Positions 1 to 64,000 of a DNA stretch of 64,000 bases are shown here, one piece after another. The notes beneath the pieces were generated by a model that ran no database searches, was not told the DNA's origin, and saw nothing but the letters and a program-made list of their open reading frames with translations. Source of the stretch: Zeaxanthinibacter sp. PT1 (lineage in GTDB: Bacteria > Bacteroidota > Bacteroidia > Flavobacteriales > Flavobacteriaceae); the NCBI RefSeq assembly GCF_028464225.1, contig NZ_JAQPCN010000003.1:124001-188000 (forward strand). The letters run 5' to 3'. A program made the position numbers and the translations under genes. The stretch's first letter is position 1. Every line of letters begins with the position of its first letter.

Positions 1-145
1 GGCTTGAATCCTGTATTTTCTGTAGGTAGAGGGTACCTTTCTTTAGGCCGGCAACATTTCCGGTAACGACCATGGTCTTTTCAGGATCTTTACCGCAGGC
101 AACGATCAGTAGGGCCAACAGGGACCACAAAGCAAGTTTGTTCAT
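1..145 (-). CDS. Lipoprotein, N-terminal part only (DUF4369-like)
   Basis: The first 48 codons of a gene that runs off the left edge. It begins with a short hydrophobic signal ending in the lipobox IVAC (Cys17), so the product should be lipidated and held at the periplasmic face of a membrane. The following stretch (VVTGNVAGLKKGTLYLQK) resembles the start of DUF4369, a beta-rich domain often found before a TlpA-type thioredoxin domain in Bacteroidota. That assignment is inference, since the rest of the gene is outside the window. It lies upstream of, and divergent in function from, the DUF819 gene on the same strand. Confidence 0.5.
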   Translation of the reverse strand, partial: MNKLALWSLLALLIVACGKDPEKTMVVTGNVAGLKKGTLYLQKIQDSS

Positions 146-187
146 CTAAAAAATTTTTGGGCAAATATCACTAAAGTTTGCGTGTTA

Positions 188-1450
188 TTAAACTTTTGAG
201 GCAATTTCCATAAGGTAGGCGCAGAGCAGGGCCCCGCCCGTTCCCACCACGTACCCGAATACGGCCAGGAGTACCCCGACCGAGGTCAGGGAGGGATGAA
301 ATTCAGCCGCGACTACCGGTGCAGATGCAGCACCGCCAACATTGGCCTGGCTGCCTACAGCCAAAAAGAAATAAGGAGCTTTGATCAGTTTAGCGACCAG
401 TATCAGCAAACCGGCATGTATGCTGATCCAGATAAGACCTATGGCGATAAGGCCCGGGTTTTCCAATACTTTTCCCAAATCCATTTTCATTCCTATGGTG
501 GCTACCAGGATATAGATAAATACACCCCCTAATTTGCTGGCCCCCGCTCCTTCATAGTTCTTGGCCTTAGTAAAGGACAGCCCAATCCCGATCGCGGTTG
601 CGATCACGACCATCCAGAAGAAGTTACTGCCCAGGAAGGACAAGAAACTTTTTTTATCAGCGACAGCTGCTACATTGGCTTCGAGGTAGGTGCTAATAGA
701 ATCGCCAAAAAAATGGGCAATGCCTACTGCCGTAAAGGCGAGGAAGAGCATGATCATATAGTCGTTCAGGGTAGGAACCCTGGTGATTTTTTCCGTAAAG
801 GCGGTTACTTTTTTCCGAAGATCGGTGATGGCCGAAGTATCCGCTTTAAGCCATCGGTCTATACGCGCGGAACGCCCAATACCAAATAAGAGTACGGCCA
901 TCCAGATATTAGCGACTACAATATCTATTAAAACCATCCCCCCGTATTTAGACGGGTTATACCTGAAGATCTCTAACATGGCTGCCTGGTTGGCACCTCC
1001 ACCGATCCAGCTTCCCGCGATGGTGGAAAGTCCTCTCCAAACTGCATCAAAATCGTTCCCACCTACCGTTTCAGGAGAGAATATGGATACGATCAAAATG
1101 GCGATAGGTCCTCCGATAATTATACCTACGGTTCCTGTAAAGAACATGATCAGGGCTTTTGACCCCAGGTTTGCAATGGCTTTAAGATCTATACTCAGGG
1201 TCATGAGGACCAGTGCGGCGGGGAGAAGATAGCGGCTGGCCATAAAATAAAGTCCGGAGGTTTCATCAGAAATAACTCCTGCACTGGCTAATATCGCAGG
1301 CAGCACGTAACACATGAGGATAGCCGGAACGACCGAATAAAATTTACTCCAGAATCCTGTGTGCCTTGAAGAGGTATAAAATATAAAACCCAGGCATAAG
1401 GTTAATAATCCAAAGACGACACTGTCATTGGTGATCAGGGGTTGCTCCAT
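188..1450 (-). CDS. DUF819 family integral membrane protein
   Basis: A 420-residue, very hydrophobic protein with about ten to twelve predicted membrane segments and glycine-rich central motifs (GSWIGGGANQAAM near residue 147; VGSQANVGGAASAPV near residue 367). These match the DUF819 (YjcL-like) family, which is related in fold to carboxylate and sodium symporters. The substrate is unknown. The two similar glycine/asparagine/alanine motifs in the two halves suggest an inverted-repeat transporter fold. The length is normal for the family. The gene ends 43 bp before the partial lipoprotein gene on the same strand. Confidence 0.8.
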   Translation of the reverse strand: MEQPLITNDSVVFGLLTLCLGFIFYTSSRHTGFWSKFYSVVPAILMCYVLPAILASAGVISDETSGLYFMASRYLLPAALVLMTLSIDLKAIANLGSKALIMFFTGTVGIIIGGPIAILIVSIFSPETVGGNDFDAVWRGLSTIAGSWIGGGANQAAMLEIFRYNPSKYGGMVLIDIVVANIWMAVLLFGIGRSARIDRWLKADTSAITDLRKKVTAFTEKITRVPTLNDYMIMLFLAFTAVGIAHFFGDSISTYLEANVAAVADKKSFLSFLGSNFFWMVVIATAIGIGLSFTKAKNYEGAGASKLGGVFIYILVATIGMKMDLGKVLENPGLIAIGLIWISIHAGLLILVAKLIKAPYFFLAVGSQANVGGAASAPVVAAEFHPSLTSVGVLLAVFGYVVGTGGALLCAYLMEIASKV

Positions 1451-1510
1451 GGGTGGTTATGATTTTGGCCAAATATAAACAAAAAGCTAAGACAGCTAAT
1501 TTTGCGAAAA

Positions 1511-3709
1511 TCAGATATTCAGCCAGTAGGTGAACTTCAGGTTGATAGACCTGTACCGCGGGCTGAACTGGTTGATGAAATAATTGTCATTGTAGACCAG
1601 GAAAAGATCAGAAAGCGGGGCAAACCTCCATTGCAATCGAGAATTGATTCCCAGGTTGTCTTGCTGGTTGCTGTACTGAATAAGGGTAGACCAAAAGAGG
1701 CTCTTACTGAAGGTGATATCTACCTTAGGTGAGAATAACCAAAGGTCGGCGCTTGGGTAGGGGTCCGGCAACTGTATCTTGTCGTAATTAAGGGCAAACC
1801 GCAAGGAGGCAATCGGTTGTATCCTCAGGCTGACTTCCCCTTCCAGGGAAAACCGGGTTCCGTTAAAAAAGCCGCCGTATTCCGGTTCTATGGAAAAGGA
1901 GACGATATTGGCCCTATTAGAGCGGTATTCCATTTTAAAGCTATTGAACTCGTATCCCTGGTTTCCCGGTAAGGGAATGCCGTCTTCAGATCCGGTGGGA
2001 TCAAAAGAATCTGTCAGGAAGATATAGCGGTTACTGAATTCTGCTTCAAAATCGGACTGGTTTCTCAATTCGGCCCTCCATGTGGCCATGATATCGTGGT
2101 CTGTCCTCTGGTAATCCAATCCCGGTCTCCAGGTAACGATGGGGAACAACCTGAAACTGTGCCGGTTTATAGGGCCTGCACTGGGCCAGAATAAGCGTTC
2201 AGCCGCTACAGCACCCTTCAGGATATCCGTTCTCCTGATAAATCCCAGGTCCGAACGAAAATCTTCATCTACCTTGACCAGATCGGTGACAAATCGGTAA
2301 TTCCTGCTATTGTACTCCAGGTTGGCGCCCAGGGAGAGATTTCCCTCCGCATCATCCGGCTGAAACGACTTGTGGGCATAAAATTTACCCGTCCAGGTGT
2401 TTTCTTTAGACGCCAGGTTGTAGTCTAGCCCCACCACACGATTGTAGTCATCTTCCCGTTCTAAAAAATCGTAGTCGCCAAAAGACTGGCGGTTGATGAG
2501 GAACATACTGACGAAAGAGCGGGAAAACATTTTTCGCTGCAGCGCCAGCATCATATTATTGTTAGAGGCAATTTCGTTGTCCGGATCTTCTGCAGTCTGG
2601 ATATTAAGAAATCCTAATCGCCAATCCTGGTTAAGTTTTCCGCTCAGCCGGACCCCTCCGAGTATATCGTTCTGTATGGTGTTCCCTGTAGAATCTTTGG
2701 CAATCCCTATACGACGCGAAAAAAAAGGATTTGCATCCCTGCCGCCTCCATAACCTGAAAACAGGTCACTATTATCAATAAAGAATTGTCGTTTTTCCGG
2801 GAGGTTGATCTCAAAGCGGGTAAGGTTGGTAACTACATTATCCACCTCCACATTAGAGAAATCCGGGTTAATGGTTATATCCAGGTTCATCCCGTTACCG
2901 ATGGCAACTTTGGCGTCTCCACCAACCTTGAAGTTGACCGAACTGTTGTCCAGGACGTAATCATTGTCGGCCAGGATATTGATATATGGGATTAATGCCA
3001 ATGGGGTGCGCGATTTTCCCAGTGGTTTTTCAAATTTCATATCGCCCATAAAAGCGAGGTTAAAAATGAGTTGATTTTGGGGAATCTCTGCCCAAACACT
3101 ACGCTCGTTGCTTTGCATGTCAAAACGGTAACTCTGGAATCGCCATTTAGTCTCCCCTTCACGGAATTTGAAGGATGTAAGTGGGATGGCTATCTCTGCG
3201 CTGTAATAATCGTCATATATGGTGGTCTCGGCCTGCCATTTAACGTCCCAGGAGGTATTAAAACCTCTTAGGTCAGCACCTCCACCGGAGATGAGCGCTT
3301 CCCTTCTCACTCCGTAAGGGTTGATGCCAAAGAGGAAGGCATTGGTTCCATCATTGAAGGTGTCAAAGATGAGGCTGATATTATCATTTCCCCCGGCTCT
3401 GAAATCCCGTTCCAGGGAAGGAATAACATAGTCTTTCCCGGGTGCATTGGCCTTGATACCGATATAGAGCGTGGTCCCATTGTATAACATCCGGATTTCG
3501 GTCTGTTGTTCTGCTCTGAGTGTATCTGTGGGGAAATATTGCTGAAAATCCCCCGCAACATCAGCTTCTTCCCATGCAGCTTCATCTAGAATCCCATCGG
3601 CCTTTATAAAGCCGTCAATATATTTTACAGTGAATTCTTTGTCGGTGGTTTGTGCATGGGTGAGGAAGGAAAAGAAAATTGATAAGAAAACGCACAAACG
3701 TCTGAACAT
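1511..3709 (-). CDS. DUF5916 outer-membrane protein with CBM9-like N-terminal domain
   Basis: I chose the start that gives MFRRLCVFLSIFFSFLTHA, a clear signal peptide; upstream in-frame codons (to 3802) have no such signal. The mature protein (about 710 residues) begins with a carbohydrate-binding family 9-like beta-sandwich (ADGILDEAAWEEA motif) and continues into a long beta-rich region that fits the DUF5916 beta-barrel. Such proteins are common in Bacteroidota outer membranes and have no settled function. The last residues, TYWLNI, look like a beta-barrel C-terminal strand. The 189 bp on its 5-prime side, up to the penicillin-binding protein gene, hold no gene I can support. Confidence 0.78.
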   Translation of the reverse strand: MFRRLCVFLSIFFSFLTHAQTTDKEFTVKYIDGFIKADGILDEAAWEEADVAGDFQQYFPTDTLRAEQQTEIRMLYNGTTLYIGIKANAPGKDYVIPSLERDFRAGGNDNISLIFDTFNDGTNAFLFGINPYGVRREALISGGGADLRGFNTSWDVKWQAETTIYDDYYSAEIAIPLTSFKFREGETKWRFQSYRFDMQSNERSVWAEIPQNQLIFNLAFMGDMKFEKPLGKSRTPLALIPYINILADNDYVLDNSSVNFKVGGDAKVAIGNGMNLDITINPDFSNVEVDNVVTNLTRFEINLPEKRQFFIDNSDLFSGYGGGRDANPFFSRRIGIAKDSTGNTIQNDILGGVRLSGKLNQDWRLGFLNIQTAEDPDNEIASNNNMMLALQRKMFSRSFVSMFLINRQSFGDYDFLEREDDYNRVVGLDYNLASKENTWTGKFYAHKSFQPDDAEGNLSLGANLEYNSRNYRFVTDLVKVDEDFRSDLGFIRRTDILKGAVAAERLFWPSAGPINRHSFRLFPIVTWRPGLDYQRTDHDIMATWRAELRNQSDFEAEFSNRYIFLTDSFDPTGSEDGIPLPGNQGYEFNSFKMEYRSNRANIVSFSIEPEYGGFFNGTRFSLEGEVSLRIQPIASLRFALNYDKIQLPDPYPSADLWLFSPKVDITFSKSLFWSTLIQYSNQQDNLGINSRLQWRFAPLSDLFLVYNDNYFINQFSPRYRSINLKFTYWLNI

Positions 3710-3898
3710 AGTTGAATAGTTAGTTAGGTGGCCCCCAAATTTAACCCCTCTGACGTTAAATAAATCACAAAATTTTGCCAAAAGCAGGTGCGATTCAGTC
3801 ATAAGATGGCTAAACAGTGACCGGCTTATTCCCTAAAAACCTGGGCTTCCATATCCAGGATCCAGACAGATATATACCACTTGATAAATACGTTAATC

Positions 3899-6154
3899 TT
3901 AATCCTTGGACTTAAACTTCTTCTTTTTCTTTTTGTCCGGGTTGGTAAACAACCGTTTCAGGAAGCCGTCTTTTTTCACGGGTTCACAATCCAGTAAGCG
4001 TGCAACTTCTCCGGAAGGGGGCTGAAACCTTGCCCTTGTAATAGGGTTAAATGACTTTTCTTTATTCATCTTCTGCAGTAAGGTGGCAAACAGGGGAAGA
4101 GCGGCATTGGCCCCCTGTCCGAGGCTGGTGCTCCTGAAGCCGATCTCGTGTCGGTCCAGGCCTACCCAGCTGACGTGAACCAATTCCGGGCTTATAGCCA
4201 CGAACCAGGCATCCTTGTTATTTTGTGTAGTACCGGTTTTGCCTGCCAGGTCGTTCCTTAAGCCATACGTACTCCTGATCCGTGCTGCGGTGCCCTGGTT
4301 GACCGTGGCTTGCATCATTTCAATCATCAGCTGCCTGTTCTGTTCAGAATAAGCAGGGCCCGGTCTATCCTCTTGCCGGTGTTCCATCAGTAAGGAGTCA
4401 TTACCACTGGTGACTCTCTTTATGAGGTAGGGTTTTACCGGGATGCCGTCATTTACGTAACTCGCGTATGCGCCAGCCAATTCTGGAATACTGACCGCAC
4501 CGGTACCTAAAGCCAAGGAAGGTTGTGCAGGTAAATCTGCAGTGATCCCCATCTTTTTAGCGAGCTGCAGGGTTCTGTTAATCCCGGCATCTTCCAGTAC
4601 TTTTACGGCAACGGTATTCACCGAATTACTAAGCGCCTCCTCCATGGAATAATTGAGATAGGCTTCATCCTTGTCGCCGGAATTCCCGGGAGACCAACCC
4701 TCCATGTTTTCATAGGCAACCTCCCTGGCCGAATAATAGTTGCAGGGTTCAACTCCCGCTTCCAGGGCTGCAGTATAGACGATGGGTTTAAAGGTAGAGC
4801 CTACCTGCCTTTCGCTTTGGGAAATATGATCGTACTTAAAATATTTATAATTAATCCCCCCGATCCAGGTCAGTACTTCCCCGCTCTGTGGATCTATTCC
4901 CAGCGAGCCCACATTAAGATATTTCATCAGGTATCGGACACTGTCAATACTGCTCATCAGCAAGGTGGTATCTCCTTTCCAACTGGGGAGGGTCATCGAT
5001 CTTTTTACTGACAGGGAGTCCATAACGGCTTCTTCGCTAAGCCCCGATGCACTTAATTTCCTGAAGGCCGGCGATTGGCGCACTGCCTTCCGGATAAGTG
5101 TTTTATCAGTCTCCCAGGGGGCATTCTTTCCATGACTTTTCTCAAATTGTTGTTGCAGGCCTTTCATATGTTCAGTCATGGCTTCTTCGGCCAATTGTTG
5201 CATTTTAAAATTAAGGGTTGTGTACACCTTTAAACCAGAGGTGTAGATATTGTACTCCTGCCCATTTTCTCTTTCTTTATCTGCCCATCTTTTAAGTTGC
5301 TTGCGAACTTCTTCCCTGAAATAAGGAGCAATCCCCTGGTCGTGGTCGTATTCCCGGTAATCCAGGGATAGGGGAAGGCCCTGTAAACTGTCTAGCTGGG
5401 AATTGTCAATGTGTTCATTCCGTGCCATAGCCAGGAGCACTAGGTTTCGCCTGGTAATACTGCGCTCGGGAAAAAGCCTTGGATTATATGCATAGGTGGC
5501 TTTTAGCATCCCAACCAGGGTAGCTGCTTCTACCATAGACAGATCGCTGGCTGGTTTATTGTAAAATTTAAGGGCGGCACTTTCAATGCCAAAAGTGTTG
5601 CCGCCAAAAGATACCGTATTAAGATAATGCTGCAGGATTTCCTTTTTGGTGTAAATGGACTCCAGTCTGCTGGCAATGATCATTTCCCTGAATTTATCTG
5701 CCACCAATCCAAGTTTACTGCCGTGCTCACGGGGATATAAATTTTTGACTAACTGTTGACTTAAGGTACTTCCGCCACCGGCCGATTCGTCCTGCAGCAG
5801 GACAGTTTTTAGTGCTACGCGCATCAGGCTGGGATAATCGATGCCCTTATGTTCGTAGAATCGCTCGTCTTCAATAGAGACCAGTGCATGTACAAGGTGT
5901 TCGGGTAATTGCTCATAGCTGACAGGTTGCCTGTCAAAAAGGTAATACTTTCCGATCAGTACGCTGTCTGCAGAATATACCTCCGTAGCTTTTTGGTAGC
6001 TAAGGTCTGAGAGCGACTTTTCTGACGGGATGGGCCCCCAGGCCCCCGCATGTATGCTTAACATAAAGGTTATAAACAGGCCGGATAGGGCCACAAATAC
6101 CCATAATGCATATTTACTAATTTTTCGCCATTGGGGTTTATGGATGTTTTTCAT
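3899..6154 (-). CDS. Class A penicillin-binding protein (PBP1A type)
   Basis: A bifunctional peptidoglycan synthase of 751 residues. Residues 15-35 form one membrane anchor. The glycosyltransferase domain carries EDERFYEHKG (95-104) and GGSTLSQQLVKN (127-138). The transpeptidase domain has the active-site SxxK (Ser453, Lys456), SVN (511-513) and KTGT (639-642), so all catalytic motifs are intact. The C-terminus is a strongly basic tail (a run of six lysines within the last twelve residues), an oddity that may bind membrane or cell-wall polymers; that is inference. It is transcribed divergently from the S1/P1 nuclease gene. Confidence 0.93.
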   Translation of the reverse strand: MKNIHKPQWRKISKYALWVFVALSGLFITFMLSIHAGAWGPIPSEKSLSDLSYQKATEVYSADSVLIGKYYLFDRQPVSYEQLPEHLVHALVSIEDERFYEHKGIDYPSLMRVALKTVLLQDESAGGGSTLSQQLVKNLYPREHGSKLGLVADKFREMIIASRLESIYTKKEILQHYLNTVSFGGNTFGIESAALKFYNKPASDLSMVEAATLVGMLKATYAYNPRLFPERSITRRNLVLLAMARNEHIDNSQLDSLQGLPLSLDYREYDHDQGIAPYFREEVRKQLKRWADKERENGQEYNIYTSGLKVYTTLNFKMQQLAEEAMTEHMKGLQQQFEKSHGKNAPWETDKTLIRKAVRQSPAFRKLSASGLSEEAVMDSLSVKRSMTLPSWKGDTTLLMSSIDSVRYLMKYLNVGSLGIDPQSGEVLTWIGGINYKYFKYDHISQSERQVGSTFKPIVYTAALEAGVEPCNYYSAREVAYENMEGWSPGNSGDKDEAYLNYSMEEALSNSVNTVAVKVLEDAGINRTLQLAKKMGITADLPAQPSLALGTGAVSIPELAGAYASYVNDGIPVKPYLIKRVTSGNDSLLMEHRQEDRPGPAYSEQNRQLMIEMMQATVNQGTAARIRSTYGLRNDLAGKTGTTQNNKDAWFVAISPELVHVSWVGLDRHEIGFRSTSLGQGANAALPLFATLLQKMNKEKSFNPITRARFQPPSGEVARLLDCEPVKKDGFLKRLFTNPDKKKKKKFKSKD

Positions 6155-6299
6155 AGTTTTGGCAGCCTTTTCCTGTCAACGGGGCAAAAGTAGTATAACT
6201 GCAGACATTCTCTTAATGGCGTTTTAGTACTTTTTAATCCAAAAAATTGTGGGCCAGGCTTTACTGTTAACCTGATTATTGAGTTGTAATATTTTGATT

Positions 6300-7073
6300 A
6301 TGAAGAAACTACTTCTATTGCTTTTGTTGGTTGGTCAATTTTCAATGGCCAACGAGCTGGTATGGGGTAAAACCGGCCATCGCGTTGTGGGTGAGGTTGC
6401 CCAGGAGCTTATCAGTTCTAAGACTCGCAAGGCCATTGATAAATTATTAGACGGGCAAAGCCTGGCTGAAATATCTACCTATGCAGACGAGATAAAATCA
6501 GACAGGGCATATGATGCTTATTCCCCTTGGCATTACGTCAACTACCCTTTTGACAAAGAATACTCTGAAGTAACTCCGGCTCCGGAAGGCGACCTGGTCA
6601 TGGGGATACAGAAATCCATAGAGGTACTAAAGGACGCTAACCGTACCAAAGAAGAAAAAGTATTTTATTTAAAAATGCTTGTGCATTTCCTGGGTGACCT
6701 GCACCAGCCGCTGCACGCCGGGCGTGGGGAGGATAAAGGAGGAAACGATATACAGGTCATGTGGTTTGGTAAAGGAAGTAACCTGCACCGTGTCTGGGAC
6801 AGCCATTTGATTGATGATTACGGGATGAGCTATACCGAATTGTCCAATACACTTCCCAGGATCTCCAGGAAAGAAAGAAAGGCAATGCAGAAAGGCAATG
6901 TGCTGCAATGGATTGAAGAATCACAGGAATTAGCCCGGAAAGTATATGGAACGGCAGAAAGCGGGGACAAGCTCGGTTATTCGTACAGCTATAAGTACTG
7001 GGACCTGGTAGAAAAACAATTACTTACAGGGGGAGTTCGCTTAGCCAGTGTGCTGAACGATATTTTTGGTTAG
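6300..7073 (+). CDS. Secreted S1/P1-type zinc nuclease
   Basis: The start at 6300 gives a signal peptide (MKKLLLLLLLVGQFSMA). The mature protein begins close to Trp in VWGKTGH; in the S1/P1 family the mature N-terminal Trp and the following His bind zinc. The remaining zinc ligands are visible in order: Asp in YADEIK, His in PWHYVNYP, HFLGDLHQPLH, and HRVWDSH. The family uses three zinc ions to cut single-stranded DNA and RNA and to remove 3-prime phosphates. The length (257 residues) is normal. A likely role is phosphate or nucleotide scavenging outside the cytoplasm; that part is inference. Confidence 0.9.
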   Translation: MKKLLLLLLLVGQFSMANELVWGKTGHRVVGEVAQELISSKTRKAIDKLLDGQSLAEISTYADEIKSDRAYDAYSPWHYVNYPFDKEYSEVTPAPEGDLVMGIQKSIEVLKDANRTKEEKVFYLKMLVHFLGDLHQPLHAGRGEDKGGNDIQVMWFGKGSNLHRVWDSHLIDDYGMSYTELSNTLPRISRKERKAMQKGNVLQWIEESQELARKVYGTAESGDKLGYSYSYKYWDLVEKQLLTGGVRLASVLNDIFG

Positions 7074-7172
7074 TATAGATCTAAGGTAAAGGCTACTGCG
7101 AAGGCAGGCTGAATGCGTTAAAAGTTACTGTTTATCCCATACTCCGAGGTTTTTAACTACTTTTTTTTATCC

Positions 7173-7188
7173 TGGCACGAGAATTGAA
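7173..7188 (+). promoter_or_regulatory. Sigma-54-like promoter
   Basis: TGGCACG-AGAA-TTGAA matches the -24/-12 consensus TGGCACG-N4-TTGCW with correct spacing and one mismatch (GA instead of GC at -12). It lies in a gap with no coding sequence and points toward the terminator at 7277-7308. Chance similarity cannot be excluded. Confidence 0.4.
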
Positions 7189-7198
7189 TAAATTAATA

Positions 7199-7308
7199 TA
7201 AGAATCCGGGTGTTAGGATGTTGGCAGTTACCCGCCTGCCAGAGGTAGTATCCGTTTTCAAGTAGCAGGGTAATAAAAAAATCGGTTTGGATAAAAGCCG
7301 ATTTTTTT
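7199..7308 (+). ncRNA. Candidate small RNA between nuclease and AraC genes
   Basis: About 110 nt from the expected start of the sigma-54-like promoter to a strong terminator. The stretch has no convincing open reading frame but has self-complementary parts, for example around CCCGCCTGCCAGAGG. The terminator is about 200 nt past the nuclease stop codon, which is far for it to serve only that gene. It could instead be a long 3-prime untranslated region of the nuclease mRNA. Confidence 0.3.
7277..7308. terminator. Bidirectional intrinsic terminator
   Basis: An ATCGGTTT / AAAGCCGAT stem with a short loop, flanked by a run of A on one side and T on the other, so it can work on both strands. It lies between the convergent nuclease and AraC genes. 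Confidence 0.8.
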
Positions 7309-7335
7309 ATGTTTTAAGGGTACCGTTCTAAAGTA

Positions 7336-8208
7336 TCAGGATTGTAATACCTGTTTTAACTGGTTCCGGTATTCTGAAGGGTTCTGGCCGGTGAAAGCCT
7401 TAAAAGATTTATTAAAGTGCGAGAAATTATTAAAACCACATTCATAACAGACCTCGGTGATGCTCATCGGTTTTTCGGCTAATAGCTTAGAGGCGTGTAC
7501 CAAGCGGTATTCATTCACAAACTGTACAAAGGTTTTATTGGCGATCTTCTTAAAGTACCGGCAAAAAGACGGTATGGTCATGCTCACCATATCGGCCATC
7601 TCCTCCAGGGAGATGTCTTCCTGGAAGTGATTCTTTACATGGTTAAAAACCGTATTGATTCGATCATTGTCCCGGATGTCGGTTTCCATGGAGAAACCTT
7701 CGGCATTCAGCACTTTATATTCTTTGGATCTTCCCAGTTCGTTGAGAATATTAAGGATAGACAGTAATCTCTGGAAATCGTTCTGGTATTCCATTACTTC
7801 GATCTTCTGTCCAATCTTTAATTTGGTACTACCATTAAACGCTACCCCGCTTTTAGCGAGTTCAAACAGGGCCTGTATGTTCTTCATTTCGGGAATCTGG
7901 AAAAAATCGCTCCCCAGGAAATCCTGTTTCATCTGTATGACGGTTTCACTCTCGTTACCCGTCAGCTTATCCGTAAAGCCGCAATGCGGTAAATTACTTC
8001 CTATAAGGATAAGATCTCCGTCAGAATAATAGGAAATGTGACTACCTATCTGTCTTTTCCCGGAGCCTCCCTGCACATACACCAATTCTATTTCCGGGTG
8101 GTAGTGCCAGACAGTATTATTATTCAACTTGGACTCGTCAAATTTCTGGTAGGTATAGGAGTGCCCAAAATTAGGGACTATTGCTTCAAATGCCGGCTTC
8201 TGCTTCAT
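7336..8208 (-). CDS. AraC-family transcriptional regulator with cupin sensor domain
   Basis: A 290-residue regulator. The N-terminal half (about residues 25-90, with HYHPEIELVYV and GSNLPHCGF) is a cupin-type ligand-binding domain. The C-terminal 100 residues hold two AraC helix-turn-helix motifs, the second being YECGFNNFSHFNKSFKAFTG. The family usually senses a small metabolite, often a sugar, through the cupin. It is divergent from the small secreted protein gene at 8429 and could control it, but no operator was identified. Confidence 0.87.
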   Translation of the reverse strand: MKQKPAFEAIVPNFGHSYTYQKFDESKLNNNTVWHYHPEIELVYVQGGSGKRQIGSHISYYSDGDLILIGSNLPHCGFTDKLTGNESETVIQMKQDFLGSDFFQIPEMKNIQALFELAKSGVAFNGSTKLKIGQKIEVMEYQNDFQRLLSILNILNELGRSKEYKVLNAEGFSMETDIRDNDRINTVFNHVKNHFQEDISLEEMADMVSMTIPSFCRYFKKIANKTFVQFVNEYRLVHASKLLAEKPMSITEVCYECGFNNFSHFNKSFKAFTGQNPSEYRNQLKQVLQS

Positions 8209-8386
8209 TATCTCTTTACTACTATCAATACCCTTATAAAATTACAAGGGTAGCATTGATAGGTTCTGTGCAAAATTACCCAAAATATATGCAATATTAA
8301 CCTGAGAGGTCAAATTTGGGGGGTTCCTTGTTAAAATAGCACATATATAGGCAAATAGGGTGGTGTTTTTGGAGAGGTATTGACGG

Positions 8387-8394
8387 TATGTTTG
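8387..8394 (+). promoter_or_regulatory. -7 box TATGTTTG for the gene at 8429
   Basis: An exact match to the Bacteroidota -7 element TAnnTTTG, 34 bp upstream of the start codon. This predicts a leader of about 30 nt. Confidence 0.6.
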
Positions 8395-8428
8395 TATCGA
8401 ATTAGTTGTTCACCTAAAAAGAGAAATT

Positions 8429-9013
8429 ATGAAAACATTAAAAAGAATCTGCTACATTTTTACAGCTATAGTACTGAGTATTCCTTCATTGGTCATGGCG
8501 AATTCCGGGATCATTTTAGCTCCTGTTGGGAAGAAAATGCATTTCCAGATAGAGGAGATCACCGGCGAGACAAAAATTGATTTCATCAATAATGCAGGTA
8601 AAGTATTGTATTCTGAAAGATTAGTGGATGTAAAGCACTACGCTAAGAAGTTTGACATGACCCACCTTGTAGAAGGGGCATATTATGTAAGGGTAGAAGA
8701 TGTGTCCAAGTTAAAGACCTATTCCCTTCTATTGGAAAACGATAAGCTGAGTATTATTACAGTTGATGAAAAAGTAAAACCGTTTTTCTGGAAAAAAGGG
8801 AAAAAACTGTACGTAAATCTATTGAACCTGGAAAGTGCAGAAGTAGAGATCAAAGTTATTGACAGTAATAACAGGATACTTTTCGTTGAACGGATAGACA
8901 GCTCCCAGGTTGTGGAAAAAGCGATCAATTTTGAAAAGGCTTACGATGATCTTTATACGGTGATTGTCACAGTAGAAGGAGATACATTTTCTGAAAATGT
9001 TGTCATCAAATAA
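8429..9013 (+). CDS. Secreted two-domain beta-sandwich protein, function unknown
   Basis: 194 residues with a signal peptide (about residues 1-24, ending VMA). The mature part is two similar stretches of about 80 residues, each with the pattern of Ig-like or Por-secretion C-terminal-type beta sandwiches: a short Lys/Phe-rich segment, then I-x-F/V-x-N/D, then Y..V.V. The second half ends with NVVIK, typical of such folds. I do not recognise a named family. The gene has its own promoter and a terminator directly after it, so it is probably monocistronic. Confidence 0.7.
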   Translation: MKTLKRICYIFTAIVLSIPSLVMANSGIILAPVGKKMHFQIEEITGETKIDFINNAGKVLYSERLVDVKHYAKKFDMTHLVEGAYYVRVEDVSKLKTYSLLLENDKLSIITVDEKVKPFFWKKGKKLYVNLLNLESAEVEIKVIDSNNRILFVERIDSSQVVEKAINFEKAYDDLYTVIVTVEGDTFSENVVIK

Positions 9014-9046
9014 TAGTTGAGTTGAGTTTAGTTTAGTTTGGAAGGA

Positions 9047-9068
9047 GGGGCCGGGAGGCCCCTTTTTT
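9047..9068 (+). terminator. Intrinsic terminator after the secreted protein gene
   Basis: GGGGCC-GGGA-GGCCCC stem followed by six T. Just before it (9014-9040) is a pentamer-like run of GAGTT/TAGTT. The T run overlaps the last codon of the convergent MOSC gene. Confidence 0.85.
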
Positions 9069-9699
9069 ATTGCCCCCTACCCAGGTTTGTACGGAATCGC
9101 TGGGGCAGGGATTCATTGCTAAGCGCCCACTGCAGGTGTTTTTTGTTTTTGTCCCTGTCGTAAATTAGTCGGTAACATTGCTCAACGGTCAAAAGGTTTC
9201 CGGACCTTCGCTCCAATTTCAGGGTATCCCCAGCCTGTACAAGACCTTTCTCCAAAACGCGAACATAAGTGCCGGGTCTGTTTCGGTTAATAAAGGCATT
9301 TATGATTTCCTGGTCCTTAAAGCGGTACCCGAGTTTAAAGCAGGGTTCCCTGGGTTGGGTTACTTCAACCAGGGAGTCGCCTACGCGGTACTGGTCCCCA
9401 ATACGTATTTCTGATTCTTTCATCCCGGAAACTGTAAGATTTTCACCAAACATTCCCCAGTTCCAGTTCAGCAAAGGATATAATGGTTTCCAGAACGCAT
9501 ACTCTTCGGCACTGAATAAGTAGCAAGCTTTATATGCTCCCCCATGAACTTTAGGGCTGCCAATGGTATCTCCGCTCACAGCTTCCGTATCCAGGTAAAT
9601 GGGATCTTTGGTCGGGATTTTATAGATCCCGGTTTTATGTTCTTTGCCCTCCCAGAAGAAGGTAGCAGGTTCTGCAATATTGGTAGCGAGCACTTTCAT
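9067..9699 (-). CDS. MOSC domain protein (YiiM-like)
   Basis: 210 residues. The signature is QPREPCFKLGYRF, which contains the conserved MOSC cysteine, preceded by GMFGENLTVSG and GDQYRVGD. MOSC domains bind the molybdenum cofactor sulfur or act on 6-hydroxylaminopurine-type N-hydroxylated substrates; the YiiM branch is implicated in the latter. Which reaction applies here cannot be told from sequence. It is transcribed just after the DoxX-like gene (13 bp gap), so the two probably share a transcript. Confidence 0.83.
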   Translation of the reverse strand: MKVLATNIAEPATFFWEGKEHKTGIYKIPTKDPIYLDTEAVSGDTIGSPKVHGGAYKACYLFSAEEYAFWKPLYPLLNWNWGMFGENLTVSGMKESEIRIGDQYRVGDSLVEVTQPREPCFKLGYRFKDQEIINAFINRNRPGTYVRVLEKGLVQAGDTLKLERRSGNLLTVEQCYRLIYDRDKNKKHLQWALSNESLPQRFRTNLGRGQ

Positions 9700-9712
9700 A
9701 AGCCAAAGATAA

Positions 9713-10072
9713 TCAAATGAACAGGTAAGTATAGGCCCAATACATAAGAAGGAATTGCAGGGGAATGCGGAGCAGCAGTAACCATTTAGGAAAGCCTGCG
9801 GCAGCCTTCTTACTCGTCAGCATATGGATATGGACCAACAGAAAGATTGCGAGCATGAGAATGATACCGTAAACCGCGTAATTCAGCGTAGCGGGAAAAC
9901 ATAAGCCGAATCCGAGTATGATCTCTGCCAGTCCGCTCAGGTAAACTAAAGCGGTAGCCCGAGGTAAATACCGGGGCATAATACGGAGATAGGTTTTAGG
10001 GAATACAAAATGCATGATCCCGGCAATGATAAACATGCCGGCCATCAGGTAGAGGTGCCAGGGAAAGTTCAT
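9713..10072 (-). CDS. DoxX-like small membrane protein
   Basis: 119 residues with four predicted membrane helices and motifs typical of the DoxX/DoxD-like family (FPKTYLRIMPRYLPRA followed by LSGLAEIILGFGL). Members are often near redox genes, but no activity can be assigned. It is upstream of the MOSC gene in a likely two-gene operon. Confidence 0.7.
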   Translation of the reverse strand: MNFPWHLYLMAGMFIIAGIMHFVFPKTYLRIMPRYLPRATALVYLSGLAEIILGFGLCFPATLNYAVYGIILMLAIFLLVHIHMLTSKKAAAGFPKWLLLLRIPLQFLLMYWAYTYLFI

Positions 10073-10085
10073 TTTCTAAAAATAT

Positions 10086-10117
10086 AAAAAGGCCGCCTTG
10101 CAGGGCGACCTTTTTTA
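10086..10117. terminator. Bidirectional terminator downstream of htpG
   Basis: AGGCCGCCT-TGC-AGGGCGACCT stem flanked by A5 and T6. It follows the htpG stop codon on the minus strand and lies just upstream of the DoxX-like gene. Confidence 0.85.
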
Positions 10118-10135
10118 AAAAATATGGAATTCACC

Positions 10136-12022
10136 TTATTTGATCATATCATAACTGCGGTTGATAAAATCTGTAAGGGCTTCTCCTTTCAATAAACCTT
10201 TAGACAGGCGCGCAAGGTCTAATGACTGGCTGATAAGCCGCTCGCGCTTCTTCGCTGTCTTGGTATTCAGGATGTCACTGACCAGTGGATGGTTTGTATT
10301 GACCACCAGGTTGTACATTTCCGGCATATTACCCATGCCGAACATTCCGCCACCACCGGTTTGTTGCATCTCTTTCATCCTTCTCATGAATTCGGGTTCT
10401 GTAATGACAAAGGGTGCAGCATCAGAATCCATGGACTCTAACTGTATAGTATATCCCTTGTCCGTGACAACTTCTTCCATTGCTGATTTCAGTTTCTCTT
10501 TTTCTTCATCAGACAGCTTGGAGATCTGGGCATCTTCTTTTTTGATGAGGTTGTCAACATGATCGGCATCGACACGCGCAAATGAAAGCTTTTCATTAGA
10601 AGTCTCCAGCTTCTGTACGAGGTGGGGGACAATTGGAGAGTCTAACAGCAATACTTCATATCCTTTTGCCTTAGCCGCTTTGATGTAACTGTGCTGTGCT
10701 TCTTTGTCTGAAGCGTAAAGCACCACTAATTTGTCGTCTTTATCGGTTTGCTTCCCCTGTATTTTCTCTTTCAGTTCTTCCAGCGTAAAATATTGCCCAT
10801 CTACCGTAGGGTAAAGTGCAAATTTATCAGCTTTGTCATAGAACTTGTCCTCGGAAAGCATCCCGTATTCGATCACGATTTTGATATCGTTCCATTTCTT
10901 TTCAAAATCTTCCCTGTTGTCCTTGAAGAGTGAAGTAAGCTTATCCGCGACCTTCCTGGTAATATAAGAAGAGATCTTTTTAACCGCGCCGTCGGCCTGC
11001 AGGTAAGACCTGGAAACATTCAGTGGAATATCCGGCGAATCAATCACACCGCGAAGCATGGTCAGGAATTCAGGAACGATTCCTTCCACATTATCCGTAA
11101 CAAAGACCTGGTTCTGGTATAATTGGATTCGGTCTTTCTGAATGTTCAGATCGTTGGTAAGTTTAGGGAAATACAGAATACCTGTTAAGTTAAAAGGGTA
11201 ATCCACATTAAGGTGTATATGGAAAAGCGGTTCTTCAAACTGCATAGGGTAGAGCTCACGGTAGAACTCTTTATAATCCCCTTCTTCCAGGTCGACCGGT
11301 TTTTTTGTCCAGGCCGGTTCGGGGTTATTGATAATGTTATCAACTTCTTTGGTAGGAGCTTCCTCTTCTTCTTTAGCCCCTTCGGGTTTTGGTAGGGTCT
11401 CTGTGCGAGTACCGAATTTGATCGGTATAGGCATAAACTTATTGTACTTGCTTAGAAGTTCGGCTATACGACCTTCTTCGAGGAATTCGGTTGAGTCTTC
11501 TGCGATGTGCAGGATAATCTCTGTCCCGTGCTCATTTCGCTCTGCTTCTTCCATGCTGAATTCCGGGGAGCCGTCGCATACCCAGTGAACTGCAGGTTCA
11601 TCCTTAAAGCTCTTAGTTATGATCTCAACCTTTGATGCTACCATAAAGGCGGAATAAAATCCAAGTCCGAAATGCCCGATGATACCGGAATCCTTGGCAG
11701 AATCCTTGTACTTGTCCAGGAACTCTTCGGCCCCGGAAAAGGCTACTTCATTGATGTATTTTTTAACCTCGTCCGCGGTCATCCCGATACCCTGGTCCAG
11801 GATATGGAGCTTTTTACCTTCCTTATCAATACGGACCTCGATCATCGGGTTGCCGTATTCTACCGAGGCCTCGCCGATGGTAGTTAGGTGTTTAAGTTTG
11901 AGGGTAGCGTCTGTAGCGTTGGAAATCAGTTCCCTCAGGAAAATTTCGTGATCGCTGTAGAGAAATTTCTTGATCAGCGGAAATATGTTCTCGACCGATA
12001 CATTAATCTTACCTGTTGCCAT
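10136..12022 (-). CDS. htpG: HtpG, Hsp90-family molecular chaperone
   Basis: 628 residues, full length. The N-terminal GHKL ATPase domain begins MATGKINVSVENIFPLIKK and carries ELISNATDA (Asn for Mg-ATP), DQGIGMT and GHFGLGFYSAFMV. The middle domain includes LPLNVSRSYLQ with the conserved Arg that contacts ATP phosphate. The C-terminal dimerisation domain ends at SYDMIK. HtpG folds and remodels client proteins in the cytoplasm, usually under heat or oxidative stress. The gene is divergent from the TetR regulator, with 335 bp between them. Confidence 0.97.
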   Translation of the reverse strand: MATGKINVSVENIFPLIKKFLYSDHEIFLRELISNATDATLKLKHLTTIGEASVEYGNPMIEVRIDKEGKKLHILDQGIGMTADEVKKYINEVAFSGAEEFLDKYKDSAKDSGIIGHFGLGFYSAFMVASKVEIITKSFKDEPAVHWVCDGSPEFSMEEAERNEHGTEIILHIAEDSTEFLEEGRIAELLSKYNKFMPIPIKFGTRTETLPKPEGAKEEEEAPTKEVDNIINNPEPAWTKKPVDLEEGDYKEFYRELYPMQFEEPLFHIHLNVDYPFNLTGILYFPKLTNDLNIQKDRIQLYQNQVFVTDNVEGIVPEFLTMLRGVIDSPDIPLNVSRSYLQADGAVKKISSYITRKVADKLTSLFKDNREDFEKKWNDIKIVIEYGMLSEDKFYDKADKFALYPTVDGQYFTLEELKEKIQGKQTDKDDKLVVLYASDKEAQHSYIKAAKAKGYEVLLLDSPIVPHLVQKLETSNEKLSFARVDADHVDNLIKKEDAQISKLSDEEKEKLKSAMEEVVTDKGYTIQLESMDSDAAPFVITEPEFMRRMKEMQQTGGGGMFGMGNMPEMYNLVVNTNHPLVSDILNTKTAKKRERLISQSLDLARLSKGLLKGEALTDFINRSYDMIK

Positions 12023-12162
12023 TGTATTCGTTAAATTTTATTAGTACGCTAGAGGAATGTCAAAAAAAGTACCAGCCCTTGAAAAAGTGACAAACTGACA
12101 CTTAGAATTAAGTTTAACAATTATTTATGTTTAAATATACATTATAATTGATAAACAAAATA

Positions 12163-12170
12163 TATATTTG
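12163..12170 (+). promoter_or_regulatory. -7 box TATATTTG of a candidate small transcript
   Basis: An exact TAnnTTTG match in the htpG/TetR gap. Placing its first T at -12 predicts a start at about 12175. Confidence 0.5.
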
Positions 12171-12174
12171 TATC

Positions 12175-12290
12175 GAGGTTAATAATTTATGTTGTTAGTC
12201 TACAGCTCAAAAAGGCTAGCAGCGTAAGGCTTAATTAAATGGTTTGGTTATTTAGATAAACGTGTCTTCCCCCCGGAAGGCACGTTTTGT
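12175..12290 (+). ncRNA. Candidate small RNA or leader peptide transcript
   Basis: About 115 nt between a good promoter and a strong terminator, in the 335-bp gap between htpG and the TetR gene. It also contains a 12-codon frame at 12189-12227 (MLLVYSSKRLAA), starting 14 nt after the predicted start of transcription, so the product could be a tiny peptide. The terminator separates it from the TetR gene. I do not recognise a known RNA family. Confidence 0.4.
12258..12288 (+). terminator. Intrinsic terminator of the candidate small RNA
   Basis: AAACGTGTCTTCC / GGAAGGCACGTTT, a near-perfect 13-bp stem with a four-C loop, then TTTTG. Confidence 0.85.
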
Positions 12291-12357
12291 TTTGGCATAT
12301 AATTAACAGCAATTATGTCAAGTATATTGTATTTTTACTTCAACAAAAAATATTCAG

Positions 12358-13017
12358 ATGACAGCAAAGGCAAGCAGCGCAAAAACCACCCCGGATGCCA
12401 TTATTTCACATTATATGACTCATGTCCTTGAACAGGGTGAAAGCCCGGTATCGGTTTATAAGTTTTGTAAAGAACACCAGATCAAAGAGGAGGAATTTTA
12501 CAATCATTTTGGTTCGTTCCAAGGATTGGAAAAAGCAATATGGAATACCTTTTTCAGTAAGACCGATGCGTTGCTCAGGAAGAATAAGGAGTATAATGCC
12601 TATGACAAGCGCGAAAAACTACTGACGTTCTACTATACCTTCTTTGAAATGTTAAGCCTGAACAGGAGTTATGTCTTGCTGGCCCTTGACGGGAAGAAGG
12701 AGCGTCTCAAGACCATGAAACAACTTTCTGGTTTGAGGGTGCATATAAGGGAGTTTGGAAAAATGCTGGTGGAAGAAAGCAACTCAGAAAAACGTTATCA
12801 GATATCCAGGTTATCCCCCGGGTTTGTTGCCGAAGGTGTCTGGGTGCAATTCTTATTCCTGTTAAAATTCTGGATGGATGACAATTCTCCCGGTTTTGAA
12901 AGAACAGACGTGGCTATAGAAAAGTCCGTCAACACCGTATTTGAACTTTTTGACAACGCTCCCTTTGACAGTATAATTGATTTTGGCAAGTTCCTTTACG
13001 GGGAACGTATGTCTTAA
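12358..13017 (+). CDS. TetR-like transcriptional regulator
   Basis: 219 residues. The N-terminus (about residues 10-60) looks like a TetR helix-turn-helix (SPVSVYKFCKEHQIKEEEFYNHFGSFQGLEKAIW), somewhat divergent because the usual GVSxxTLYxHF motif reads KEEEFYNHF. The rest is an all-helical ligand-binding domain. It is followed after 20 bp by an ABC1-type kinase gene, so the two probably form one operon. Ligand and targets are unknown. Confidence 0.8.
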   Translation: MTAKASSAKTTPDAIISHYMTHVLEQGESPVSVYKFCKEHQIKEEEFYNHFGSFQGLEKAIWNTFFSKTDALLRKNKEYNAYDKREKLLTFYYTFFEMLSLNRSYVLLALDGKKERLKTMKQLSGLRVHIREFGKMLVEESNSEKRYQISRLSPGFVAEGVWVQFLFLLKFWMDDNSPGFERTDVAIEKSVNTVFELFDNAPFDSIIDFGKFLYGERMS

Positions 13018-13037
13018 CCGCTCTCTTAAAAGCATAT

Positions 13038-14348
13038 ATGCAAACACTAGATAAAATCCCTACCGGGAAAATTGAACGTGCCGGAAAGCTGGTGAAAACC
13101 GGGGCTAAGATCGGGGGAAACTACATAAAATATTACGGCAAGAAATTGGTTCAACCAGACCTTGGAAGGGATGAACTGGACCAGGATAATGCGGGAGATA
13201 TCTATGACGGGCTGAAAAGCCTGAAGGGCAGTGCCTTAAAAGTAGCACAGATGTTAAGTATGGATAAGAACCTCTTGCCCAGGGCTTACGTAGAGAAATT
13301 TTCTTTAGCGCAATTCTCGGTACCCCCTCTGTCTGCTCCTCTTGTGAGAAAGACCTTCTTCAAGTATTTTGGCAAATATCCCGAGGACCTCTTTGACGAT
13401 TTTAATTCTTCTGCCATTAATGCAGCCAGCATTGGCCAGGTGCACAAGGCACAGAAAGATGGTAAGTCGCTCGCAGTAAAAATTCAATATCCTGGCGTGG
13501 CTGCCAGTATCAAGAGCGACCTGGCCCTGGTAAAACCCATCGCTATCCGCATGTTTAACCTGGAGGGTAAGGATACCGATAAATATTTCGGGGAGGTGGA
13601 AGAGAAACTTGAGGAAGAAACCAATTATATGCTGGAGCTGAAACAGAGCCGTGAGATCACGGAAGCTTGTGCGGTTCTGCCGGGTATAGACTTTCCGCAA
13701 TATTACCCCGAACTATCCAGTGATCGGATACTGACCATGGATTGGATGCATGGAAAGCACCTCAGTGAATATACATCGACTGATTTTGACCGGGAAGAAG
13801 CCCGGCAAATTGGACAATCCCTCTGGGATTTCTATATGTTCCAGATGCATGGGTTACGCAGGGTGCATGCAGACCCACATCCCGGCAATTTCCTCGTAAG
13901 CGAGCAGGGCAGGCTTATTGCCATAGATTTTGGATGTGTCAAGGAGATACCGGGTTCCTTCTATGTGCCTTATTTTGAATTAGCCAAAAAAGAGACCTTG
14001 GCAGATGATAAGCTATTTACCGAAAAATTGTTTGAACTGGAGATCTTAATGGATTCTGACAGTTCGGAGGAACGTATATTCTTTAAGAGCCTATTCAAGG
14101 AAATGCTCAGTTTATTTACTTCTCCCTTTAACGAAGCATATTTTGATTTTGGGGATGAGGTCTTCTGGGAACGAATTGCCAGCCTGAGTACGCGTTTATC
14201 CAAGGGGGACGAGATCAGGAATTTAAATTCTAACCGCGGATCTAAACACTTTCTATATATCAACAGAACTTTCTTTGGTCTTTATAATATGCTCTATGAC
14301 CTGAAGGCCAGGGTAGAAGTGGATCGCTTCAGGAAATACATGGATTAA
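13038..14348 (+). CDS. ABC1/UbiB-family atypical kinase
   Basis: 436 residues. Family motifs: the KxGQ-like region reads LKGSALKVAQMLSMD (near residue 58), then AAASIGQVHKA-type AASIGQVH (the Ala-rich nucleotide loop), VKIQYPG with the catalytic Lys, and MHADPHPGNF-like RVHADPHPGNF followed by IDFG. ABC1 proteins (UbiB, COQ8, AarF) are ATPases linked to quinone and isoprenoid lipid metabolism. Their action here is unknown. Closely coupled to the TetR-like gene in front. Confidence 0.88.
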   Translation: MQTLDKIPTGKIERAGKLVKTGAKIGGNYIKYYGKKLVQPDLGRDELDQDNAGDIYDGLKSLKGSALKVAQMLSMDKNLLPRAYVEKFSLAQFSVPPLSAPLVRKTFFKYFGKYPEDLFDDFNSSAINAASIGQVHKAQKDGKSLAVKIQYPGVAASIKSDLALVKPIAIRMFNLEGKDTDKYFGEVEEKLEEETNYMLELKQSREITEACAVLPGIDFPQYYPELSSDRILTMDWMHGKHLSEYTSTDFDREEARQIGQSLWDFYMFQMHGLRRVHADPHPGNFLVSEQGRLIAIDFGCVKEIPGSFYVPYFELAKKETLADDKLFTEKLFELEILMDSDSSEERIFFKSLFKEMLSLFTSPFNEAYFDFGDEVFWERIASLSTRLSKGDEIRNLNSNRGSKHFLYINRTFFGLYNMLYDLKARVEVDRFRKYMD

Positions 14349-14397
14349 ACTTCTTGTAACAGCAGCTAGTTTTCAATAGATTTTTGTCTATTTTAGA

Positions 14398-14405
14398 TAA
14401 ATTTG
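14398..14405 (+). promoter_or_regulatory. -7 box TAAATTTG for fabH
   Basis: An exact TAnnTTTG match 48 bp before the fabH start, inside the frame of possible upstream start codons. This supports the downstream start at 14453. Confidence 0.6.
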
Positions 14406-14452
14406 CGCCCTCCGCTCACGGTAGTGCCGTTCCGGATAAAACTAAACTGAAT

Positions 14453-15460
14453 ATGTACAACAGCAAGATAAAAGGACTTGGATATTATGTCCCAGACAAT
14501 GTCGTGACTAACGATGACCTGTCTAAACTAATGGATACCAATGATGCCTGGATACAGGAACGCACCGGTATACAAGAACGGAGACACGTGGTCAAAGGTG
14601 AAGATACCACCACCAGCATGGGAGTAAAAGCCGCCCGGATCGCCATAGAGAGAGCCGGGATTAATAAAGATGAAATTGATTTCATAGTTTTTGCAACCCT
14701 GAGCCCTGATTATTATTTCCCTGGGCCGGGTGTCCTGGTCCAGAGAGATCTCGGTCTTCCTACGGTAGGAGCTATCGATGTGCGTAACCAATGTTCCGGT
14801 TTTATCTACGGATTATCCGTAGCCGACCAATTTGTTAAAACCGGGATGTACAAAAATGTCCTGGTGATCGGTTCCGAATTGCACTCGCACGGACTGGATA
14901 TGACCACCAGGGGCAGGGGAGTGTCCGTTATTTTTGGAGACGGTGCCGGTGCTGCGGTTATAAGTCGTGAAGAAGATAATAGTAAAGGAATCCTTTCCAC
15001 GCACTTGCATTCCGAAGGGCAGCATGCCGAAGAGCTTTCATTGTTAGCTCCCGGCATGGGTAGCCGATGGGTGACAGACATTATTGAAGAGAATGATCCT
15101 AATGATGAGTCGTATTACCCATATATGAATGGGCAGTTTGTCTTTAAGAATGCGGTAGTCCGTTTCAGTGAAGTTATCGTTGAAGGCTTGCAGAAAAATG
15201 GGCTCAAGAAAGAAGATATCGATCTGCTTGTACCTCACCAGGCTAACCTGAGGATTTCCCAGTTTATACAAAAGAAATTTGGTTTGAGTGATGACCAGGT
15301 ATTTAATAACATCATGAAATACGGGAATACCACAGCAGCTTCCATCCCGATAGCGCTGACCGAGGCCTGGGAGAAAGGAAAGATCAAGGAGGGTGACCTC
15401 GTTGTCCTGGCGGCCTTTGGTAGTGGGTTTACCTGGGGAAGCGCCATTATCAGGTGGTAA
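14453..15460 (+). CDS. fabH: Beta-ketoacyl-ACP synthase III
   Basis: 335 residues. FabH condenses a short acyl-CoA with malonyl-ACP to start fatty-acid synthesis. The Cys-His-Asn triad is visible: NQCSGFIYG (Cys114), PHQANLRI and GNTTAAS. I chose the start MYNSKIKGLGYYVP because the family starts there and the -7 box lies upstream of it; an in-frame ATG at 14384 would add 23 unlikely residues. The insert region HSHGLDMTTRGRGVSVIFGDGAGA is typical of the Bacteroidota FabH branch. Confidence 0.92.
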   Translation: MYNSKIKGLGYYVPDNVVTNDDLSKLMDTNDAWIQERTGIQERRHVVKGEDTTTSMGVKAARIAIERAGINKDEIDFIVFATLSPDYYFPGPGVLVQRDLGLPTVGAIDVRNQCSGFIYGLSVADQFVKTGMYKNVLVIGSELHSHGLDMTTRGRGVSVIFGDGAGAAVISREEDNSKGILSTHLHSEGQHAEELSLLAPGMGSRWVTDIIEENDPNDESYYPYMNGQFVFKNAVVRFSEVIVEGLQKNGLKKEDIDLLVPHQANLRISQFIQKKFGLSDDQVFNNIMKYGNTTAASIPIALTEAWEKGKIKEGDLVVLAAFGSGFTWGSAIIRW

Positions 15461-15482
15461 CTTAAAATTAACTTATACTGAG

Positions 15483-15510
15483 AACCCTGTTCTAATCGAA
15501 CAGGGTTTCT
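15483..15510. terminator. Terminator between fabH and the receptor gene
   Basis: AACCCTGTTC-TAATC-GAACAGGGTT perfect stem followed by T-rich sequence. It serves two converging genes. Confidence 0.85.
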
Positions 15511-15530
15511 TATTTATTCTTCAGACCAGC

Positions 15531-17978
15531 TTAAAGGATGCCTCCGCTGCTTTGCTTCGTATTGTCATCTCGCTGCTTACGTTGGCTCTGCCTGTTCTTT
15601 CCGCTCCCGAAACGATAGGAAAGTCCGGCGAATACATTCTGGCTTTCCCAGTTAAACTGCCCGTTCTGGGCATAGGGTCGCTGCCCGTCAAATGCAAATC
15701 TCATGGTGTTGAATACGTCATTAAAATTCAGGCTGACGGTCCCTTTTCCATCCGCAAAACTATAGCGAGCCCCAGTATTGATAAAATACATGGGTTCTAC
15801 CAGGAATTGCAGGTTCTGGTTTTGGCCCCGGTAAAAGCCGAAGAGTTGAAGGGTCAATTTTTTGGTAACACTGAAACTCTGGTTGAGCCTGAGGTTCCAG
15901 GCGGTGTTCTCTACATTCACATCTTCTGTGCGTATATCATCTTCTGTTATTGGGGGGTCGGAATTATCCAACACCTCCGTGATTCCGCGCTGGGTCTGGT
16001 TGTAGAGGTCAAAACTGCCATTGATGCTCCACCATTTTAAAGGCTTGTAATTTGTGCTGAGTTCAAAACCATAAGCTGAGGTGTTCTGGAAATTATCATA
16101 GGTCAGGATAAGTTTTGTGAGGTCTAGCCGGTCTACATATACGGCCCTGTTGATCTCGTCCTGTATACTACGGTAGAAGACCCCTGTGGTAAAACTTCCT
16201 TTTTCCATCCTGTGGGTATAATTCACTTCATACGAATCTGTGAACTGTGGTTCCAAGGAAGGATTTCCAAAACCTGAGATCAGCGGGGTTGCCCATTCCC
16301 TGATGGGGTTTACCTGCCCGAGCCCGGGCCGGTCCACGCGGCGGCTGTAACTTGCCTGTAACTGGTCTTTCTCACCCGGGGAATAGGTGAGGAATGCCGA
16401 AGGATAAAACTGGAAGTATTCGTCCGTAAATGCTCTGACCTGGTTGGTATCGGCCTTTACAGTCACATCTTCTACCCTGACACCTGCCTGGTAGGACCAT
16501 TTTTCGTAAGTTTTTCCAAAGGTGACATAGGCCGAGTAGATATCCATGCCGTAGGTGAACTCGGTATCCGGAGTTGGTGCAAGGTTCCCGCTTGAATTGA
16601 AAGTCTGACCGGTAGATCGGTATCCTACATTGGTTTCAAAACTTCTGAGCTCCAGCCCGGTCTCTATTTTGGTAATAGAATCCAGTGGATTTACATAATC
16701 TAGATTAACAATGGTTTGGGTCCGATCCGTGTTGACGAAATCTTCATAATCCGCAATCGAAGAATTGCCGCTGAATTGGAAAATAGCATCTTCGTCATCT
16801 TTGAAGCGATTATAGTCGGCTTCCAGTTCCAGGTTATGACCTTCGTCGTTAAAATCCCATTTGTAATCAAAGTTATATTGAGCACTATTGTTATCGTTTC
16901 GATTCAGGAAATCCTGCCGGTTACGTAGGCCCGGATTGTTCTCTACGGTTATTTCCGTAATGCCTAGCCCTTTGCCGTCAAAGGTATTCTGGTTGGTAAA
17001 GAAGGAGATGGTATGATGGTCATCCATGTAAAAGTCCATACCTATCTTATAAAGGTGTGATTTGTTATTGTTTAGAAAATCAAAGTCCTGTAACAACCGT
17101 TCTTCTTCGCGAAGGACAAAGCCATTATTCACATATTTCCCGATATTGGTACCGTAGCTGCCGTAGAGGTTTACTTTCCCATTCCGGTAATTCAGGTCCA
17201 GAGAGCTATTGAATTTAGCCTCTATCCCAACCGTTAGACCCGTACTGAAGTTGCCGTTAAAACCGATGTTGACGTTCTTGTGCAACACTATATTGATAAT
17301 GCCACTCATGCCCTCGGGGTTGTATTTTGCCGATGGGTTGGTGATCAATTCAATAGACTTGATCGATGTAGAGGGAATCTGCCGAAGTAATTGGGCCACA
17401 GGCACATTGGATAGTTTGCCATCAACCATGACCCGTACATTAGAGTTACCCCGCAATGTGAGCTCTCCGGTCTGCTGGTCCAGGTTTACCGACGGAATAT
17501 TGTTCATGATGTCTGAGGCTGTCGCTCCAGCAGTGGTAAGGTCTTTCCCGACATTGACCACTTTGCGGTCTATACGCTGTTCAATGGTTGAGCGTTCTGC
17601 GACCACATCTACGCCGGAGAGTTCTTCCGCATATTCTTCCAGTCGGATCAGGCCGAGATCCTTATTTCGTTCAGACCGACTGATCCGGACCTGGTCGGTG
17701 TAAGTCGTGTACCCGATAAATTGAATATGTATAGAGAATTCCCCTTCAGGAAGGTTATTGATCATAAAAGTACCGTCTTCCTGGGTAATTCCACCGGTAA
17801 CCGTAGCCTGCTCCGGTATGGATTTAATAACGACTGCAGCATAAGGAATGGGCTCGCCGGTTGCGGCGTCTACCACTGTTCCACTGACAGTGCCAATCTT
17901 TTCCACGGGGTCTGTCGGGGCCCCATAGACGGCGTTGAATAATACGATCGCGAAGATCGTTCCTAGTAGTGTTTTCAT
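15531..17978 (-). CDS. Outer-membrane beta-barrel receptor (TonB-dependent receptor-like)
   Basis: 815 residues with a signal peptide (MKTLLGTIFAIVLFNAVYG). A carboxypeptidase-regulatory-like domain follows (GTVSGTVVDAATGEPIPYAAV, about 28-115), then a plug-like domain (RKVVNVGKDLTTAGATASDIMNNIPSV) and a beta barrel of about 550 residues ending in a poorly conserved basic tail. This is the arrangement of the outer-membrane beta-barrel family (OMP_b-brl_3) of Bacteroidota. The tail after the last barrel strand (GLSYRFGSGKN) is Gln/Arg/Lys rich. The substrate is unknown, and no SusD partner is next to it. Confidence 0.85.
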   Translation of the reverse strand: MKTLLGTIFAIVLFNAVYGAPTDPVEKIGTVSGTVVDAATGEPIPYAAVVIKSIPEQATVTGGITQEDGTFMINNLPEGEFSIHIQFIGYTTYTDQVRISRSERNKDLGLIRLEEYAEELSGVDVVAERSTIEQRIDRKVVNVGKDLTTAGATASDIMNNIPSVNLDQQTGELTLRGNSNVRVMVDGKLSNVPVAQLLRQIPSTSIKSIELITNPSAKYNPEGMSGIINIVLHKNVNIGFNGNFSTGLTVGIEAKFNSSLDLNYRNGKVNLYGSYGTNIGKYVNNGFVLREEERLLQDFDFLNNNKSHLYKIGMDFYMDDHHTISFFTNQNTFDGKGLGITEITVENNPGLRNRQDFLNRNDNNSAQYNFDYKWDFNDEGHNLELEADYNRFKDDEDAIFQFSGNSSIADYEDFVNTDRTQTIVNLDYVNPLDSITKIETGLELRSFETNVGYRSTGQTFNSSGNLAPTPDTEFTYGMDIYSAYVTFGKTYEKWSYQAGVRVEDVTVKADTNQVRAFTDEYFQFYPSAFLTYSPGEKDQLQASYSRRVDRPGLGQVNPIREWATPLISGFGNPSLEPQFTDSYEVNYTHRMEKGSFTTGVFYRSIQDEINRAVYVDRLDLTKLILTYDNFQNTSAYGFELSTNYKPLKWWSINGSFDLYNQTQRGITEVLDNSDPPITEDDIRTEDVNVENTAWNLRLNQSFSVTKKLTLQLFGFYRGQNQNLQFLVEPMYFINTGARYSFADGKGTVSLNFNDVFNTMRFAFDGQRPYAQNGQFNWESQNVFAGLSYRFGSGKNRQSQRKQRDDNTKQSSGGIL

Positions 17979-18056
17979 GAGGTTCGCTGATGATTGATTG
18001 ATGATTGATGATACTTAATTGACGCGTGTTCTTCAGTTTTGTTACATCCCCGGGTA

Positions 18057-18064
18057 TAAATTTA
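18057..18064 (+). promoter_or_regulatory. -7 box TAAATTTA before a 26-codon gene
   Basis: Matches TAnnTTTR. Placing its first T at -12 predicts a start at about 18069, 18 nt before the ATG at 18087. Confidence 0.45.
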
Positions 18065-18086
18065 TTGGACTTAAGCTCTTGTATTC

Positions 18087-18167
18087 ATGGGTATTACGGT
18101 GATACAGACGGATGATATCGGGAAAAAGGAAAAAAGAAAGTTGATAAAGAACCTGTTTAAAAAATAA
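18087..18167 (+). CDS. Small basic protein, 26 residues, unknown
   Basis: A short frame (MGITVIQTDDIG followed by a Lys-rich second half ending LIKNLFKK) in the 351-bp gap between the receptor and the CoA-binding protein gene. It has a -7 box 23 bp upstream, and a strong terminator begins at its stop codon, so a short transcript carrying only this frame is likely. The second half would make a basic amphipathic helix. No homologue is known to me. It could also be a small RNA with a chance frame. Confidence 0.4.
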   Translation: MGITVIQTDDIGKKEKRKLIKNLFKK

Positions 18168-18196
18168 AACCCCGATGTTTCCACCGGGGTTTCTTC
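18167..18196 (+). terminator. Intrinsic terminator after the 26-codon gene
   Basis: AAACCCCG / CGGGGTTT stem with a ten-base loop, then TTCTTCC. It begins at the stop codon of the small gene and is too far from any other plus-strand gene to serve one. Confidence 0.8.
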
Positions 18197-18329
18197 CATC
18201 AGGCTGTCACACTAAACACTAACCATTAACTATCAAAAATATGACTGCCCTGACGAAATAGGTTAACCTTAATATATTAGACGCGATATGGTTGAAATCG
18301 TTGCAACACTTAACACACTTTAACAGAGA

Positions 18330-18698
18330 ATGATGGATCAGAAGAATACACTTGTTTTCGGGGCTTCTACCAAGCCGGCCAGGTATAGTAATATTGCCAT
18401 CCGCAGGCTTGTGGAGAAAGGGATAAAAGTATCTGCCTTTGGATTGCGCGAGGGTACTGTAGCCGGGGTTCCTATACAGACCAGCCTGGATGGTATTTCC
18501 GGGACGCATACGGTCACCCTCTATATGAATCCCACCCGGCAGCAAGCCTATTACGAGGATATAGTAGGCCTAAACCCGGAAAGGGTCATTTTTAACCCAG
18601 GGACAGAGAACCCGGAATTTTACCGCGTACTAAAGCAAAGTGGTATAGAAGTAGAAGTGGCTTGTACCCTGGTGCTGTTATCTATGTCCCAGTATTGA
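18330..18698 (+). CDS. CoA-binding domain protein (YccU-like)
   Basis: 122 residues forming a single CoA-binding Rossmann domain: [15 protein letters not shown] (nucleotide loop), [13 protein letters not shown], and [12 protein letters not shown] with the conserved NPG-like turn. These stand-alone domains are related to succinyl-CoA synthetase alpha. Their role is unknown. The 3-prime end overlaps the convergent symporter gene by 21 bp. Confidence 0.85.
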
Positions 18699-20162
18699 TG
18701 TACTTTCCTTATCCTTGATAAGATATAATCCCAGGTATGTGATCAACCCATTGATCGGCAGTAGTTCATAGCCAAATACATAGCCGCCAAGTTGTGCTGC
18801 GGGGATATTGGCAATTCCCATGATGAGCAATACCGACACCAGAGCCACGACCCAGACATAACGGTCTTTAATGGCATGACGCGTAAAGATGCCGAAGGTA
18901 AATAAGCCCAATAATGGGCCGTAGGTATAGGTGGCCACGGTGAGAAGACCATCAATCACGTTTCGATCCAAGACATATTTAAAGAGGATAACAACGGCGA
19001 TCAGCAATATGCTCATTCCAAGGTGGGTGGTTTTGCGGATGCGCTTGCGCTTCGTCTCAGCTTTCTTCTGAATTCCCAGGAAATCAACACAGTAAGAGGT
19101 GGTTAATGAGGTCAGGGCGCTGTCTGCGCTGCTATATGCAGCGGCAATTAACCCAAGCATAAAAGTAATGGCTACGACTATTCCTAAGCCGCTGTTCAGG
19201 GCGATCTCCGGGAAAAGAAGGTCTGCTTTAGGAGTGCCATCCATAAGTGGAAGACCTATCCCGAATTTAGCCGAATAAATAAAAAGCAATGCCCCTAAGA
19301 GCAGGAACATCAGATTTACAGCCACGAGGACGATACTGAAGGTAACCATGTTGGTCTGTGCCTCCCCCAGGTTCCTGCAGGTGAGATTTTTCTGCATCAT
19401 ATCCTGGTCCAGGCCTGTCATGCAAATTGTTATAAAAGCTCCACCCAGGAATGATTTCAGCAGGTTATTCCGATCCATCAGGCTATCTGTAAAAAAGACC
19501 TGGCTGTAATCCTGTAATTCTGAAGATCCCAGGAATTGTCCAAAACTCCAGTCCAGTTTATCCAGGATGAAGTAGATAGACAAGCCTACAGATACCAGCA
19601 TAAACAGGGTTTGCAGGGTATCGGTCCAGACAATGGTCTTAATCCCTCCCCTGAAAGTATAGATCCATATCAGGGCTACAGAGAATACCACGGTAAGTTC
19701 AAATGGAAATCCAAAAGCATCAAAGACAAACTGTTGCAGAACGATGGCTACCAGGAATAGCCTGAAAGCAGCTCCCAGTACGCGGGATATAAAAAAGGAA
19801 AGGGCGCCAACCTTATAACTGTAAAACCCAAAACGCTGTTCCAGGTATTCGTAGATAGAAGTTACATTGAGTCGGTAATAAAGGGGCAATAGGATATAGG
19901 CCACCACGAAGTAACCCGCAAGGTATCCCAGGACAACCTGCATATAGCTGAATTCCGAGCTTTGTACCCACCCGGGTACAGAGATGAAGGTGACTCCGGA
20001 TAGGGACGCTCCTATCATCCCGAAAGCCACGATATACCAAGGCGATTGTTTGCCGGCCTTAAAGAAATCCTCGTTAGAATCATTCTTCCCGGTGAAATAG
20101 GATATCAGTAATAAAAGAAGGAAATATGCGCCTATTAACAGCAGGATATGCGAAGCGGTCAT
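18678..20162 (-). CDS. Sodium:solute symporter family transporter
   Basis: 494 residues from the start [14 protein letters not shown]. An upstream ATG at 20237 would place 25 extra residues inside the recR promoter and is not favoured. There are about 13 membrane helices. Family motifs are [19 protein letters not shown] (sodium-binding region) and [24 protein letters not shown]. The SSS family moves sugars, amino acids, vitamins or ions with sodium. The substrate cannot be told. The gene is divergent from recR by 58 bp. Confidence 0.9.
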
Positions 20163-20207
20163 GGAAATTAATTTCGGACGCAAAGTACGAAAACTTAAAA
20201 CATTATG

Positions 20208-20215
20208 TAATTTTG
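20208..20215 (+). promoter_or_regulatory. -7 box TAATTTTG of recR, nearly leaderless
   Basis: An exact match only 5 bp before the recR ATG at 20221. With its first T at -12, transcription would start at 20220, giving an essentially leaderless mRNA. Confidence 0.6.
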
Positions 20216-20220
20216 CTTTT

Positions 20221-20841
20221 ATGGAATTTTCGTCCAAATTACTGGAAAACGCAGTGCGGGAAATGTCCCAATTGCCTGGTATTGGTAAGCGTACAGCCTT
20301 AAGACTTGTGCTGCACCTGCTGAAGCAACCCGAGAGTCAGACCAGGCAGCTGACCGCTGCACTGAACTCGCTGAAGGAAGAAGTGAAATTCTGTCGTAAT
20401 TGTCACAATATTTCTGATGTTGCCTTGTGCGAGATCTGTGCTAGTCCAAAGCGTGAAAAAGAACTGGTATGCGTGGTAGAGGATATCCGTGATGTCATGG
20501 CCATAGAAAATACTTCTCAATACAAAGGACTGTACCATGTGCTGGGGGGCAAGATATCTCCTATGGAGGGAGTAGGACCACAGGATCTTACCATCCAGTC
20601 TCTCGTGGAAAAGGTTAAACAGGGAGAAATTACCGAATTGATCTTTGCCTTAAGTTCTACCATGGAAGGGGACACCACCAATTTTTATATGTACAAGCAA
20701 TTAGAAGGGTTGGAGGTAAAAATGTCGACGATTGCCCGCGGGATAGCCGTAGGCGACGAATTGGAATATGCCGATGAGGTGACTCTGGGGCGGAGTATCC
20801 TGAACCGGATTCCGTTTGAGGGTTCACTGAAGTCGGGCTAG
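20221..20841 (+). CDS. recR: Recombination protein RecR
   Basis: 206 residues. Order of parts: helix-hairpin-helix [20 protein letters not shown] (residues about 16-35), a zinc finger with four Cys ([17 protein letters not shown]), and a Toprim domain ([24 protein letters not shown]). RecR works with RecO and RecF to load RecA on gapped DNA. The start [10 protein letters not shown] matches the family and fits the promoter position. Confidence 0.96.
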
Positions 20842-20889
20842 AAAAATGAGCAGGATTAAGGAATTCCAAGAATAGCCTTGATTTTTTAT

Positions 20890-20897
20890 TATTTTTG
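20890..20897 (+). promoter_or_regulatory. -7 box TATTTTTG for the E2 gene
   Basis: An exact TAnnTTTG match 37 bp upstream of the start codon at 20935, giving a leader of about 33 nt. Confidence 0.6.
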
Positions 20898-20934
20898 CAA
20901 AAATTAATTTAAAAACTGTACCTGAACTAACAAT

Positions 20935-22275
20935 ATGTCAAAATTCGAATTAAAGTTACCGCAGATGGGTGAAAGTGTTGCAGAAGCAACCTTAACTTCT
21001 TGGCTTAAGGAAGTAGGAGATACCATCGACATGGATGAGGCTGTTTTTGAAATCGCCACGGACAAGGTAGATTCTGAAGTACCCAGTGAAGTAGAGGGTA
21101 TTCTCAAGGAAAAACTATTTGAAATTGACGATGTGATCAAAGTAGGCCAGACCGTCGCGATCATTGAGGTAGAAGGAGAAGCCGCTGAATCTAATGGGCA
21201 GGAGAAAGCAGAAGCAACCGAATCTGCCCCTGAGGAGGCAGAGGCTATTGAGGAGGAGATCAAAACCACCCGGGAATCGGTAAGTACCGCAGCGCCTGAT
21301 TATGGCGATAGCGATCGGTTTTATTCACCCCTGGTGAAAAATATAGCCAAAGAAGAAGGGATCAGCTTGGCGGAGCTGGACCAGATCACTGGTAGTGGTA
21401 AAGAAGGGAGGGTGACTAAGAATGACATCCTTTCTTATATTGAAAACAGGCAGCCCGGGAAGCCCGCTAAAGCACAGGGGGAACAAGCCCAGGCAGCTCC
21501 GGCACCCGCAGCACGGAAAGAAGCATCACCAGCCGCAGCACAGGCTGCGCCGGTGAAGGCCCAGGCCGGTGATGAAGTGATACCAATGAGCAGGATGGGG
21601 AAACTGATCGCGCAGCATATGGCTAATAGCGTATCTACCTCTGCCCATGTTCAGAGTTTTATAGAAGTAGATGTTACCAAAGTGGTGCAGTGGAGGAATA
21701 AACACAAAGTATCATTTGAGAAACGCGAAGGGGAGAAGCTTACTTTTACGCCTATCTTCATCGAAGCTGTGGCAAAAGCCCTGAAAAAACACCCCATGAT
21801 CAATATTTCATTGGATGGTGACTCCGTGATCAAAAAGAAGAACATCAATATTGGGATGGCAGCGGCCTTGCCCGATGGTAACCTGATTGTTCCGGTGATT
21901 AAGAATGCAGACCAGCTGAACCTGGTAGGTATGGCGAAGGTGGTTAATGATCTTGCAAACAGGTCTAGAACCAATAACCTGAAACCGGATGAGATAAAGG
22001 ACGGAACCTATACCGTGACAAATGTAGGTACCTTTGGCAGTGTGTTTGGCACTCCGATCATTAACCAGCCACAGGTAGGGATACTGGCACTGGGGGCTAT
22101 CAGGAAGGTTCCGGCGGTCATAGAGACCGAGGATGGTGACTTTATCGGAATCAGGCATAAGATGTTCCTTTCGCATAGTTACGATCACCGCGTGGTTAAC
22201 GGAGCATTGGGAGGCATGTTTATAAAGACCATAGCCGACTTCCTGGAGGATTGGGATCCGGACCGGGAAATATAA
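20935..22275 (+). CDS. 2-oxoacid dehydrogenase complex E2 (dihydrolipoamide acyltransferase)
   Basis: 446 residues. A lipoyl domain (residues 1-78, EIATDKVDSEVPSE with the lipoyl Lys) is followed by an acidic linker, a peripheral subunit-binding domain (about 125-165, SPLVKNIAKEEGISLAELDQI), an Ala/Pro linker, and the catalytic domain with SHSYDHRVVNGALGG. It transfers an acyl group from lipoate to CoA. The lipoyl loop resembles branched-chain 2-oxoacid E2 of Bacteroidota more than 2-oxoglutarate E2, but specificity is not certain. E1 and E3 genes are not adjacent. Confidence 0.9.
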   Translation: MSKFELKLPQMGESVAEATLTSWLKEVGDTIDMDEAVFEIATDKVDSEVPSEVEGILKEKLFEIDDVIKVGQTVAIIEVEGEAAESNGQEKAEATESAPEEAEAIEEEIKTTRESVSTAAPDYGDSDRFYSPLVKNIAKEEGISLAELDQITGSGKEGRVTKNDILSYIENRQPGKPAKAQGEQAQAAPAPAARKEASPAAAQAAPVKAQAGDEVIPMSRMGKLIAQHMANSVSTSAHVQSFIEVDVTKVVQWRNKHKVSFEKREGEKLTFTPIFIEAVAKALKKHPMINISLDGDSVIKKKNINIGMAAALPDGNLIVPVIKNADQLNLVGMAKVVNDLANRSRTNNLKPDEIKDGTYTVTNVGTFGSVFGTPIINQPQVGILALGAIRKVPAVIETEDGDFIGIRHKMFLSHSYDHRVVNGALGGMFIKTIADFLEDWDPDREI

Positions 22276-22290
22276 AATACCAATTTGAGG

Positions 22291-22320
22291 AGCCGCGTTG
22301 AGAACGCGGCTCTTTTTTTT
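22291..22320 (+). terminator. Intrinsic terminator after the E2 gene
   Basis: AGCCGCGTT-GAGA-ACGCGGCT stem followed by T8. Confidence 0.9.
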
Positions 22321-22419
22321 ACAAACTGACAAAAAATTCCGGCGAGGGAACCTACCCGGCAGAAGCAATAGTTTAACGAATATTTGAATCTTTGGCGAGG
22401 TGATTCCTGCCTTAAAAAC

Positions 22420-22427
22420 TATCTTTG
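22420..22427 (+). promoter_or_regulatory. -7 box TATCTTTG for the exonuclease operon
   Basis: An exact match 15 bp before the ATG at 22443, predicting a leader of about 11 nt. It probably starts a transcript through the FAH, Hpt and cinA genes. Confidence 0.6.
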
Positions 22428-22442
22428 TACAAACCTTAAAGG

Positions 22443-23219
22443 ATGGAGTTACAACTCAGCAGACCAATATGTTTTTTTGACCTGGAGACCACGGGTACCA
22501 ATGTGGCTAAAGACCGTATTGTAGAAATCTCTATTTTAAAATTATACCCGAATGGTAACCGGGAGAGCAAGACCTGGTTGGTAAACCCGGAAATGCCCAT
22601 ACCTGCGGAATCTGCCGCAATCCATGGTATTACAGATGAAAAAGTTGCCAATTCACCCACGTTTAAGGAAATATCCAGGGATGTTTACCAGATGATCAAG
22701 GATTGTGACCTTGCAGGCTACAATTCGGACCGCTTTGATATTCCTTTACTGGCCGAGGAAATGCTGCGGGCAGAGGTAGATTTTGATATGAAGAACACGG
22801 TTTCCGTCGACGTGCAGACCATCTTCCATAAAATGGAGAAGAGAACGCTAGAAGCGGCTTATAAATTTTATTGTAACAAAGACCTGACGGAAGCCCATAG
22901 CGCTGAAGCTGATACATTGGCAACCTGCGAGGTACTCATGTCCCAACTGGATCGCTACCCGGAATTGGAAAACAACGTCAAAAAGCTATCCGAATTTACC
23001 AAGCGGAATGAACTGGTAGATTTTGCTGGCTTTATTGCAAGGGATGAATCCGGGGAGGAAATCTTTGCCTTTGGAAAGCACAAGGGTAAAAAAGTACATG
23101 ATGTTCTGGAAGAAGAACCAGGATATTTTGGGTGGATACTGAATGCGGACTTCCCTTTGTACACCAAAAAAGTGCTGACCCAGATCAAATTAAGTAAACT
23201 TAACAATAAGTTGGGCTGA
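22443..23219 (+). CDS. DnaQ-like 3-prime to 5-prime exonuclease
   Basis: 258 residues. DEDDh exonuclease motifs: FDLETTGTN (Asp, Glu), YNSDRFDIPLL (Asp), and AHSAEADTLA (His, Asp). The C-terminus adds a small module (FAFGKHKGKKVHDVL...YFGWIL) also seen at the end of some exonuclease X-like proteins and DUF3820. It probably degrades or proofreads single-stranded ends. First gene of a run with FAH, Hpt and cinA genes. Confidence 0.88.
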   Translation: MELQLSRPICFFDLETTGTNVAKDRIVEISILKLYPNGNRESKTWLVNPEMPIPAESAAIHGITDEKVANSPTFKEISRDVYQMIKDCDLAGYNSDRFDIPLLAEEMLRAEVDFDMKNTVSVDVQTIFHKMEKRTLEAAYKFYCNKDLTEAHSAEADTLATCEVLMSQLDRYPELENNVKKLSEFTKRNELVDFAGFIARDESGEEIFAFGKHKGKKVHDVLEEEPGYFGWILNADFPLYTKKVLTQIKLSKLNNKLG

Positions 23220-23237
23220 TAGTCCAGAAGAGCTCAG

Positions 23238-23849
23238 ATGAAGATCATATGTATAGGGCGCAATTACGCCGATCATATTGCGGAACTTTCCAATGAACGC
23301 CCATCAGAACCGGTGGTGTTCATTAAACCGGATTCTGCTGTACTGCCCAAGGAACAAGCCTTCTTTATTCCTGATTTTTCCGAGGATGTGCACTACGAAG
23401 TGGAGGTACTCGTCAAGATTAAAAAGGTAGGCAAACACATACAGGAGAAATTTGCCCATAAATATTACGACGAAGTGGGCCTCGGAATCGATTTTACCGC
23501 CAGGGACCTGCAAAAGGAATTAAAAGCAGCGGGACTTCCCTGGGAAAAGGCGAAAGGGTTTGATGGGGCTGCAGTGATCGGGAAATGGGTGTCTAAAAGC
23601 AAGTTCAAGGAGTTACAGGACCTTAATTTTAAGTTAGAGCGTAACGGAGAAACAGTGCAGGAAGGTAATACCGGGATGATGCTTTGGAAGATCGATGAAC
23701 TGATTGCCTATGTAAGTCGTTTCTTTATGCTAAAAAAAGGAGATGTGCTATTTACCGGAACACCTGCCGGTGTTGGTCGGATTAGTGCAAATGATTACCT
23801 TTCCGGCACTCTGGAAGGAGAAGAAATGTTTTCTGTCAAAATAAAATAA
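23238..23849 (+). CDS. Fumarylacetoacetate hydrolase-family protein
   Basis: 203 residues. Conserved motifs are the IGRNYADH start, HYEVEVLVKIKK (metal-binding Glu pair), GLGIDFTARDLQ, WEKAKGFDGAAVIGKW and FTGTPAGVGRI. The fold hydrolyses or decarboxylates 2-oxo acids; close relatives act as oxaloacetate or acylpyruvate hydrolases. Its stop codon is directly followed by the Hpt start codon. Confidence 0.9.
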   Translation: MKIICIGRNYADHIAELSNERPSEPVVFIKPDSAVLPKEQAFFIPDFSEDVHYEVEVLVKIKKVGKHIQEKFAHKYYDEVGLGIDFTARDLQKELKAAGLPWEKAKGFDGAAVIGKWVSKSKFKELQDLNFKLERNGETVQEGNTGMMLWKIDELIAYVSRFFMLKKGDVLFTGTPAGVGRISANDYLSGTLEGEEMFSVKIK

Positions 23850-24188
23850 ATGATATACAACTTAGATAAAATTAACGAGATGGCTGAGGGGGACGAAGAC
23901 TTCGTCCTGTCCGTAATATCGGTATTTCTCGAGGAGGTCCCGGTAGACCTGGAGGCCCTGGAGCAGGGTATTTCTTCCCGTGATCATCACCTGGTGTACC
24001 AGATGGCACATAAGATTAAACCCAATGTAGACTTATTGGGAATGGAGCAGACACGAGCCACGGCCCTTGAAATAGAGACGCTGGGGAAGAACGAAGCAAA
24101 CATGGATGAGATCGAAAAAAGATTTCCGACCCTTAAAACGGATGTGCTGCAAGTGATCTCTGAACTTAAAAAGGATTTTCATATCTGA
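23850..24188 (+). CDS. Stand-alone histidine phosphotransfer (Hpt) protein
   Basis: 112 residues, all helical, with the Hpt phospho-histidine motif in VYQMAHKIKPNVDLLGM (His55). Hpt proteins pass phosphate between a hybrid kinase and a response regulator. No kinase or regulator is beside it. The start codon directly follows the FAH stop, and the last base of its stop is the first base of the cinA start, so expression is coupled to metabolic genes. Confidence 0.8.
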   Translation: MIYNLDKINEMAEGDEDFVLSVISVFLEEVPVDLEALEQGISSRDHHLVYQMAHKIKPNVDLLGMEQTRATALEIETLGKNEANMDEIEKRFPTLKTDVLQVISELKKDFHI

Positions 24189-25438
24189 TGCAGGCTGAAA
24201 TCATCACCATAGGGGATGAAATCCTGATCGGGCAGATCACTGATACGAATTCTGCATTCATTGCAGGGGAATTGAACAAGATCGGGGTTTCTGTTTATCA
24301 GATCACTTCGGTGCAGGACGATCAGGAGCATATCCTGAAGGCCCTGGATGAAGCCGAAGGCAGGTCTCATGTGGTGATCATGACCGGGGGTCTGGGTCCT
24401 ACCAAAGATGATATCACTAAACGCACCTTGTGCGAGTACCTGAATGACCATTTGGAGCCAAACCAGGAAGTGCTGGAGCATGTAGAGTACCTTTTTAAGA
24501 AATACATCACTACCACGCCTATCTCGGATATGAACAGGGCACAGGCTAATTTGCCTAGTAAGGCTACCGTGTTGAGAAATCCATTCGGGACAGCTCCCGG
24601 GATGTGGATGCAGAAAAATGATACGGTCTTTGTTTCATTGCCCGGTGTCCCCTACGAGATGAAACACCTGATGACCGAAGAAGTGATCCCGAGGATAGCG
24701 TCGGGCTTCAACCGGCCCTATATCAGGCACAAGACCATTATCACCTATGGCCTGGGAGAAAGTGCTATTGCCGAGCGGATAGAGGCCTTTGAAACATCAC
24801 TCCCGTCCTTTTTAAAACTTGCTTACCTGCCCAATTTAGGCAAGGTCAGGCTCCGACTTTCGGCAAAGGGCCCGGATCCGGAACCCCTGGAGAAAGCTAT
24901 AGCGACAGCTACGGAAGAACTGAAAAATCTAATCGGGGATATCATTTACGGGGAGGAGGAAGACGAAACCATAGAGTACGGCGTGGCCAAGTTGCTTACA
25001 CAAATGGGAAAAACCCTCTCTACTGCCGAAAGCTTTACCGGGGGGCGTATTGCAGAGATGATCACCGCTATCCCGGGCGCGTCAAGTCATTTTAAAGGGA
25101 GTATTGTCTGTTATGCCACAGAAATTAAAATTAAACTACTGGGCGTTCCGGATAGCTTGATAGCAGAGCATTCTGTGGTCAGTGAAGCAGTGGCCAGGGC
25201 AATGGCGGAGCGGGCCAGGGAGGTGTTCGGTACAGACTATGCCATAGCCACTACCGGAAATGCCGGTCCTACCAAGGGCGATTCCGATGCAGAGATCGGA
25301 TCGGTGTATATTGCTATAGCGGGCCCGGACGGGGTTACGGCCGAAAAATTCAGTATGGGAAACCACCGAATCAGGATCATAACAAAATCAGCGCATAAGG
25401 CATTTGAAATGCTTCAAAAAGAAATTTTAAAATTCTGA
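24188..25438 (+). CDS. cinA: CinA-family competence/damage-inducible protein
   Basis: 416 residues. The N-terminal half is a molybdopterin-binding-like domain (GDEILIGQITDTNSAF, TGGLGPTKDDITK). The C-terminal half is the CinA amidase domain (TAESFTGGRIAEMIT, GNAGPTKG). Full-length members combine ADP-ribose pyrophosphatase with nicotinamide mononucleotide deamidase activity, so NAD recycling is the likely job. Confidence 0.92.
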   Translation: MQAEIITIGDEILIGQITDTNSAFIAGELNKIGVSVYQITSVQDDQEHILKALDEAEGRSHVVIMTGGLGPTKDDITKRTLCEYLNDHLEPNQEVLEHVEYLFKKYITTTPISDMNRAQANLPSKATVLRNPFGTAPGMWMQKNDTVFVSLPGVPYEMKHLMTEEVIPRIASGFNRPYIRHKTIITYGLGESAIAERIEAFETSLPSFLKLAYLPNLGKVRLRLSAKGPDPEPLEKAIATATEELKNLIGDIIYGEEEDETIEYGVAKLLTQMGKTLSTAESFTGGRIAEMITAIPGASSHFKGSIVCYATEIKIKLLGVPDSLIAEHSVVSEAVARAMAERAREVFGTDYAIATTGNAGPTKGDSDAEIGSVYIAIAGPDGVTAEKFSMGNHRIRIITKSAHKAFEMLQKEILKF

Positions 25439-25470
25439 CTTAGAATTTTGTGCGTCCCGTAAAAATGCTA

Positions 25471-25478
25471 TAAATTTG
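25471..25478 (+). promoter_or_regulatory. -7 box TAAATTTG for rpmB operon
   Basis: An exact match 33 bp before the rpmB start at 25512. Confidence 0.65.
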
Positions 25479-25511
25479 CAGCCTGTTTTAAATCAAGTAA
25501 AAAGTAGCGCC

Positions 25512-25748
25512 ATGTCAAAAGTCTGTGAACTTACAGGAAAGAGAGCGATGTTTGGAAATAATGTATCTTTTTCCATCAACAAGACCAGGAGAAGATTTGA
25601 TGTAAACCTTTCTAAAAAGCGTTTTTATATCCCGGAAGAGGATCGTTGGATCACGCTTAAGGTTTCCGCCAGGGCGCTCAAGGCAATCAACAAAAAAGGA
25701 ATTTCTGCGGTCTTGAAAGAGGCCCGTCAGCAAGGGTTGATTAAGTAA
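25512..25748 (+). CDS. rpmB: 50S ribosomal protein L28
   Basis: 78 residues beginning MSKVCELTGKRAMFGNNVS, the L28 signature, and ending in a Lys/Arg-rich tail. A start at 25476 was rejected because it would cover the promoter. First gene of the rpmB-rpmG-DUF4295 cluster, a common order in Flavobacteriia. Confidence 0.97.
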   Translation: MSKVCELTGKRAMFGNNVSFSINKTRRRFDVNLSKKRFYIPEEDRWITLKVSARALKAINKKGISAVLKEARQQGLIK

Positions 25749-25769
25749 TCCTATAAAATTTAGTATCCA

Positions 25770-25952
25770 ATGGCAAAGAAAGGCAACAGAGTACAAGTGA
25801 TATTAGAGTGTACCGAACATAAGACTTCGGGTATGCCGGGGACTTCCCGTTACATCACCACCAAGAATAAGAAGAACACTCCGGATCGTATGGAACTTAA
25901 AAAGTTCAACCCGATCCTGAAGAAAATGACAGTCCATAAAGAGATAAAATAA
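25770..25952 (+). CDS. rpmG: 50S ribosomal protein L33
   Basis: 60 residues with motifs [11 protein letters not shown] and [20 protein letters not shown]. The second half of the usual CxxC pair is absent (only one Cys remains, in ECTEH), so this is the zinc-free form of L33. It is 21 bp downstream of rpmB. Confidence 0.96.
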
Positions 25953-25958
25953 TAAGCC

Positions 25959-26111
25959 ATGGCAAAGAAGACAGTAGCATCCTTACAAACAAGCTCAAAA
26001 AGACTTACCAAAGCGATCAAGATGGTAAAGTCTCCAAAGACAGGAGCATACACTTTTGTAGAATCTGTGATGGCACCTGAGGCGGTTAACGAATGGTTAG
26101 CCGGTAAATAA
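25959..26111 (+). CDS. DUF4295 small protein
   Basis: 50 residues (MAKKTVASLQTSSKRL then KMVKSPKTGAYTF), basic, directly after rpmG. DUF4295 is restricted to Bacteroidota and nearly always follows rpmB-rpmG, so a ribosome-linked role is likely but, as far as I know, not fixed. Last gene before the terminator. Confidence 0.9.
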   Translation: MAKKTVASLQTSSKRLTKAIKMVKSPKTGAYTFVESVMAPEAVNEWLAGK

Positions 26112-26132
26112 AAGGTCTCACATACAAATTAC

Positions 26133-26162
26133 TAAGCCGCTTTGAAAGAAGCGGCTTTTTTA
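26133..26162 (+). terminator. Intrinsic terminator after the ribosomal cluster
   Basis: AAGCCGCTT-TGAA-AGAAGCGGCTT stem followed by T6. Confidence 0.9.
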
Positions 26163-26263
26163 TGTTTAATTACCGGGAAGGAATTCCGTGAAGCTTTAAG
26201 GGAAAAAGAGGTCATTGTGCCTAACTAGTTTTTAATTCTCAACGGGCTTTCCCATTACTTTTA

Positions 26264-26271
26264 TATCTTTG
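26264..26271 (+). promoter_or_regulatory. -7 box TATCTTTG for ftsY
   Basis: An exact TAnnTTTG match, 16 bp upstream of the first possible start at 26288. Confidence 0.6.
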
Positions 26272-26287
26272 ATTTTACCTTATTTAG

Positions 26288-27256
26288 ATGCCTATGAGCC
26301 TGTTTAAAAAGATATTTTCTTCTGAAAAAAAAGAGACCCTGGATAAAGGACTTGAAAAGTCTAAAACCACTTTCTTTTCTAAACTCAGTAAAGCTGTTGC
26401 AGGAAAGTCTAAAGTTGATGATGAAGTGCTGGATAACCTGGAGGAAGTATTGGTCAGTTCCGATGTAGGGGTATCCACAACCCTCAAGATCATCGATCGG
26501 ATAGAAGAAAGGGTAGCCCGGGATAAATATATGGGTGTCGAGGAACTGAATGCTATCCTCAGGGAAGAGATAGCTGCCCTACTTTCCGAGACCCAAAGCG
26601 GTGAAGCTACAGACTTCAGCCTTTCTACCGATAAGAAACCTTATGTGATCATGGTGGTTGGTGTTAATGGGGTTGGTAAAACTACGACTATCGGAAAATT
26701 GGCACATCAATTTAAGAACCAAGGCATGAAGGTGGTTTTAGGGGCCGCCGATACATTCCGTGCTGCTGCTATTGACCAGCTGCAAATCTGGGCAGACCGA
26801 GTTTCGGTGCCCTTGATCAAGCAAAAAATGGGCAGCGATCCTGCTTCGGTTGCTTTTGATACGCTCAGTGCCGCAGTATCCCAAGGTGCTGATGTGGTAT
26901 TGATCGATACCGCCGGCCGGTTGCACAATAAAGTAAACCTGATGAACGAGCTCGGGAAAGTGAAACGGGTAATGCAGAAAGTGGTAGGAGATGCACCGCA
27001 TGAAGTATTGCTGGTCCTGGATGGTTCTACCGGGCAAAATGCCTTTGAGCAGGCGAAACAATTTACCAAGGCTACTGACGTAACTTCCCTGGCAGTGACC
27101 AAATTGGACGGAACTGCTAAAGGGGGAGTGGTCATCGGTATTTCTGACCAGTTCCGGATCCCGGTAAAATATATCGGTGTAGGCGAAGGTATAGAGGACC
27201 TGCAGGTATTTAATAAATTAGAGTTCGTAGATTCTTTCTTTAAATTGGAATCGTGA
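26288..27256 (+). CDS. ftsY: Signal recognition particle receptor FtsY
   Basis: 322 residues. An N-terminal helical region (about 30-100) precedes the NG GTPase domain: GVNGVGKTTTIGKLA (P-loop), DTFRAAAIDQL, DTAGRLHNKVNLMNEL and TKLDGTAKGG. FtsY docks ribosome-SRP complexes at the membrane. The N-terminal acidic A domain is nearly missing, which is normal in Bacteroidota. A start at 26294 (MSLFKKIF) is equally possible. Ends by overlapping the next gene start (GTGA). Confidence 0.95.
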   Translation: MPMSLFKKIFSSEKKETLDKGLEKSKTTFFSKLSKAVAGKSKVDDEVLDNLEEVLVSSDVGVSTTLKIIDRIEERVARDKYMGVEELNAILREEIAALLSETQSGEATDFSLSTDKKPYVIMVVGVNGVGKTTTIGKLAHQFKNQGMKVVLGAADTFRAAAIDQLQIWADRVSVPLIKQKMGSDPASVAFDTLSAAVSQGADVVLIDTAGRLHNKVNLMNELGKVKRVMQKVVGDAPHEVLLVLDGSTGQNAFEQAKQFTKATDVTSLAVTKLDGTAKGGVVIGISDQFRIPVKYIGVGEGIEDLQVFNKLEFVDSFFKLES

Positions 27257-28104
27257 AGTATTTGCTGCTTTTGTTGTTTGCGCTCAGCTCCTTTAAAGGG
27301 TTATCACAGCTAGAACATCCTAAAGCGAGCCCGCTGGCGGTCATTGAGCAGCACTTTGGACTTTCAAAGATTACAATAAGCTATTCCAGGCCGGCAGTAC
27401 ATGGCAGGAAAATCTTCGGCGAACTGGTTCCCTACGATCGCATCTGGAGGGTTGGTGCTAATGAATCGACAAAATTTTCATGTGATTCGGATCTCCAGGT
27501 CATGGGCCACAGCCTTCCTGCGGGCACTTATGCCATCTATGCGTTCCCCAGGGAAGAGCAATGGGAGATCGTATTTCATAAAAATATCGGGCACTGGGGA
27601 GATGGAAGAGACAACTATAAACCGGAGGAAGATCTATTCCGTGTTTCCTTGCCGGTAGAAGAAACTTCAGAATTACAAGAAAACTTCCTTATCACTTTTG
27701 ACCAGATCTCGCATAATGGGCTGCAAATGCTGCTACATTGGGAGCATAGCCGGGTTAGCATCCCCATTAAAACGGACACCCATAGCCGTATGCTCAGGCA
27801 GATTGATGCTGCTTTGGGCGGGAATCCCACGGCCCAGACGTATTATGAAGCCGGGCGTTACCTGCAAGAACAACAGAAAGATCTAAGTACCGCATTACAG
27901 TACCTGGAGAATGCCATTGAGATGGGAGGCGATACTTACTATTTTTACCGGGTAAAATCACTGGTGCAAGCCGCATTGGGGAAATATAGCCAGGCTATTA
28001 TTTCGGCTAAACGCTCTATGGAACTCGCAGCTGCAGAAGGTAAAGACGAGTTTGTGCGTATGAACCGGGCCAATATAGCGAATTGGGAAAAGCTGCGGCA
28101 TTGA
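27253..28104 (+). CDS. DUF2911 domain lipoprotein-like secreted protein
   Basis: 283 residues, probably starting with GTG at 27253, which overlaps the ftsY stop. A signal peptide (MKYLLLLLFALSSFKGLS) is followed by the DUF2911 domain (SPLAVIEQHFGLSKITISYSRPAVHGRKIFG; PAGTYAIYAFP; WGDGRDNY), then a tetratricopeptide-like region near the C-terminus (ALQYLENAIEMGG; KYSQAIISAKRSMELA). The family is typical of Bacteroidota envelopes, and its function is unknown. Confidence 0.85.
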   Translation: MKYLLLLLFALSSFKGLSQLEHPKASPLAVIEQHFGLSKITISYSRPAVHGRKIFGELVPYDRIWRVGANESTKFSCDSDLQVMGHSLPAGTYAIYAFPREEQWEIVFHKNIGHWGDGRDNYKPEEDLFRVSLPVEETSELQENFLITFDQISHNGLQMLLHWEHSRVSIPIKTDTHSRMLRQIDAALGGNPTAQTYYEAGRYLQEQQKDLSTALQYLENAIEMGGDTYYFYRVKSLVQAALGKYSQAIISAKRSMELAAAEGKDEFVRMNRANIANWEKLRH

Positions 28105-28209
28105 GCCATATCTTCTAAAAGCTGAAGCTGCACCTAAGCGGCAAGTATTCAGTATTTTAGCCCGAAATGCATTTCTTTATAAAAACAAGGTGGTTCCGAT
28201 TCCAAGTTG

Positions 28210-28217
28210 TATTTTTG
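28210..28217 (+). promoter_or_regulatory. -7 box TATTTTTG for rimO
   Basis: An exact match 18 bp before the chosen start at 28236; it supports that start over an in-frame ATG at 28167. Confidence 0.6.
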
Positions 28218-28235
28218 CACCCCATTTATAATTCT

Positions 28236-29558
28236 ATGCGAACTAAGTCACTCAAGAAGAATAAGATCAATATTGTTACCCTCGGTTGCTCCAAGAATGT
28301 TTACGATTCAGAGGTGTTAATGGGGCAGTTGCGCGCCAATAAGAAAGATGTTGCCCACGAACAGGAAGGTAATATCGTTGTGGTGAATACCTGTGGTTTT
28401 ATTGATAATGCCAAGGAAGAGAGTGTAAATACAATATTGGAATACGTTCGTAAAAAGGAAGAAGGATTGGTAGATAAGGTTTTTGTGACCGGTTGCCTTA
28501 GTGAGCGTTACAAACCGGACCTGCAGAAAGAGATTCCTGATGTGGATGAGTATTTCGGCACCCGGGACCTTCCTTTATTATTAAAAGCTTTAGGCGCTGA
28601 TTATAAGCACGAGCTGATCGGGGAGCGACTACTGACTACCCCGAAGAATTATGCCTATTTGAAGATCGCTGAGGGCTGTGACCGTCCCTGCTCATTCTGT
28701 GCTATTCCCTTAATGCGGGGTAAGCATCGTAGTACCCCTATAGAAGACCTGGTTACCGAAGCGACATCCTTAGCGGCCCAGGGTGTGAAAGAGCTGATCC
28801 TGATTGCACAGGATCTTACCTATTACGGTTTAGACCTGTATAAGAAACGCGCATTGGCCGGTTTATTAAAGGAGCTTGTCAAGGTAGAAGGTATAGAGTG
28901 GATAAGACTGCACTATGCGTTCCCTACGGGGTTCCCAATGGATGTTTTGGAGGTGATGAAGAACGAGCCTAAGATCTGTAAATACTTAGATATTCCGCTA
29001 CAACATATCTCGGACCCTATCCTAAAGAGTATGCGGAGGGGAACCACCCAGGAAAAGACGACAAAATTACTCAGGGAAATGCGCGAAGCTATGCCCGAAA
29101 TGGCCATCAGGACTACATTAATTGTCGGCTATCCCGGGGAGACTGAAGAAGATTTCCAAACACTGAAGCAGTGGGTAAAAGACATGCGTTTTGAAAGACT
29201 TGGTTGTTTTACATACAGCCACGAGGAAAATACCCATGCCTATCTGTTGCAGGACGACGTCCCTGAAGAAGTGAAACAGGAGCGTGCTAACGAGATCATG
29301 GAAATACAGTCCCAGATCTCCTGGGAACTGAACCAGCAGAGTGTAGGGGAGACCTATAGGTGTATCATAGACCGTAAGGAAGGAAATTACTTTGTAGGAA
29401 GAACACAGTATGATTCACCCGACGTGGATAACGAGGTGTTGGTCGATGCTAACAAGCACTACCTGAAGATCGGGGAATTTGTCGACATCACTATTGATGA
29501 GGCGGCTGATTTTGATCTATATGGAAGTCCCGTAGTGATTCCGGAGACAGCGGTGTAA
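28236..29558 (+). CDS. rimO: Ribosomal protein S12 methylthiotransferase RimO
   Basis: 440 residues. The N-terminal MTTase domain has conserved Cys in TLGCSKN, NTCGFIDNA and VTGCLSE. The radical-SAM cluster is EGCDRPCSFCAIP. The C-terminal TRAM domain starts near GETYRCIIDRKEGN. RimO methylthiolates Asp88 of S12. The start MRTKSLKKNK fits the family and the promoter. Confidence 0.96.
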   Translation: MRTKSLKKNKINIVTLGCSKNVYDSEVLMGQLRANKKDVAHEQEGNIVVVNTCGFIDNAKEESVNTILEYVRKKEEGLVDKVFVTGCLSERYKPDLQKEIPDVDEYFGTRDLPLLLKALGADYKHELIGERLLTTPKNYAYLKIAEGCDRPCSFCAIPLMRGKHRSTPIEDLVTEATSLAAQGVKELILIAQDLTYYGLDLYKKRALAGLLKELVKVEGIEWIRLHYAFPTGFPMDVLEVMKNEPKICKYLDIPLQHISDPILKSMRRGTTQEKTTKLLREMREAMPEMAIRTTLIVGYPGETEEDFQTLKQWVKDMRFERLGCFTYSHEENTHAYLLQDDVPEEVKQERANEIMEIQSQISWELNQQSVGETYRCIIDRKEGNYFVGRTQYDSPDVDNEVLVDANKHYLKIGEFVDITIDEAADFDLYGSPVVIPETAV

Positions 29559-29666
29559 GTTTTAAAGGAATAGGGTATGAGAGTGATTCCTGTAAAATAG
29601 GATCACAGAGAATCCCGGTAATCTGACTACCCCTGATAGGGTCTAAACCCATCTTTTCGCAGATTG

Positions 29667-30182
29667 TTACATATTAACATAGATATGCCCGGCCATAGGT
29701 TCTTTAGTAAGGTCAAAAGAAGTCTCGTTCAAGAGTATACCATGTTCCACGAACGCTTTTAAATTGGCCAGCCAAAAGGTCCACCCGTTACTACAGCCGT
29801 TGTAGATATTCATCTTGCTTTCTTCATCGGTAGGGATTTCATATTGTTCCAGAATCAAAAGTACAGCATCTTCTTTTTCCTCTAAACGCAAGGATACTTT
29901 GCTGTCAGCAAAGCTGAGTTCCATTTGGTCCTTACCATTGGCCGAGAGGATGCCGCCTTTTTCTTCCCCATCCCAGTTATGCCATTGCCAGCGGTAGGTG
30001 TCTCCGGCTTTTAGCTGTTCATCTGGCTCACGTTTGCGACCTGCGCTATCAGTATATACAGCGGAGCGCAAAAACCAGGAAGTGATTCCCTGCTCGGTTG
30101 CCCAGAGGTGATATATGCGTTCCAGGGGCGCCTTGAGGTAAATCTTTTTTACAAACCGCTCAAAAGAAAGTACTGTCTTCAT
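29667..30182 (-). CDS. SRPBCC (START-like, AHSA1-type) domain protein
   Basis: 171 residues with the AHSA1 opening pattern (FVKKIYLKAPLERIYHLWATEQGITSWFL) and WQWHNW...GGILSANGKD. Such domains bind hydrophobic ligands. No catalytic residue can be assigned. Its 5-prime end overlaps the serine hydrolase gene by 4 bp, so it is the last gene of a four-gene minus-strand operon. Confidence 0.85.
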   Translation of the reverse strand: MKTVLSFERFVKKIYLKAPLERIYHLWATEQGITSWFLRSAVYTDSAGRKREPDEQLKAGDTYRWQWHNWDGEEKGGILSANGKDQMELSFADSKVSLRLEEKEDAVLLILEQYEIPTDEESKMNIYNGCSNGWTFWLANLKAFVEHGILLNETSFDLTKEPMAGHIYVNM

Positions 30183-31336
30183 GATTGCTCTTTTTGTTGT
30201 TGTTCAAATTCATAAATACCACGTCCCAGGGCAGCGAGGAATGGGATTCCTATTTCCTCGTATTCGTATTGGTCATCGTTGAAAATGCCATTCTCATTGA
30301 CCAGGATGGTAGCTGTGAGCAGGAATTCGATATCGTTTTCCACATCCCGGATATAAGCACAATCGGTAAGGGTCCCATAGGCAAACCCAACTTTGTTAAA
30401 GATCTCGATATTACCGGGAATAGGCTTTTTACTGTCTCCATAAATGAAGAACTTGCCGTAGGCATCGGGGAATTTAGACGGGTCGTGCCCGGCTTCCCTG
30501 GGCAGGCTCTTCATGGACCGTAGCAGGAATTCCCGTTGCTCGCTGGTGATAGAGAATTGCTGGCCCCGGCTGAATGCCTCGGGAAATATAATTCGTTTCA
30601 AAACTTCGTGCTGGGTCCTTAGTGGGTAGTAATTTTTTAAAGCAAAACTGAATGGTTCCCCAAGGCTGGATTCATCTTCTATGAAAGCCATGCCTTTTTC
30701 AATGCCGTTGAGCTCTAACGGAACCGCTGCCCTGTTGTTAATAGACCGGGTAGGGGTAAGGGTACTGTCATTGAGGTACAGGATCAGTGGTTTTGTAGCT
30801 AAGAATTCTGAATGCTGACCCAGCCGGTGGGCAATACGGACCGGCCCGACTTCTTTGGAATGCAGTCTTTTGTTGATATCGTCTTGTCCCAGGAATTCTA
30901 ATAAGCGGTTATTGGCCGCGTTATCACTGATGGCAAAAATCGCAGAGATATCATGGGCAAAAGTGGTCTCAACCGTATCGCCCTCGATGTAAAACCTGGT
31001 GTTCCGATCCAATGAATCAATTTCATTAAGCTTTTCCAGGGCCAGGATTGCTATAGGTAATTTAACTGTACTGGCCGGGTAAAAATAACGCTGGGGATCT
31101 TCCGCGTAATTATATTCTTCGAACACTACGCTGTTCTTGGTTCTTTGAATGCGAGTATAAAGGACCTGTACTTCAAACTTAACGGGAGATTGCATTACCC
31201 GGGCTATCTCAGGTCTATCGGAAGATAATACATGGAGGAGGGGGTCCCTGATCACTTCAGTTTCTTCCTTGCAAGCATGCAAGCATAGGAAGACCAAAGA
31301 CATCAGAAGAGCTGCTATTCTTATGGACATTTTCAT
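30179..31336 (-). CDS. Serine hydrolase lipoprotein, class A beta-lactamase-like
   Basis: 385 residues from the start MKMSIRIAALLMSLVFLCLHAC, which carries a lipobox (LHAC). Beta-lactamase fold motifs: YPASTVKLPIAIL (SxxK), SDNAANN (SDN), and NKVGFAYGT, where the third motif reads KVG instead of KTG. An upstream start at 31360 would lie in the next gene. A D,D-peptidase or a hydrolase is as likely as a true beta-lactamase. Confidence 0.8.
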   Translation of the reverse strand: MKMSIRIAALLMSLVFLCLHACKEETEVIRDPLLHVLSSDRPEIARVMQSPVKFEVQVLYTRIQRTKNSVVFEEYNYAEDPQRYFYPASTVKLPIAILALEKLNEIDSLDRNTRFYIEGDTVETTFAHDISAIFAISDNAANNRLLEFLGQDDINKRLHSKEVGPVRIAHRLGQHSEFLATKPLILYLNDSTLTPTRSINNRAAVPLELNGIEKGMAFIEDESSLGEPFSFALKNYYPLRTQHEVLKRIIFPEAFSRGQQFSITSEQREFLLRSMKSLPREAGHDPSKFPDAYGKFFIYGDSKKPIPGNIEIFNKVGFAYGTLTDCAYIRDVENDIEFLLTATILVNENGIFNDDQYEYEEIGIPFLAALGRGIYEFEQQQKEQS

Positions 31337-31340
31337 CGAT

Positions 31341-31580
31341 CTACGGTTGGTGTAGTTCACCCCTGTGGGGCTTCAGGGCATCGCGTACCTCTGGCATTTT
31401 ACTGGCCGTAACTACCATAAAAGCTATGCTGTGTGCTGGTCCCAGTTCCTTGTGGCCGGCCACCTGGGGGGAGAGCCCTTCGTTTACCATGTACTCCTGT
31501 AAATGCTTGTGATGATGCCGGGCCACCGGCAAAGCATCCGGTCCCCGGAAATCCCAGATCAGTTTAATTTGTTGTTCCAT
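31341..31580 (-). CDS. Small conserved protein, function unknown
   Basis: 79 residues starting MEQQIKLIWDFRGPDALPVARHHHKHL. It is rich in His (nine) and has no membrane segment. I do not recognise a named family. The start at 31580 is preferred, as upstream codons have no matching pattern. It sits between the two other genes of the operon, 4 bp before the hydrolase start and 16 bp after the SRPBCC gene. Confidence 0.65.
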   Translation of the reverse strand: MEQQIKLIWDFRGPDALPVARHHHKHLQEYMVNEGLSPQVAGHKELGPAHSIAFMVVTASKMPEVRDALKPHRGELHQP

Positions 31581-31596
31581 AAGGTGTGGTTTGGAT

Positions 31597-32055
31597 TTAT
31601 TTGCTGTCCTTAACAGATTTTCCCTCCTCGGCAAATGCTTTAAAGTCCTGCATATATTGCAGGGATTGTTTTTTAAAAGCGCCCGGCATCAGGAATGCCA
31701 TCAGCTTCATAAAATAACCTGAAAATTCGAATTTGGTCTCTGAGATCCACCGTGTTTGATTATCGCCTTCCTTTTTAAAGTAGTTTTTCTGAAAATTATG
31801 CACGCCTTTGGTGTCGTAAGTGGCGTGAAATGCCTCGGGAAAATCCCTGGTCAGAATAGTCTCTATCAGTACCAGCTCTCTTTTCCCCATTTTATAGTGT
31901 AGTTCCATCTTGCTGCCTTCCTGCCCGGGTTCACCGGAAATAGTATGAGCAGAGATCAGACCTTTCTGCCAATGCTTCAGGTTATCGATATTGTCCAGGA
32001 TACCAATCACTTTTTCCCTGGGAAGATCTATGACAATTTCGGTGGTGTATTTCAT
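31597..32055 (-). CDS. SRPBCC family protein
   Basis: 152 residues with the START-like opening EIVIDLPREKVIGILDNIDNLKHWQKGL and RWISETKFEFSGYFMKLMAF near the end. It probably binds a lipid or other hydrophobic ligand. First gene of the minus-strand operon 29667-32055. A second, divergent SRPBCC gene ends the same operon. Confidence 0.83.
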   Translation of the reverse strand: MKYTTEIVIDLPREKVIGILDNIDNLKHWQKGLISAHTISGEPGQEGSKMELHYKMGKRELVLIETILTRDFPEAFHATYDTKGVHNFQKNYFKKEGDNQTRWISETKFEFSGYFMKLMAFLMPGAFKKQSLQYMQDFKAFAEEGKSVKDSK

Positions 32056-32157
32056 GCGGTTGTTTGAATCTGATCTAAAATAAGAAATTAGGAGCTATAC
32101 GCGTTTAAAAAAGTGTTAATCAGTATTTGGATTGCTTGCCCACCTTCTGCTAATTCT

Positions 32158-32165
32158 TATTTTTG
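32158..32165 (+). promoter_or_regulatory. -7 box TATTTTTG, predicts a leaderless mRNA
   Basis: An exact match. With its first T at -12, transcription starts at 32170, which is the A of the chosen start codon. Confidence 0.6.
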
Positions 32166-32169
32166 CCCA

Positions 32170-33063
32170 ATGCTTGTCATAAAGAAATTAGTAGGCCGAT
32201 CGCATTTGCTTGCGGGTCTCGTTTTATTATCACTGGGTTTAGTATCTTGTCAAGGTCTTTGGAGGGAAGATCCTAAGAAAGAACCTATTGCCAGGGTAGG
32301 GGAGAATTACCTCTACCTGGACGACCTACAGATGCTCCTTAGCGACGATATGAGTCCACAGGACAGCGCATCCTACGTTTCTAATTATATCAATGACTGG
32401 GCAACCAAGCAACTGCTACTGTCCAAGGCGAGAATCAACCTGACAGAAGAGGAACTGGAAAAATTCGACCTGCTCGTAGCTAATTACCGTACGGACTTGT
32501 ATACCAGGGCTTATAAGGAGGCCCTAGTAGAGCAAAAGGGGGACACCACGATCTCGCAGGAGCAATTGGAAAGCTTTTATGAAAATGAAAAGGACAATTT
32601 CCGCTTAAAGGAAAAACTCGTCAAACTGCGTTATGCAGAATTACCTAAGCAGTTCCTGAACCTGGATGAAGTTACCAGCAAGATTCAACGTTTTAACGAG
32701 CAGGATAAGCAATACCTTGACTCGGTAGGGGTGCAATTCAAAAAACTCAATTTTAATGATTCCCTCTGGGTTCCTGTTTCCAGGGTGATCCAGGAAATTC
32801 CGCCTATTAATGCTGAAAATGAGGCTAAGTACTTAAATAAATCACAATTTTTTCAGCTGGAGGATTCTACAGGGGTATATTTGGGCAAGGTTCTTGATAT
32901 CCTTCCCTTAAACGAGATCGCCCCGCTCTCTTACATAAAACCAACGATCAGGCACGTGCTCCTGAACCGGAGAAAATTGGATTACCTGCGGCGCCTTGAA
33001 ACAGAGATAATTGATGAAGCGACAAAAGAAAAAGAATTTGAAGTCTATGAACATAAGAACTAA
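32170..33063 (+). CDS. SurA/PpiC-like lipoprotein chaperone
   Basis: 297 residues. A lipoprotein signal (LVLLSLGLVSC, Cys26) is followed by a helical N-domain (ARVGENYLYLDDLQMLLSDD) resembling SurA-type chaperones. A degenerate parvulin-like second half has no clear PPIase motif. It should act in the periplasm on outer-membrane proteins. An in-frame ATG at 32113 is rejected because it precedes the promoter. Its 3-prime end overlaps the next SurA-like gene by 17 bp. Confidence 0.8.
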   Translation: MLVIKKLVGRSHLLAGLVLLSLGLVSCQGLWREDPKKEPIARVGENYLYLDDLQMLLSDDMSPQDSASYVSNYINDWATKQLLLSKARINLTEEELEKFDLLVANYRTDLYTRAYKEALVEQKGDTTISQEQLESFYENEKDNFRLKEKLVKLRYAELPKQFLNLDEVTSKIQRFNEQDKQYLDSVGVQFKKLNFNDSLWVPVSRVIQEIPPINAENEAKYLNKSQFFQLEDSTGVYLGKVLDILPLNEIAPLSYIKPTIRHVLLNRRKLDYLRRLETEIIDEATKEKEFEVYEHKN

Positions 33064-34498
33064 TACCCTGTTAATCTCCCTGTTTTTTATGCTGGGAGGT
33101 ATCCTATCGGCCCAAGAAAGAGACCAGGTCGGGGATACCCAGATAGAACCACCAGCGCCTGTTCTTGAAACAGACAGGACTGTTTTTAAAGACAGCCTGA
33201 AGACCAGAGAGAGGGTAAAGCTGGATGGAATAGCTGCCGTGGTTGGGGATTATGTGATCCTGGATTCTGATGTTGCCAAAACATTGATAGACCTGGAGAA
33301 CCAAGGAGCCTCAACGAAGGATATAACCCATTGTAGCCTATTGGGGAAATTGATGGAAGATCGGCTTTATGCCCACCAGGCCGTACAGGATAGTATACTG
33401 GTATCGGACGATGAGGTGAATGCTACCGGAGACAGGCAGATCCAGCAGTTAGTTAGCCAGGTTGGGTCTATGGAGAAAGTCCTGGAATTTTATAATAAAG
33501 ATGATGTGGAGAGTTTCAGAGAAGAGCTCTTTAACATTAATAAGCTTAGGATGTTGTCTGAAAAGATGCAACAGAAGATCATTGGAGAGATCCAGGTGAC
33601 CCCGGAAGAAGTAAGGCAATTCTTTAACCGGATTCCTGAGGACGAAAAACCTGTTTTTGGCGCCGAGTTAGAAATTGCCCAGATCGTCAAGGAGCCGGAG
33701 ATCCCGGAGGAAGAAAAGCAGAAGGTTATCGATAAGCTGAACGAGATCAAGGCCGATGTAGAAGATAACGACGCCAGTTTTAGTGTTAAGGCGATCCTTT
33801 ACTCCCAGGATCCCGGATCTAAATCTAAAGGCGGATTTTATAGTATGACCCGGCAGACCCCTTTTGTGAAAGAATTCAAAGACGTCGCCTTCAGCTTGCG
33901 AGAAGGAGAGATCTCTGATCCTTTTGAAACCGTTTTTGGATTTCACATCATTTACATTGAGAAGATTCGCGGACAGGAACTGGACCTGAGACATATATTG
34001 GTTCAGCCAGAAATTCCACAGGAATCCATTGAAGCGGCTAAAAAAGAACTGGACACTATCAGGCAGCATATCATGGACGGCAAGTACACCTTTGCCGAAG
34101 CAGCACTTAATTTTTCAGATGAAAAGGAAACCAAGTTTGATGGCGGGCTGCTGAGGAATCCTATGAATTTTGACTCGCGTTTTGAACTGACCAAAATGGA
34201 TCCTACCCTCTACAACCAGGTTAGGGATTTAAAGGATAACGAAATTTCTAATCCTATCCTGGAAACAGATCCCAGGGGTGGTCCTCCAAAATATAAGATC
34301 CTTCAAGTGACCAATCGCTATGACGAGCACGAGGCAGATTTTGCCAAGGATTACCTGAAAATCCAGGAATTAGCTCTCCGTGAAAAGCAATTTAAAGCTA
34401 TTCGTAAATGGATGGATACCCACATCGAGGATACGTATATCAGTGTGAATGCCGAGAACCGTGATTGTGAATTCCAGAACAATTGGGTAAAAGATTAA
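33047..34498 (+). CDS. SurA-like peptidyl-prolyl isomerase
   Basis: 483 residues. A signal peptide (MNIRTNTLLISLFFMLGGILSAQ) precedes an N-terminal chaperone domain (VKLDGIAAVVGDYVILDSDV) and two parvulin repeats: PVFGAELEIAQIVKEP...DPGSKSKGGFYSM...FETVFGFHIIYIEKIRG and LDLRHILVQP...KFDGGLLRNP. SurA guides unfolded outer-membrane proteins to the assembly machine. Translation is probably coupled to the upstream gene. Confidence 0.9.
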   Translation: MNIRTNTLLISLFFMLGGILSAQERDQVGDTQIEPPAPVLETDRTVFKDSLKTRERVKLDGIAAVVGDYVILDSDVAKTLIDLENQGASTKDITHCSLLGKLMEDRLYAHQAVQDSILVSDDEVNATGDRQIQQLVSQVGSMEKVLEFYNKDDVESFREELFNINKLRMLSEKMQQKIIGEIQVTPEEVRQFFNRIPEDEKPVFGAELEIAQIVKEPEIPEEEKQKVIDKLNEIKADVEDNDASFSVKAILYSQDPGSKSKGGFYSMTRQTPFVKEFKDVAFSLREGEISDPFETVFGFHIIYIEKIRGQELDLRHILVQPEIPQESIEAAKKELDTIRQHIMDGKYTFAEAALNFSDEKETKFDGGLLRNPMNFDSRFELTKMDPTLYNQVRDLKDNEISNPILETDPRGGPPKYKILQVTNRYDEHEADFAKDYLKIQELALREKQFKAIRKWMDTHIEDTYISVNAENRDCEFQNNWVKD

Positions 34499-34501
34499 GG
34501 C

Positions 34502-35455
34502 ATGTCTGACGTTGAAAGTATCGAGAAACTTGTAGAAAAGCATAAGGCACTGCGCGATGAGATCGCTAAAGTGATCATAGGGCAGGAAGAAGTGATAGAG
34601 CAGATCCTATTGTCTATCTATACCGGGGGGCATTCGCTGCTAATCGGTGTGCCCGGCCTGGCTAAAACACTTATGGTGCACACAGTTGCAAGTGCTCTTG
34701 GACTGGATTTTAAACGTATACAATTTACCCCGGACCTGATGCCCAGTGATATCCTGGGAAGCGAGGTGCTGGATAAAGAAAGAGTTTTCAAATTTATAGA
34801 AGGCCCGGTTTTTGCCAATATTGTTTTGGCTGATGAGATCAACAGGACTCCGCCAAAAACCCAGGCTGCCTTACTCGAGGCTATGCAGGAAAGGGCAGTG
34901 ACCATCACCGGTGTTCGTCACCAACTGCCATTGCCGTATTTTGTCCTGGCAACACAGAACCCAATAGAACAAGAAGGAACCTATCCTCTCCCGGAAGCCC
35001 AGTTAGATCGCTTTATGTTCGCGATAGAATTAAAATATCCCAGTGTACAGGAAGAGATCGCTGTTGTGCAGCGGACTACCGGTGATGCTAAGCCGGAGAT
35101 CAGGCCATTATTTGACGCTGAATCACTGATTGCCGTTCAACAGCTGGTCCGCAGGGTCCCGGTACCGGAGAACGTGGTATCATATGCAGTTAACCTGGTT
35201 AATTCTACAAGGCCGGGCTTGGAAACAACTTCAGACTTTGTTAACCAGTACGTGGACTGGGGGGCAGGACCCAGGGCATCTCAGAACCTGGTATTAGGAG
35301 CTAAAGCACATGCCGCTATCAGGGGAAAATTCTCCCCGGATATCGAAGATATCAAGGCCGTTTCCATGGGTATACTCAGACACCGTGTACTCAAGAATTA
35401 CAAAGCAGAAGCAGAAGGAATATCCGAAGAGGATATTATCGGGAAACTACTCTAA
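34502..35455 (+). CDS. MoxR-family AAA ATPase
   Basis: 317 residues. Walker A GVPGLAKT (about 45-52), Walker B VLADEINRTPPK, sensor ATQNPIEQEGTYPLPEAQLDRF. MoxR ATPases usually act with VWA-domain proteins as metal-insertion or stress chaperones. Here the usual BatA/DUF58 partners are not next to it. It follows the SurA-like gene by 3 bp, suggesting co-transcription. Confidence 0.92.
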   Translation: MSDVESIEKLVEKHKALRDEIAKVIIGQEEVIEQILLSIYTGGHSLLIGVPGLAKTLMVHTVASALGLDFKRIQFTPDLMPSDILGSEVLDKERVFKFIEGPVFANIVLADEINRTPPKTQAALLEAMQERAVTITGVRHQLPLPYFVLATQNPIEQEGTYPLPEAQLDRFMFAIELKYPSVQEEIAVVQRTTGDAKPEIRPLFDAESLIAVQQLVRRVPVPENVVSYAVNLVNSTRPGLETTSDFVNQYVDWGAGPRASQNLVLGAKAHAAIRGKFSPDIEDIKAVSMGILRHRVLKNYKAEAEGISEEDIIGKLL

Positions 35456-35646
35456 AATTTCCTTCCCAGGTCCCCGGATCGGGCCAGGAGAATAATTTTT
35501 GACGGGCAGTGCTTATCCAATTGCTCAATTCCTTGTTTTTCGGCGAAAATTTCTTAAATTTTATAAAATGATGGCCTTATATTGTGAGGCCGGAAATTCG
35601 ACGGCTCGGAGGATTCAAAAATTTTCTGAAGCCCTGCGAATTTTCT

Positions 35647-35654
35647 TATCTTTG
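35647..35654 (+). promoter_or_regulatory. -7 box TATCTTTG for aconitase
   Basis: An exact match 32 bp before the start codon. The rest of the 231-bp gap before the gene holds no supported gene. Confidence 0.6.
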
Positions 35655-35686
35655 ACGGATTGGTTAACACTAAATAATTAAACAGA

Positions 35687-37954
35687 ATGGCATTTGATAT
35701 TGATATGATTAAAGGAGTGTACTCCACCATCGCTGAACGTGTTGATAAAGCACGCGAGATTGTTGGAAGGCCACTTACCTTGTCCGAGAAAATTTTATAT
35801 TCCCACTTATGGGATGGGAATCCAACTAAGCAATTCCGAAGAGGGAAAGACTACGTGGATTTTGCCCCGGACCGTATCGCTTTACAAGATGCCACCGCCC
35901 AAATGGCGCTGTTACAATTTATGCAGGCCGGAAAAGCGAAGGTCGCCGTGCCAACAACAACACATTGCGATCACCTTATCCAGGCGAAAAGCGGAGCCGC
36001 GCAGGATCTCAGTCGCGCTAATACCAGCAGTAAAGAGGTTTTTGATTTCCTGGAATCTGTTTCCAATAAATACGGATTAGGATTCTGGAAACCGGGAGCC
36101 GGGATTATCCACCAGGTCGTTTTAGAGAATTACGCTTTCCCGGGAGGAATGATGATCGGAACAGATTCTCATACCGTAAATGCCGGGGGACTGGGAATGG
36201 TCGCTATCGGGGTAGGAGGAGCTGATGCTGTGGATGTAATGGCAGGAATGCCATGGGAACTTAAGTTTCCTAAACTTATCGGGGTAAAGCTTACCGGGAA
36301 GATTTCCGGATGGACCTCGGCTAAAGATGTTATTCTTAAAGTAGCCGGAATCCTGACCGTAAAGGGAGGAACCGGTTGTATCGTAGAATATTTTGGAGAG
36401 GGCGCTAAGAACCTTTCGTGTACCGGTAAGGGTACTATCTGTAACATGGGTGCAGAGATAGGGGCAACGACCTCTACTTTTGGATATGACGACTCTATGG
36501 AGCGTTACCTTCGCGCCACTGACCGTAGTGATGTTGCTGACGCGGCAAACGACGTGAGGGAATACCTTACTGCCGATGCAGAGGCCTATGCTGAGCCGGA
36601 AAAATATTTTGACCAGGTCATCGAGATCAACTTAAGTGAATTAAGACCACACCTTAACGGACCTTTTACCCCGGATTTAGCCACACCTGTTGGAGAATTA
36701 GGACCTAAGGCAAAAGAAAACGGTTGGCCGATAGATGTAGACTGGGGCTTGATAGGTTCTTGTACCAACTCATCTTACGAAGACCTTACCAGGGCTGCTT
36801 CTATTGCAAAGCAGGCTGTCGACAAAAAAATAAAACCGAAATCTGATTTCGGGATCAACCCCGGTTCAGAGCAGATCCGTTTTACCGCCCAGCGTGATGG
36901 GTTATTGAAGACCTTTGAAGATCTTGGAGCGACTATATTCACAAATGCCTGTGGACCATGTATAGGGCAGTGGGACCGTAGTGATCTGAAAGGAGATGAA
37001 AAGAACACCATTGTTCACTCCTTTAACCGTAACTTTTCTAAAAGAGCTGACGGGAATCCCAATACCCACGCATTTGTCGGATCACCGGAAATGGTAGCTG
37101 CTATTGCGCTTTCAGGAAGGTTAGATTTTGACCCGATGAATGATACCCTGATCAACGAAGACGGGCAGGAAGTTAAACTTGATGAACCCAGGGGGATTGA
37201 ACTTCCACCGGAAGGATTCGAGGTTGAAGAATCAGGATATGTACCGCCAAAGGAGGACGGTAGTTCTGTAGAAGTGAAAGTGAGCAAGGAATCAGAAAGG
37301 CTGCAGATCCTGGAGCCCTTTGAGCCTATAAGCAATGAAAGCCTTCAAGGGATGAAGTTGCTGATTAAAGCTCATGGCAAATGTACTACAGACCATATTT
37401 CTATGGCTGGACCATGGTTGCGCTACAGGGGTCACTTGGATAACATCGCGAACAATACCTTAATCGGAGCGGTCAATGCTTTCAACAAGAAGACTAATTT
37501 TGTCAAGAACCAGTTGACCGGAGAGTACGAAGGTGTGCCGGATGCACAACGTGAGTACAAGGCAAAAGGAATAAAGACCATAGTAGTGGGAGATCACAAC
37601 TACGGTGAGGGATCTTCCAGGGAGCACGCGGCCATGCAGCCGAGGCATCTTGGTGTCGCTGCGGTACTGGTTAAATCTTTTGCCAGGATCCACGAGACCA
37701 ACCTGAAGAAGCAGGGGATGTTAGCCCTGACTTTTGCAAACGAATCTGACTATGACCTGATTCAGGAAGACGATACCTTTAATTTTATCGATATCGATTC
37801 TTTTTCCGAAGATAAACCGCTGACCATAGAGGTTGTACATGCGGATGGATCTAAGGACACGATCAAAGCAAATCACTCTTATAATGCACCTCAGATTAAT
37901 TGGTTCCGTGAAGGCTCCGCGCTTAACGTGATCAAGAAGGAGAATGCAGCATAA
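35687..37954 (+). CDS. Aconitate hydratase
   Basis: 755 residues, of the mitochondrial-type aconitase group. The [4Fe-4S] ligands are in [10 protein letters not shown] (first Cys) and ACGPCIGQW (second and third). The swivel domain has [15 protein letters not shown]. It interconverts citrate and isocitrate in the TCA cycle. The length is full and the gene stands alone between a promoter and a terminator. Confidence 0.95.
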
Positions 37955-37975
37955 TAAGAAATAACCATAGACATT

Positions 37976-38007
37976 AAAAACTCCTGAAGTATTTCGGGAG
38001 TTTTTTG
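37976..38007 (+). terminator. Intrinsic terminator after aconitase
   Basis: AAAACTCCTGAAG / TTCGGGAGTTTT stem followed by T6. Confidence 0.85.
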
Positions 38008-38025
38008 ATTATACACAGTACAATT

Positions 38026-38586
38026 ATGAATAAACGCAGAAAGACCTACCTGAACATCCTGCTGATACTCCTGGTTCTTGCATTTTTTGTCACACCATTG
38101 GGATATGAAGGTAAAGTGCTGCTCAATAAGATCTTTTCGTTTAGTCCTGACATCACGCCGGTAGAAGAGCGTAAACAGATCGAAGACTACGACTGGACAC
38201 TGAAGGATTCCGAGTGGAAGCAATTCAATTTTGAACAATCCAAGGGGAAGGTGGTGTTTGTTAATTTCTGGGCTTCCTGGAGACTACCGAGCCTGGCAGA
38301 ATTACAAAGTATTCAAGAACTCTATAATAAATACCAAGGAAAGGTGGACTTCTATATCATCACTGACGAAGAACGTGAGCCGGTACAGGAATTCATGGAA
38401 GAGCACGATTTCACTTTCCCGGTAACATACCTGATCATCGGGGGTAAATCTCCTTTTCCAACAGCGGATCCACCCAGGACCTATATCCTGGGAAAACAAG
38501 GGCAGATTGCCGTTGCTAAGGAAGGTATTGCGGATTGGAGTAATAAGAAAATCTACACACTTTTAGATACCCTTATCAACCAATAA
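38026..38586 (+). CDS. Thioredoxin-fold (TlpA-like) protein lacking the active-site cysteines
   Basis: 186 residues from the start MNKRRKTYLNILLILLVLAFFV, which is a signal anchor (about 8-22). The TlpA-type core VVFVNFWASWRLPSLAELQ is intact in framework, but the CxxC active site reads R86-L-P-S89. The cis-proline region FPVTYLI is present. Without both cysteines it cannot do disulfide exchange, so a chaperone or binding role is likely. It lies convergent to the crt operon and ends 6 bp before the crtZ stop. Confidence 0.85.
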   Translation: MNKRRKTYLNILLILLVLAFFVTPLGYEGKVLLNKIFSFSPDITPVEERKQIEDYDWTLKDSEWKQFNFEQSKGKVVFVNFWASWRLPSLAELQSIQELYNKYQGKVDFYIITDEEREPVQEFMEEHDFTFPVTYLIIGGKSPFPTADPPRTYILGKQGQIAVAKEGIADWSNKKIYTLLDTLINQ

Positions 38587-38591
38587 TTTAT

Positions 38592-39041
38592 TTACTTCCT
38601 GAAGTATTTGAAAGGGACGAAGAGCATTCCAAAACATTCACCTTTGTTCTTCCCTAAATGCTTGTGATGTATTTTGTGAGCTCGCCTGATGCCCCTTGCA
38701 TACCAGTTATCAGCATTCCGGAACATTTTAAATCGCTGGTGGATAAATATATCGTGTACCAGGAAATAGGTTGCGCCATAGGCCATAATTCCAAAGCCGA
38801 TAGGCCACCCATACCAGAAGGTAGTACTATGTGCCAGGTAGAAAAATGTCATACTGATCACAGCGTAAAAAATAAAAAAGGTGTCATTACGCTCAAACCA
38901 GGAATCGTGATCCTTTCTGTGGTGGTCTGCATGGAGATGCCACAGGAAGCCGTGCATAACATACTTGTGGGTAAACCAGGCCATGAATTCCATGAAGCAA
39001 AAGGTGGTCAGGAAAATCAAGATCCAATAGAAAATATTCAT
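38592..39041 (-). CDS. crtZ: Beta-carotene hydroxylase
   Basis: 149 residues with membrane segments and the histidine motifs HKYVMH, HADHHRKDH and HKIHHKH of the non-heme di-iron fatty-acid-hydroxylase superfamily. CrtZ converts beta-carotene to zeaxanthin. Its start is 1 bp after the crtB stop codon on the minus strand, so it is the last gene of the crtI-crtB-crtZ operon. Confidence 0.88.
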   Translation of the reverse strand: MNIFYWILIFLTTFCFMEFMAWFTHKYVMHGFLWHLHADHHRKDHDSWFERNDTFFIFYAVISMTFFYLAHSTTFWYGWPIGFGIMAYGATYFLVHDIFIHQRFKMFRNADNWYARGIRRAHKIHHKHLGKNKGECFGMLFVPFKYFRK

Positions 39042-39042
39042 G

Positions 39043-39882
39043 TTATACTAGGTTGAGTTTATAATTAACATATGACCGGGCTAAAAGGCCAACTTTCTGG
39101 TAGTTGGCAACCCGTATACGTGTGTTCTTTATTTCTAGCGAAGGGGTACGCTGTAATTTTTCCAATAGTTTTATATAATACCTGTAGGCGGTATATACAC
39201 CAAATTTAGCATCGTTGGGCAAACGAATGATTCCTTCGTATCCTTTTTTAAAATCGGTACGGATATCCTCTACTATAGCCGTTTTAGAAGCCTCGTCCAT
39301 TTCCAGAAGATTAGTGTTTGGGAAATAAGAGCGATCAAGGTGCTCAAAATCGGCCTTAAGATCCCTGAGGAAATTTACTTTCTGGAATGCAGAACCTAAG
39401 GCCATGGCCGAGGATCGCAACTCCTGGAAACGTTCTTCGTCTCCTTTGACAAAAACCTTCAGGCACATCAGGCCCACTACGTCGGCAGAACCATATATAT
39501 AGTCCCTGAATTCCTCCTCGGACCGGTATACCTTTTTATCGAGGTCCATCCGCATGCTGTCCATAAATGAGGTGACAAATTCTTTAGGGATGCCATAGGT
39601 GTGGAAGGTATGCTGGAATGCATTCAGGATAGGGTTTAAGCTGATCTTGTTCTTGATAGCTGATTCCAATTCTGCTTCAAAACTATCCAGTAAGGCTTCT
39701 TTGTCATAGTCGTGGAAAGAATCCACGATCTCGTCGGCGAAACGTACAAATCCGTAAATGTTATATATGTGACCCCTGATAGACGGTGCCAACATCCGAG
39801 TAGCCATCGTAAATGATGTGCTATAGGATTCGGTAACCACCTTGCTGCATTTATAGGATACAGCGTCGAAAATTGATTTCAT
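39043..39882 (-). CDS. crtB: Phytoene synthase
   Basis: 279 residues. Substrate-binding Asp-rich motifs: VRFADEIVDS and LRDLKADFEHLDR. Squalene/phytoene synthases join two geranylgeranyl diphosphates to phytoene. It is 11 bp downstream of crtI and next to crtZ. Confidence 0.92.
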   Translation of the reverse strand: MKSIFDAVSYKCSKVVTESYSTSFTMATRMLAPSIRGHIYNIYGFVRFADEIVDSFHDYDKEALLDSFEAELESAIKNKISLNPILNAFQHTFHTYGIPKEFVTSFMDSMRMDLDKKVYRSEEEFRDYIYGSADVVGLMCLKVFVKGDEERFQELRSSAMALGSAFQKVNFLRDLKADFEHLDRSYFPNTNLLEMDEASKTAIVEDIRTDFKKGYEGIIRLPNDAKFGVYTAYRYYIKLLEKLQRTPSLEIKNTRIRVANYQKVGLLARSYVNYKLNLV

Positions 39883-39893
39883 CTTGTTGGCTG

Positions 39894-41351
39894 TTAAGTT
39901 GTCTTCATCATTAATTCGGAAACCAGTTTTCCGGAAATCAGGGCTGGTGGCACTCCGGGCCCCGGAACAGTCAGTTGTCCAGTAAAATACAGATTTTTTA
40001 CCAATTTACTGCGCAATCGCGGCCTTAGGAACGCCGTTTGTGTGAGGGTGTTAGCCATTCCATAGGCATTTCCCTTATACGCATTATACTCGGATATAAA
40101 ATCATTTACACAGAAAGACTCCCTGAAAAGGATATCCTTCCTGATTTTTTGTCTTGTTTTTTCTTCAAACCTATCGATGATAATGTCAAAATATCTATCT
40201 CTAAGTTCAGCTGTGTCTTGTAATCCCGGTGCGATGGGTACGAGGAAAAATCCCGTTTCTTTTCCTGCCGGAGCCATTTCAATATCGGAGATCGACGGAA
40301 AATTGGCGTAGAACAGGGGCTCTGAGGGCCATTGTGGGTGATCATAAATTTCCTCGGCATGTTTTTCAAAAGGGGTATCGAAGAACAAGTTATGGTGCTG
40401 CACATTCTCTAATTTACGGTCAAAGCCGACGTAGAACAGCAGTGAAGAAGGAGCAAAGGTTCTTTTTTCCCAGTATTGTTCAGAATACTGCCTGGATTTT
40501 TCGGGAATTAAGCGTTCAGAATGATGGTAATCTGCTCCACTCAGCACCTGGTCGGCAGGAATTAGCTCGCCATCAATTTTTATGGCAGTGGCCTTCCCGT
40601 TATTGACAACAATCTCTTCTACGGGAGTATTTGTATGAATTTCTACGCCCAGTTCTAAGGCAAGGTCTTTCATACCCTCAACAACCTTGTACATTCCGCC
40701 CTTTGGGTGCCAGGTTCCCAGGCCAAAATCGGCATAATTCATAAAATTGTAGAAGGCTGGCGTTTTGCTTGGTTTGGCACCGAGAAAAAGTACCGGGAAT
40801 TCCAGGGTAGCCACCAGTTTTGGATTTTTAAATTGTTTCCGGACCAATGTGCTTATTGTCTTAAAGAATTGGTCCACGTGCAAAATGGTGTCTTTTGTAA
40901 CTAGCTCAAAGGGGGACAGTCCCGGTTTATACACCATCTGGTTGATGGCTATATCATAATTTTTCCGGGCACTCTCCATGAATTGACGCAGTGGAGCTGA
41001 ACTTCCCGGCTCAATGCGTTCAAACTCGGCCTCGATCAATTCCGGGGTGTTACCGATGGTGATGGCTTCATCTTCAAAAAAGACTTTATAGGCCGGGCTT
41101 AACTTATCTAACTGGTAGTAGTCCGATACCGATTTGCCAAAATCACTGAAGAAGTTTTCAAAGATATCGGGCATCCAGTACCAGCTTGGACCCATATCAA
41201 ATGTAAAGCCGTCTTTCTGTAATTGGCGTGCTCTACCCCCTACAGAGGAGTTCTTTTCATAAATAGTGACCTGCTGACCTTCTTTGGCGAGATAACAAGC
41301 GGCAGAAAGTGAAGAGAACCCGGAGCCTATGATGATTATTTTTTTTCGCAT
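39894..41351 (-). CDS. crtI: Phytoene desaturase
   Basis: 485 residues. The N-terminal FAD-binding motif is IIIGSGFSSLSAACYLAKEG (residues 5-24). The C-terminal motif LYFTGQLTVPGPGVPPALISG is typical of the CrtI family. CrtI turns phytoene into lycopene. It follows the MerR-type regulator by 24 bp, so the regulator heads the operon. Confidence 0.93.
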   Translation of the reverse strand: MRKKIIIIGSGFSSLSAACYLAKEGQQVTIYEKNSSVGGRARQLQKDGFTFDMGPSWYWMPDIFENFFSDFGKSVSDYYQLDKLSPAYKVFFEDEAITIGNTPELIEAEFERIEPGSSAPLRQFMESARKNYDIAINQMVYKPGLSPFELVTKDTILHVDQFFKTISTLVRKQFKNPKLVATLEFPVLFLGAKPSKTPAFYNFMNYADFGLGTWHPKGGMYKVVEGMKDLALELGVEIHTNTPVEEIVVNNGKATAIKIDGELIPADQVLSGADYHHSERLIPEKSRQYSEQYWEKRTFAPSSLLFYVGFDRKLENVQHHNLFFDTPFEKHAEEIYDHPQWPSEPLFYANFPSISDIEMAPAGKETGFFLVPIAPGLQDTAELRDRYFDIIIDRFEEKTRQKIRKDILFRESFCVNDFISEYNAYKGNAYGMANTLTQTAFLRPRLRSKLVKNLYFTGQLTVPGPGVPPALISGKLVSELMMKTT

Positions 41352-41375
41352 TCAGGGGATTTCGGAACGTTGGTA

Positions 41376-42275
41376 TCAGACAACTTCAAGAAGCTCTTGT
41401 ATCGATTCAAAGGCCTTTACACTACCCGGTAAATTGTCTTTTGTGAGATATTTGGTTTTCTGCCCCAGTAACCATAAAGAACTTTCATTATTCTTATTAA
41501 TTTTCTTAGTGAATTCTGATATGTAATCATGAAGCTTTTCTTTGGTGGGAACAACTGTAAAGTAGGACAAGAAATGCAGGTTGGTAAAATTCTTTTCCAT
41601 ATCAGTCATAAACTCCAGGGGCATGGTCGCGCCCAGGAATATGGTCTGGTAACCTCTTAATAATAGCTCGTAGTTAAGGTAGAGTAATCCGATATCATGA
41701 ATCTCATTCTCCGGCAGGAAAAGCACAAACATCTTGTCTTTCCTCGTAGGGCTTACATGCTCCATTTTATCGGTATTGGCAATGATCTTTTGTTTGATCA
41801 GGTGGGTGATAAAATGTTCGTGTGACGGGCTGATACCGTCAGCCTGCCAAAGTAATCCCAATTCTTCCAGGAAGGGAATAAAGATTTCCCAAAAAATATC
41901 CCTGAATGATTTCTCGCTCTTCAGGCTGCTATAAGTCTTGTTAAAAAGAATGGGGTCAAAATTGACCATGGATAGCTTAAAGGAGTTGACAGCGTGACTT
42001 TTCACACTCTTGTGAGCCACCAGTTCCCTTACTTTTAATGGTAATTCATCCTCGGGAATCTCCGCAATCTTCGAGATCTTCCAACCATTATTGTACAGCA
42101 ATGTTATGTTTAAGAGTTTCTGTAGACTTTCTAGACTGTATGTACGGATATTAGTACTTGTTCTTTCGGGGCTTAACAGCTCGTACCTTTTTTCCCAAAT
42201 ACGAATGGTATGGGCCTTGATGCCTGACAGGTTCTCCAGGTCGCGGATACTAAAAATCTTCTTAACGTTGTTCAT
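41376..42275 (-). CDS. CarH-type MerR regulator, B12-dependent photoreceptor
   Basis: 299 residues. An N-terminal MerR helix-turn-helix (SIRDLENLSGIKAHTIRIWEKRY, with RIWEKRY in the recognition region) is followed by a helical domain with the W-x9-EH motif (Trp143, Glu153-His154), and then a cobalamin-binding domain with E191-x-H193-x-x-G196. In the known CarH family this set binds adenosylcobalamin, so DNA binding is released by light. It heads the crtI-crtB-crtZ operon, which supports light control of carotenoid synthesis. Confidence 0.85.
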   Translation of the reverse strand: MNNVKKIFSIRDLENLSGIKAHTIRIWEKRYELLSPERTSTNIRTYSLESLQKLLNITLLYNNGWKISKIAEIPEDELPLKVRELVAHKSVKSHAVNSFKLSMVNFDPILFNKTYSSLKSEKSFRDIFWEIFIPFLEELGLLWQADGISPSHEHFITHLIKQKIIANTDKMEHVSPTRKDKMFVLFLPENEIHDIGLLYLNYELLLRGYQTIFLGATMPLEFMTDMEKNFTNLHFLSYFTVVPTKEKLHDYISEFTKKINKNNESSLWLLGQKTKYLTKDNLPGSVKAFESIQELLEVV

Positions 42276-42461
42276 TATTTATTTCTAAAGCTTAAACAAA
42301 TCTACAATTTTAATATTCTCCTTCATATTGGAAATACGTTAAAATTTAATTAAGAATATTGATGTACATGTAGAAGTGAGGGCTATTTGACAAAATCTGA
42401 GAAGTTAAACTAAGATATAATAAATATATTTAGAGCTATTAACCACCACAGAAAATTGATT

Positions 42462-43823
42462 ATGGGAGCCAATAAAAAACAGAGCAGGAAGCAATTCCTC
42501 ACCAGGCTTGGTACCGGAGCATTAGCCGTGGCAGGGGCACCTGCACTGCTGAGTTCATCCAGTCCGGCCAAAGAAATTATTTCCTTATCCGATCGCAGGA
42601 TATACAGTGCGAACGACATGGTGAATTTAGCCCTGATCGGGGCAGGGGGGATGGGGTTGGAAGACACCAAAACTGCGCTTCGTCACCAGGGAGTAGTTTT
42701 GAGGGCGGTTTGTGACTTGTACGATGGTCACTTAGAGCGTGCACGCAGCATGTTTGGGAAAGACTTGATGACGACCAAGGATTACCGCGAGATCCTCGCC
42801 ATGCCGGATATAGATGCAGTTATCGTGGCCACCCCGGATCACTGGCATAAAAAGATCAGTGTAGATGCGATGAAAGCCGGGAAGCACGTGTACTGCGAGA
42901 AGCCAATGGTACACAGTATTGATGAAGGCCACGATGTGATCAAAGCTCAGAAAGAGACAGGAATGGTTTTCCAGGTAGGAAGCCAGGGAATGTCATCACT
43001 GGGGAATGAAAAAGCAAGGGAATTGTTGGCACAAGGGGCCATTGGTGATATCAATTATGCAGAAGGATTCTGGGCGCGAAGAAGTCCTACGGGAGCCTGG
43101 CAGTACACTATACCTGAGGATGCCTCCCCACAGACGGTAGACTGGGATACCTTTATACAGACCACCGAAAAAAGACCATTTGATGCCACACGTTTTTTCC
43201 GATGGCGTAACTACCGTGATTACGGGACGGGAATGTCTGGTGATCTCTTTGTACACTTATTTTCCAGTCTGCATTTCATAACCGGGTCTATGGGGCCAGA
43301 TCAGATATACTCCTCAGGAGGGCTCAGGTATTGGAAAGATGGGAGGGAAGTCCCTGACGTATTGCTAGGGGTATTTGATTACCCGGAAGTAGAGCAACAC
43401 CCTGCATTTAACCTTTCGCTGCGGTGTAATTTTGTCGATGGAACCTCAGGAACTACTTACTTGCGTATTGTTGGAAGTGAAGGCTCGATGAACGTAGAAT
43501 GGGAAAAGGTAACCCTGCAAAGAAATAAGTACCAGGGTGAGGAAGATCCATTTTTGCAAGCCCAGGCCGAGCGCAAAGGCGCCGACACCAGCCGTAAAAA
43601 AATGAGACCACAGGATGAGGTTGTCTATATGGCGGAGGAAGGCTATAAGGGAGCTCATTACGATCATTTTGCCAATTGGTTACAGGCCATCCGCGGGGGA
43701 CAATCTGTGGCCGAAGATGCCATCTTCGGATACAGGGCCGCTGCTCCGGCATTATTATGCAATGACAGTTATTATCAGGATAAAGCCATGAAATGGGATC
43801 CTATAAAAATGAAATTAATTTAA
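42462..43823 (+). CDS. Gfo/Idh/MocA-family oxidoreductase
   Basis: 453 residues. The start MGANKKQSRKQFLTRLGTG gives a Tat-like signal (SRKQFL then a hydrophobic stretch), so export is likely. The NAD(P)-binding motif is ALIGAGGMGLED. The catalytic Lys is in YCEKPMV. Such exported Gfo/Idh proteins in Bacteroidota oxidise sugars, and together with DUF1080 enzymes they form 3-keto-sugar pathways. It is followed directly by a DUF1080 gene. Confidence 0.88.
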   Translation: MGANKKQSRKQFLTRLGTGALAVAGAPALLSSSSPAKEIISLSDRRIYSANDMVNLALIGAGGMGLEDTKTALRHQGVVLRAVCDLYDGHLERARSMFGKDLMTTKDYREILAMPDIDAVIVATPDHWHKKISVDAMKAGKHVYCEKPMVHSIDEGHDVIKAQKETGMVFQVGSQGMSSLGNEKARELLAQGAIGDINYAEGFWARRSPTGAWQYTIPEDASPQTVDWDTFIQTTEKRPFDATRFFRWRNYRDYGTGMSGDLFVHLFSSLHFITGSMGPDQIYSSGGLRYWKDGREVPDVLLGVFDYPEVEQHPAFNLSLRCNFVDGTSGTTYLRIVGSEGSMNVEWEKVTLQRNKYQGEEDPFLQAQAERKGADTSRKKMRPQDEVVYMAEEGYKGAHYDHFANWLQAIRGGQSVAEDAIFGYRAAAPALLCNDSYYQDKAMKWDPIKMKLI

Positions 43824-43833
43824 AATAATACCG

Positions 43834-44556
43834 ATGAAAAAAATATACTTACCACTCTTATTATGTATAAGCCTGATCGCTTGCAAAGGGGAGAATAAAG
43901 AAGAGAAAGAAGTAGAGGCAACTGCCCAGGAAGAATCCATGTCACAGGAACATGACTGGATCAGTCTTATGGAACCAGAGGATTGGAGGGGATACAACCA
44001 GGACAGCTTACCTTCTAACTGGTCTATTGGGGATAGCCTGATCACCTGTTACGGCAAAGCCGGGGATATGGGGGGAGATATTATCAGTACCGAGACCTTT
44101 GATAATTTTGAGCTGGCATTTGAATGGAAAATTACTGAAGGTGGTAATAGTGGAGTGTTTTACCATGTTGTAGAAGACACCATTTATCATTCACCCTACC
44201 AGACCGCTCCAGAATACCAGGTTCTTGATGACGCCGGCTATGATGGTCCCCTTGAGGACTGGCAAAAAGCCGGGGCTAATTATGCGATGCATGTGGCCAA
44301 CGATAAAAAAGAACTAAATCCGGCTGGAAGCTGGAATAGTGGGCGAATTATTTTTAACCAGGGCAAGGTGGAGCACTGGCTCAATGGGGAGAAAATCGTG
44401 GAGTTTGATAAGAATTCAGAAGATTGGAAAACCAAACGGAATAGTGGTAAGTGGACTGATTTCCCGGATTACGGTAAAACCAATGACGGTTACCTGGCAT
44501 TACAAGATCATGGAGCAGGGGTTTGGTACAGGAACGTAAAGGTACGAAGACTCTGA
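43834..44556 (+). CDS. DUF1080 lipoprotein (3-keto-disaccharide hydrolase domain)
   Basis: 240 residues with a lipobox (ISLIAC, Cys17). The domain pattern is LMEPEDWRGYNQDS, GDIISTETFDNFELAFEWKI and GNSGVFYHV. DUF1080 is the 3-keto-disaccharide hydrolase fold. It is 10 bp downstream of the Gfo/Idh gene, so the pair probably oxidises and then cleaves a sugar derivative in the periplasm. Confidence 0.85.
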   Translation: MKKIYLPLLLCISLIACKGENKEEKEVEATAQEESMSQEHDWISLMEPEDWRGYNQDSLPSNWSIGDSLITCYGKAGDMGGDIISTETFDNFELAFEWKITEGGNSGVFYHVVEDTIYHSPYQTAPEYQVLDDAGYDGPLEDWQKAGANYAMHVANDKKELNPAGSWNSGRIIFNQGKVEHWLNGEKIVEFDKNSEDWKTKRNSGKWTDFPDYGKTNDGYLALQDHGAGVWYRNVKVRRL

Positions 44557-45807
44557 TCAGAATTTTCGTTCAGGCATAAAGCCATCCATATTCATGGATG
44601 GTTTTTTTTGTCCGATGATCTCGCTCACCAATAGACCAGTTGCGGGACCCAGGCTCCAACCCATCATGGCATGCCCTGTGGCAATGGTGATGTTTTGATA
44701 TTTAGAAGTCCGCCCGATATAGGGCAATCCATCCGGGGTAACTGGGCGTAACCCACACTGGGCTTCAGACAATTCCTCATCGGTTATTTTTAACCCATCG
44801 TAATAGGATTCTCCCGCTCTTGCGATTGCCTGGATTCGTTTTTTGCGCAGAACGTGGTTTAAGCCGGAGAATTCCATAGTCCCTGCAAACCTCGTGAACC
44901 CACGCATAGGAGTTACGGCTACTTTTGCCTCCATCAATACTGCCGGTAGTAAGATACCGGTATCTCGCTGCACATTGATCCGGTATCCTTTACCGGCTTG
45001 CATATGCATGGATAAGCCAAGCTTCTTAAAAAGACCTTCGCTCCATGCCCCGGAAGCAATCACAAATTCATCTGCAGGGTAGGTGTCGATGTCGGTCTCC
45101 ACCGCCACAACTTTGTCTTTCCGAATCTTGAAATTCTGTACTTCTTCAAGAGTTTTTATCTGAACCCCCTTTTCCCTCAGGTATGCTTTCATTTTTTTCA
45201 TGAATTCATTTGGGGTCGTATGCCCATCACATAAATAGTGTACGGCACCCAGTACATCTTTGTTGGCATTGGGCTGTAATTGCAGTAATTGTTCCCTGTT
45301 TAGCTCTGCTTTCTCCAAGCCTTCCTCACCCGCTCTTTTAGCCACTTCCTTTTCGCGCAGCTCTTCTTTCCGGGTTTTGTAAAGCATTAGTAGTCCTTTC
45401 TTTTCAAGTTGAAAATCTCCGAGGTCTCCTGAATGATGGAGATCTGTGAATAAGTCCTTACTCAGCAGGTTGATATCCCTGATCAAGGGAATGGCTTTTT
45501 CTACGTGGTTTTGGGTAGCCGACTTATTAAACTGCCAGATCCAACGGAAAAAATCCATATCCCACCTTGGTTTCATGTAAAAGGGGCTACTGCCATTAAG
45601 CATATACTTTAGTCCTTTAGCCATCATTCCCGGGGAGGACAAGGGTATGATATGGCTGGGAGTAAGATAGCCTGCATTGACATAGGATGCCCCACTACTC
45701 ATATCAGAGCGATCCAGGATGGTAACCTTATGGCCATCCTTTAAGGCATAATAAGCGCAGCTTAATCCTACGATTCCCCCGCCTATGATCAATACGTGTT
45801 TACTCAT
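44557..45807 (-). CDS. DadA-like FAD-dependent amino-acid oxidoreductase
   Basis: 416 residues from the start MSKHVLIIGGGIVGLSC, with the FAD-binding GxGxxG at residues 9-14. The C-terminal motif is LRPVTPDGLPYIGR followed by GHAMMGWSLGPATG. The family includes D-amino-acid dehydrogenase and relatives acting on proline-like substrates; the substrate is uncertain. The upstream in-frame codons to 45933 have no family pattern. The 3-prime end holds a terminator for the convergent DUF1080 gene. Confidence 0.88.
   Translation of the reverse strand: MSKHVLIIGGGIVGLSCAYYALKDGHKVTILDRSDMSSGASYVNAGYLTPSHIIPLSSPGMMAKGLKYMLNGSSPFYMKPRWDMDFFRWIWQFNKSATQNHVEKAIPLIRDINLLSKDLFTDLHHSGDLGDFQLEKKGLLMLYKTRKEELREKEVAKRAGEEGLEKAELNREQLLQLQPNANKDVLGAVHYLCDGHTTPNEFMKKMKAYLREKGVQIKTLEEVQNFKIRKDKVVAVETDIDTYPADEFVIASGAWSEGLFKKLGLSMHMQAGKGYRINVQRDTGILLPAVLMEAKVAVTPMRGFTRFAGTMEFSGLNHVLRKKRIQAIARAGESYYDGLKITDEELSEAQCGLRPVTPDGLPYIGRTSKYQNITIATGHAMMGWSLGPATGLLVSEIIGQKKPSMNMDGFMPERKF
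44582..44609 (+). terminator. Terminator inside the 3-prime end of the DadA-like gene
   Basis: CCATCCAT-ATTC-ATGGATGG stem followed by T8 ends the plus-strand DUF1080 transcript. The hairpin lies within the last codons of the convergent flavoenzyme gene. Confidence 0.8.
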
Positions 45808-45936
45808 AAAACCTGATAGATTGTAGAAGTTGACAAACAGGACTAAAGTAATCATTCCGTGGATATCTCCATATGAAAATACATGGCTGATCTTATATTT
45901 ATAATTTGCTTGATCTGGGGGAGAGACAGACATAGG

Positions 45937-46027
45937 ACAGAGTTACAAAGTTACAAAGGGACAGGGTTACAAAGGTTAAAAGGGACATAGGTACAAAGGG
46001 ACATAGGGACAGAGAGACAGAGGGAAC
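45937..46027. repeat. Short imperfect repeat block A
   Basis: A run of short purine-rich units of the types GTTACAAAG and AGGGACATA/AGGGACAGA, with no coding signal. A 22-base stretch at 45990-46011 recurs at 46449-46470 in block C. Confidence 0.75.
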
Positions 46028-46120
46028 TGAGCTATAGATGAAGATAATGGAATCGGTGAAATCCCTGTTTTGATAATAAATGGAGCAACAAGTATAAACT
46101 CAATTTACTTTGAAGTATTT

Positions 46121-46162
46121 GAACCTCGAACCTCGAACCTCGAACCTCGAACCTCGAACCTC
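46121..46162. repeat. Tandem heptamer repeat, six copies of GAACCTC
   Basis: Six perfect copies, 42 bases. Because 3 x 7 is in frame with codons, the block can translate as a repeating 7-residue motif, but no gene is supported there. It is AT-poor compared with the flanks. Confidence 0.9.
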
Positions 46163-46362
46163 AAACCCGAAAAGACCTAGGACCTCGCCCATTCCGCCGG
46201 CCTTTTCGGGCAAACTGCTAACCCGCTCAAGCCTTGCGGATTATTCGCGCAGGCTGCTTACTGCAAACAGCATACTGCCTACTGCAACCGGCCCCACGGG
46301 GCCTTCGACCCCGCCCCGGTTTCAAGTTAATCGCTTTCCGTGCATAAAGCTTGCAGTGTTTT

Positions 46363-46525
46363 TCTTGGGTTACAAGGTTATAAGGTTACAGCCCGCCCGA
46401 ACGTGCCGTCCGGTACGGGCGGGGGTTACAGGGTTACAGGGTTACATGGGTACAAAGGGACATAGGGACATAGGGACATAGGGACAGAGCGACATCGTTA
46501 CAGAGCGACATAGGGCCAGAGTTAG
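46363..46525. repeat. Imperfect repeat blocks B and C with a GC-rich hairpin
   Basis: Block B has GGTTACAAGGTTATAAGGTTACA, a hairpin (CCCGCCCG at 46392 and CGGGCGGG at 46416) follows, then block C repeats GGTTACAG and AGGGACAT (three exact 8-base copies). The gap 45808-46727 (920 bp) holds only these repeats, A/C-rich copies of ACTGC-type words at 46241-46300, and no gene I can support. Confidence 0.75.
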
Positions 46526-46692
46526 AATGTTAACTGGGGTATAGTTGCAGATTTTTGAACCGGTGACAGGAATGTTGCGCGCATAGGAAAATGATTTTCT
46601 TCCTTCTCCAAACGTTGAATTGCGAACTGCCAACCCGCAAGCCAGCCTGCCAGGAATATATGGATGGTCAAAATCAAAGCTTAAACTTCGGA

Positions 46693-46724
46693 CAAAAAAA
46701 AGCCCCTTACCGAAGTAAGAGGCT
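46693..46724 (-). terminator. Terminator of tRNA-Leu
   Basis: On the minus strand AGCCTCTTAC-TTCG-GTAAGGGGCT, a stable UUCG tetraloop stem, followed by seven T. Confidence 0.9.
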
Positions 46725-46727
46725 CTG

Positions 46728-46811
46728 TGCCCACGACTGGAGTCGAACCAGCACGTCCTTGCGAACACTACCCCCTCAAGGTAGCGTGTCTACCAATTCC
46801 ACCACGTGGGC
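46728..46811 (-). tRNA. tRNA-Leu (anticodon GAG)
   Basis: Reverse complement folds as a class II tRNA: acceptor GCCCACG / CGTGGGC with A discriminator, D-arm GGTGGAATTGGTAGACA, anticodon stem CTACC / GGTAG around the loop TTGAGGG (anticodon GAG, reads CUC and CUU), a long variable arm and T-loop GGTTCGACTCC. The 3-prime CCA is not encoded. It lies at the end of the repeat block and is followed by a terminator. Confidence 0.95.
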
Positions 46812-46927
46812 TCGAATTAACGATTTTTCACCCTGATCCACTCAAGGATGAGTTTCACAGGGCTGCAAAGATAGAAAGCTAATTTTATACCCACAACATA
46901 AAATGGTATTTCCGGATTTAGCTGAAG

Positions 46928-46961
46928 GGAATGACCGTTTTTGCATGAGCAGTGTCATTCC
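46928..46961. promoter_or_regulatory. Inverted repeat GGAATGAC-N18-GTCATTCC
   Basis: Perfect 8-base arms 18 bases apart, 46 bp before the TauE start. The arms are the same half-site (ATGAC/GTCAT) found in the operators of the island to the right, but the spacing differs, so this may be an unrelated regulator site or a weak RNA hairpin. Confidence 0.35.
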
Positions 46962-47006
46962 ACACCCACCGGTAGATAGATAGTTTTAACACCTATTGCT
47001 AGCTGT

Positions 47007-47744
47007 ATGGATTTACAGGATTTGCCCATTTTTGTTATTCTGGCCATTCTGGCCGAAGTCATCGGTACGATCGGGGGATTCGGTTCTTCCGTTTTTTTTG
47101 TACCTATGGCCAGTTATTTTATGGCATTCAAAACGGTCCTGGGGTTAACAGCATTATTTCATCTTAGCAGTAATTTTTCCAAAATTGTTTTATTCAGAAA
47201 AGGATTTGATAAGAACCTTGTACTGTACCTGGGAATTCCTGCAGTATTTTTTGTCATAGCCGGCAGTCTGCTGAGCAGGTATGTTAAGGGGGAAATACTG
47301 AACTTAGCTTTGGGGATTTTCCTGATCCTTTTCAGCTTATTGTTCCTGATTAAAAAGGACCTGGAGATTAGTCCGACTAAGAAAAACGCCTTCGCAGGTG
47401 GAGTTTTCTCTGGTTTTATTGCAGGATTACTGGGAACCGGTGGTGCGATCAGGGGCGCTACCCTTTCGGCTTATAATTTAAAGAAGGATAAATTCATAGC
47501 TACCTCGGCCATAATTGACATGGGGGTAGATCTGAGCAGAAGCGTTGTGTATACCACGAGTGGTTATATTGGTTGGAGCGAGCTTTACCTGGTGCCTATT
47601 CTTTTTTTGGTGGGGGTTGCAGGAACCTATATTGGGAAGCGTCTGCTGGTAGGGATCAGTCAGCAACTTTTTAAGAAGATCGTCTTGTTGCTCTTATTTG
47701 GCATTGGTGTTTCTACCCTAGTACTTGCATCTGCCCGTTACTAA
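47007..47744 (+). CDS. TauE/SafE-family membrane transporter
   Basis: 245 residues with about eight membrane helices. Motifs typical of TauE/SafE: FGSSVFFVPMASYFM and FSGFIAGLLGTGGAIRGATLSAYNL. The family exports sulfite or sulfur-containing organic anions; the substrate is not set here. Its 3-prime end overlaps the convergent helical protein gene by 4 bp. Confidence 0.85.
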   Translation: MDLQDLPIFVILAILAEVIGTIGGFGSSVFFVPMASYFMAFKTVLGLTALFHLSSNFSKIVLFRKGFDKNLVLYLGIPAVFFVIAGSLLSRYVKGEILNLALGIFLILFSLLFLIKKDLEISPTKKNAFAGGVFSGFIAGLLGTGGAIRGATLSAYNLKKDKFIATSAIIDMGVDLSRSVVYTTSGYIGWSELYLVPILFLVGVAGTYIGKRLLVGISQQLFKKIVLLLLFGIGVSTLVLASARY

Positions 47745-48193
47745 TCCCTTGATATGATTGCGACATCTTTTTCAGTGTCAAGAATAGTTTCTGTATTTGA
47801 AAAAATTTCTTTCCGGCAATTCCGATAACTGTGTACGAATGCTGTAATGTCTTTCCCTAAAGCGGTATGTATATCGGTCAGCCGAGCAGAAGCTTTTAGT
47901 GTATCTTTTTCCACATATCGTCCCAGGTCCATTACGTGGGTACTCACTCGATGGATAAGTTCTTCGCACATCGTCCTGGTTTGATACAGCTTACGTTCCA
48001 TGGTCTCTAATAAATGCTGGTTATCTTCCTTGACGATCCAAATACTGTAGCTGTTGATTATATGGTGTAAGTGGCGAAGTTCTTCACGATAAAATTCCAG
48101 GTCGGATTTCCAATGATTTGCCAGGATGTAGCACTTTTTCCAATTAGGTCTTTTAGAAGATCCCTGTAGGTTGTTGGTTTCTGCTGTAATCAT
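47741..48193 (-). CDS. Helical protein of an unnamed W-x5-F family, member A
   Basis: 150 residues, all helical, no signal. It has the motif W28-x5-F34-x2-E37-E38 (HWKSDLEFYREEL), found with identical spacing in the proteins at 58293 and 58799. The family function is unknown. Its promoter is the minus-strand half of a symmetric divergent promoter: TACTTTTA (48215-48222) lies 29.5 bp from the centre of the operator at 48244-48259, which places it in the stress regulon. The predicted leader is about 17 nt. Confidence 0.75.
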   Translation of the reverse strand: MITAETNNLQGSSKRPNWKKCYILANHWKSDLEFYREELRHLHHIINSYSIWIVKEDNQHLLETMERKLYQTRTMCEELIHRVSTHVMDLGRYVEKDTLKASARLTDIHTALGKDITAFVHSYRNCRKEIFSNTETILDTEKDVAIISRD

Positions 48194-48243
48194 AGTAATT
48201 AGTATTAACTGCTGTAAAAGTAAAGTGGGTAGGCAAGTAAAGG

Positions 48244-48259
48244 AATGACAATCGTCATT
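48244..48259. promoter_or_regulatory. Crp/Fnr-type operator 1, symmetric divergent promoter
   Basis: A perfect palindrome AATGAC-AATC-GTCATT centred at 48251.5. A -7 box TACTTTTA on the minus strand (48222 down to 48215) and TAGTTTAG on the plus strand (48281-48288) lie 29.5 bp from the centre on each side. It would serve the W-x5-F gene A and the first Usp operon from one site. Confidence 0.75.
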
Positions 48260-48306
48260 TGCAGGGAAAGGTCAATGGTATAGTTTAGACTTATAATTTT
48301 CTTACT

Positions 48307-49140
48307 ATGAAGAATATTCTCTACGCCACGGATTGTTCAAAGCACGCAGAACCAGCGATGCGCTATATCTATAAGTTATGCGAGATACTGGGAGCAAAAC
48401 TCACCGTACTCAATGTTTATCACTTTGAACAGTTACAGGCGAAAGCCAGGATGAGTGATGAACCGCTGGTACTCTCCCCTTATCATGAACGAATGGAAAT
48501 TCTAAAAAATTATTGTAGTAGATACCTCAGCATTGGGTCACCCAAGGTTGAGCTCAACCTGGATGTAGTGAACAACTTGTCGGTTTCTCAGGGTATCCTG
48601 GAACGGGCCAAGGAACTACAACCCGACCTACTGGTGGTAGGGATAAAAGATGAACACTCTGAAAGAGGATTATTGGCAGAAAATATAGCACATGCCTTAT
48701 TAGAAAAATCCGAATGCCCGGTGCTCCTGGTTCCTAATTCCAAACGTCATAAAAAGATCAAGAAGATCATTTATGCGACGGATTTTGAAATGAAAGACCT
48801 GGAAGCCCTGAAGTTTATACTCCCGGTTGCTAAAGCGTACCGGGCTTCAGTGGTTATAATCCATGTTCCGGTAGAAGGAGAGTATACGAGTGCAGAGCAA
48901 ATGCAGTGGTTCCAGGAATTACTGGATCAGGAAATAGCCTATGACGATCTCTCATTTATGATGCTTTATCCGGGTAAGATAATCAACAACCTGAAGGAAT
49001 ATGTAGAAACCAATGCGGTAGACCTTGTCGTAATGCTGGAACGAAAGGGCAAAGGAGTGATCCGGAGTCTCTTTCATAAAGACCGTGTGAAGACCATGGG
49101 CAAGAATACCTCCACTCCGGTATTGGGATTCATCTCCTGA
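48307..49140 (+). CDS. Universal stress protein, tandem domain (Usp1)
   Basis: 277 residues with two Usp domains. The first (about 1-140) opens NILYATDCSKHAEPAMRYIY and ends CPVLLVP, but lacks the G-2x-G-9x-G(S/T) ATP motif, so it is probably not an ATP binder. The second opens KKIIYATDFEMKDLEALKFI and is also degenerate. It is the first gene of an operon with Usp2, from operator 1. Confidence 0.88.
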   Translation: MKNILYATDCSKHAEPAMRYIYKLCEILGAKLTVLNVYHFEQLQAKARMSDEPLVLSPYHERMEILKNYCSRYLSIGSPKVELNLDVVNNLSVSQGILERAKELQPDLLVVGIKDEHSERGLLAENIAHALLEKSECPVLLVPNSKRHKKIKKIIYATDFEMKDLEALKFILPVAKAYRASVVIIHVPVEGEYTSAEQMQWFQELLDQEIAYDDLSFMMLYPGKIINNLKEYVETNAVDLVVMLERKGKGVIRSLFHKDRVKTMGKNTSTPVLGFIS

Positions 49141-49180
49141 TCTTATATATTAAACTAAGACCATTTAAAATTATAGACTT

Positions 49181-50035
49181 ATGAACCCTGATGGAGTAAT
49201 GAAAAGAATCCTTGTACCGGTTGATTTTTCTCCGCATTCTGAGTTTGCAATAGAGGTCGCAGCTACCCTTGCCAAAGATCACAGTAGTGAACTTTACTTA
49301 TTCCATATGCTGGGACTGGCGCAATCCGTGTTGTACCAGGATTATTCGCAGAAGGAGGCAGAGGCAGAATACTATATGAAAATCGCCAGGAAGAAATTTA
49401 AGGTGATCCTAGATAACCCTCAGCTTAAAGGAATCGAAGTAAAAGTCATTTTACAGAATTACAAGCTTTTTCAAGAGATAAACAACGTGGTACAGGAAAA
49501 CGCCATAGACTTAATTGTTATGGGATCTCACGGAACCTCGGGAGTAGGGGAAATATTTGTGGGTTCTAATACTGAAAAGGTGGTGCGGTCCATTGAAGTA
49601 CCGGTGTTGGTGATAAAAGAACGTGTTCATGACTTTAACCCGAAAGTGGTGGTACTGGCCATCGATTATAAAAAAGAGCAATTAGAGGTCTATAAAAGAG
49701 CGGTACAATGGTTTTTAGCATGGGGCTGCCGTATATGCCTTATACATGTTAACCTACCTAACATGAGTTATACAAGTACAGCCCGGATGAGAGAAATAGC
49801 TGCGGAATTTATGCAACAGGCCCATCCCGAGAAGATACCCGAGCAGATAGACCAAATCTTCATTTCAGATTATTCCCTGGAGCAGGGCCTCTACTACCAG
49901 GCCGGGGAGGAGGATGCAGATGTCATTGGGGTCCTAACCCATGGAAGGAAAGGATTATCTCATTTCTTCCTGGGTAGTGTAGGGGAAGACCTGGTCAACC
50001 ATGCGCCTATCCCGGTTATGACATTTAAGATGTGA
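49181..50035 (+). CDS. Universal stress protein, tandem domain (Usp2)
   Basis: 284 residues with two Usp domains. The first has a full ATP motif GSHGTSGVGEIFVGS. The second has LTHGRKGLSHFFLGS, nearly intact but with the first Gly replaced by Leu. This is the most canonical member of the island. A start at 49199 (MKRILVPVDFS) is equally possible. It is 40 bp after Usp1 with no promoter signal between. The 3-prime end overlaps the convergent TerB-like gene by 11 bp. Confidence 0.9.
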   Translation: MNPDGVMKRILVPVDFSPHSEFAIEVAATLAKDHSSELYLFHMLGLAQSVLYQDYSQKEAEAEYYMKIARKKFKVILDNPQLKGIEVKVILQNYKLFQEINNVVQENAIDLIVMGSHGTSGVGEIFVGSNTEKVVRSIEVPVLVIKERVHDFNPKVVVLAIDYKKEQLEVYKRAVQWFLAWGCRICLIHVNLPNMSYTSTARMREIAAEFMQQAHPEKIPEQIDQIFISDYSLEQGLYYQAGEEDADVIGVLTHGRKGLSHFFLGSVGEDLVNHAPIPVMTFKM

Positions 50036-50429
50036 ATAACTGGTCTAATTTGGCCAGTATAATGAGTTCTGATTTATTCTTTCCCGCAAATGAGCCAGCA
50101 ATATCCTTTGCCGTTTTACGAGTTAACTCTTTAATTTTTGGGCTGAAAAGGCTTTGGTTTTCCTTATAGAATGTAGAAAATTCCTTAAAATGATCATCAG
50201 GTTCCAGCTCTTCGGACATCAACCAATCAAAGACAATTTCTATCTGGTAGGCGGCATCGGTCCCAGTTTCATCAAGCCCTTCATCTACGTCCAGCCAATA
50301 TCTCCTTACGTCTTTCAACAAGGCATCTACTTCTTTTGGATGAATTCTTTTGTCGGCGTTTGCGACGGCATAGAACAACCTACCTAAGTGCTGGTAAAAT
50401 TCTGAAATGATTTTTTCGCTTTGTTCCAT
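50025..50429 (-). CDS. TerB-like protein
   Basis: 134 residues, helical. The first 60 residues contain YAVANADKRIHPKEVDALLKDV, similar to the acidic, possibly metal-binding start of the TerB-like family linked to tellurite and stress response. The match is partial, so I name it only TerB-like. It is 29 bp after the gene at 50459 and probably shares its promoter (operator 2). Confidence 0.55.
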   Translation of the reverse strand: MEQSEKIISEFYQHLGRLFYAVANADKRIHPKEVDALLKDVRRYWLDVDEGLDETGTDAAYQIEIVFDWLMSEELEPDDHFKEFSTFYKENQSLFSPKIKELTRKTAKDIAGSFAGKNKSELIILAKLDQLFTS

Positions 50430-50458
50430 AATTCATGGTCTTAATAGTTGACTTCTAT

Positions 50459-50716
50459 TTATTTAACAGTAATTGGTTGCATTTTTCTACTGCGTTTTTG
50501 TCCGTTGAGAACCTCGAAAGTGGCCGGTAAACCTATTCGTCTCAGTTCCTGGATGGCTTGTTCCAAGGCGAGCTCATTGCCGCAAATAATGGTGAGCACC
50601 TTGGTGTGCATATCCGAATCCAAGATACGCACGTTCATGATTTTTGCCAAGTTCCTCTGTATTTTCAACTTATCAGAAATAGAGGAAAAGTTTTTAATGT
50701 GAGCCAGTACTTTCAT
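50459..50716 (-). CDS. Small HMA-like fold protein without metal-binding cysteines
   Basis: 85 residues (start MKVLAHIKNFSS). The pattern after residue 27 (VRILDSDMHTKVLTIICGN...ALEQAIQELRRIGLPATFEV) fits the beta-alpha-beta-beta-alpha-beta arrangement of heavy-metal-associated domains, but the CxxC is missing. The upstream in-frame codons to 50779 would cover the operator and are rejected. First gene of the minus-strand unit from operator 2. Confidence 0.6.
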   Translation of the reverse strand: MKVLAHIKNFSSISDKLKIQRNLAKIMNVRILDSDMHTKVLTIICGNELALEQAIQELRRIGLPATFEVLNGQKRSRKMQPITVK

Positions 50717-50765
50717 GATTATAGAATTTAAAAAGTCAAGGTAGTAGGTTGTGGTATTTCTTGCC

Positions 50766-50779
50766 ATGATCGGAGTCAT
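50766..50779 (-). promoter_or_regulatory. Crp/Fnr-type operator 2
   Basis: ATGAT-CGGA-GTCAT centred at 50772.5. On the minus strand a -7-like box TACCTTGA starts at 50743, exactly 29.5 bp away, and the start codon of the small HMA-like gene is about 15 nt after the predicted start. No matching box is seen on the plus side toward the kinase gene. Confidence 0.65.
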
Positions 50780-50829
50780 GGTTCACACTTCCTTAATCGA
50801 CAATGGCATTATGGCTGATATAGAAAAAG

Positions 50830-52068
50830 ATGTACATTTATGGTATGCGGGCATTTGAACAGAACGATACGGTCTTCAGAATGCTTTCTGAAGCAATATC
50901 AGAAGGCATTGTTGTGGTGAATGAAAAGCAGGATATCGTCGCCACCAATAAAAGGGCAGATCGACTTTTCCGGTATGATGTAGGTGAACTGGAAGGCAAA
51001 CCGCTGGCGGTGATTATCCCGCCAAAATATCACGGGGTTCACAAAGACCATGTTAAAGGCTTTTACAAAAAGAACCAGCAAAAAAGGATGGCTGAAGGTC
51101 GCAGTTTATATGGATTGCGAAAAACAGGTGAACAGTTCCCGTTAGAAGTTGGTCTTAATCCGTTTACCCTTCCTGAAGGAAATTATGTTCTTGCCCTGGT
51201 CTATGACATGACTGAATTACGGGATAAGGACAGCCAGATCATGGAATTAAACGCCCACCTGGAAGAGAAGATTCAACATCGCACCCAGGAATTAAGTAAT
51301 ACGGTTGCAGAACTTCAAAAAGAGATCAAGCGCAGGAAACAGGCAGAGGCACTCATCAAAACTGCTTTACAGCGAGAAAAAGAACTGAACGAACTAAAGA
51401 CTAAGTTTCTTTCGTTGGTATCACATGAATTTAAAACTCCATTAAGCGGAATCATGACCTCGGCAACGCTGGTGGGTAAGTATAAAGAGAGTGAGCAGCA
51501 GGAGAAAAGAGAGAAGCATTTACAGACTATTTTTGGGGAAGTAAAAAGGCTTAATGGTATCCTGAACGATTTTCTCTCTATAGAACGTTTAGACCAGGGG
51601 AAAGAAATTTACAGGAAAGGACATTTCTCCCTGAGTAAGGTCATTAACGAGGTGGTATATAATACCAATATGATTCTTAAAACCGGGCAGAGTATCAATT
51701 TGCCCCAGAATATTGATGATGTTTCCATTTTCCAGGATGAAAAGATCTTAAAACTGGCATTGTCTAACCTGCTTTATAATGCAGTCAAATATTCCCCCGA
51801 AGATTCAGAGATCGACCTGGAGGTTGAATTTGATAACCAAATGATCTTGTTCCATGTAAAGGATCACGGGATCGGGATACCGGAAAAGGATCAGAAACAT
51901 ATTTTTGACCGGTATTTCAGGGCAGAAAATGTATTGTTAACACAAGGTACGGGAATAGGTCTGAATATTGTCCGTGGCCATCTGAAGAACCTTGGTGGAT
52001 CAATCAATTTTAAAAGTGAACTGAATGTGGGAACGACGTTTACCATGGCGCTTCCGATTGAAGGATAA
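50830..52068 (+). CDS. PAS-domain sensor histidine kinase, FixL-like
   Basis: 412 residues. A PAS domain (about 12-130), a coiled-coil linker (about 132-190), HisKA with SLVSHEFKTPLSG (His199 is the phosphate site) and an HATPase domain (NLLYNAVKYSPE, DHGIGIPEKDQ, GTGIGLNIV). The PAS domain aligns without gaps to the FixL oxygen-sensor region: His71 sits at the heme-ligand position and Arg91 twenty residues later, as in FixL H200/R220. These residues also occur in some heme-free PAS domains, so heme binding is only a hypothesis. There is no membrane segment. A start at 50845 is possible. Next gene is its likely partner regulator. Confidence 0.85.
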   Translation: MYIYGMRAFEQNDTVFRMLSEAISEGIVVVNEKQDIVATNKRADRLFRYDVGELEGKPLAVIIPPKYHGVHKDHVKGFYKKNQQKRMAEGRSLYGLRKTGEQFPLEVGLNPFTLPEGNYVLALVYDMTELRDKDSQIMELNAHLEEKIQHRTQELSNTVAELQKEIKRRKQAEALIKTALQREKELNELKTKFLSLVSHEFKTPLSGIMTSATLVGKYKESEQQEKREKHLQTIFGEVKRLNGILNDFLSIERLDQGKEIYRKGHFSLSKVINEVVYNTNMILKTGQSINLPQNIDDVSIFQDEKILKLALSNLLYNAVKYSPEDSEIDLEVEFDNQMILFHVKDHGIGIPEKDQKHIFDRYFRAENVLLTQGTGIGLNIVRGHLKNLGGSINFKSELNVGTTFTMALPIEG

Positions 52069-52136
52069 ATTTTTACAGATTTGGAAATTAACATGTAAAT
52101 TGAAAGTAGAATAAGCATTTGATAAACCAGCCTCCA

Positions 52137-53183
52137 ATGAAAAAGATCCTATTAATTGAAGACGACCCGGTGCTAAGGGAAACCACGGCCGAATTATTGG
52201 AACTCTCCAATTATTCGGTGATTACAGCTGCCAATGGAAAAAAAGGAATAGATGCAGCCATGAATGAAACTCCGGATGTAATCCTGTGTGACATTATGAT
52301 GCCCGAAATAGATGGATATGGCGTTCTTAAAGCCTTATCTGAAGAGCCGAGAACCAGGAGGATTCCCTTCGTTTTCCTGACCGCCAAAACGGAACGTAGT
52401 GATGTGCGTAAGGGAATGGAGCTAGGTGCAGACGACTACCTGACAAAACCCTTTGAAGAATCTGAGCTGATAGGAGCAATTGAAAGTCGGTTAGCCAAAA
52501 TGGCGATCCTTAAGGAATTAGACAGGACCGGGGAGTCAGATCCCGGGAACAAAAAACCCAGGAACCTGCATGAACTGAAAAACCTGATGGATGATGAGGG
52601 AAAAGAATTCAGTTTTTCTCCGGGTGAAAGTATATATGTACAAGGGGATAATTCTAATACCGTGTATCTGGTACTTAAAGGCAGTGTGAAGACCTATGTG
52701 CTTGATGAGCAGGGTAAAGAACTGATCACCGGCTTATTTAAGGCAGATGATATTTTCGGACTGATCAGTTTCAGTCAGAATATCCCTTATAAAGATTATG
52801 CTACAGCCCTGGAAGAAACGGAATTGGTGGGATTGGCCAAAGAAACCATCAAAGAGGTACTGGTGGGCGATCCTGATCTGGCCCTGAATTTTATGCAGTA
52901 CCTCTCTGACTCATTGACTGAAGCAAAAAAACAATTGCTACAGATGGCCTATGGCTCTGTAAGAAAAAAAACAGCGGCCACATTGTTACGCTTTGCCGAA
53001 AAAATCCCCGGAGATATATCAGGGGACATACACGTACTGAGGAGCGACCTGGCAAGTGTCGCTGGGATTGCAACCGAAACCCTCATACGCACACTTTCCG
53101 GTTTTAAAGACGAGGGACTGATAGAGATAAAGAACAGGGACATTCGTATCCTTGATCGAGAGGCGCTGGAAAGAATGAGTTGA
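52137..53183 (+). CDS. Response regulator fused to a Crp/Fnr-type DNA-binding protein
   Basis: 348 residues in an unusual order: REC domain (1-120, acceptor Asp52, Thr82, Lys104), cyclic-nucleotide-type sensor domain (about 150-260), Crp helix-turn-helix (about 280-345). The sensor lacks the cAMP-phosphate Arg/Ser, so cAMP binding is unlikely. The recognition helix reads TETLIRTLSGFK, which keeps the Fnr Glu and Arg that read the TGA core but has Ile in place of the Fnr Ser. That fits the island operators, which have ATGA or CTGA in place of TTGA. The gene follows the kinase by 68 bp. Confidence 0.88.
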   Translation: MKKILLIEDDPVLRETTAELLELSNYSVITAANGKKGIDAAMNETPDVILCDIMMPEIDGYGVLKALSEEPRTRRIPFVFLTAKTERSDVRKGMELGADDYLTKPFEESELIGAIESRLAKMAILKELDRTGESDPGNKKPRNLHELKNLMDDEGKEFSFSPGESIYVQGDNSNTVYLVLKGSVKTYVLDEQGKELITGLFKADDIFGLISFSQNIPYKDYATALEETELVGLAKETIKEVLVGDPDLALNFMQYLSDSLTEAKKQLLQMAYGSVRKKTAATLLRFAEKIPGDISGDIHVLRSDLASVAGIATETLIRTLSGFKDEGLIEIKNRDIRILDREALERMS

Positions 53184-53215
53184 CTACTGTACTATTCTAT
53201 AGGATGATTTAAGAA

Positions 53216-53229
53216 CTGATCTTCATCAT
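53216..53229 (+). promoter_or_regulatory. Crp/Fnr-type operator 3
   Basis: CTGAT-CTTC-ATCAT centred at 53222.5. An exact -7 box TAATTTTG (53252-53259) starts 29.5 bp from the centre. Predicted transcription start about 53264, 24 nt before the Usp3 ATG. Confidence 0.8.
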
Positions 53230-53287
53230 AGGATGCCCGGGAATTGGGGAATAATTTTGAAGCATATTACTCCAATTATCCATAGGC

Positions 53288-54127
53288 ATGATCCGAATAT
53301 TGATCCCGACAGATTTCTCTGAGAACGCTTGGAATGCCATTAAGTATGGCATGGAACTCCTTAAGGGGCGCGAGTGCGTTATATACCTTTCCTATATTCA
53401 GGTAAAACCCGTATTTATTGCAGCTGAAAGCACTATTACGGCTAATACACCTGAGCTACGGGACCAAATCCTCAAAGAACGAAAACGCAACCTGGAGGAT
53501 CTAATTCTGCGTATCAGGGACCTGGGGTTAGACGGAAATCATACCCTGGCAACCCTGGCAAACACCGGACTATTTGTAGACGGAATCAAATCACAGATCG
53601 AGGACTATAAAATAGACCTGATCATTATGGGTACACGGGGAGCTTCCGGGCTCAAGAAAATTACCATTGGCAGTAATACCGGCAATGTAATAACCCGGGT
53701 AAAATGTCCTGTTCTGGTGGTGCCTGAAAATGCCGTCTATGAAGAGCTAAAAGAAATCGTTTTTCCTACCGATTACCAGATCAACTATGACCTTAAGGTT
53801 TTAGAAATCTTAGTAAGCCTGTTAAAAAAATACCGGGCTAATCTCAGGATTCTTCATATTGCAACCCAATCCAAAGATCTGACGTCTGAACAGGAAAAGC
53901 ACAAGGAATTGCTGCATGAGTACCTGAATGGAGCATCCCATACTTTCCATACGCTGAGAGGAACCTCAGTAGAAACCTCACTTCAATGTTTTATTGAAAG
54001 CAGGGATATTCAATTGGCTGTCATGGTAGCTAAGAACTTAAATTTCCTACAGCGAATCCTATTCCGTCCTATTGTAGAAAAATTCAGTTACCACACCGAA
54101 ATTCCATTCCTGGTGCTACATGAATAA
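53288..54127 (+). CDS. Universal stress protein, tandem domain (Usp3)
   Basis: 279 residues. The first Usp domain opens IRILIPTDFSENAWNAIKYG and carries the full ATP motif GTRGASGLKKITIGS. The second domain opens KEIVFPTDYQINYDLKVLEI and has no ATP motif, the common form in this island. Probably binds ATP in domain one. It has its own operator-driven promoter and is not followed closely by another gene. Confidence 0.9.
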   Translation: MIRILIPTDFSENAWNAIKYGMELLKGRECVIYLSYIQVKPVFIAAESTITANTPELRDQILKERKRNLEDLILRIRDLGLDGNHTLATLANTGLFVDGIKSQIEDYKIDLIIMGTRGASGLKKITIGSNTGNVITRVKCPVLVVPENAVYEELKEIVFPTDYQINYDLKVLEILVSLLKKYRANLRILHIATQSKDLTSEQEKHKELLHEYLNGASHTFHTLRGTSVETSLQCFIESRDIQLAVMVAKNLNFLQRILFRPIVEKFSYHTEIPFLVLHE

Positions 54128-54169
54128 ATCCTTTCTCTTTAGAATTTTTTCTTTAAAAATTGTCCCTAG

Positions 54170-54183
54170 CTGACTGATATCAT
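54170..54183 (+). promoter_or_regulatory. Crp/Fnr-type operator 4
   Basis: CTGAC-TGAT-ATCAT centred at 54176.5. A -7 box TACATTTA (54206-54213) starts 29.5 bp from the centre. The predicted start (54218) is 17 nt before Usp4. Confidence 0.8.
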
Positions 54184-54234
54184 AAAATTTAGATACAGAG
54201 AAGAATACATTTATGGACCGTTGAAAATGGAATC

Positions 54235-55080
54235 ATGAGAAAAGTAATAATTCCCACCGATTTTTCAGAAAATGCATTCAATGCATTAAAGTGCGCATGC
54301 CAGGTATTTAAGTACGAGAGAAGTGATTTTTACCTCGTGCACGCCTACGCTGATGAGGTATATCAAAAGTATTCCGGTAAGGATCGGGAAGCTTTTGAAA
54401 AGGGAAAGCATATGGTGGAAAATGCGGCAGCTTCGGGCTTGGAAAAAATAGAAGCCAAAATGCATTCTTATGCTCCCAATCCCAGGCATAAGATCTATAG
54501 GCAAACCGAATTTGGAACATTGACCGATGTGATCAATGACTTAGTTATTGACATTAATGCGGATATAGTGGTAATGGGCACCCGTGGCGAAACTGACGAT
54601 CGTAATAAAACATTCGGTAGCAATACGGTGCAGGTATTTAAATATGTGCATTGCCCGGTTCTTGCCATCCCGGCAAACTATAGCTATGCGCAACCTAAGC
54701 AGATCCTGTTCCCTACAGATTATATGATCCCTTACAAGCGAAGAGAATTAAAATTACTCTGTAATATGATCGCGTCTTTCCGGTCCACGGTACATGTGCT
54801 ATATATAAATCCTGTTTCTAAGCTCTCTATGCGACAAGAGGATAACCGGGAGTTCTTAAGATGCGGACTTGGGGAACCCCAGATGTTCTTTGAGACTTCA
54901 GGTCTGAAAGACAAGACCGCCGCGATCCTCAAGGCAATCGAGCAGCATAACATTCAGATGCTGGTTATGGTAAATAGTCGCAATTCGCACCTGGAAGATA
55001 TGTTGTACCCTTCAACTGTAGATATTCTTGCATTAAAGCTCGAAATCCCATTTATGGTGCTTCAGAACCTAAGTCGCTAA
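54235..55080 (+). CDS. Universal stress protein, tandem domain (Usp4)
   Basis: 281 residues. The first domain opens RKVIIPTDFSENAFNALKCA and has the ATP motif GTRGETDDRNKTFGS. The second opens KQILFPTDYMIPYKRRELKL and is degenerate. It is followed by Usp5 after 18 bp, with no promoter between, so they form one operon from operator 4. Confidence 0.9.
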   Translation: MRKVIIPTDFSENAFNALKCACQVFKYERSDFYLVHAYADEVYQKYSGKDREAFEKGKHMVENAAASGLEKIEAKMHSYAPNPRHKIYRQTEFGTLTDVINDLVIDINADIVVMGTRGETDDRNKTFGSNTVQVFKYVHCPVLAIPANYSYAQPKQILFPTDYMIPYKRRELKLLCNMIASFRSTVHVLYINPVSKLSMRQEDNREFLRCGLGEPQMFFETSGLKDKTAAILKAIEQHNIQMLVMVNSRNSHLEDMLYPSTVDILALKLEIPFMVLQNLSR

Positions 55081-55098
55081 TTCAAAATTTTCCACATC

Positions 55099-55947
55099 AT
55101 GATGAAGATTATTCTACCCACAGACTTTTCCGAAAATTCATTCAATGCTATTCGTTACGCGATAAAATTATTTGAAAATGAAGAGGTGATCTTCTACCTG
55201 ATGCACACCTATACCCCGGCAGTTTACAGACCGGAATATGTATTGGAATTTCCGGGGCAGATAGGTCTGGGAGATGTATTACAGCAACAGGCACAGGAAA
55301 AGCTTAAAGCTGCGGTCGAGAAATTGGAGTCAGAGTTTAATAATCCCCTGCATTCATTTATTCCTCATGAAGCATTTAATACCCTGGTGGCAGAAATCCT
55401 GGAAATGACAGTAAACGAGGGAGCTCATATGGTTATCATGGGAACACAAGGAGCCACAGGTGCCAAGGAGATCTTTCTTGGATCTAATAGTGCACATGTG
55501 GTGAAACGTTCTACTTGCCCGGTAATATTGATTCCGAACGACTTTGAATACGAGCATCTTACGGAAGTGCTGTTTCCCACCGATTTCGAGATTTCCTATG
55601 ACCAACACGAGTTGGCCCCGTTAATCAACTTGGTCAAAATGCACGGTTCAAGTATAGAGGTCCTCCACATTGCCACGGGTTATCCATTAGCACCGGACCA
55701 AAAAGCTCACAAAGAACAACTTGATAGGGTTCTCAAAGAGGTACCTCACCTCTTCCACGAACTTCCACCCTGTGAAATCATAGATGGGATTAACCAGTTC
55801 CAAATAAAGACTAAAGTGAATATGTTGGCCATGATCCGCAATAAGCACACCTTCTTTGAGAGGCTATTTATTGATCCTGTAATTAAAAAACTGGCATTTC
55901 ATATCAAAATCCCTTTTATGGTAATGCCACATACCAACCCCAGATAA
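55099..55947 (+). CDS. Universal stress protein, tandem domain (Usp5)
   Basis: 282 residues. The first domain opens KIILPTDFSENSFNAIRYAI and has the ATP motif GTQGATGAKEIFLGS. The second opens TEVLFPTDFEISYDQHEL and is degenerate. The second residue is also Met, so a start at 55102 is equally likely. Second gene of the operator 4 operon. Confidence 0.9.
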   Translation: MMKIILPTDFSENSFNAIRYAIKLFENEEVIFYLMHTYTPAVYRPEYVLEFPGQIGLGDVLQQQAQEKLKAAVEKLESEFNNPLHSFIPHEAFNTLVAEILEMTVNEGAHMVIMGTQGATGAKEIFLGSNSAHVVKRSTCPVILIPNDFEYEHLTEVLFPTDFEISYDQHELAPLINLVKMHGSSIEVLHIATGYPLAPDQKAHKEQLDRVLKEVPHLFHELPPCEIIDGINQFQIKTKVNMLAMIRNKHTFFERLFIDPVIKKLAFHIKIPFMVMPHTNPR

Positions 55948-55971
55948 CCTTGGCAGAGTTGTAACCGGAGA

Positions 55972-55985
55972 CTGACCAAAATCAT
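55972..55985 (+). promoter_or_regulatory. Crp/Fnr-type operator 5
   Basis: CTGAC-CAAA-ATCAT centred at 55978.5. A -7 box TATTTTTA (56008-56015) starts 29.5 bp from the centre. The predicted start (56020) is 21 nt before Usp6. Confidence 0.8.
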
Positions 55986-56040
55986 TGAACTGCATACAGA
56001 ACGAAGCTATTTTTATATAAACACAAACAAGAGCCTTGCC

Positions 56041-56886
56041 ATGAAAAAACGAATTCTATTACCCACTGATTTTTCTAAGAATGCCCTCAACGCAGCTAGG
56101 TATGCTCTTGATCTTTACCACGAGCACGAATGTGAGTTTTATCTACTTAACGTATATCAACGGGCCTTTTCCACGGCCAATATGAGTGTGCCCGAAGCCG
56201 GTGAACCCGGCTATGAGAGCCAGAGAGAACAATCTGAAGAAGGTCTGCGCAAGTTTGAGAAACAGTTGAGTTTACATGGAGAAAACTCAAAACACAAGGT
56301 AAAACTGATCTCTACATTTAACTCTGTCTATGACGGTGTTAAAGATAGCATTGCTAAGAAGGATATAGACCTGGTAGTTATGGGGACCAAAGGTGTTCGA
56401 GATGTGGAGACCAGTTTATTTGGTACCATTACGGTCAATGTCATGAAACAGCTTCAATCATGCCCTGTTCTCGCAGTGCCGAACAATGTTCGTTTCAGCT
56501 CCCCCAAGACAATTGCCTTTCCTACCGATTATAAAACGGAATTTAAAAGGAGAGAACTCCACTACATGATAGATATAGCCAGGGATTTTGGGTCCTTTAT
56601 CCATATTGTACATATTAAACGTGAAGCCACACTTACCAGGGTACAAGAAAGCAATAAAAAATTATTGGATAGTATCCTGGACGGGCTAGACCATCAATTT
56701 CACGAACTGGAGAAACAACATGTTCACAGGGCAATTGGAAAATTTATAGAAGATAACGATTGTGACCTTGTAGCTTTCACGAACAGGAAGCACGGTTTTT
56801 TAGCTTCAATCTTTGACAAGCCCTTGATAGAAGAAGCGGGCTATCACTACAAGATTCCCATTCTCGCACTTAATGATCACCGCTAA
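56041..56886 (+). CDS. Universal stress protein, tandem domain (Usp6)
   Basis: 281 residues. The first domain opens KRILLPTDFSKNALNAARYA and has the ATP motif GTKGVRDVETSLFGT. The second opens KTIAFPTDYKTEFKRRELHY and is degenerate. First gene of the operator 5 operon with the eRF1-like and MscS genes. Confidence 0.9.
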   Translation: MKKRILLPTDFSKNALNAARYALDLYHEHECEFYLLNVYQRAFSTANMSVPEAGEPGYESQREQSEEGLRKFEKQLSLHGENSKHKVKLISTFNSVYDGVKDSIAKKDIDLVVMGTKGVRDVETSLFGTITVNVMKQLQSCPVLAVPNNVRFSSPKTIAFPTDYKTEFKRRELHYMIDIARDFGSFIHIVHIKREATLTRVQESNKKLLDSILDGLDHQFHELEKQHVHRAIGKFIEDNDCDLVAFTNRKHGFLASIFDKPLIEEAGYHYKIPILALNDHR

Positions 56887-56897
56887 AAATTAGAACC

Positions 56898-57302
56898 ATG
56901 AAAAATATAGGAGTTTGGATGGATAAGGAGAAGGCACATATAGTGTCTTTGGAAAAAGGACAAGAAGATTTTAGTACCCTGAGCTCTGAGCTCGAGTTCT
57001 TTCATCCCAAGGGTGGGTCGAGATCTAAGGTGCGCTGGGGTCCACAAGAAGTAGTGCAGGACAGCAAATACCTTGAACGCGAAAAGCATCAGTTGAATAT
57101 ATATTTTGATAAACTGGCCACTGCATTAAGCGAGGCGGATAATATCGCCCTATATGGCCCGGCTGGGACAAACCAGAAATTTTTAGATGCACTGAGCACC
57201 AAAAAAAGAAGATTGGCCGAAAAGGTGAAACTGGTTGCCACAGCAGACAGCATGACCGAAAACCAATTCCGAGCCCTTGTGCGTGAATGTTTTAAAGACT
57301 GA
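56898..57302 (+). CDS. eRF1-like (baeRF-type) translation-related protein
   Basis: 134 residues with the opening MKNIGVWMDKEKAHIVSLEKG, like the bacterial eRF1-related (baeRF) proteins that start with a GVWIDhxKA pattern, and an end (ALYGPAGTNQKFLDAL, LVATADSMTENQFRALV) similar to their RNase-H-like fold. Such proteins are proposed to act on ribosomes under stress; the GGQ motif of eRF1 is not seen here. It is 11 bp after Usp6. Confidence 0.6.
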   Translation: MKNIGVWMDKEKAHIVSLEKGQEDFSTLSSELEFFHPKGGSRSKVRWGPQEVVQDSKYLEREKHQLNIYFDKLATALSEADNIALYGPAGTNQKFLDALSTKKRRLAEKVKLVATADSMTENQFRALVRECFKD

Positions 57303-57322
57303 ACCTTGTTCAATTACCGCAA

Positions 57323-58228
57323 TTGATGGATTCCATTAGAGAACTCCTGGCCGACCCTGCTTTTATCAAACTGTTGAAGCTACTTCTATGGATTGGTGTT
57401 ACGGTTGCGGTCGTTACTTTTTTCAGGAGAAGTGCACGGAAACGGATAGAGAACACCGTTTTCAGGTATAAGACTCAGAAACTTATCGAGATCCTGGGAT
57501 ATTTCATGATCATACTGTTGGTAATTTTATTTGTCACCGTAGATAATGTTCGGGATTATACCATAATAATAGGTCTGTTTACGGCGGGCCTTACTTTTAC
57601 CCTGCAAGAGCTGATCCTGAGTGTTGCGGGGTCTTTTTATATTTTCGCAGTGCGCGTCTATAAACCGGGAGACCGGATAGAGATCAATGGTATCACCGGG
57701 GATGTGATCGATATAGACAGTATTTATACCACCCTGATGGAGATTGGAGCCTGGGTGAGTACGGACAATTACTCGGGCCGGATTGTTAAAATTAGTAATG
57801 CCTATGTTTTTAAGGGACCAATTCACAACTACTCCCTGGATTTTCCGTTTGTCTGGGACGAACTCAACGTACTGATCACTTACCAATCTGACCTGGAAGA
57901 GGCAAAGAGGCTAGTGCTGCAGGAAGCTAATACGCTCTTGGCTGCGTATACCACTGCGTCTACATCCAAGTGGAAAGAACTTGTAGAGCGATATTACATA
58001 GAAGATGCAGCCTTAGAACCAAATGTAGCAGTTAAATTGACAGATAACTGGATACAACTGAACCTTCGGTATATTACCGATTACAAGAAAAGGAGAAAGA
58101 TGCAACAGGATCTTTTTGAACGTATAGAATCGGTTTTCAAAAGTAAGGGAGAGTCCGTGATCTTCGCTTCATCGACCCTGCAACTCCTGAAAATTCCCGA
58201 AGTGGATGTACGCATGCAATCTTCCTGA
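57323..58228 (+). CDS. MscS-type mechanosensitive ion channel
   Basis: 301 residues. About four membrane helices (about 15-40, 55-75, 83-110) and then the MscS pore-lining and beta domain: TLQELILSVAGSFYIF, PGDRIEINGITGDVIDIDSIYTTLMEI and PNAYVFKGPIHNYS-like NAYVFKGPIHNYS. MscS channels release solutes on membrane tension. Third gene of the operator 5 operon, 20 bp after the eRF1-like gene. Confidence 0.88.
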   Translation: MMDSIRELLADPAFIKLLKLLLWIGVTVAVVTFFRRSARKRIENTVFRYKTQKLIEILGYFMIILLVILFVTVDNVRDYTIIIGLFTAGLTFTLQELILSVAGSFYIFAVRVYKPGDRIEINGITGDVIDIDSIYTTLMEIGAWVSTDNYSGRIVKISNAYVFKGPIHNYSLDFPFVWDELNVLITYQSDLEEAKRLVLQEANTLLAAYTTASTSKWKELVERYYIEDAALEPNVAVKLTDNWIQLNLRYITDYKKRRKMQQDLFERIESVFKSKGESVIFASSTLQLLKIPEVDVRMQSS

Positions 58229-58230
58229 AC

Positions 58231-58244
58231 CTGACCGAAATCAT
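58231..58244 (+). promoter_or_regulatory. Crp/Fnr-type operator 6
   Basis: CTGAC-CGAA-ATCAT centred at 58237.5. A -7 box TAGATTTA (58267-58274) starts 29.5 bp from the centre. The predicted start (58279) is 14 nt before the W-x5-F gene B. Confidence 0.8.
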
Positions 58245-58292
58245 TCCCGAGCTTAACGCCATACAGTAGATTTAGCTAGTAATCCTATTGTT

Positions 58293-58709
58293 ATGGAATC
58301 ATACTCAAGCCCGGCATTATCCACAAAATTGGACCACCTGACCCAAGAATCAAGGACATGGATTACTAAGATCCGGTTTACTGAAGATGAGCTGTCCTTT
58401 ATTGATCAATTGCTCCATTCCGATGTATTTGAACCCAACACCCCGAATTTATTCGAACGATTGTCAGAATACGGGCAACGTCTTGAGCAAATTTGGAATA
58501 CTAAAGAGGACCTTAAAAAATTGATCGATATACACATGCAAGAGCTCGCGGAACTTATAAAAAGTACGCATCAGCTTGCCAAGGATTCCTCCGTGCCGGG
58601 ACATGAGCAGCTCCAGGCCCAGGTAGAGAAATATTTAACGCTATATGGAGAATTAAAATCGGAGATATTCAACTACGCCGGAGGTATTTTGAAAAAAAGA
58701 AAAGCCTGA
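58293..58709 (+). CDS. Helical protein of an unnamed W-x5-F family, member B
   Basis: 138 residues, all helical with coiled-coil pattern, no signal. The family motif is W23-x5-F29-x2-D32-E33 (TWITKIRFTEDEL). Like member C it ends in a basic LKKRK tail. No named domain recognised. It starts the operator 6 operon; the next gene is 89 bp on. Confidence 0.75.
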   Translation: MESYSSPALSTKLDHLTQESRTWITKIRFTEDELSFIDQLLHSDVFEPNTPNLFERLSEYGQRLEQIWNTKEDLKKLIDIHMQELAELIKSTHQLAKDSSVPGHEQLQAQVEKYLTLYGELKSEIFNYAGGILKKRKA

Positions 58710-58798
58710 ACAAAAGTTGCCGGAGGATTAGAGAACCCTAATATAGAATTGAATTCGGCGAAATGTAGAGGAGGTTAGTTAATAGTAAATGTAATACC

Positions 58799-59236
58799 AT
58801 GAAGAAAAAATCAGTAAAGATACAGGAATGGTTAGACCCTGACTCTCTGCATAACGAGACAAAAATGTGGATTTCTGAGCTCGACTTTATGTGTGACGAG
58901 CAGCGATTTCTGAACGATTTAATTAAAGATTTTACCATTGAGCTTACCCAGACTTCAAATTTTGAAGTAGCAAAGCAAAAAGTTTCGGAGCTTCTATCCA
59001 TAGAGAACGAATTGGTACACTTGAAAGAAAAGGTGCAATTGCACGGGAACCAACTTAAGATCATGACTGATAAGGTTGATCAGTTGGAGATGGAAAGTGC
59101 CTACCTGAAAACCCACAAAAATCTCTCTGATCATTTAAAGGATTATCGCAAACGCTACCAGGAACTCAAGACCCAATTTTTTAAGCTATTAACAGCCCAA
59201 CTGAAAAAAAGAAAAACCAAGAAATTGATGCCATGA
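58799..59236 (+). CDS. Helical protein of an unnamed W-x5-F family, member C
   Basis: 145 residues, helical, with the family motif W24-x5-F30-x2-D33-E34 (MWISELDFMCDEQ) and a coiled coil (about 70-120). The C-terminus QLKKRKTKK is like that of member B. I could find no operator of the regulon in the 89-bp spacer, so it probably belongs to the operator 6 transcript. The stop overlaps the lipoprotein start by ATGA. Confidence 0.75.
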   Translation: MKKKSVKIQEWLDPDSLHNETKMWISELDFMCDEQRFLNDLIKDFTIELTQTSNFEVAKQKVSELLSIENELVHLKEKVQLHGNQLKIMTDKVDQLEMESAYLKTHKNLSDHLKDYRKRYQELKTQFFKLLTAQLKKRKTKKLMP

Positions 59237-59901
59237 AAAAATTTCCGCTAATCATCATCCTATCCCTATTACTATCTGCTTCCGGATGTTCCTCGACCAG
59301 CCTTGTCAGCAGTTGGAAAAACCCGGATATCGTACTATTTGATGCCTACAAAGTACTGGTCGTAGGAATGACACAGAACGAAAGGGCAAGACTCCTGTTT
59401 GAAACTAATATGAGAGATGAGTTTATTAAAAGGGATATTGAAGCCATGCGGAGCTTGGATATTTTTGATGTCGCATTTACGGATTCGGCCAGGTCTGAAG
59501 AAGAATTGGATGAGGTGGAACAGCAATTGCTGGATAAAGATTTTGATGCGATCCTGTTTACCAAGATCATTGGATACGAGAATAAAAGAACTTTTAGGGA
59601 ACAAGTGCTGGACTGGGAAACTTATATGGATGGATTTAAAGAGGATTATAATTCTAATCAAGGTATCTACTTCAACAAAAATTACTACCAGGATTATGAT
59701 GTATATTACGCAGAGACTTCCCTCTATTGTATTTGTGTAGGGAAGGACAGAAAGCTTATCTGGCGGGGAACCATAGAAATTACGGATCCTAAGAACGTTG
59801 GAAAAGTGGTGGACGATTATATTCAACTGCTGGTGTACGCCCTACAGGAACAAGACCTGATAATCAGAAAAAAAACCGAGGATGAAACTACTAGTCTTTA
59901 G
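59233..59901 (+). CDS. DUF4136-like lipoprotein
   Basis: 222 residues with a lipobox (LLSASGC, Cys19), then SLVSSWKNPDIV and a compact alpha-beta region (YKVLVVGMTQNERARLLFETNMRDEFIKRDI). These fit the DUF4136 / CsgG-related outer-membrane-facing lipoproteins of Bacteroidota. The function is unknown. It overlaps member C by 4 bp and the D-lactate dehydrogenase gene by 20 bp, so it is translated in a coupled operon. Confidence 0.65.
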   Translation: MKKFPLIIILSLLLSASGCSSTSLVSSWKNPDIVLFDAYKVLVVGMTQNERARLLFETNMRDEFIKRDIEAMRSLDIFDVAFTDSARSEEELDEVEQQLLDKDFDAILFTKIIGYENKRTFREQVLDWETYMDGFKEDYNSNQGIYFNKNYYQDYDVYYAETSLYCICVGKDRKLIWRGTIEITDPKNVGKVVDDYIQLLVYALQEQDLIIRKKTEDETTSL

Positions 59902-60889
59902 TGCCAAAGAATTTGAAAAGCCATTCTTATATAAGGCCAACCAAGATCGCATCACCATGCATTTTACTGAAATGTCTCTCGATACGCGAACGGCTCAGAA
60001 GGCGGTGGGGTATGACGCTATTTCTATCTTTTCCGGGGATGATGCTTCTCAACTTGTATTGGAAAAACTCCATGATTTAGGCGTTAAGTATATAGCGATC
60101 AGGTCAGCCGGTTACAACAATATACATCTTAAGGCAGCAAAACGTATCGGTCTCAAAGTGGCCAATGTTCCCGATTATTCCCCTCATGCCATAGCAGAAC
60201 ACGCAACAGCCATATTATTGGCATTGGTTCGGAAAATAGTCCGAGCGGACCGGCAGTTGCACCAGGATTATTTTTTGCTGGATGATCTTATGGGTTTTAA
60301 CCTTCACGGTAAAACCATCGGGATATTAGGCACCGGGCGTATTGGTACGGTAATGGCGAAGATCATGAAAGGTTTTGGTTGTGAAGTGCTGGCAACAGAT
60401 CCGCTTCCGGATAATAACATGGTTGAACTTGGGCTGGTAAAATATGTAGAGATTAATGATTTATTCACGGCTTCTGATGTGATCAGTATTCATATTCCAC
60501 TCACCTATGAGAACTATTATTTTATTGACGAAGAGAAGCTGAGTTGGATGAAACCTTCAGCCATACTGGTAAATACGGCCAGGGGTGCCGTTGTGCAGAC
60601 CAATGCGCTGATTGAAGCCTTGGAAAAGGGGCAGATTGCCGGCTATGCCACCGATGTATATGAAAAAGAAAGAGGCTTGTTTTTCAGGGATCATTCCGGC
60701 AATGGAATCAGTGATGAACGTTTTAAGAAGCTACGAAACCTGCCCAATGTGCTAATCACTCCGCACCAGGCATTCGTAACGCAGGAAGCTATAGAGAATA
60801 TAGCTGAAATGACCATAGAAAACCTCTGGGCCTGGGATCAGAATTTACCCTGCAAAAATGAGCTGGGAATAGAAACGATGATGTCATAG
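59882..60889 (+). CDS. D-lactate dehydrogenase
   Basis: 335 residues of the D-2-hydroxyacid dehydrogenase family. NAD motif GILGTGRIGTVMAKI (Gly-rich loop), catalytic Arg in NTARGAVV, Glu in DVYEKERG and His in TPHQAFVT. The YxEAERG-like DVYEKERGLFF points to D-lactate dehydrogenase of the LdhA type, which regenerates NAD from NADH when respiration stops. Last gene of the operator 6 operon, ending convergent with the cls gene. Confidence 0.88.
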   Translation: MKLLVFSAKEFEKPFLYKANQDRITMHFTEMSLDTRTAQKAVGYDAISIFSGDDASQLVLEKLHDLGVKYIAIRSAGYNNIHLKAAKRIGLKVANVPDYSPHAIAEHATAILLALVRKIVRADRQLHQDYFLLDDLMGFNLHGKTIGILGTGRIGTVMAKIMKGFGCEVLATDPLPDNNMVELGLVKYVEINDLFTASDVISIHIPLTYENYYFIDEEKLSWMKPSAILVNTARGAVVQTNALIEALEKGQIAGYATDVYEKERGLFFRDHSGNGISDERFKKLRNLPNVLITPHQAFVTQEAIENIAEMTIENLWAWDQNLPCKNELGIETMMS

Positions 60890-62290
60890 GACAGGGGCAA
60901 AGATTCTCGCGATACCCTCTTTTAGTCGCTGCCTTACCGGTCGCTGTAGTAACATCTCGTAATCCAGTTCCCTGGATTCCCGGCAATCGTGTTCAAAATC
61001 TTTTCGCAGATCCTTACTGAAATCCGCGTCATACACCAGGGCATTAATTTCATAGTTATGCTCAAAACTCCTAGCATCTATATTGGTAGTTCCTATGGTG
61101 GCAATGTCATCATCACATACAATGATCTTACTATGAAGGAATCCCTGGGGGAACATAAATATCCTGATACCTGCTCTGAGCATTGATTCTATGTAAGAAT
61201 GTACGCTCCAGTAAACAAGTCTGCTATCACTTTTCTCAGACATTAAGAGACGGACATCTACACCGCTAAGGGAAGCCACTTGTAACGTTTTCAGAATTTC
61301 CGGAGTAGGTATGATGTAGGGATTAGTGATGTAAATATATTTCCTGGCTGTACTGATCAGGGTTAAGAATACCTGTTCTATATTCGGGTAAATATCATCC
61401 GGTCCACTGTAAACAACCTGTACGTTTTTCCGGGACGATTCCTTTCTCACCTTGAAGGCAGGAGACTTCATTCCCGGTTTTTCACCTGTAACCATGATCC
61501 AATCCATTTCAAAGACCATTGCGAGTTGCCATGCGGCGGGCCCGCTGATCTGCAGGTGCATATCATGCCATAACCCTAAGGGTTCTGACCCTTTCAGATA
61601 CTTATCAGAAATATTTATGCCGCCGGTAAAAGCTATCGCCCCATCAACTACAATGATCTTTCTATGGTTCCGGTAATTGATCGAATCGAGAAATCGCGAA
61701 AATTTAAAAGGTAAGAATGAATAAACCTCCACCCCTATAGATCTTAATTTTTTTCGGTATGCCGAACTGAGTGAATAACTGCCAACCCCATCGTAGATCA
61801 GCCGAACCTGTATTCCTTCCGTTATTTTTTGTTCAAATAACCGCAATAGTCTCTCTGCTAATACGCCTTCTTCAAAGATGTAGTATTGAAGATGGATATA
61901 TGACCTGGCATCCTGCATCGTTTTAAAAATGGCATTAAAGGTCGCTTCCCCGTTTTTTAAATAATGCACTTCGTTTCCCGTTGTGGGAGGGAAGGCACAA
62001 GTATTGTTGATCAGTTGCATTACTTTCAGGTATTTTTCAGAATCACCCGGGAGAGCAGGATCTATATGGGAATGGGGTAGGGCAAGGGTTTCTTTTTTCA
62101 ATTTTGATAAAACATTTTTGCGATGATTTCTTCCCATCATCCAGTAAAATAAAGCCCCACCGACCGGGATAGTAAAAATGGCCAATAGCCAACCGAGGGT
62201 TTTTGCGGGTCTGACACCGTTGATTAATAAGCTGAAAACCAGGAATAGCGCTACCAGGCTATACAGGATGATAATGGAGGCCACTAACAT
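60884..62290 (-). CDS. cls: Cardiolipin synthase
   Basis: 468 residues. Two N-terminal membrane helices (about 5-40), then two phospholipase-D HKD motifs: HRKIIVVDGAIAFTGGIN and HSKIIVCDDDIATIGTTN. The enzyme joins two phosphatidylglycerol molecules to cardiolipin. Operator 7 lies about 49 bp upstream. The 3-prime end overlaps the D-lactate dehydrogenase gene by 6 bp. Confidence 0.9.
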   Translation of the reverse strand: MLVASIIILYSLVALFLVFSLLINGVRPAKTLGWLLAIFTIPVGGALFYWMMGRNHRKNVLSKLKKETLALPHSHIDPALPGDSEKYLKVMQLINNTCAFPPTTGNEVHYLKNGEATFNAIFKTMQDARSYIHLQYYIFEEGVLAERLLRLFEQKITEGIQVRLIYDGVGSYSLSSAYRKKLRSIGVEVYSFLPFKFSRFLDSINYRNHRKIIVVDGAIAFTGGINISDKYLKGSEPLGLWHDMHLQISGPAAWQLAMVFEMDWIMVTGEKPGMKSPAFKVRKESSRKNVQVVYSGPDDIYPNIEQVFLTLISTARKYIYITNPYIIPTPEILKTLQVASLSGVDVRLLMSEKSDSRLVYWSVHSYIESMLRAGIRIFMFPQGFLHSKIIVCDDDIATIGTTNIDARSFEHNYEINALVYDADFSKDLRKDFEHDCRESRELDYEMLLQRPVRQRLKEGIARIFAPVL

Positions 62291-62338
62291 TGGAATGCGT
62301 TTAGAAATTAAAGGTAGTCTTTAGAATATTTTATGTTG

Positions 62339-62352
62339 ATGACATCTGTCAG
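62339..62352 (-). promoter_or_regulatory. Crp/Fnr-type operator 7
   Basis: ATGAC-ATCT-GTCAG, centred at 62345.5. On the minus strand a -7 box TACCTTTA starts at 62316, 29.5 bp from the centre. The predicted start (62304) is 14 nt before the cls start codon. Confidence 0.8.
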
Positions 62353-62369
62353 TTGTATTATTTTCTATA

Positions 62370-63068
62370 TCAGGTGATATTGAGGGCCATTTCTACCATT
62401 TTGGTATAGGAACGTTCCCGCTCTTCCTGGGATGCGGCCAGGCCAGAAACCAATGAATCCGAAATGGTCAATATGGCTAGCGCCCGTACTCCAAACTTAG
62501 CTGCAAGGGTATAGAGGCCTGCTGCCTCCATTTCTACGCATAGAATACCAAAATCTGCCCATAGTTTGTAATCTTCAGGGTCATCCGGATAGAATTCATC
62601 CGATGTCAAAACGTTTCCGGCCTTTATGGGAATCTTCATTTCCCGGGCATAGAGAGCAGCGTTCATCAATAACTCAAAATTTGCCGTAGGCGAATAATCT
62701 GCATTGATAAACCTGGAGTTATTGATCCCGGATGTCGTAGATGCCGCCATGGCCAGGACCAGGTCCCTTAGCTTAACATCTCTTTGGTAAGAACCAGCCG
62801 TCCCTATCCTTATGATTGTTTTAACCTCAAATTCATTGATTAGTTCATGGTAATAGATCATAGCGGATGGAATACCCATTCCACTTCCCTGGACGGAAAT
62901 AGCTTTACCCTTGTAAGTCCCGGTATATCCTAACATTCCTCTAACCCTGTTGTAGCATACCGCGTTTTCTAGAAAGGTTTTAGCAATCCACTCTGCTCTT
63001 AGGGGATCTCCCGGCATCAGTACGGTAGGAGCAACTGCACCTTTTTCCGCAGCAATATGAACACTCAT
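62370..63068 (-). CDS. deoD: Purine-nucleoside phosphorylase (DeoD type)
   Basis: 232 residues from the start MSVHIAAEKGAVAPTVLMPGDPLRA, the usual DeoD opening. Motifs: GMLGYTGTYKG, GSGMGIPSAMIY, IRIGTAGSYQ (phosphate and ribose site) and VEMEAAGLYTLAA. It splits purine nucleosides with phosphate. The region above it has a weak operator (63182-63195) with a -7-like box, but the predicted leader of about 79 nt is long, so the link to the regulon is tentative. Confidence 0.9.
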   Translation of the reverse strand: MSVHIAAEKGAVAPTVLMPGDPLRAEWIAKTFLENAVCYNRVRGMLGYTGTYKGKAISVQGSGMGIPSAMIYYHELINEFEVKTIIRIGTAGSYQRDVKLRDLVLAMAASTTSGINNSRFINADYSPTANFELLMNAALYAREMKIPIKAGNVLTSDEFYPDDPEDYKLWADFGILCVEMEAAGLYTLAAKFGVRALAILTISDSLVSGLAASQEERERSYTKMVEMALNIT

Positions 63069-63181
63069 TACAAATAATTTTAAAATGCCGGTACAGTAAT
63101 ATTGTTGGCTTGCCCTGGAAATAGAACCGAAGCGCCCGGCACGATTAGAATTCAAGGTATTATTTCTAATCTGCGATATTC

Positions 63182-63195
63182 ATGATTTATCTCAT
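63182..63195 (-). promoter_or_regulatory. Weak Crp/Fnr-type operator 8a
   Basis: ATGAT-TTAT-CTCAT (one mismatch). On the minus strand TACCTTGA starts at 63159, 29.5 bp from the centre, the same box sequence as at operator 2. It would serve deoD. Confidence 0.4.
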
Positions 63196-63206
63196 CATTA
63201 CCCATG

Positions 63207-63220
63207 CTGACTCAAATCAT
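63207..63220 (+). promoter_or_regulatory. Crp/Fnr-type operator 8b
   Basis: CTGAC-TCAA-ATCAT centred at 63213.5. At 29.5 bp the plus strand has GAATTTTA (one mismatch at the first base of TAnnTTTR). It lies 65 bp before the nuclease gene start. Confidence 0.55.
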
Positions 63221-63285
63221 GGCGTATTTATGAATATAGATAGAATTTTATGGGATTATCGTCCCTATTGCAGGACTATACTGAT

Positions 63286-64000
63286 ATGGATATGAAAAAC
63301 ACTGAAATATTGGAGATTGTTAAATCTTCCGGAGATAAGAATCCTTTTTCCCTGGAAAAATTACAGCGCTCGCTGGAAAAGTCCGGTGCCGGCCCCGGGA
63401 TTGTGAACGAAATACTTCATAAAATGAAGCGTGAAATTTATCCCGGGATGACCACAGCAGAGATACATAAAAAGGTGCATCAACTTCTGAAGGAGGAAAA
63501 ATCTGCATATGCTTCTAAATATAAGCTGAAGAAGGCCCTGTACGAATTGGGCCCTACCGGATTTCCTTTTGAACGATTTATCGCGCAAATCCTGAAATAT
63601 TCCGGATATACCACTCATATCAATAAAATTATTGAAGGGCGATGTGTTTCTCATGAAGTAGATATTGTGGCCGGTAAGGAAGGCAGTAACGTTATGGTGG
63701 AATGTAAATTCCATGGAGACCGAAAGAAATACTGCAACGTGAAAGTTCCACTTTATATAGACGCGCGCTATCGCGATATCAGCTCGGTATGGAATAAGGC
63801 AGCAATGAAACATCCTTTAAAGGAGGGATGGGTGGTAACCAATACCCGGTTCACTGCAGATGCCATTACCTATGGCAAATGTACCGGCTTATACCTCCTC
63901 AGCTGGGATTACCCCGCAGCCAGGGCCTTAAAGGATAGGATTGATGAACTGGGGCTGTACCCTATAACGGTATCGGACCTTTTGAGTAACAGGGAAAAGC
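63286..64000 (+). CDS. ATP-cone / Mrr-like restriction endonuclease, right part missing
   Basis: 238 codons seen; the gene runs off the right edge. The N-terminal 80 residues (about FSLEKLQRSLEKSGAG, REIYPGMTTAEIHKKVHQLL) are an ATP-cone domain. Then a restriction endonuclease-like domain (PFERFIAQILKYSGYTT, HEVDIVAG, VMVECKF) with the PD-(D/E)xK core residues Asp, Glu and Lys intact. ATP-cone plus nuclease proteins are seen in bacteria but not well characterised. A start at 63292 is also possible. No modification methylase is seen in the window. Confidence 0.75.
   Translation, partial: MDMKNTEILEIVKSSGDKNPFSLEKLQRSLEKSGAGPGIVNEILHKMKREIYPGMTTAEIHKKVHQLLKEEKSAYASKYKLKKALYELGPTGFPFERFIAQILKYSGYTTHINKIIEGRCVSHEVDIVAGKEGSNVMVECKFHGDRKKYCNVKVPLYIDARYRDISSVWNKAAMKHPLKEGWVVTNTRFTADAITYGKCTGLYLLSWDYPAARALKDRIDELGLYPITVSDLLSNREK

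Follow-up and report, generated by a model that had tools for sequence, protein, structure and literature searches.

The genes considered here lie in a 64,000-nucleotide stretch of the Zeaxanthinibacter sp. PT1 genome, which we call the window throughout. Two intact open reading frames encode a sensor kinase and a response regulator, and they are given below together with two codons of the kinase sensor domain. Residue numbers count from the ORF starts at 50830 and 52119; comparison with orthologues places the likely true starts at ATG 50845 and ATG 52137.

50830-52068, + strand: soluble sensor histidine kinase of 412 aa with PAS, HisKA and HATPase_c domains (Pfam)
51040-51042, + strand: codon of His71, corresponding to FixL H200, predicted proximal haem ligand; conserved in 97/100 kinases, aligned to FixL without gaps
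51100-51102, + strand: codon of Arg91, corresponding to FixL R220, predicted distal arginine contacting O2; conserved in 92/98
52119-53183, + strand: REC-cNMP-HTH_Crp fusion response regulator with Response_reg, cNMP_binding and HTH_Crp_2 domains (Pfam)

The reading frames and their Pfam domains agree with the initial annotation of a PAS kinase beside a protein that joins REC to Crp. That annotation suggested a search for the same architecture next to PAS kinases. At E of at most 1e-60, relatives of the regulator were found in 86 of the 199 Flavobacteriaceae genomes, and the collection scan returned them also from Sphingobacteriaceae and a few other Bacteroidota. The kinase adjoins REC-Crp in 105 of 109 loci. 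The nearest named relative in that collection is Zeaxanthinibacter enoshimensis, whose regulator is 92% identical. The gene that follows the pair usually encodes a universal stress protein (Usp) in Flavobacteriaceae and a D-lactate dehydrogenase in Mucilaginibacter. Winogradskyella psychrotolerans (L093) carries REC-Crp without a neighbouring kinase. We found no description of the kinase/REC-Crp pair in Bacteroidota in the literature searched, which has little to say about how Flavobacteriia and Sphingobacteriia sense oxygen.

The kinase is composed of a FixL/DosP-type PAS domain (residues ~13-135), a coiled linker, HisKA and HATPase_c, and no membrane-type hydrophobic stretch was detected in it (maximum 19-residue mean 0.78). 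The proposed correspondence of His71 and Arg91 to FixL H200 and R220 was borne out by a gapless alignment to BjFixL with the same spacing of 20 residues; both residues are present together in 92/98 kinases. When a profile made from the Flavobacteria-only PAS set was run against the PDB, 13 DosP/FixL sequences came out on top (61-79 bits), followed by the haem PAS FG214 (10jx, 57 bits), with LOV domains at 41 bits or less. FixL and DosP again ranked first with a profile that included Sphingobacteria. An AF2 model of the PAS domain gave the same picture, the top 19 chains by Z all being haem PAS (FG214, FixL and DosP, Z 14.6-16.9); its mean pLDDT is 76 and it is weak round the haem pocket (46-55 at residues 71-90). 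Both rankings, by profile and by fold, place the kinase PAS nearer to haem PAS domains than to the other PAS domains in the PDB.

Among the 16 PAS domains of the same genome, a single one scored high against the family profile (185 bits). The runner-up (L162, 60 bits) keeps the His and is missing the Arg. Such an F-helix His without its Arg speaks for an unremarkable two-component system whose kinase has a PAS of no special type, and in which the His/Arg pair would be a coincidence common among PAS domains. We consider this very improbable, since both residues are conserved in the family and the profile ranking falls by a large gap before non-haem PAS are reached.

The haem pocket itself differs between the lineages. 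Sphingobacterial kinases have H200, Y203, R206, I215 and R220 of FixL in 18/18 cases and H214 in 14/18, whereas those of Flavobacteriaceae, the window kinase included, retain only H200 and R220. R206 of FixL is a propionate contact and I215 belongs to the distal pocket. The window kinase has G77 in place of R206, K85 in place of H214 and R86 in place of I215, and the full haem pocket was not found in it. Because the fuller pocket occurs only in the Sphingobacterial orthologues, haem binding is very likely for their PAS domains and likely, though not certain, for that of the window kinase. A different input is suggested by the loss of the Arg206 and Ile215 equivalents in Flavobacteriaceae, by position 89 (DosP Met95), which is His in 37/79 of their kinases and Glu in the window, and by the existence of LOV-domain kinases. 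The pair and its regulon would then be as described here, with the Flavobacteriaceae PAS sensing NO, CO, redox state or a non-haem ligand. This is unlikely, as the best PDB matches in sequence and fold are all haem PAS, His and Arg are kept in the great majority of kinases, and the interchange with a four-Cys FNR described below indicates oxygen.

A few partner kinases lack Arg91 or carry a LOV domain. The LOV signature NCRFLQ was found in 7/106 of them (L085, L097, L113, L010, L012, L015 and L024), and in L085 and L097 the LOV domain sits between the haem-type PAS and HisKA. Two of the LOV kinases have their first PAS complete; these retain His71 and have lost Arg91. A combined oxygen and blue-light input is possible for the LOV kinases.

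The receiver domain of the regulator has its acidic pocket, with the phospho-acceptor Asp58 in 109/110 relatives and Lys110 and Ser/Thr88 in 110/110. As the initial annotation had claimed, the Crp part has lost the cAMP-binding residues: in an alignment with M. tuberculosis CRP the cyclic-nucleotide pocket is replaced, GE by GL and RT by KD. The Crp part of the window regulator is free of cysteine, and the four FNR cluster cysteines were not found in it. Since both the pocket residues and cysteines are absent, neither cAMP nor Fe-S switching is expected, and phosphorylation would naturally be the switch of REC-Crp. The recognition helix reads TETLIR in the window, and the Glu and Arg typical of Fnr (Glu320 and Arg324) are indeed kept in 110/110 relatives. 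A GerE/LuxR-type HTH was looked for in the regulator with Pfam and none was found; its HTH is HTH_Crp_2. The idea of a shortened Fix cascade therefore stands as far as a FixL-type kinase acting on a REC-Crp protein. It does not stand as a literal joining of FixJ and FixK, because the LuxR-type output is absent and nothing ties the Crp part to FixK over FNR.

TGA-containing operators had been proposed as well, and they proved to be strongly enriched. Upstream of the module genes in related loci we counted 401 TGA-N6-TCA sites against ~50 expected, while other TGA/TCA spacings were near background. In the window, 12 of the 23 occurrences fall inside a 15.5-kb island. The directional consensus of the operator is (C/A)TGAYnnnnRTCAT. 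In 110/348 sites the -7 element of Bacteroidota, TAnnTTTG, begins precisely 22 nt past the 14-mer, against a background of about 0.3 sites expected per offset; within the window, TAnnTT lies at offset 22 for ten sites and at any other offset for two at most. The operator centre is 29 nt upstream of the -7 element, at about -41, and with this spacing the sites are arranged as for a Crp/Fnr activator of class II. We infer that transcription is activated from the following operators:

46945-46958, + strand: operator ATGAGCAGTGTCAT, -7 element TAGTTTTA at 46981-46988, upstream of the TauE/SafE gene
48245-48258, both directions: operator ATGACAATCGTCAT, towards Usp1 (+, -7 element TAGTTTAG) and a 150-aa gene (-, -7 element TACTTTTA)
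50766-50779, - strand: operator ATGACTCCGATCAT, -7 element TACCTTGA, towards an 85/106-aa gene divergent from the kinase
53216-53229, + strand: operator CTGATCTTCATCAT, perfect -7 element TAATTTTG, upstream of Usp3
54170-54183, + strand: operator CTGACTGATATCAT, -7 element TACATTTA, upstream of Usp4/Usp5
55972-55985, + strand: operator CTGACCAAAATCAT, -7 element TATTTTTA, upstream of Usp6, a 134-aa gene and MscS
58231-58244, + strand: operator CTGACCGAAATCAT, -7 element TAGATTTA, followed by a 138-aa, a 145-aa, a 222-aa lipoprotein-like and the D-lactate dehydrogenase gene
62339-62352, - strand: operator CTGACAGATGTCAT, -7 element TACCTTTA, upstream of a PLD-family (cardiolipin-synthase-like) gene
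63182-63195, - strand: operator ATGAGATAAATCAT, -7 element TACCTTGA, towards the nucleoside phosphorylase gene

The outer operator base had been given as A or C, which is correct, and had been explained by Ile in place of the Fnr Ser. We rejected Ile323 as the cause: regulators with Ser323 have A, C or G at the outer bases and also avoid T, which occurs in 7%. Class-II boxes were found at the kinase in 7/99 and at the regulator in 0/112 cases, so that autoregulation was not seen, and since such boxes rarely fit either gene the pair probably does not activate its own transcription. The most consistent target is the gene divergent from the kinase, where the composite promoter fits in 39/43 relatives. 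The whole genome contains 81 boxes versus 33 for the reversed pattern. Genome-wide counts of mTGAYnnnnRTCAk were discarded as a discriminator of REC-Crp presence, as the forward/control ratio differs only mildly (2.35 with REC-Crp versus 1.75 without).

The genes of the predicted regulon in the window, besides those already named, are:

48307-50035, + strand: Usp1 and Usp2 genes (universal stress proteins)
50025-50429, - strand: 134-aa gene divergent from the kinase, the one with the recurrent composite promoter; no Pfam family was found for it
53288-56886, + strand: Usp3-Usp6 genes (universal stress proteins)
57323-58228, + strand: MscS-type channel gene
59882-60889, + strand: D-lactate dehydrogenase-type 2-hydroxyacid dehydrogenase
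60884-62290, - strand: PLD-family phospholipid synthase-like gene
62370-63155, - strand: nucleoside phosphorylase (PNP_UDP_1)

Three small, probably helical proteins recur in Usp islands, here at 47741-48193 (-), 58293-58709 and 58799-59236. Elsewhere in the genome, boxes precede two further Usp genes, and a second operator-rich island (C3:360700-380681, L178) holds genes for Usp, Pta, acetate kinase, a flavin PNPOx-type protein, DUF2267, DUF302, a phosphoribosyltransferase and YtxH. Whether ackA has a box directly upstream of it tells nothing, as this gene is preceded by another one, pta in this genome. The regulon was compiled from pattern matches and selected stretches of the genome and is incomplete. 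Usp, LdhA and AckA-Pta form a low-oxygen survival set in Pseudomonas and Burkholderia (PMC3759415; lxa locus, PMC6127331). The suggestion that the regulated genes fit a low-oxygen or low-energy response is supported by Usp, D-lactate dehydrogenase, MscS and the content of the second island, the one with Pta-AckA.

Boxes of the same kind are still present at 19/30 Usp promoters of genomes without REC-Crp. Several of these genomes encode a 230-aa Crp/Fnr protein directly 5' of the Usp gene. It has four nearly invariant cysteines (29-30/30; loci L247-L276), arranged as CxxC followed by two more, the last of them in the context MEVCFIP, which we take to resemble the region of Cys122 in E. coli FNR. 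Its recognition helix is TATExxIR, with the same Ile as in REC-Crp. This FNR-type regulator was found in 117/199 genomes, and 48 of them also carry REC-Crp, with the two genes within about 1.1 kb of each other in at least nine. Mutual exclusion of the two regulators was considered and rejected, as 48/86 genomes with REC-Crp have both (Fisher p 0.47).

From these patterns, REC-Crp with its kinase and the FNR-type sensor seem able to stand in for each other, and this suggests that both respond to oxygen. Because an FNR with the same helix serves Usp promoters, a single set of operators is probably common to two oxygen chemistries; for the same reason, box conservation alone is no proof of REC-Crp binding. 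The boxed Usp promoters in REC-Crp-less genomes and the identical FNR helix could even mean that the operators belong to the FNR-type regulator and that REC-Crp controls something else. However, the four-Cys FNR was absent from the PT1 genome and from the sister species, yet the boxes there are well formed. Moreover, boxes stand upstream of the gene beside REC-Crp in most loci, and REC-Crp has the same recognition helix, so we regard this explanation as improbable. Chances are about even that the haem-PAS kinase/REC-Crp and the Fe-S FNR converge on one Bacteroidota operator set and swap between genera, with LOV added in some lineages.

Taken as a whole, the data lead us to propose, with a probability of about 0.7, a two-protein oxygen switch in which a haem-PAS kinase phosphorylates REC-Crp for class-II activation of genes for survival of energy shortage. 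Support that does not depend on the reasoning of the initial annotation comes from the conservation of the pair and of His/Arg, the PDB rankings by profile and fold, the spacing of operator and -7 element, the regulon content, and the exchangeable or neighbouring four-Cys FNR with its like helix and boxes. We infer haem binding, phosphotransfer and the oxygen response of the pair from the sequences. The FixL/DosP-type PAS of the soluble kinase would hold haem via His71, and O2 bound to the haem, aided by Arg91, would restrain the kinase. At low oxygen the kinase would autophosphorylate and pass the phosphate to Asp58 of REC-Crp. The phosphorylated dimer would then bind (C/A)TGAYnnnnRTCAT and act as a class-II activator at TAnnTTTG promoters. 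Its putative targets in the window are the Usps, D-lactate dehydrogenase, MscS, TauE/SafE, the PLD-type lipid synthase and the nucleoside phosphorylase, and elsewhere in the genome the island with Pta-AckA, Usps and the flavin protein. The pair would work as FixL-FixJ-FixK minus the middle gene-expression step. REC-Crp would read the boxes of the four-Cys FNR, which many relatives may use instead or additionally.

The proposed switch shares with FixL-FixJ-FixK the H200/R220-type PAS, HisKA/HATPase, a REC partner, a Crp/Fnr output and targets of low-oxygen type. Unlike in that cascade, REC and Crp are one protein, there is neither a LuxR-type FixJ output nor a fixK transcription step, and the predicted targets are Usp and fermentation genes; with just one COX1-family gene in the genome, no cbb3 oxidase stands out as a target of the FixK kind. 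FNR (4Fe-4S, including the four-Cys FNR of Flavobacteriaceae) has the Crp/Fnr fold, the TATExxIR helix and boxes at Usp genes in common with REC-Crp, which however lacks the cluster cysteines and carries at its N-terminus a REC on which a kinase would act. In the PAS profile search DosP/EcDOS shared the first ranks with FixL; it has the same His/Arg spacing, but its output is a phosphodiesterase. Low-oxygen-induced genes linked to Crp/Fnr-type control are also known as the Usp clusters of the low-oxygen-activated locus of B. cenocepacia (PMC6127331) and as LdhA/AckA/Pta in the pyruvate-fermentation set of P. aeruginosa ANR. Both are proteobacterial, and REC-Crp is not described there.

Our verdict is that the pair is a new, widespread form of FixL/FNR-type oxygen control, with haem binding, phosphotransfer and oxygen response as its predicted steps. 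It is a compact module with a precise operator/promoter code, and it provides a natural rewiring experiment, in which identical boxes would be read either by an Fe-S protein that senses directly or by a regulator under the control of a kinase. It also predicts a hypoxia/energy-starvation regulon of Usp and of lactate and acetate fermentation for many genera of sea and soil. When oxygen is low, the pair appears to turn on this block of genes for stress survival and fermentation in many Bacteroidota from marine and soil habitats.
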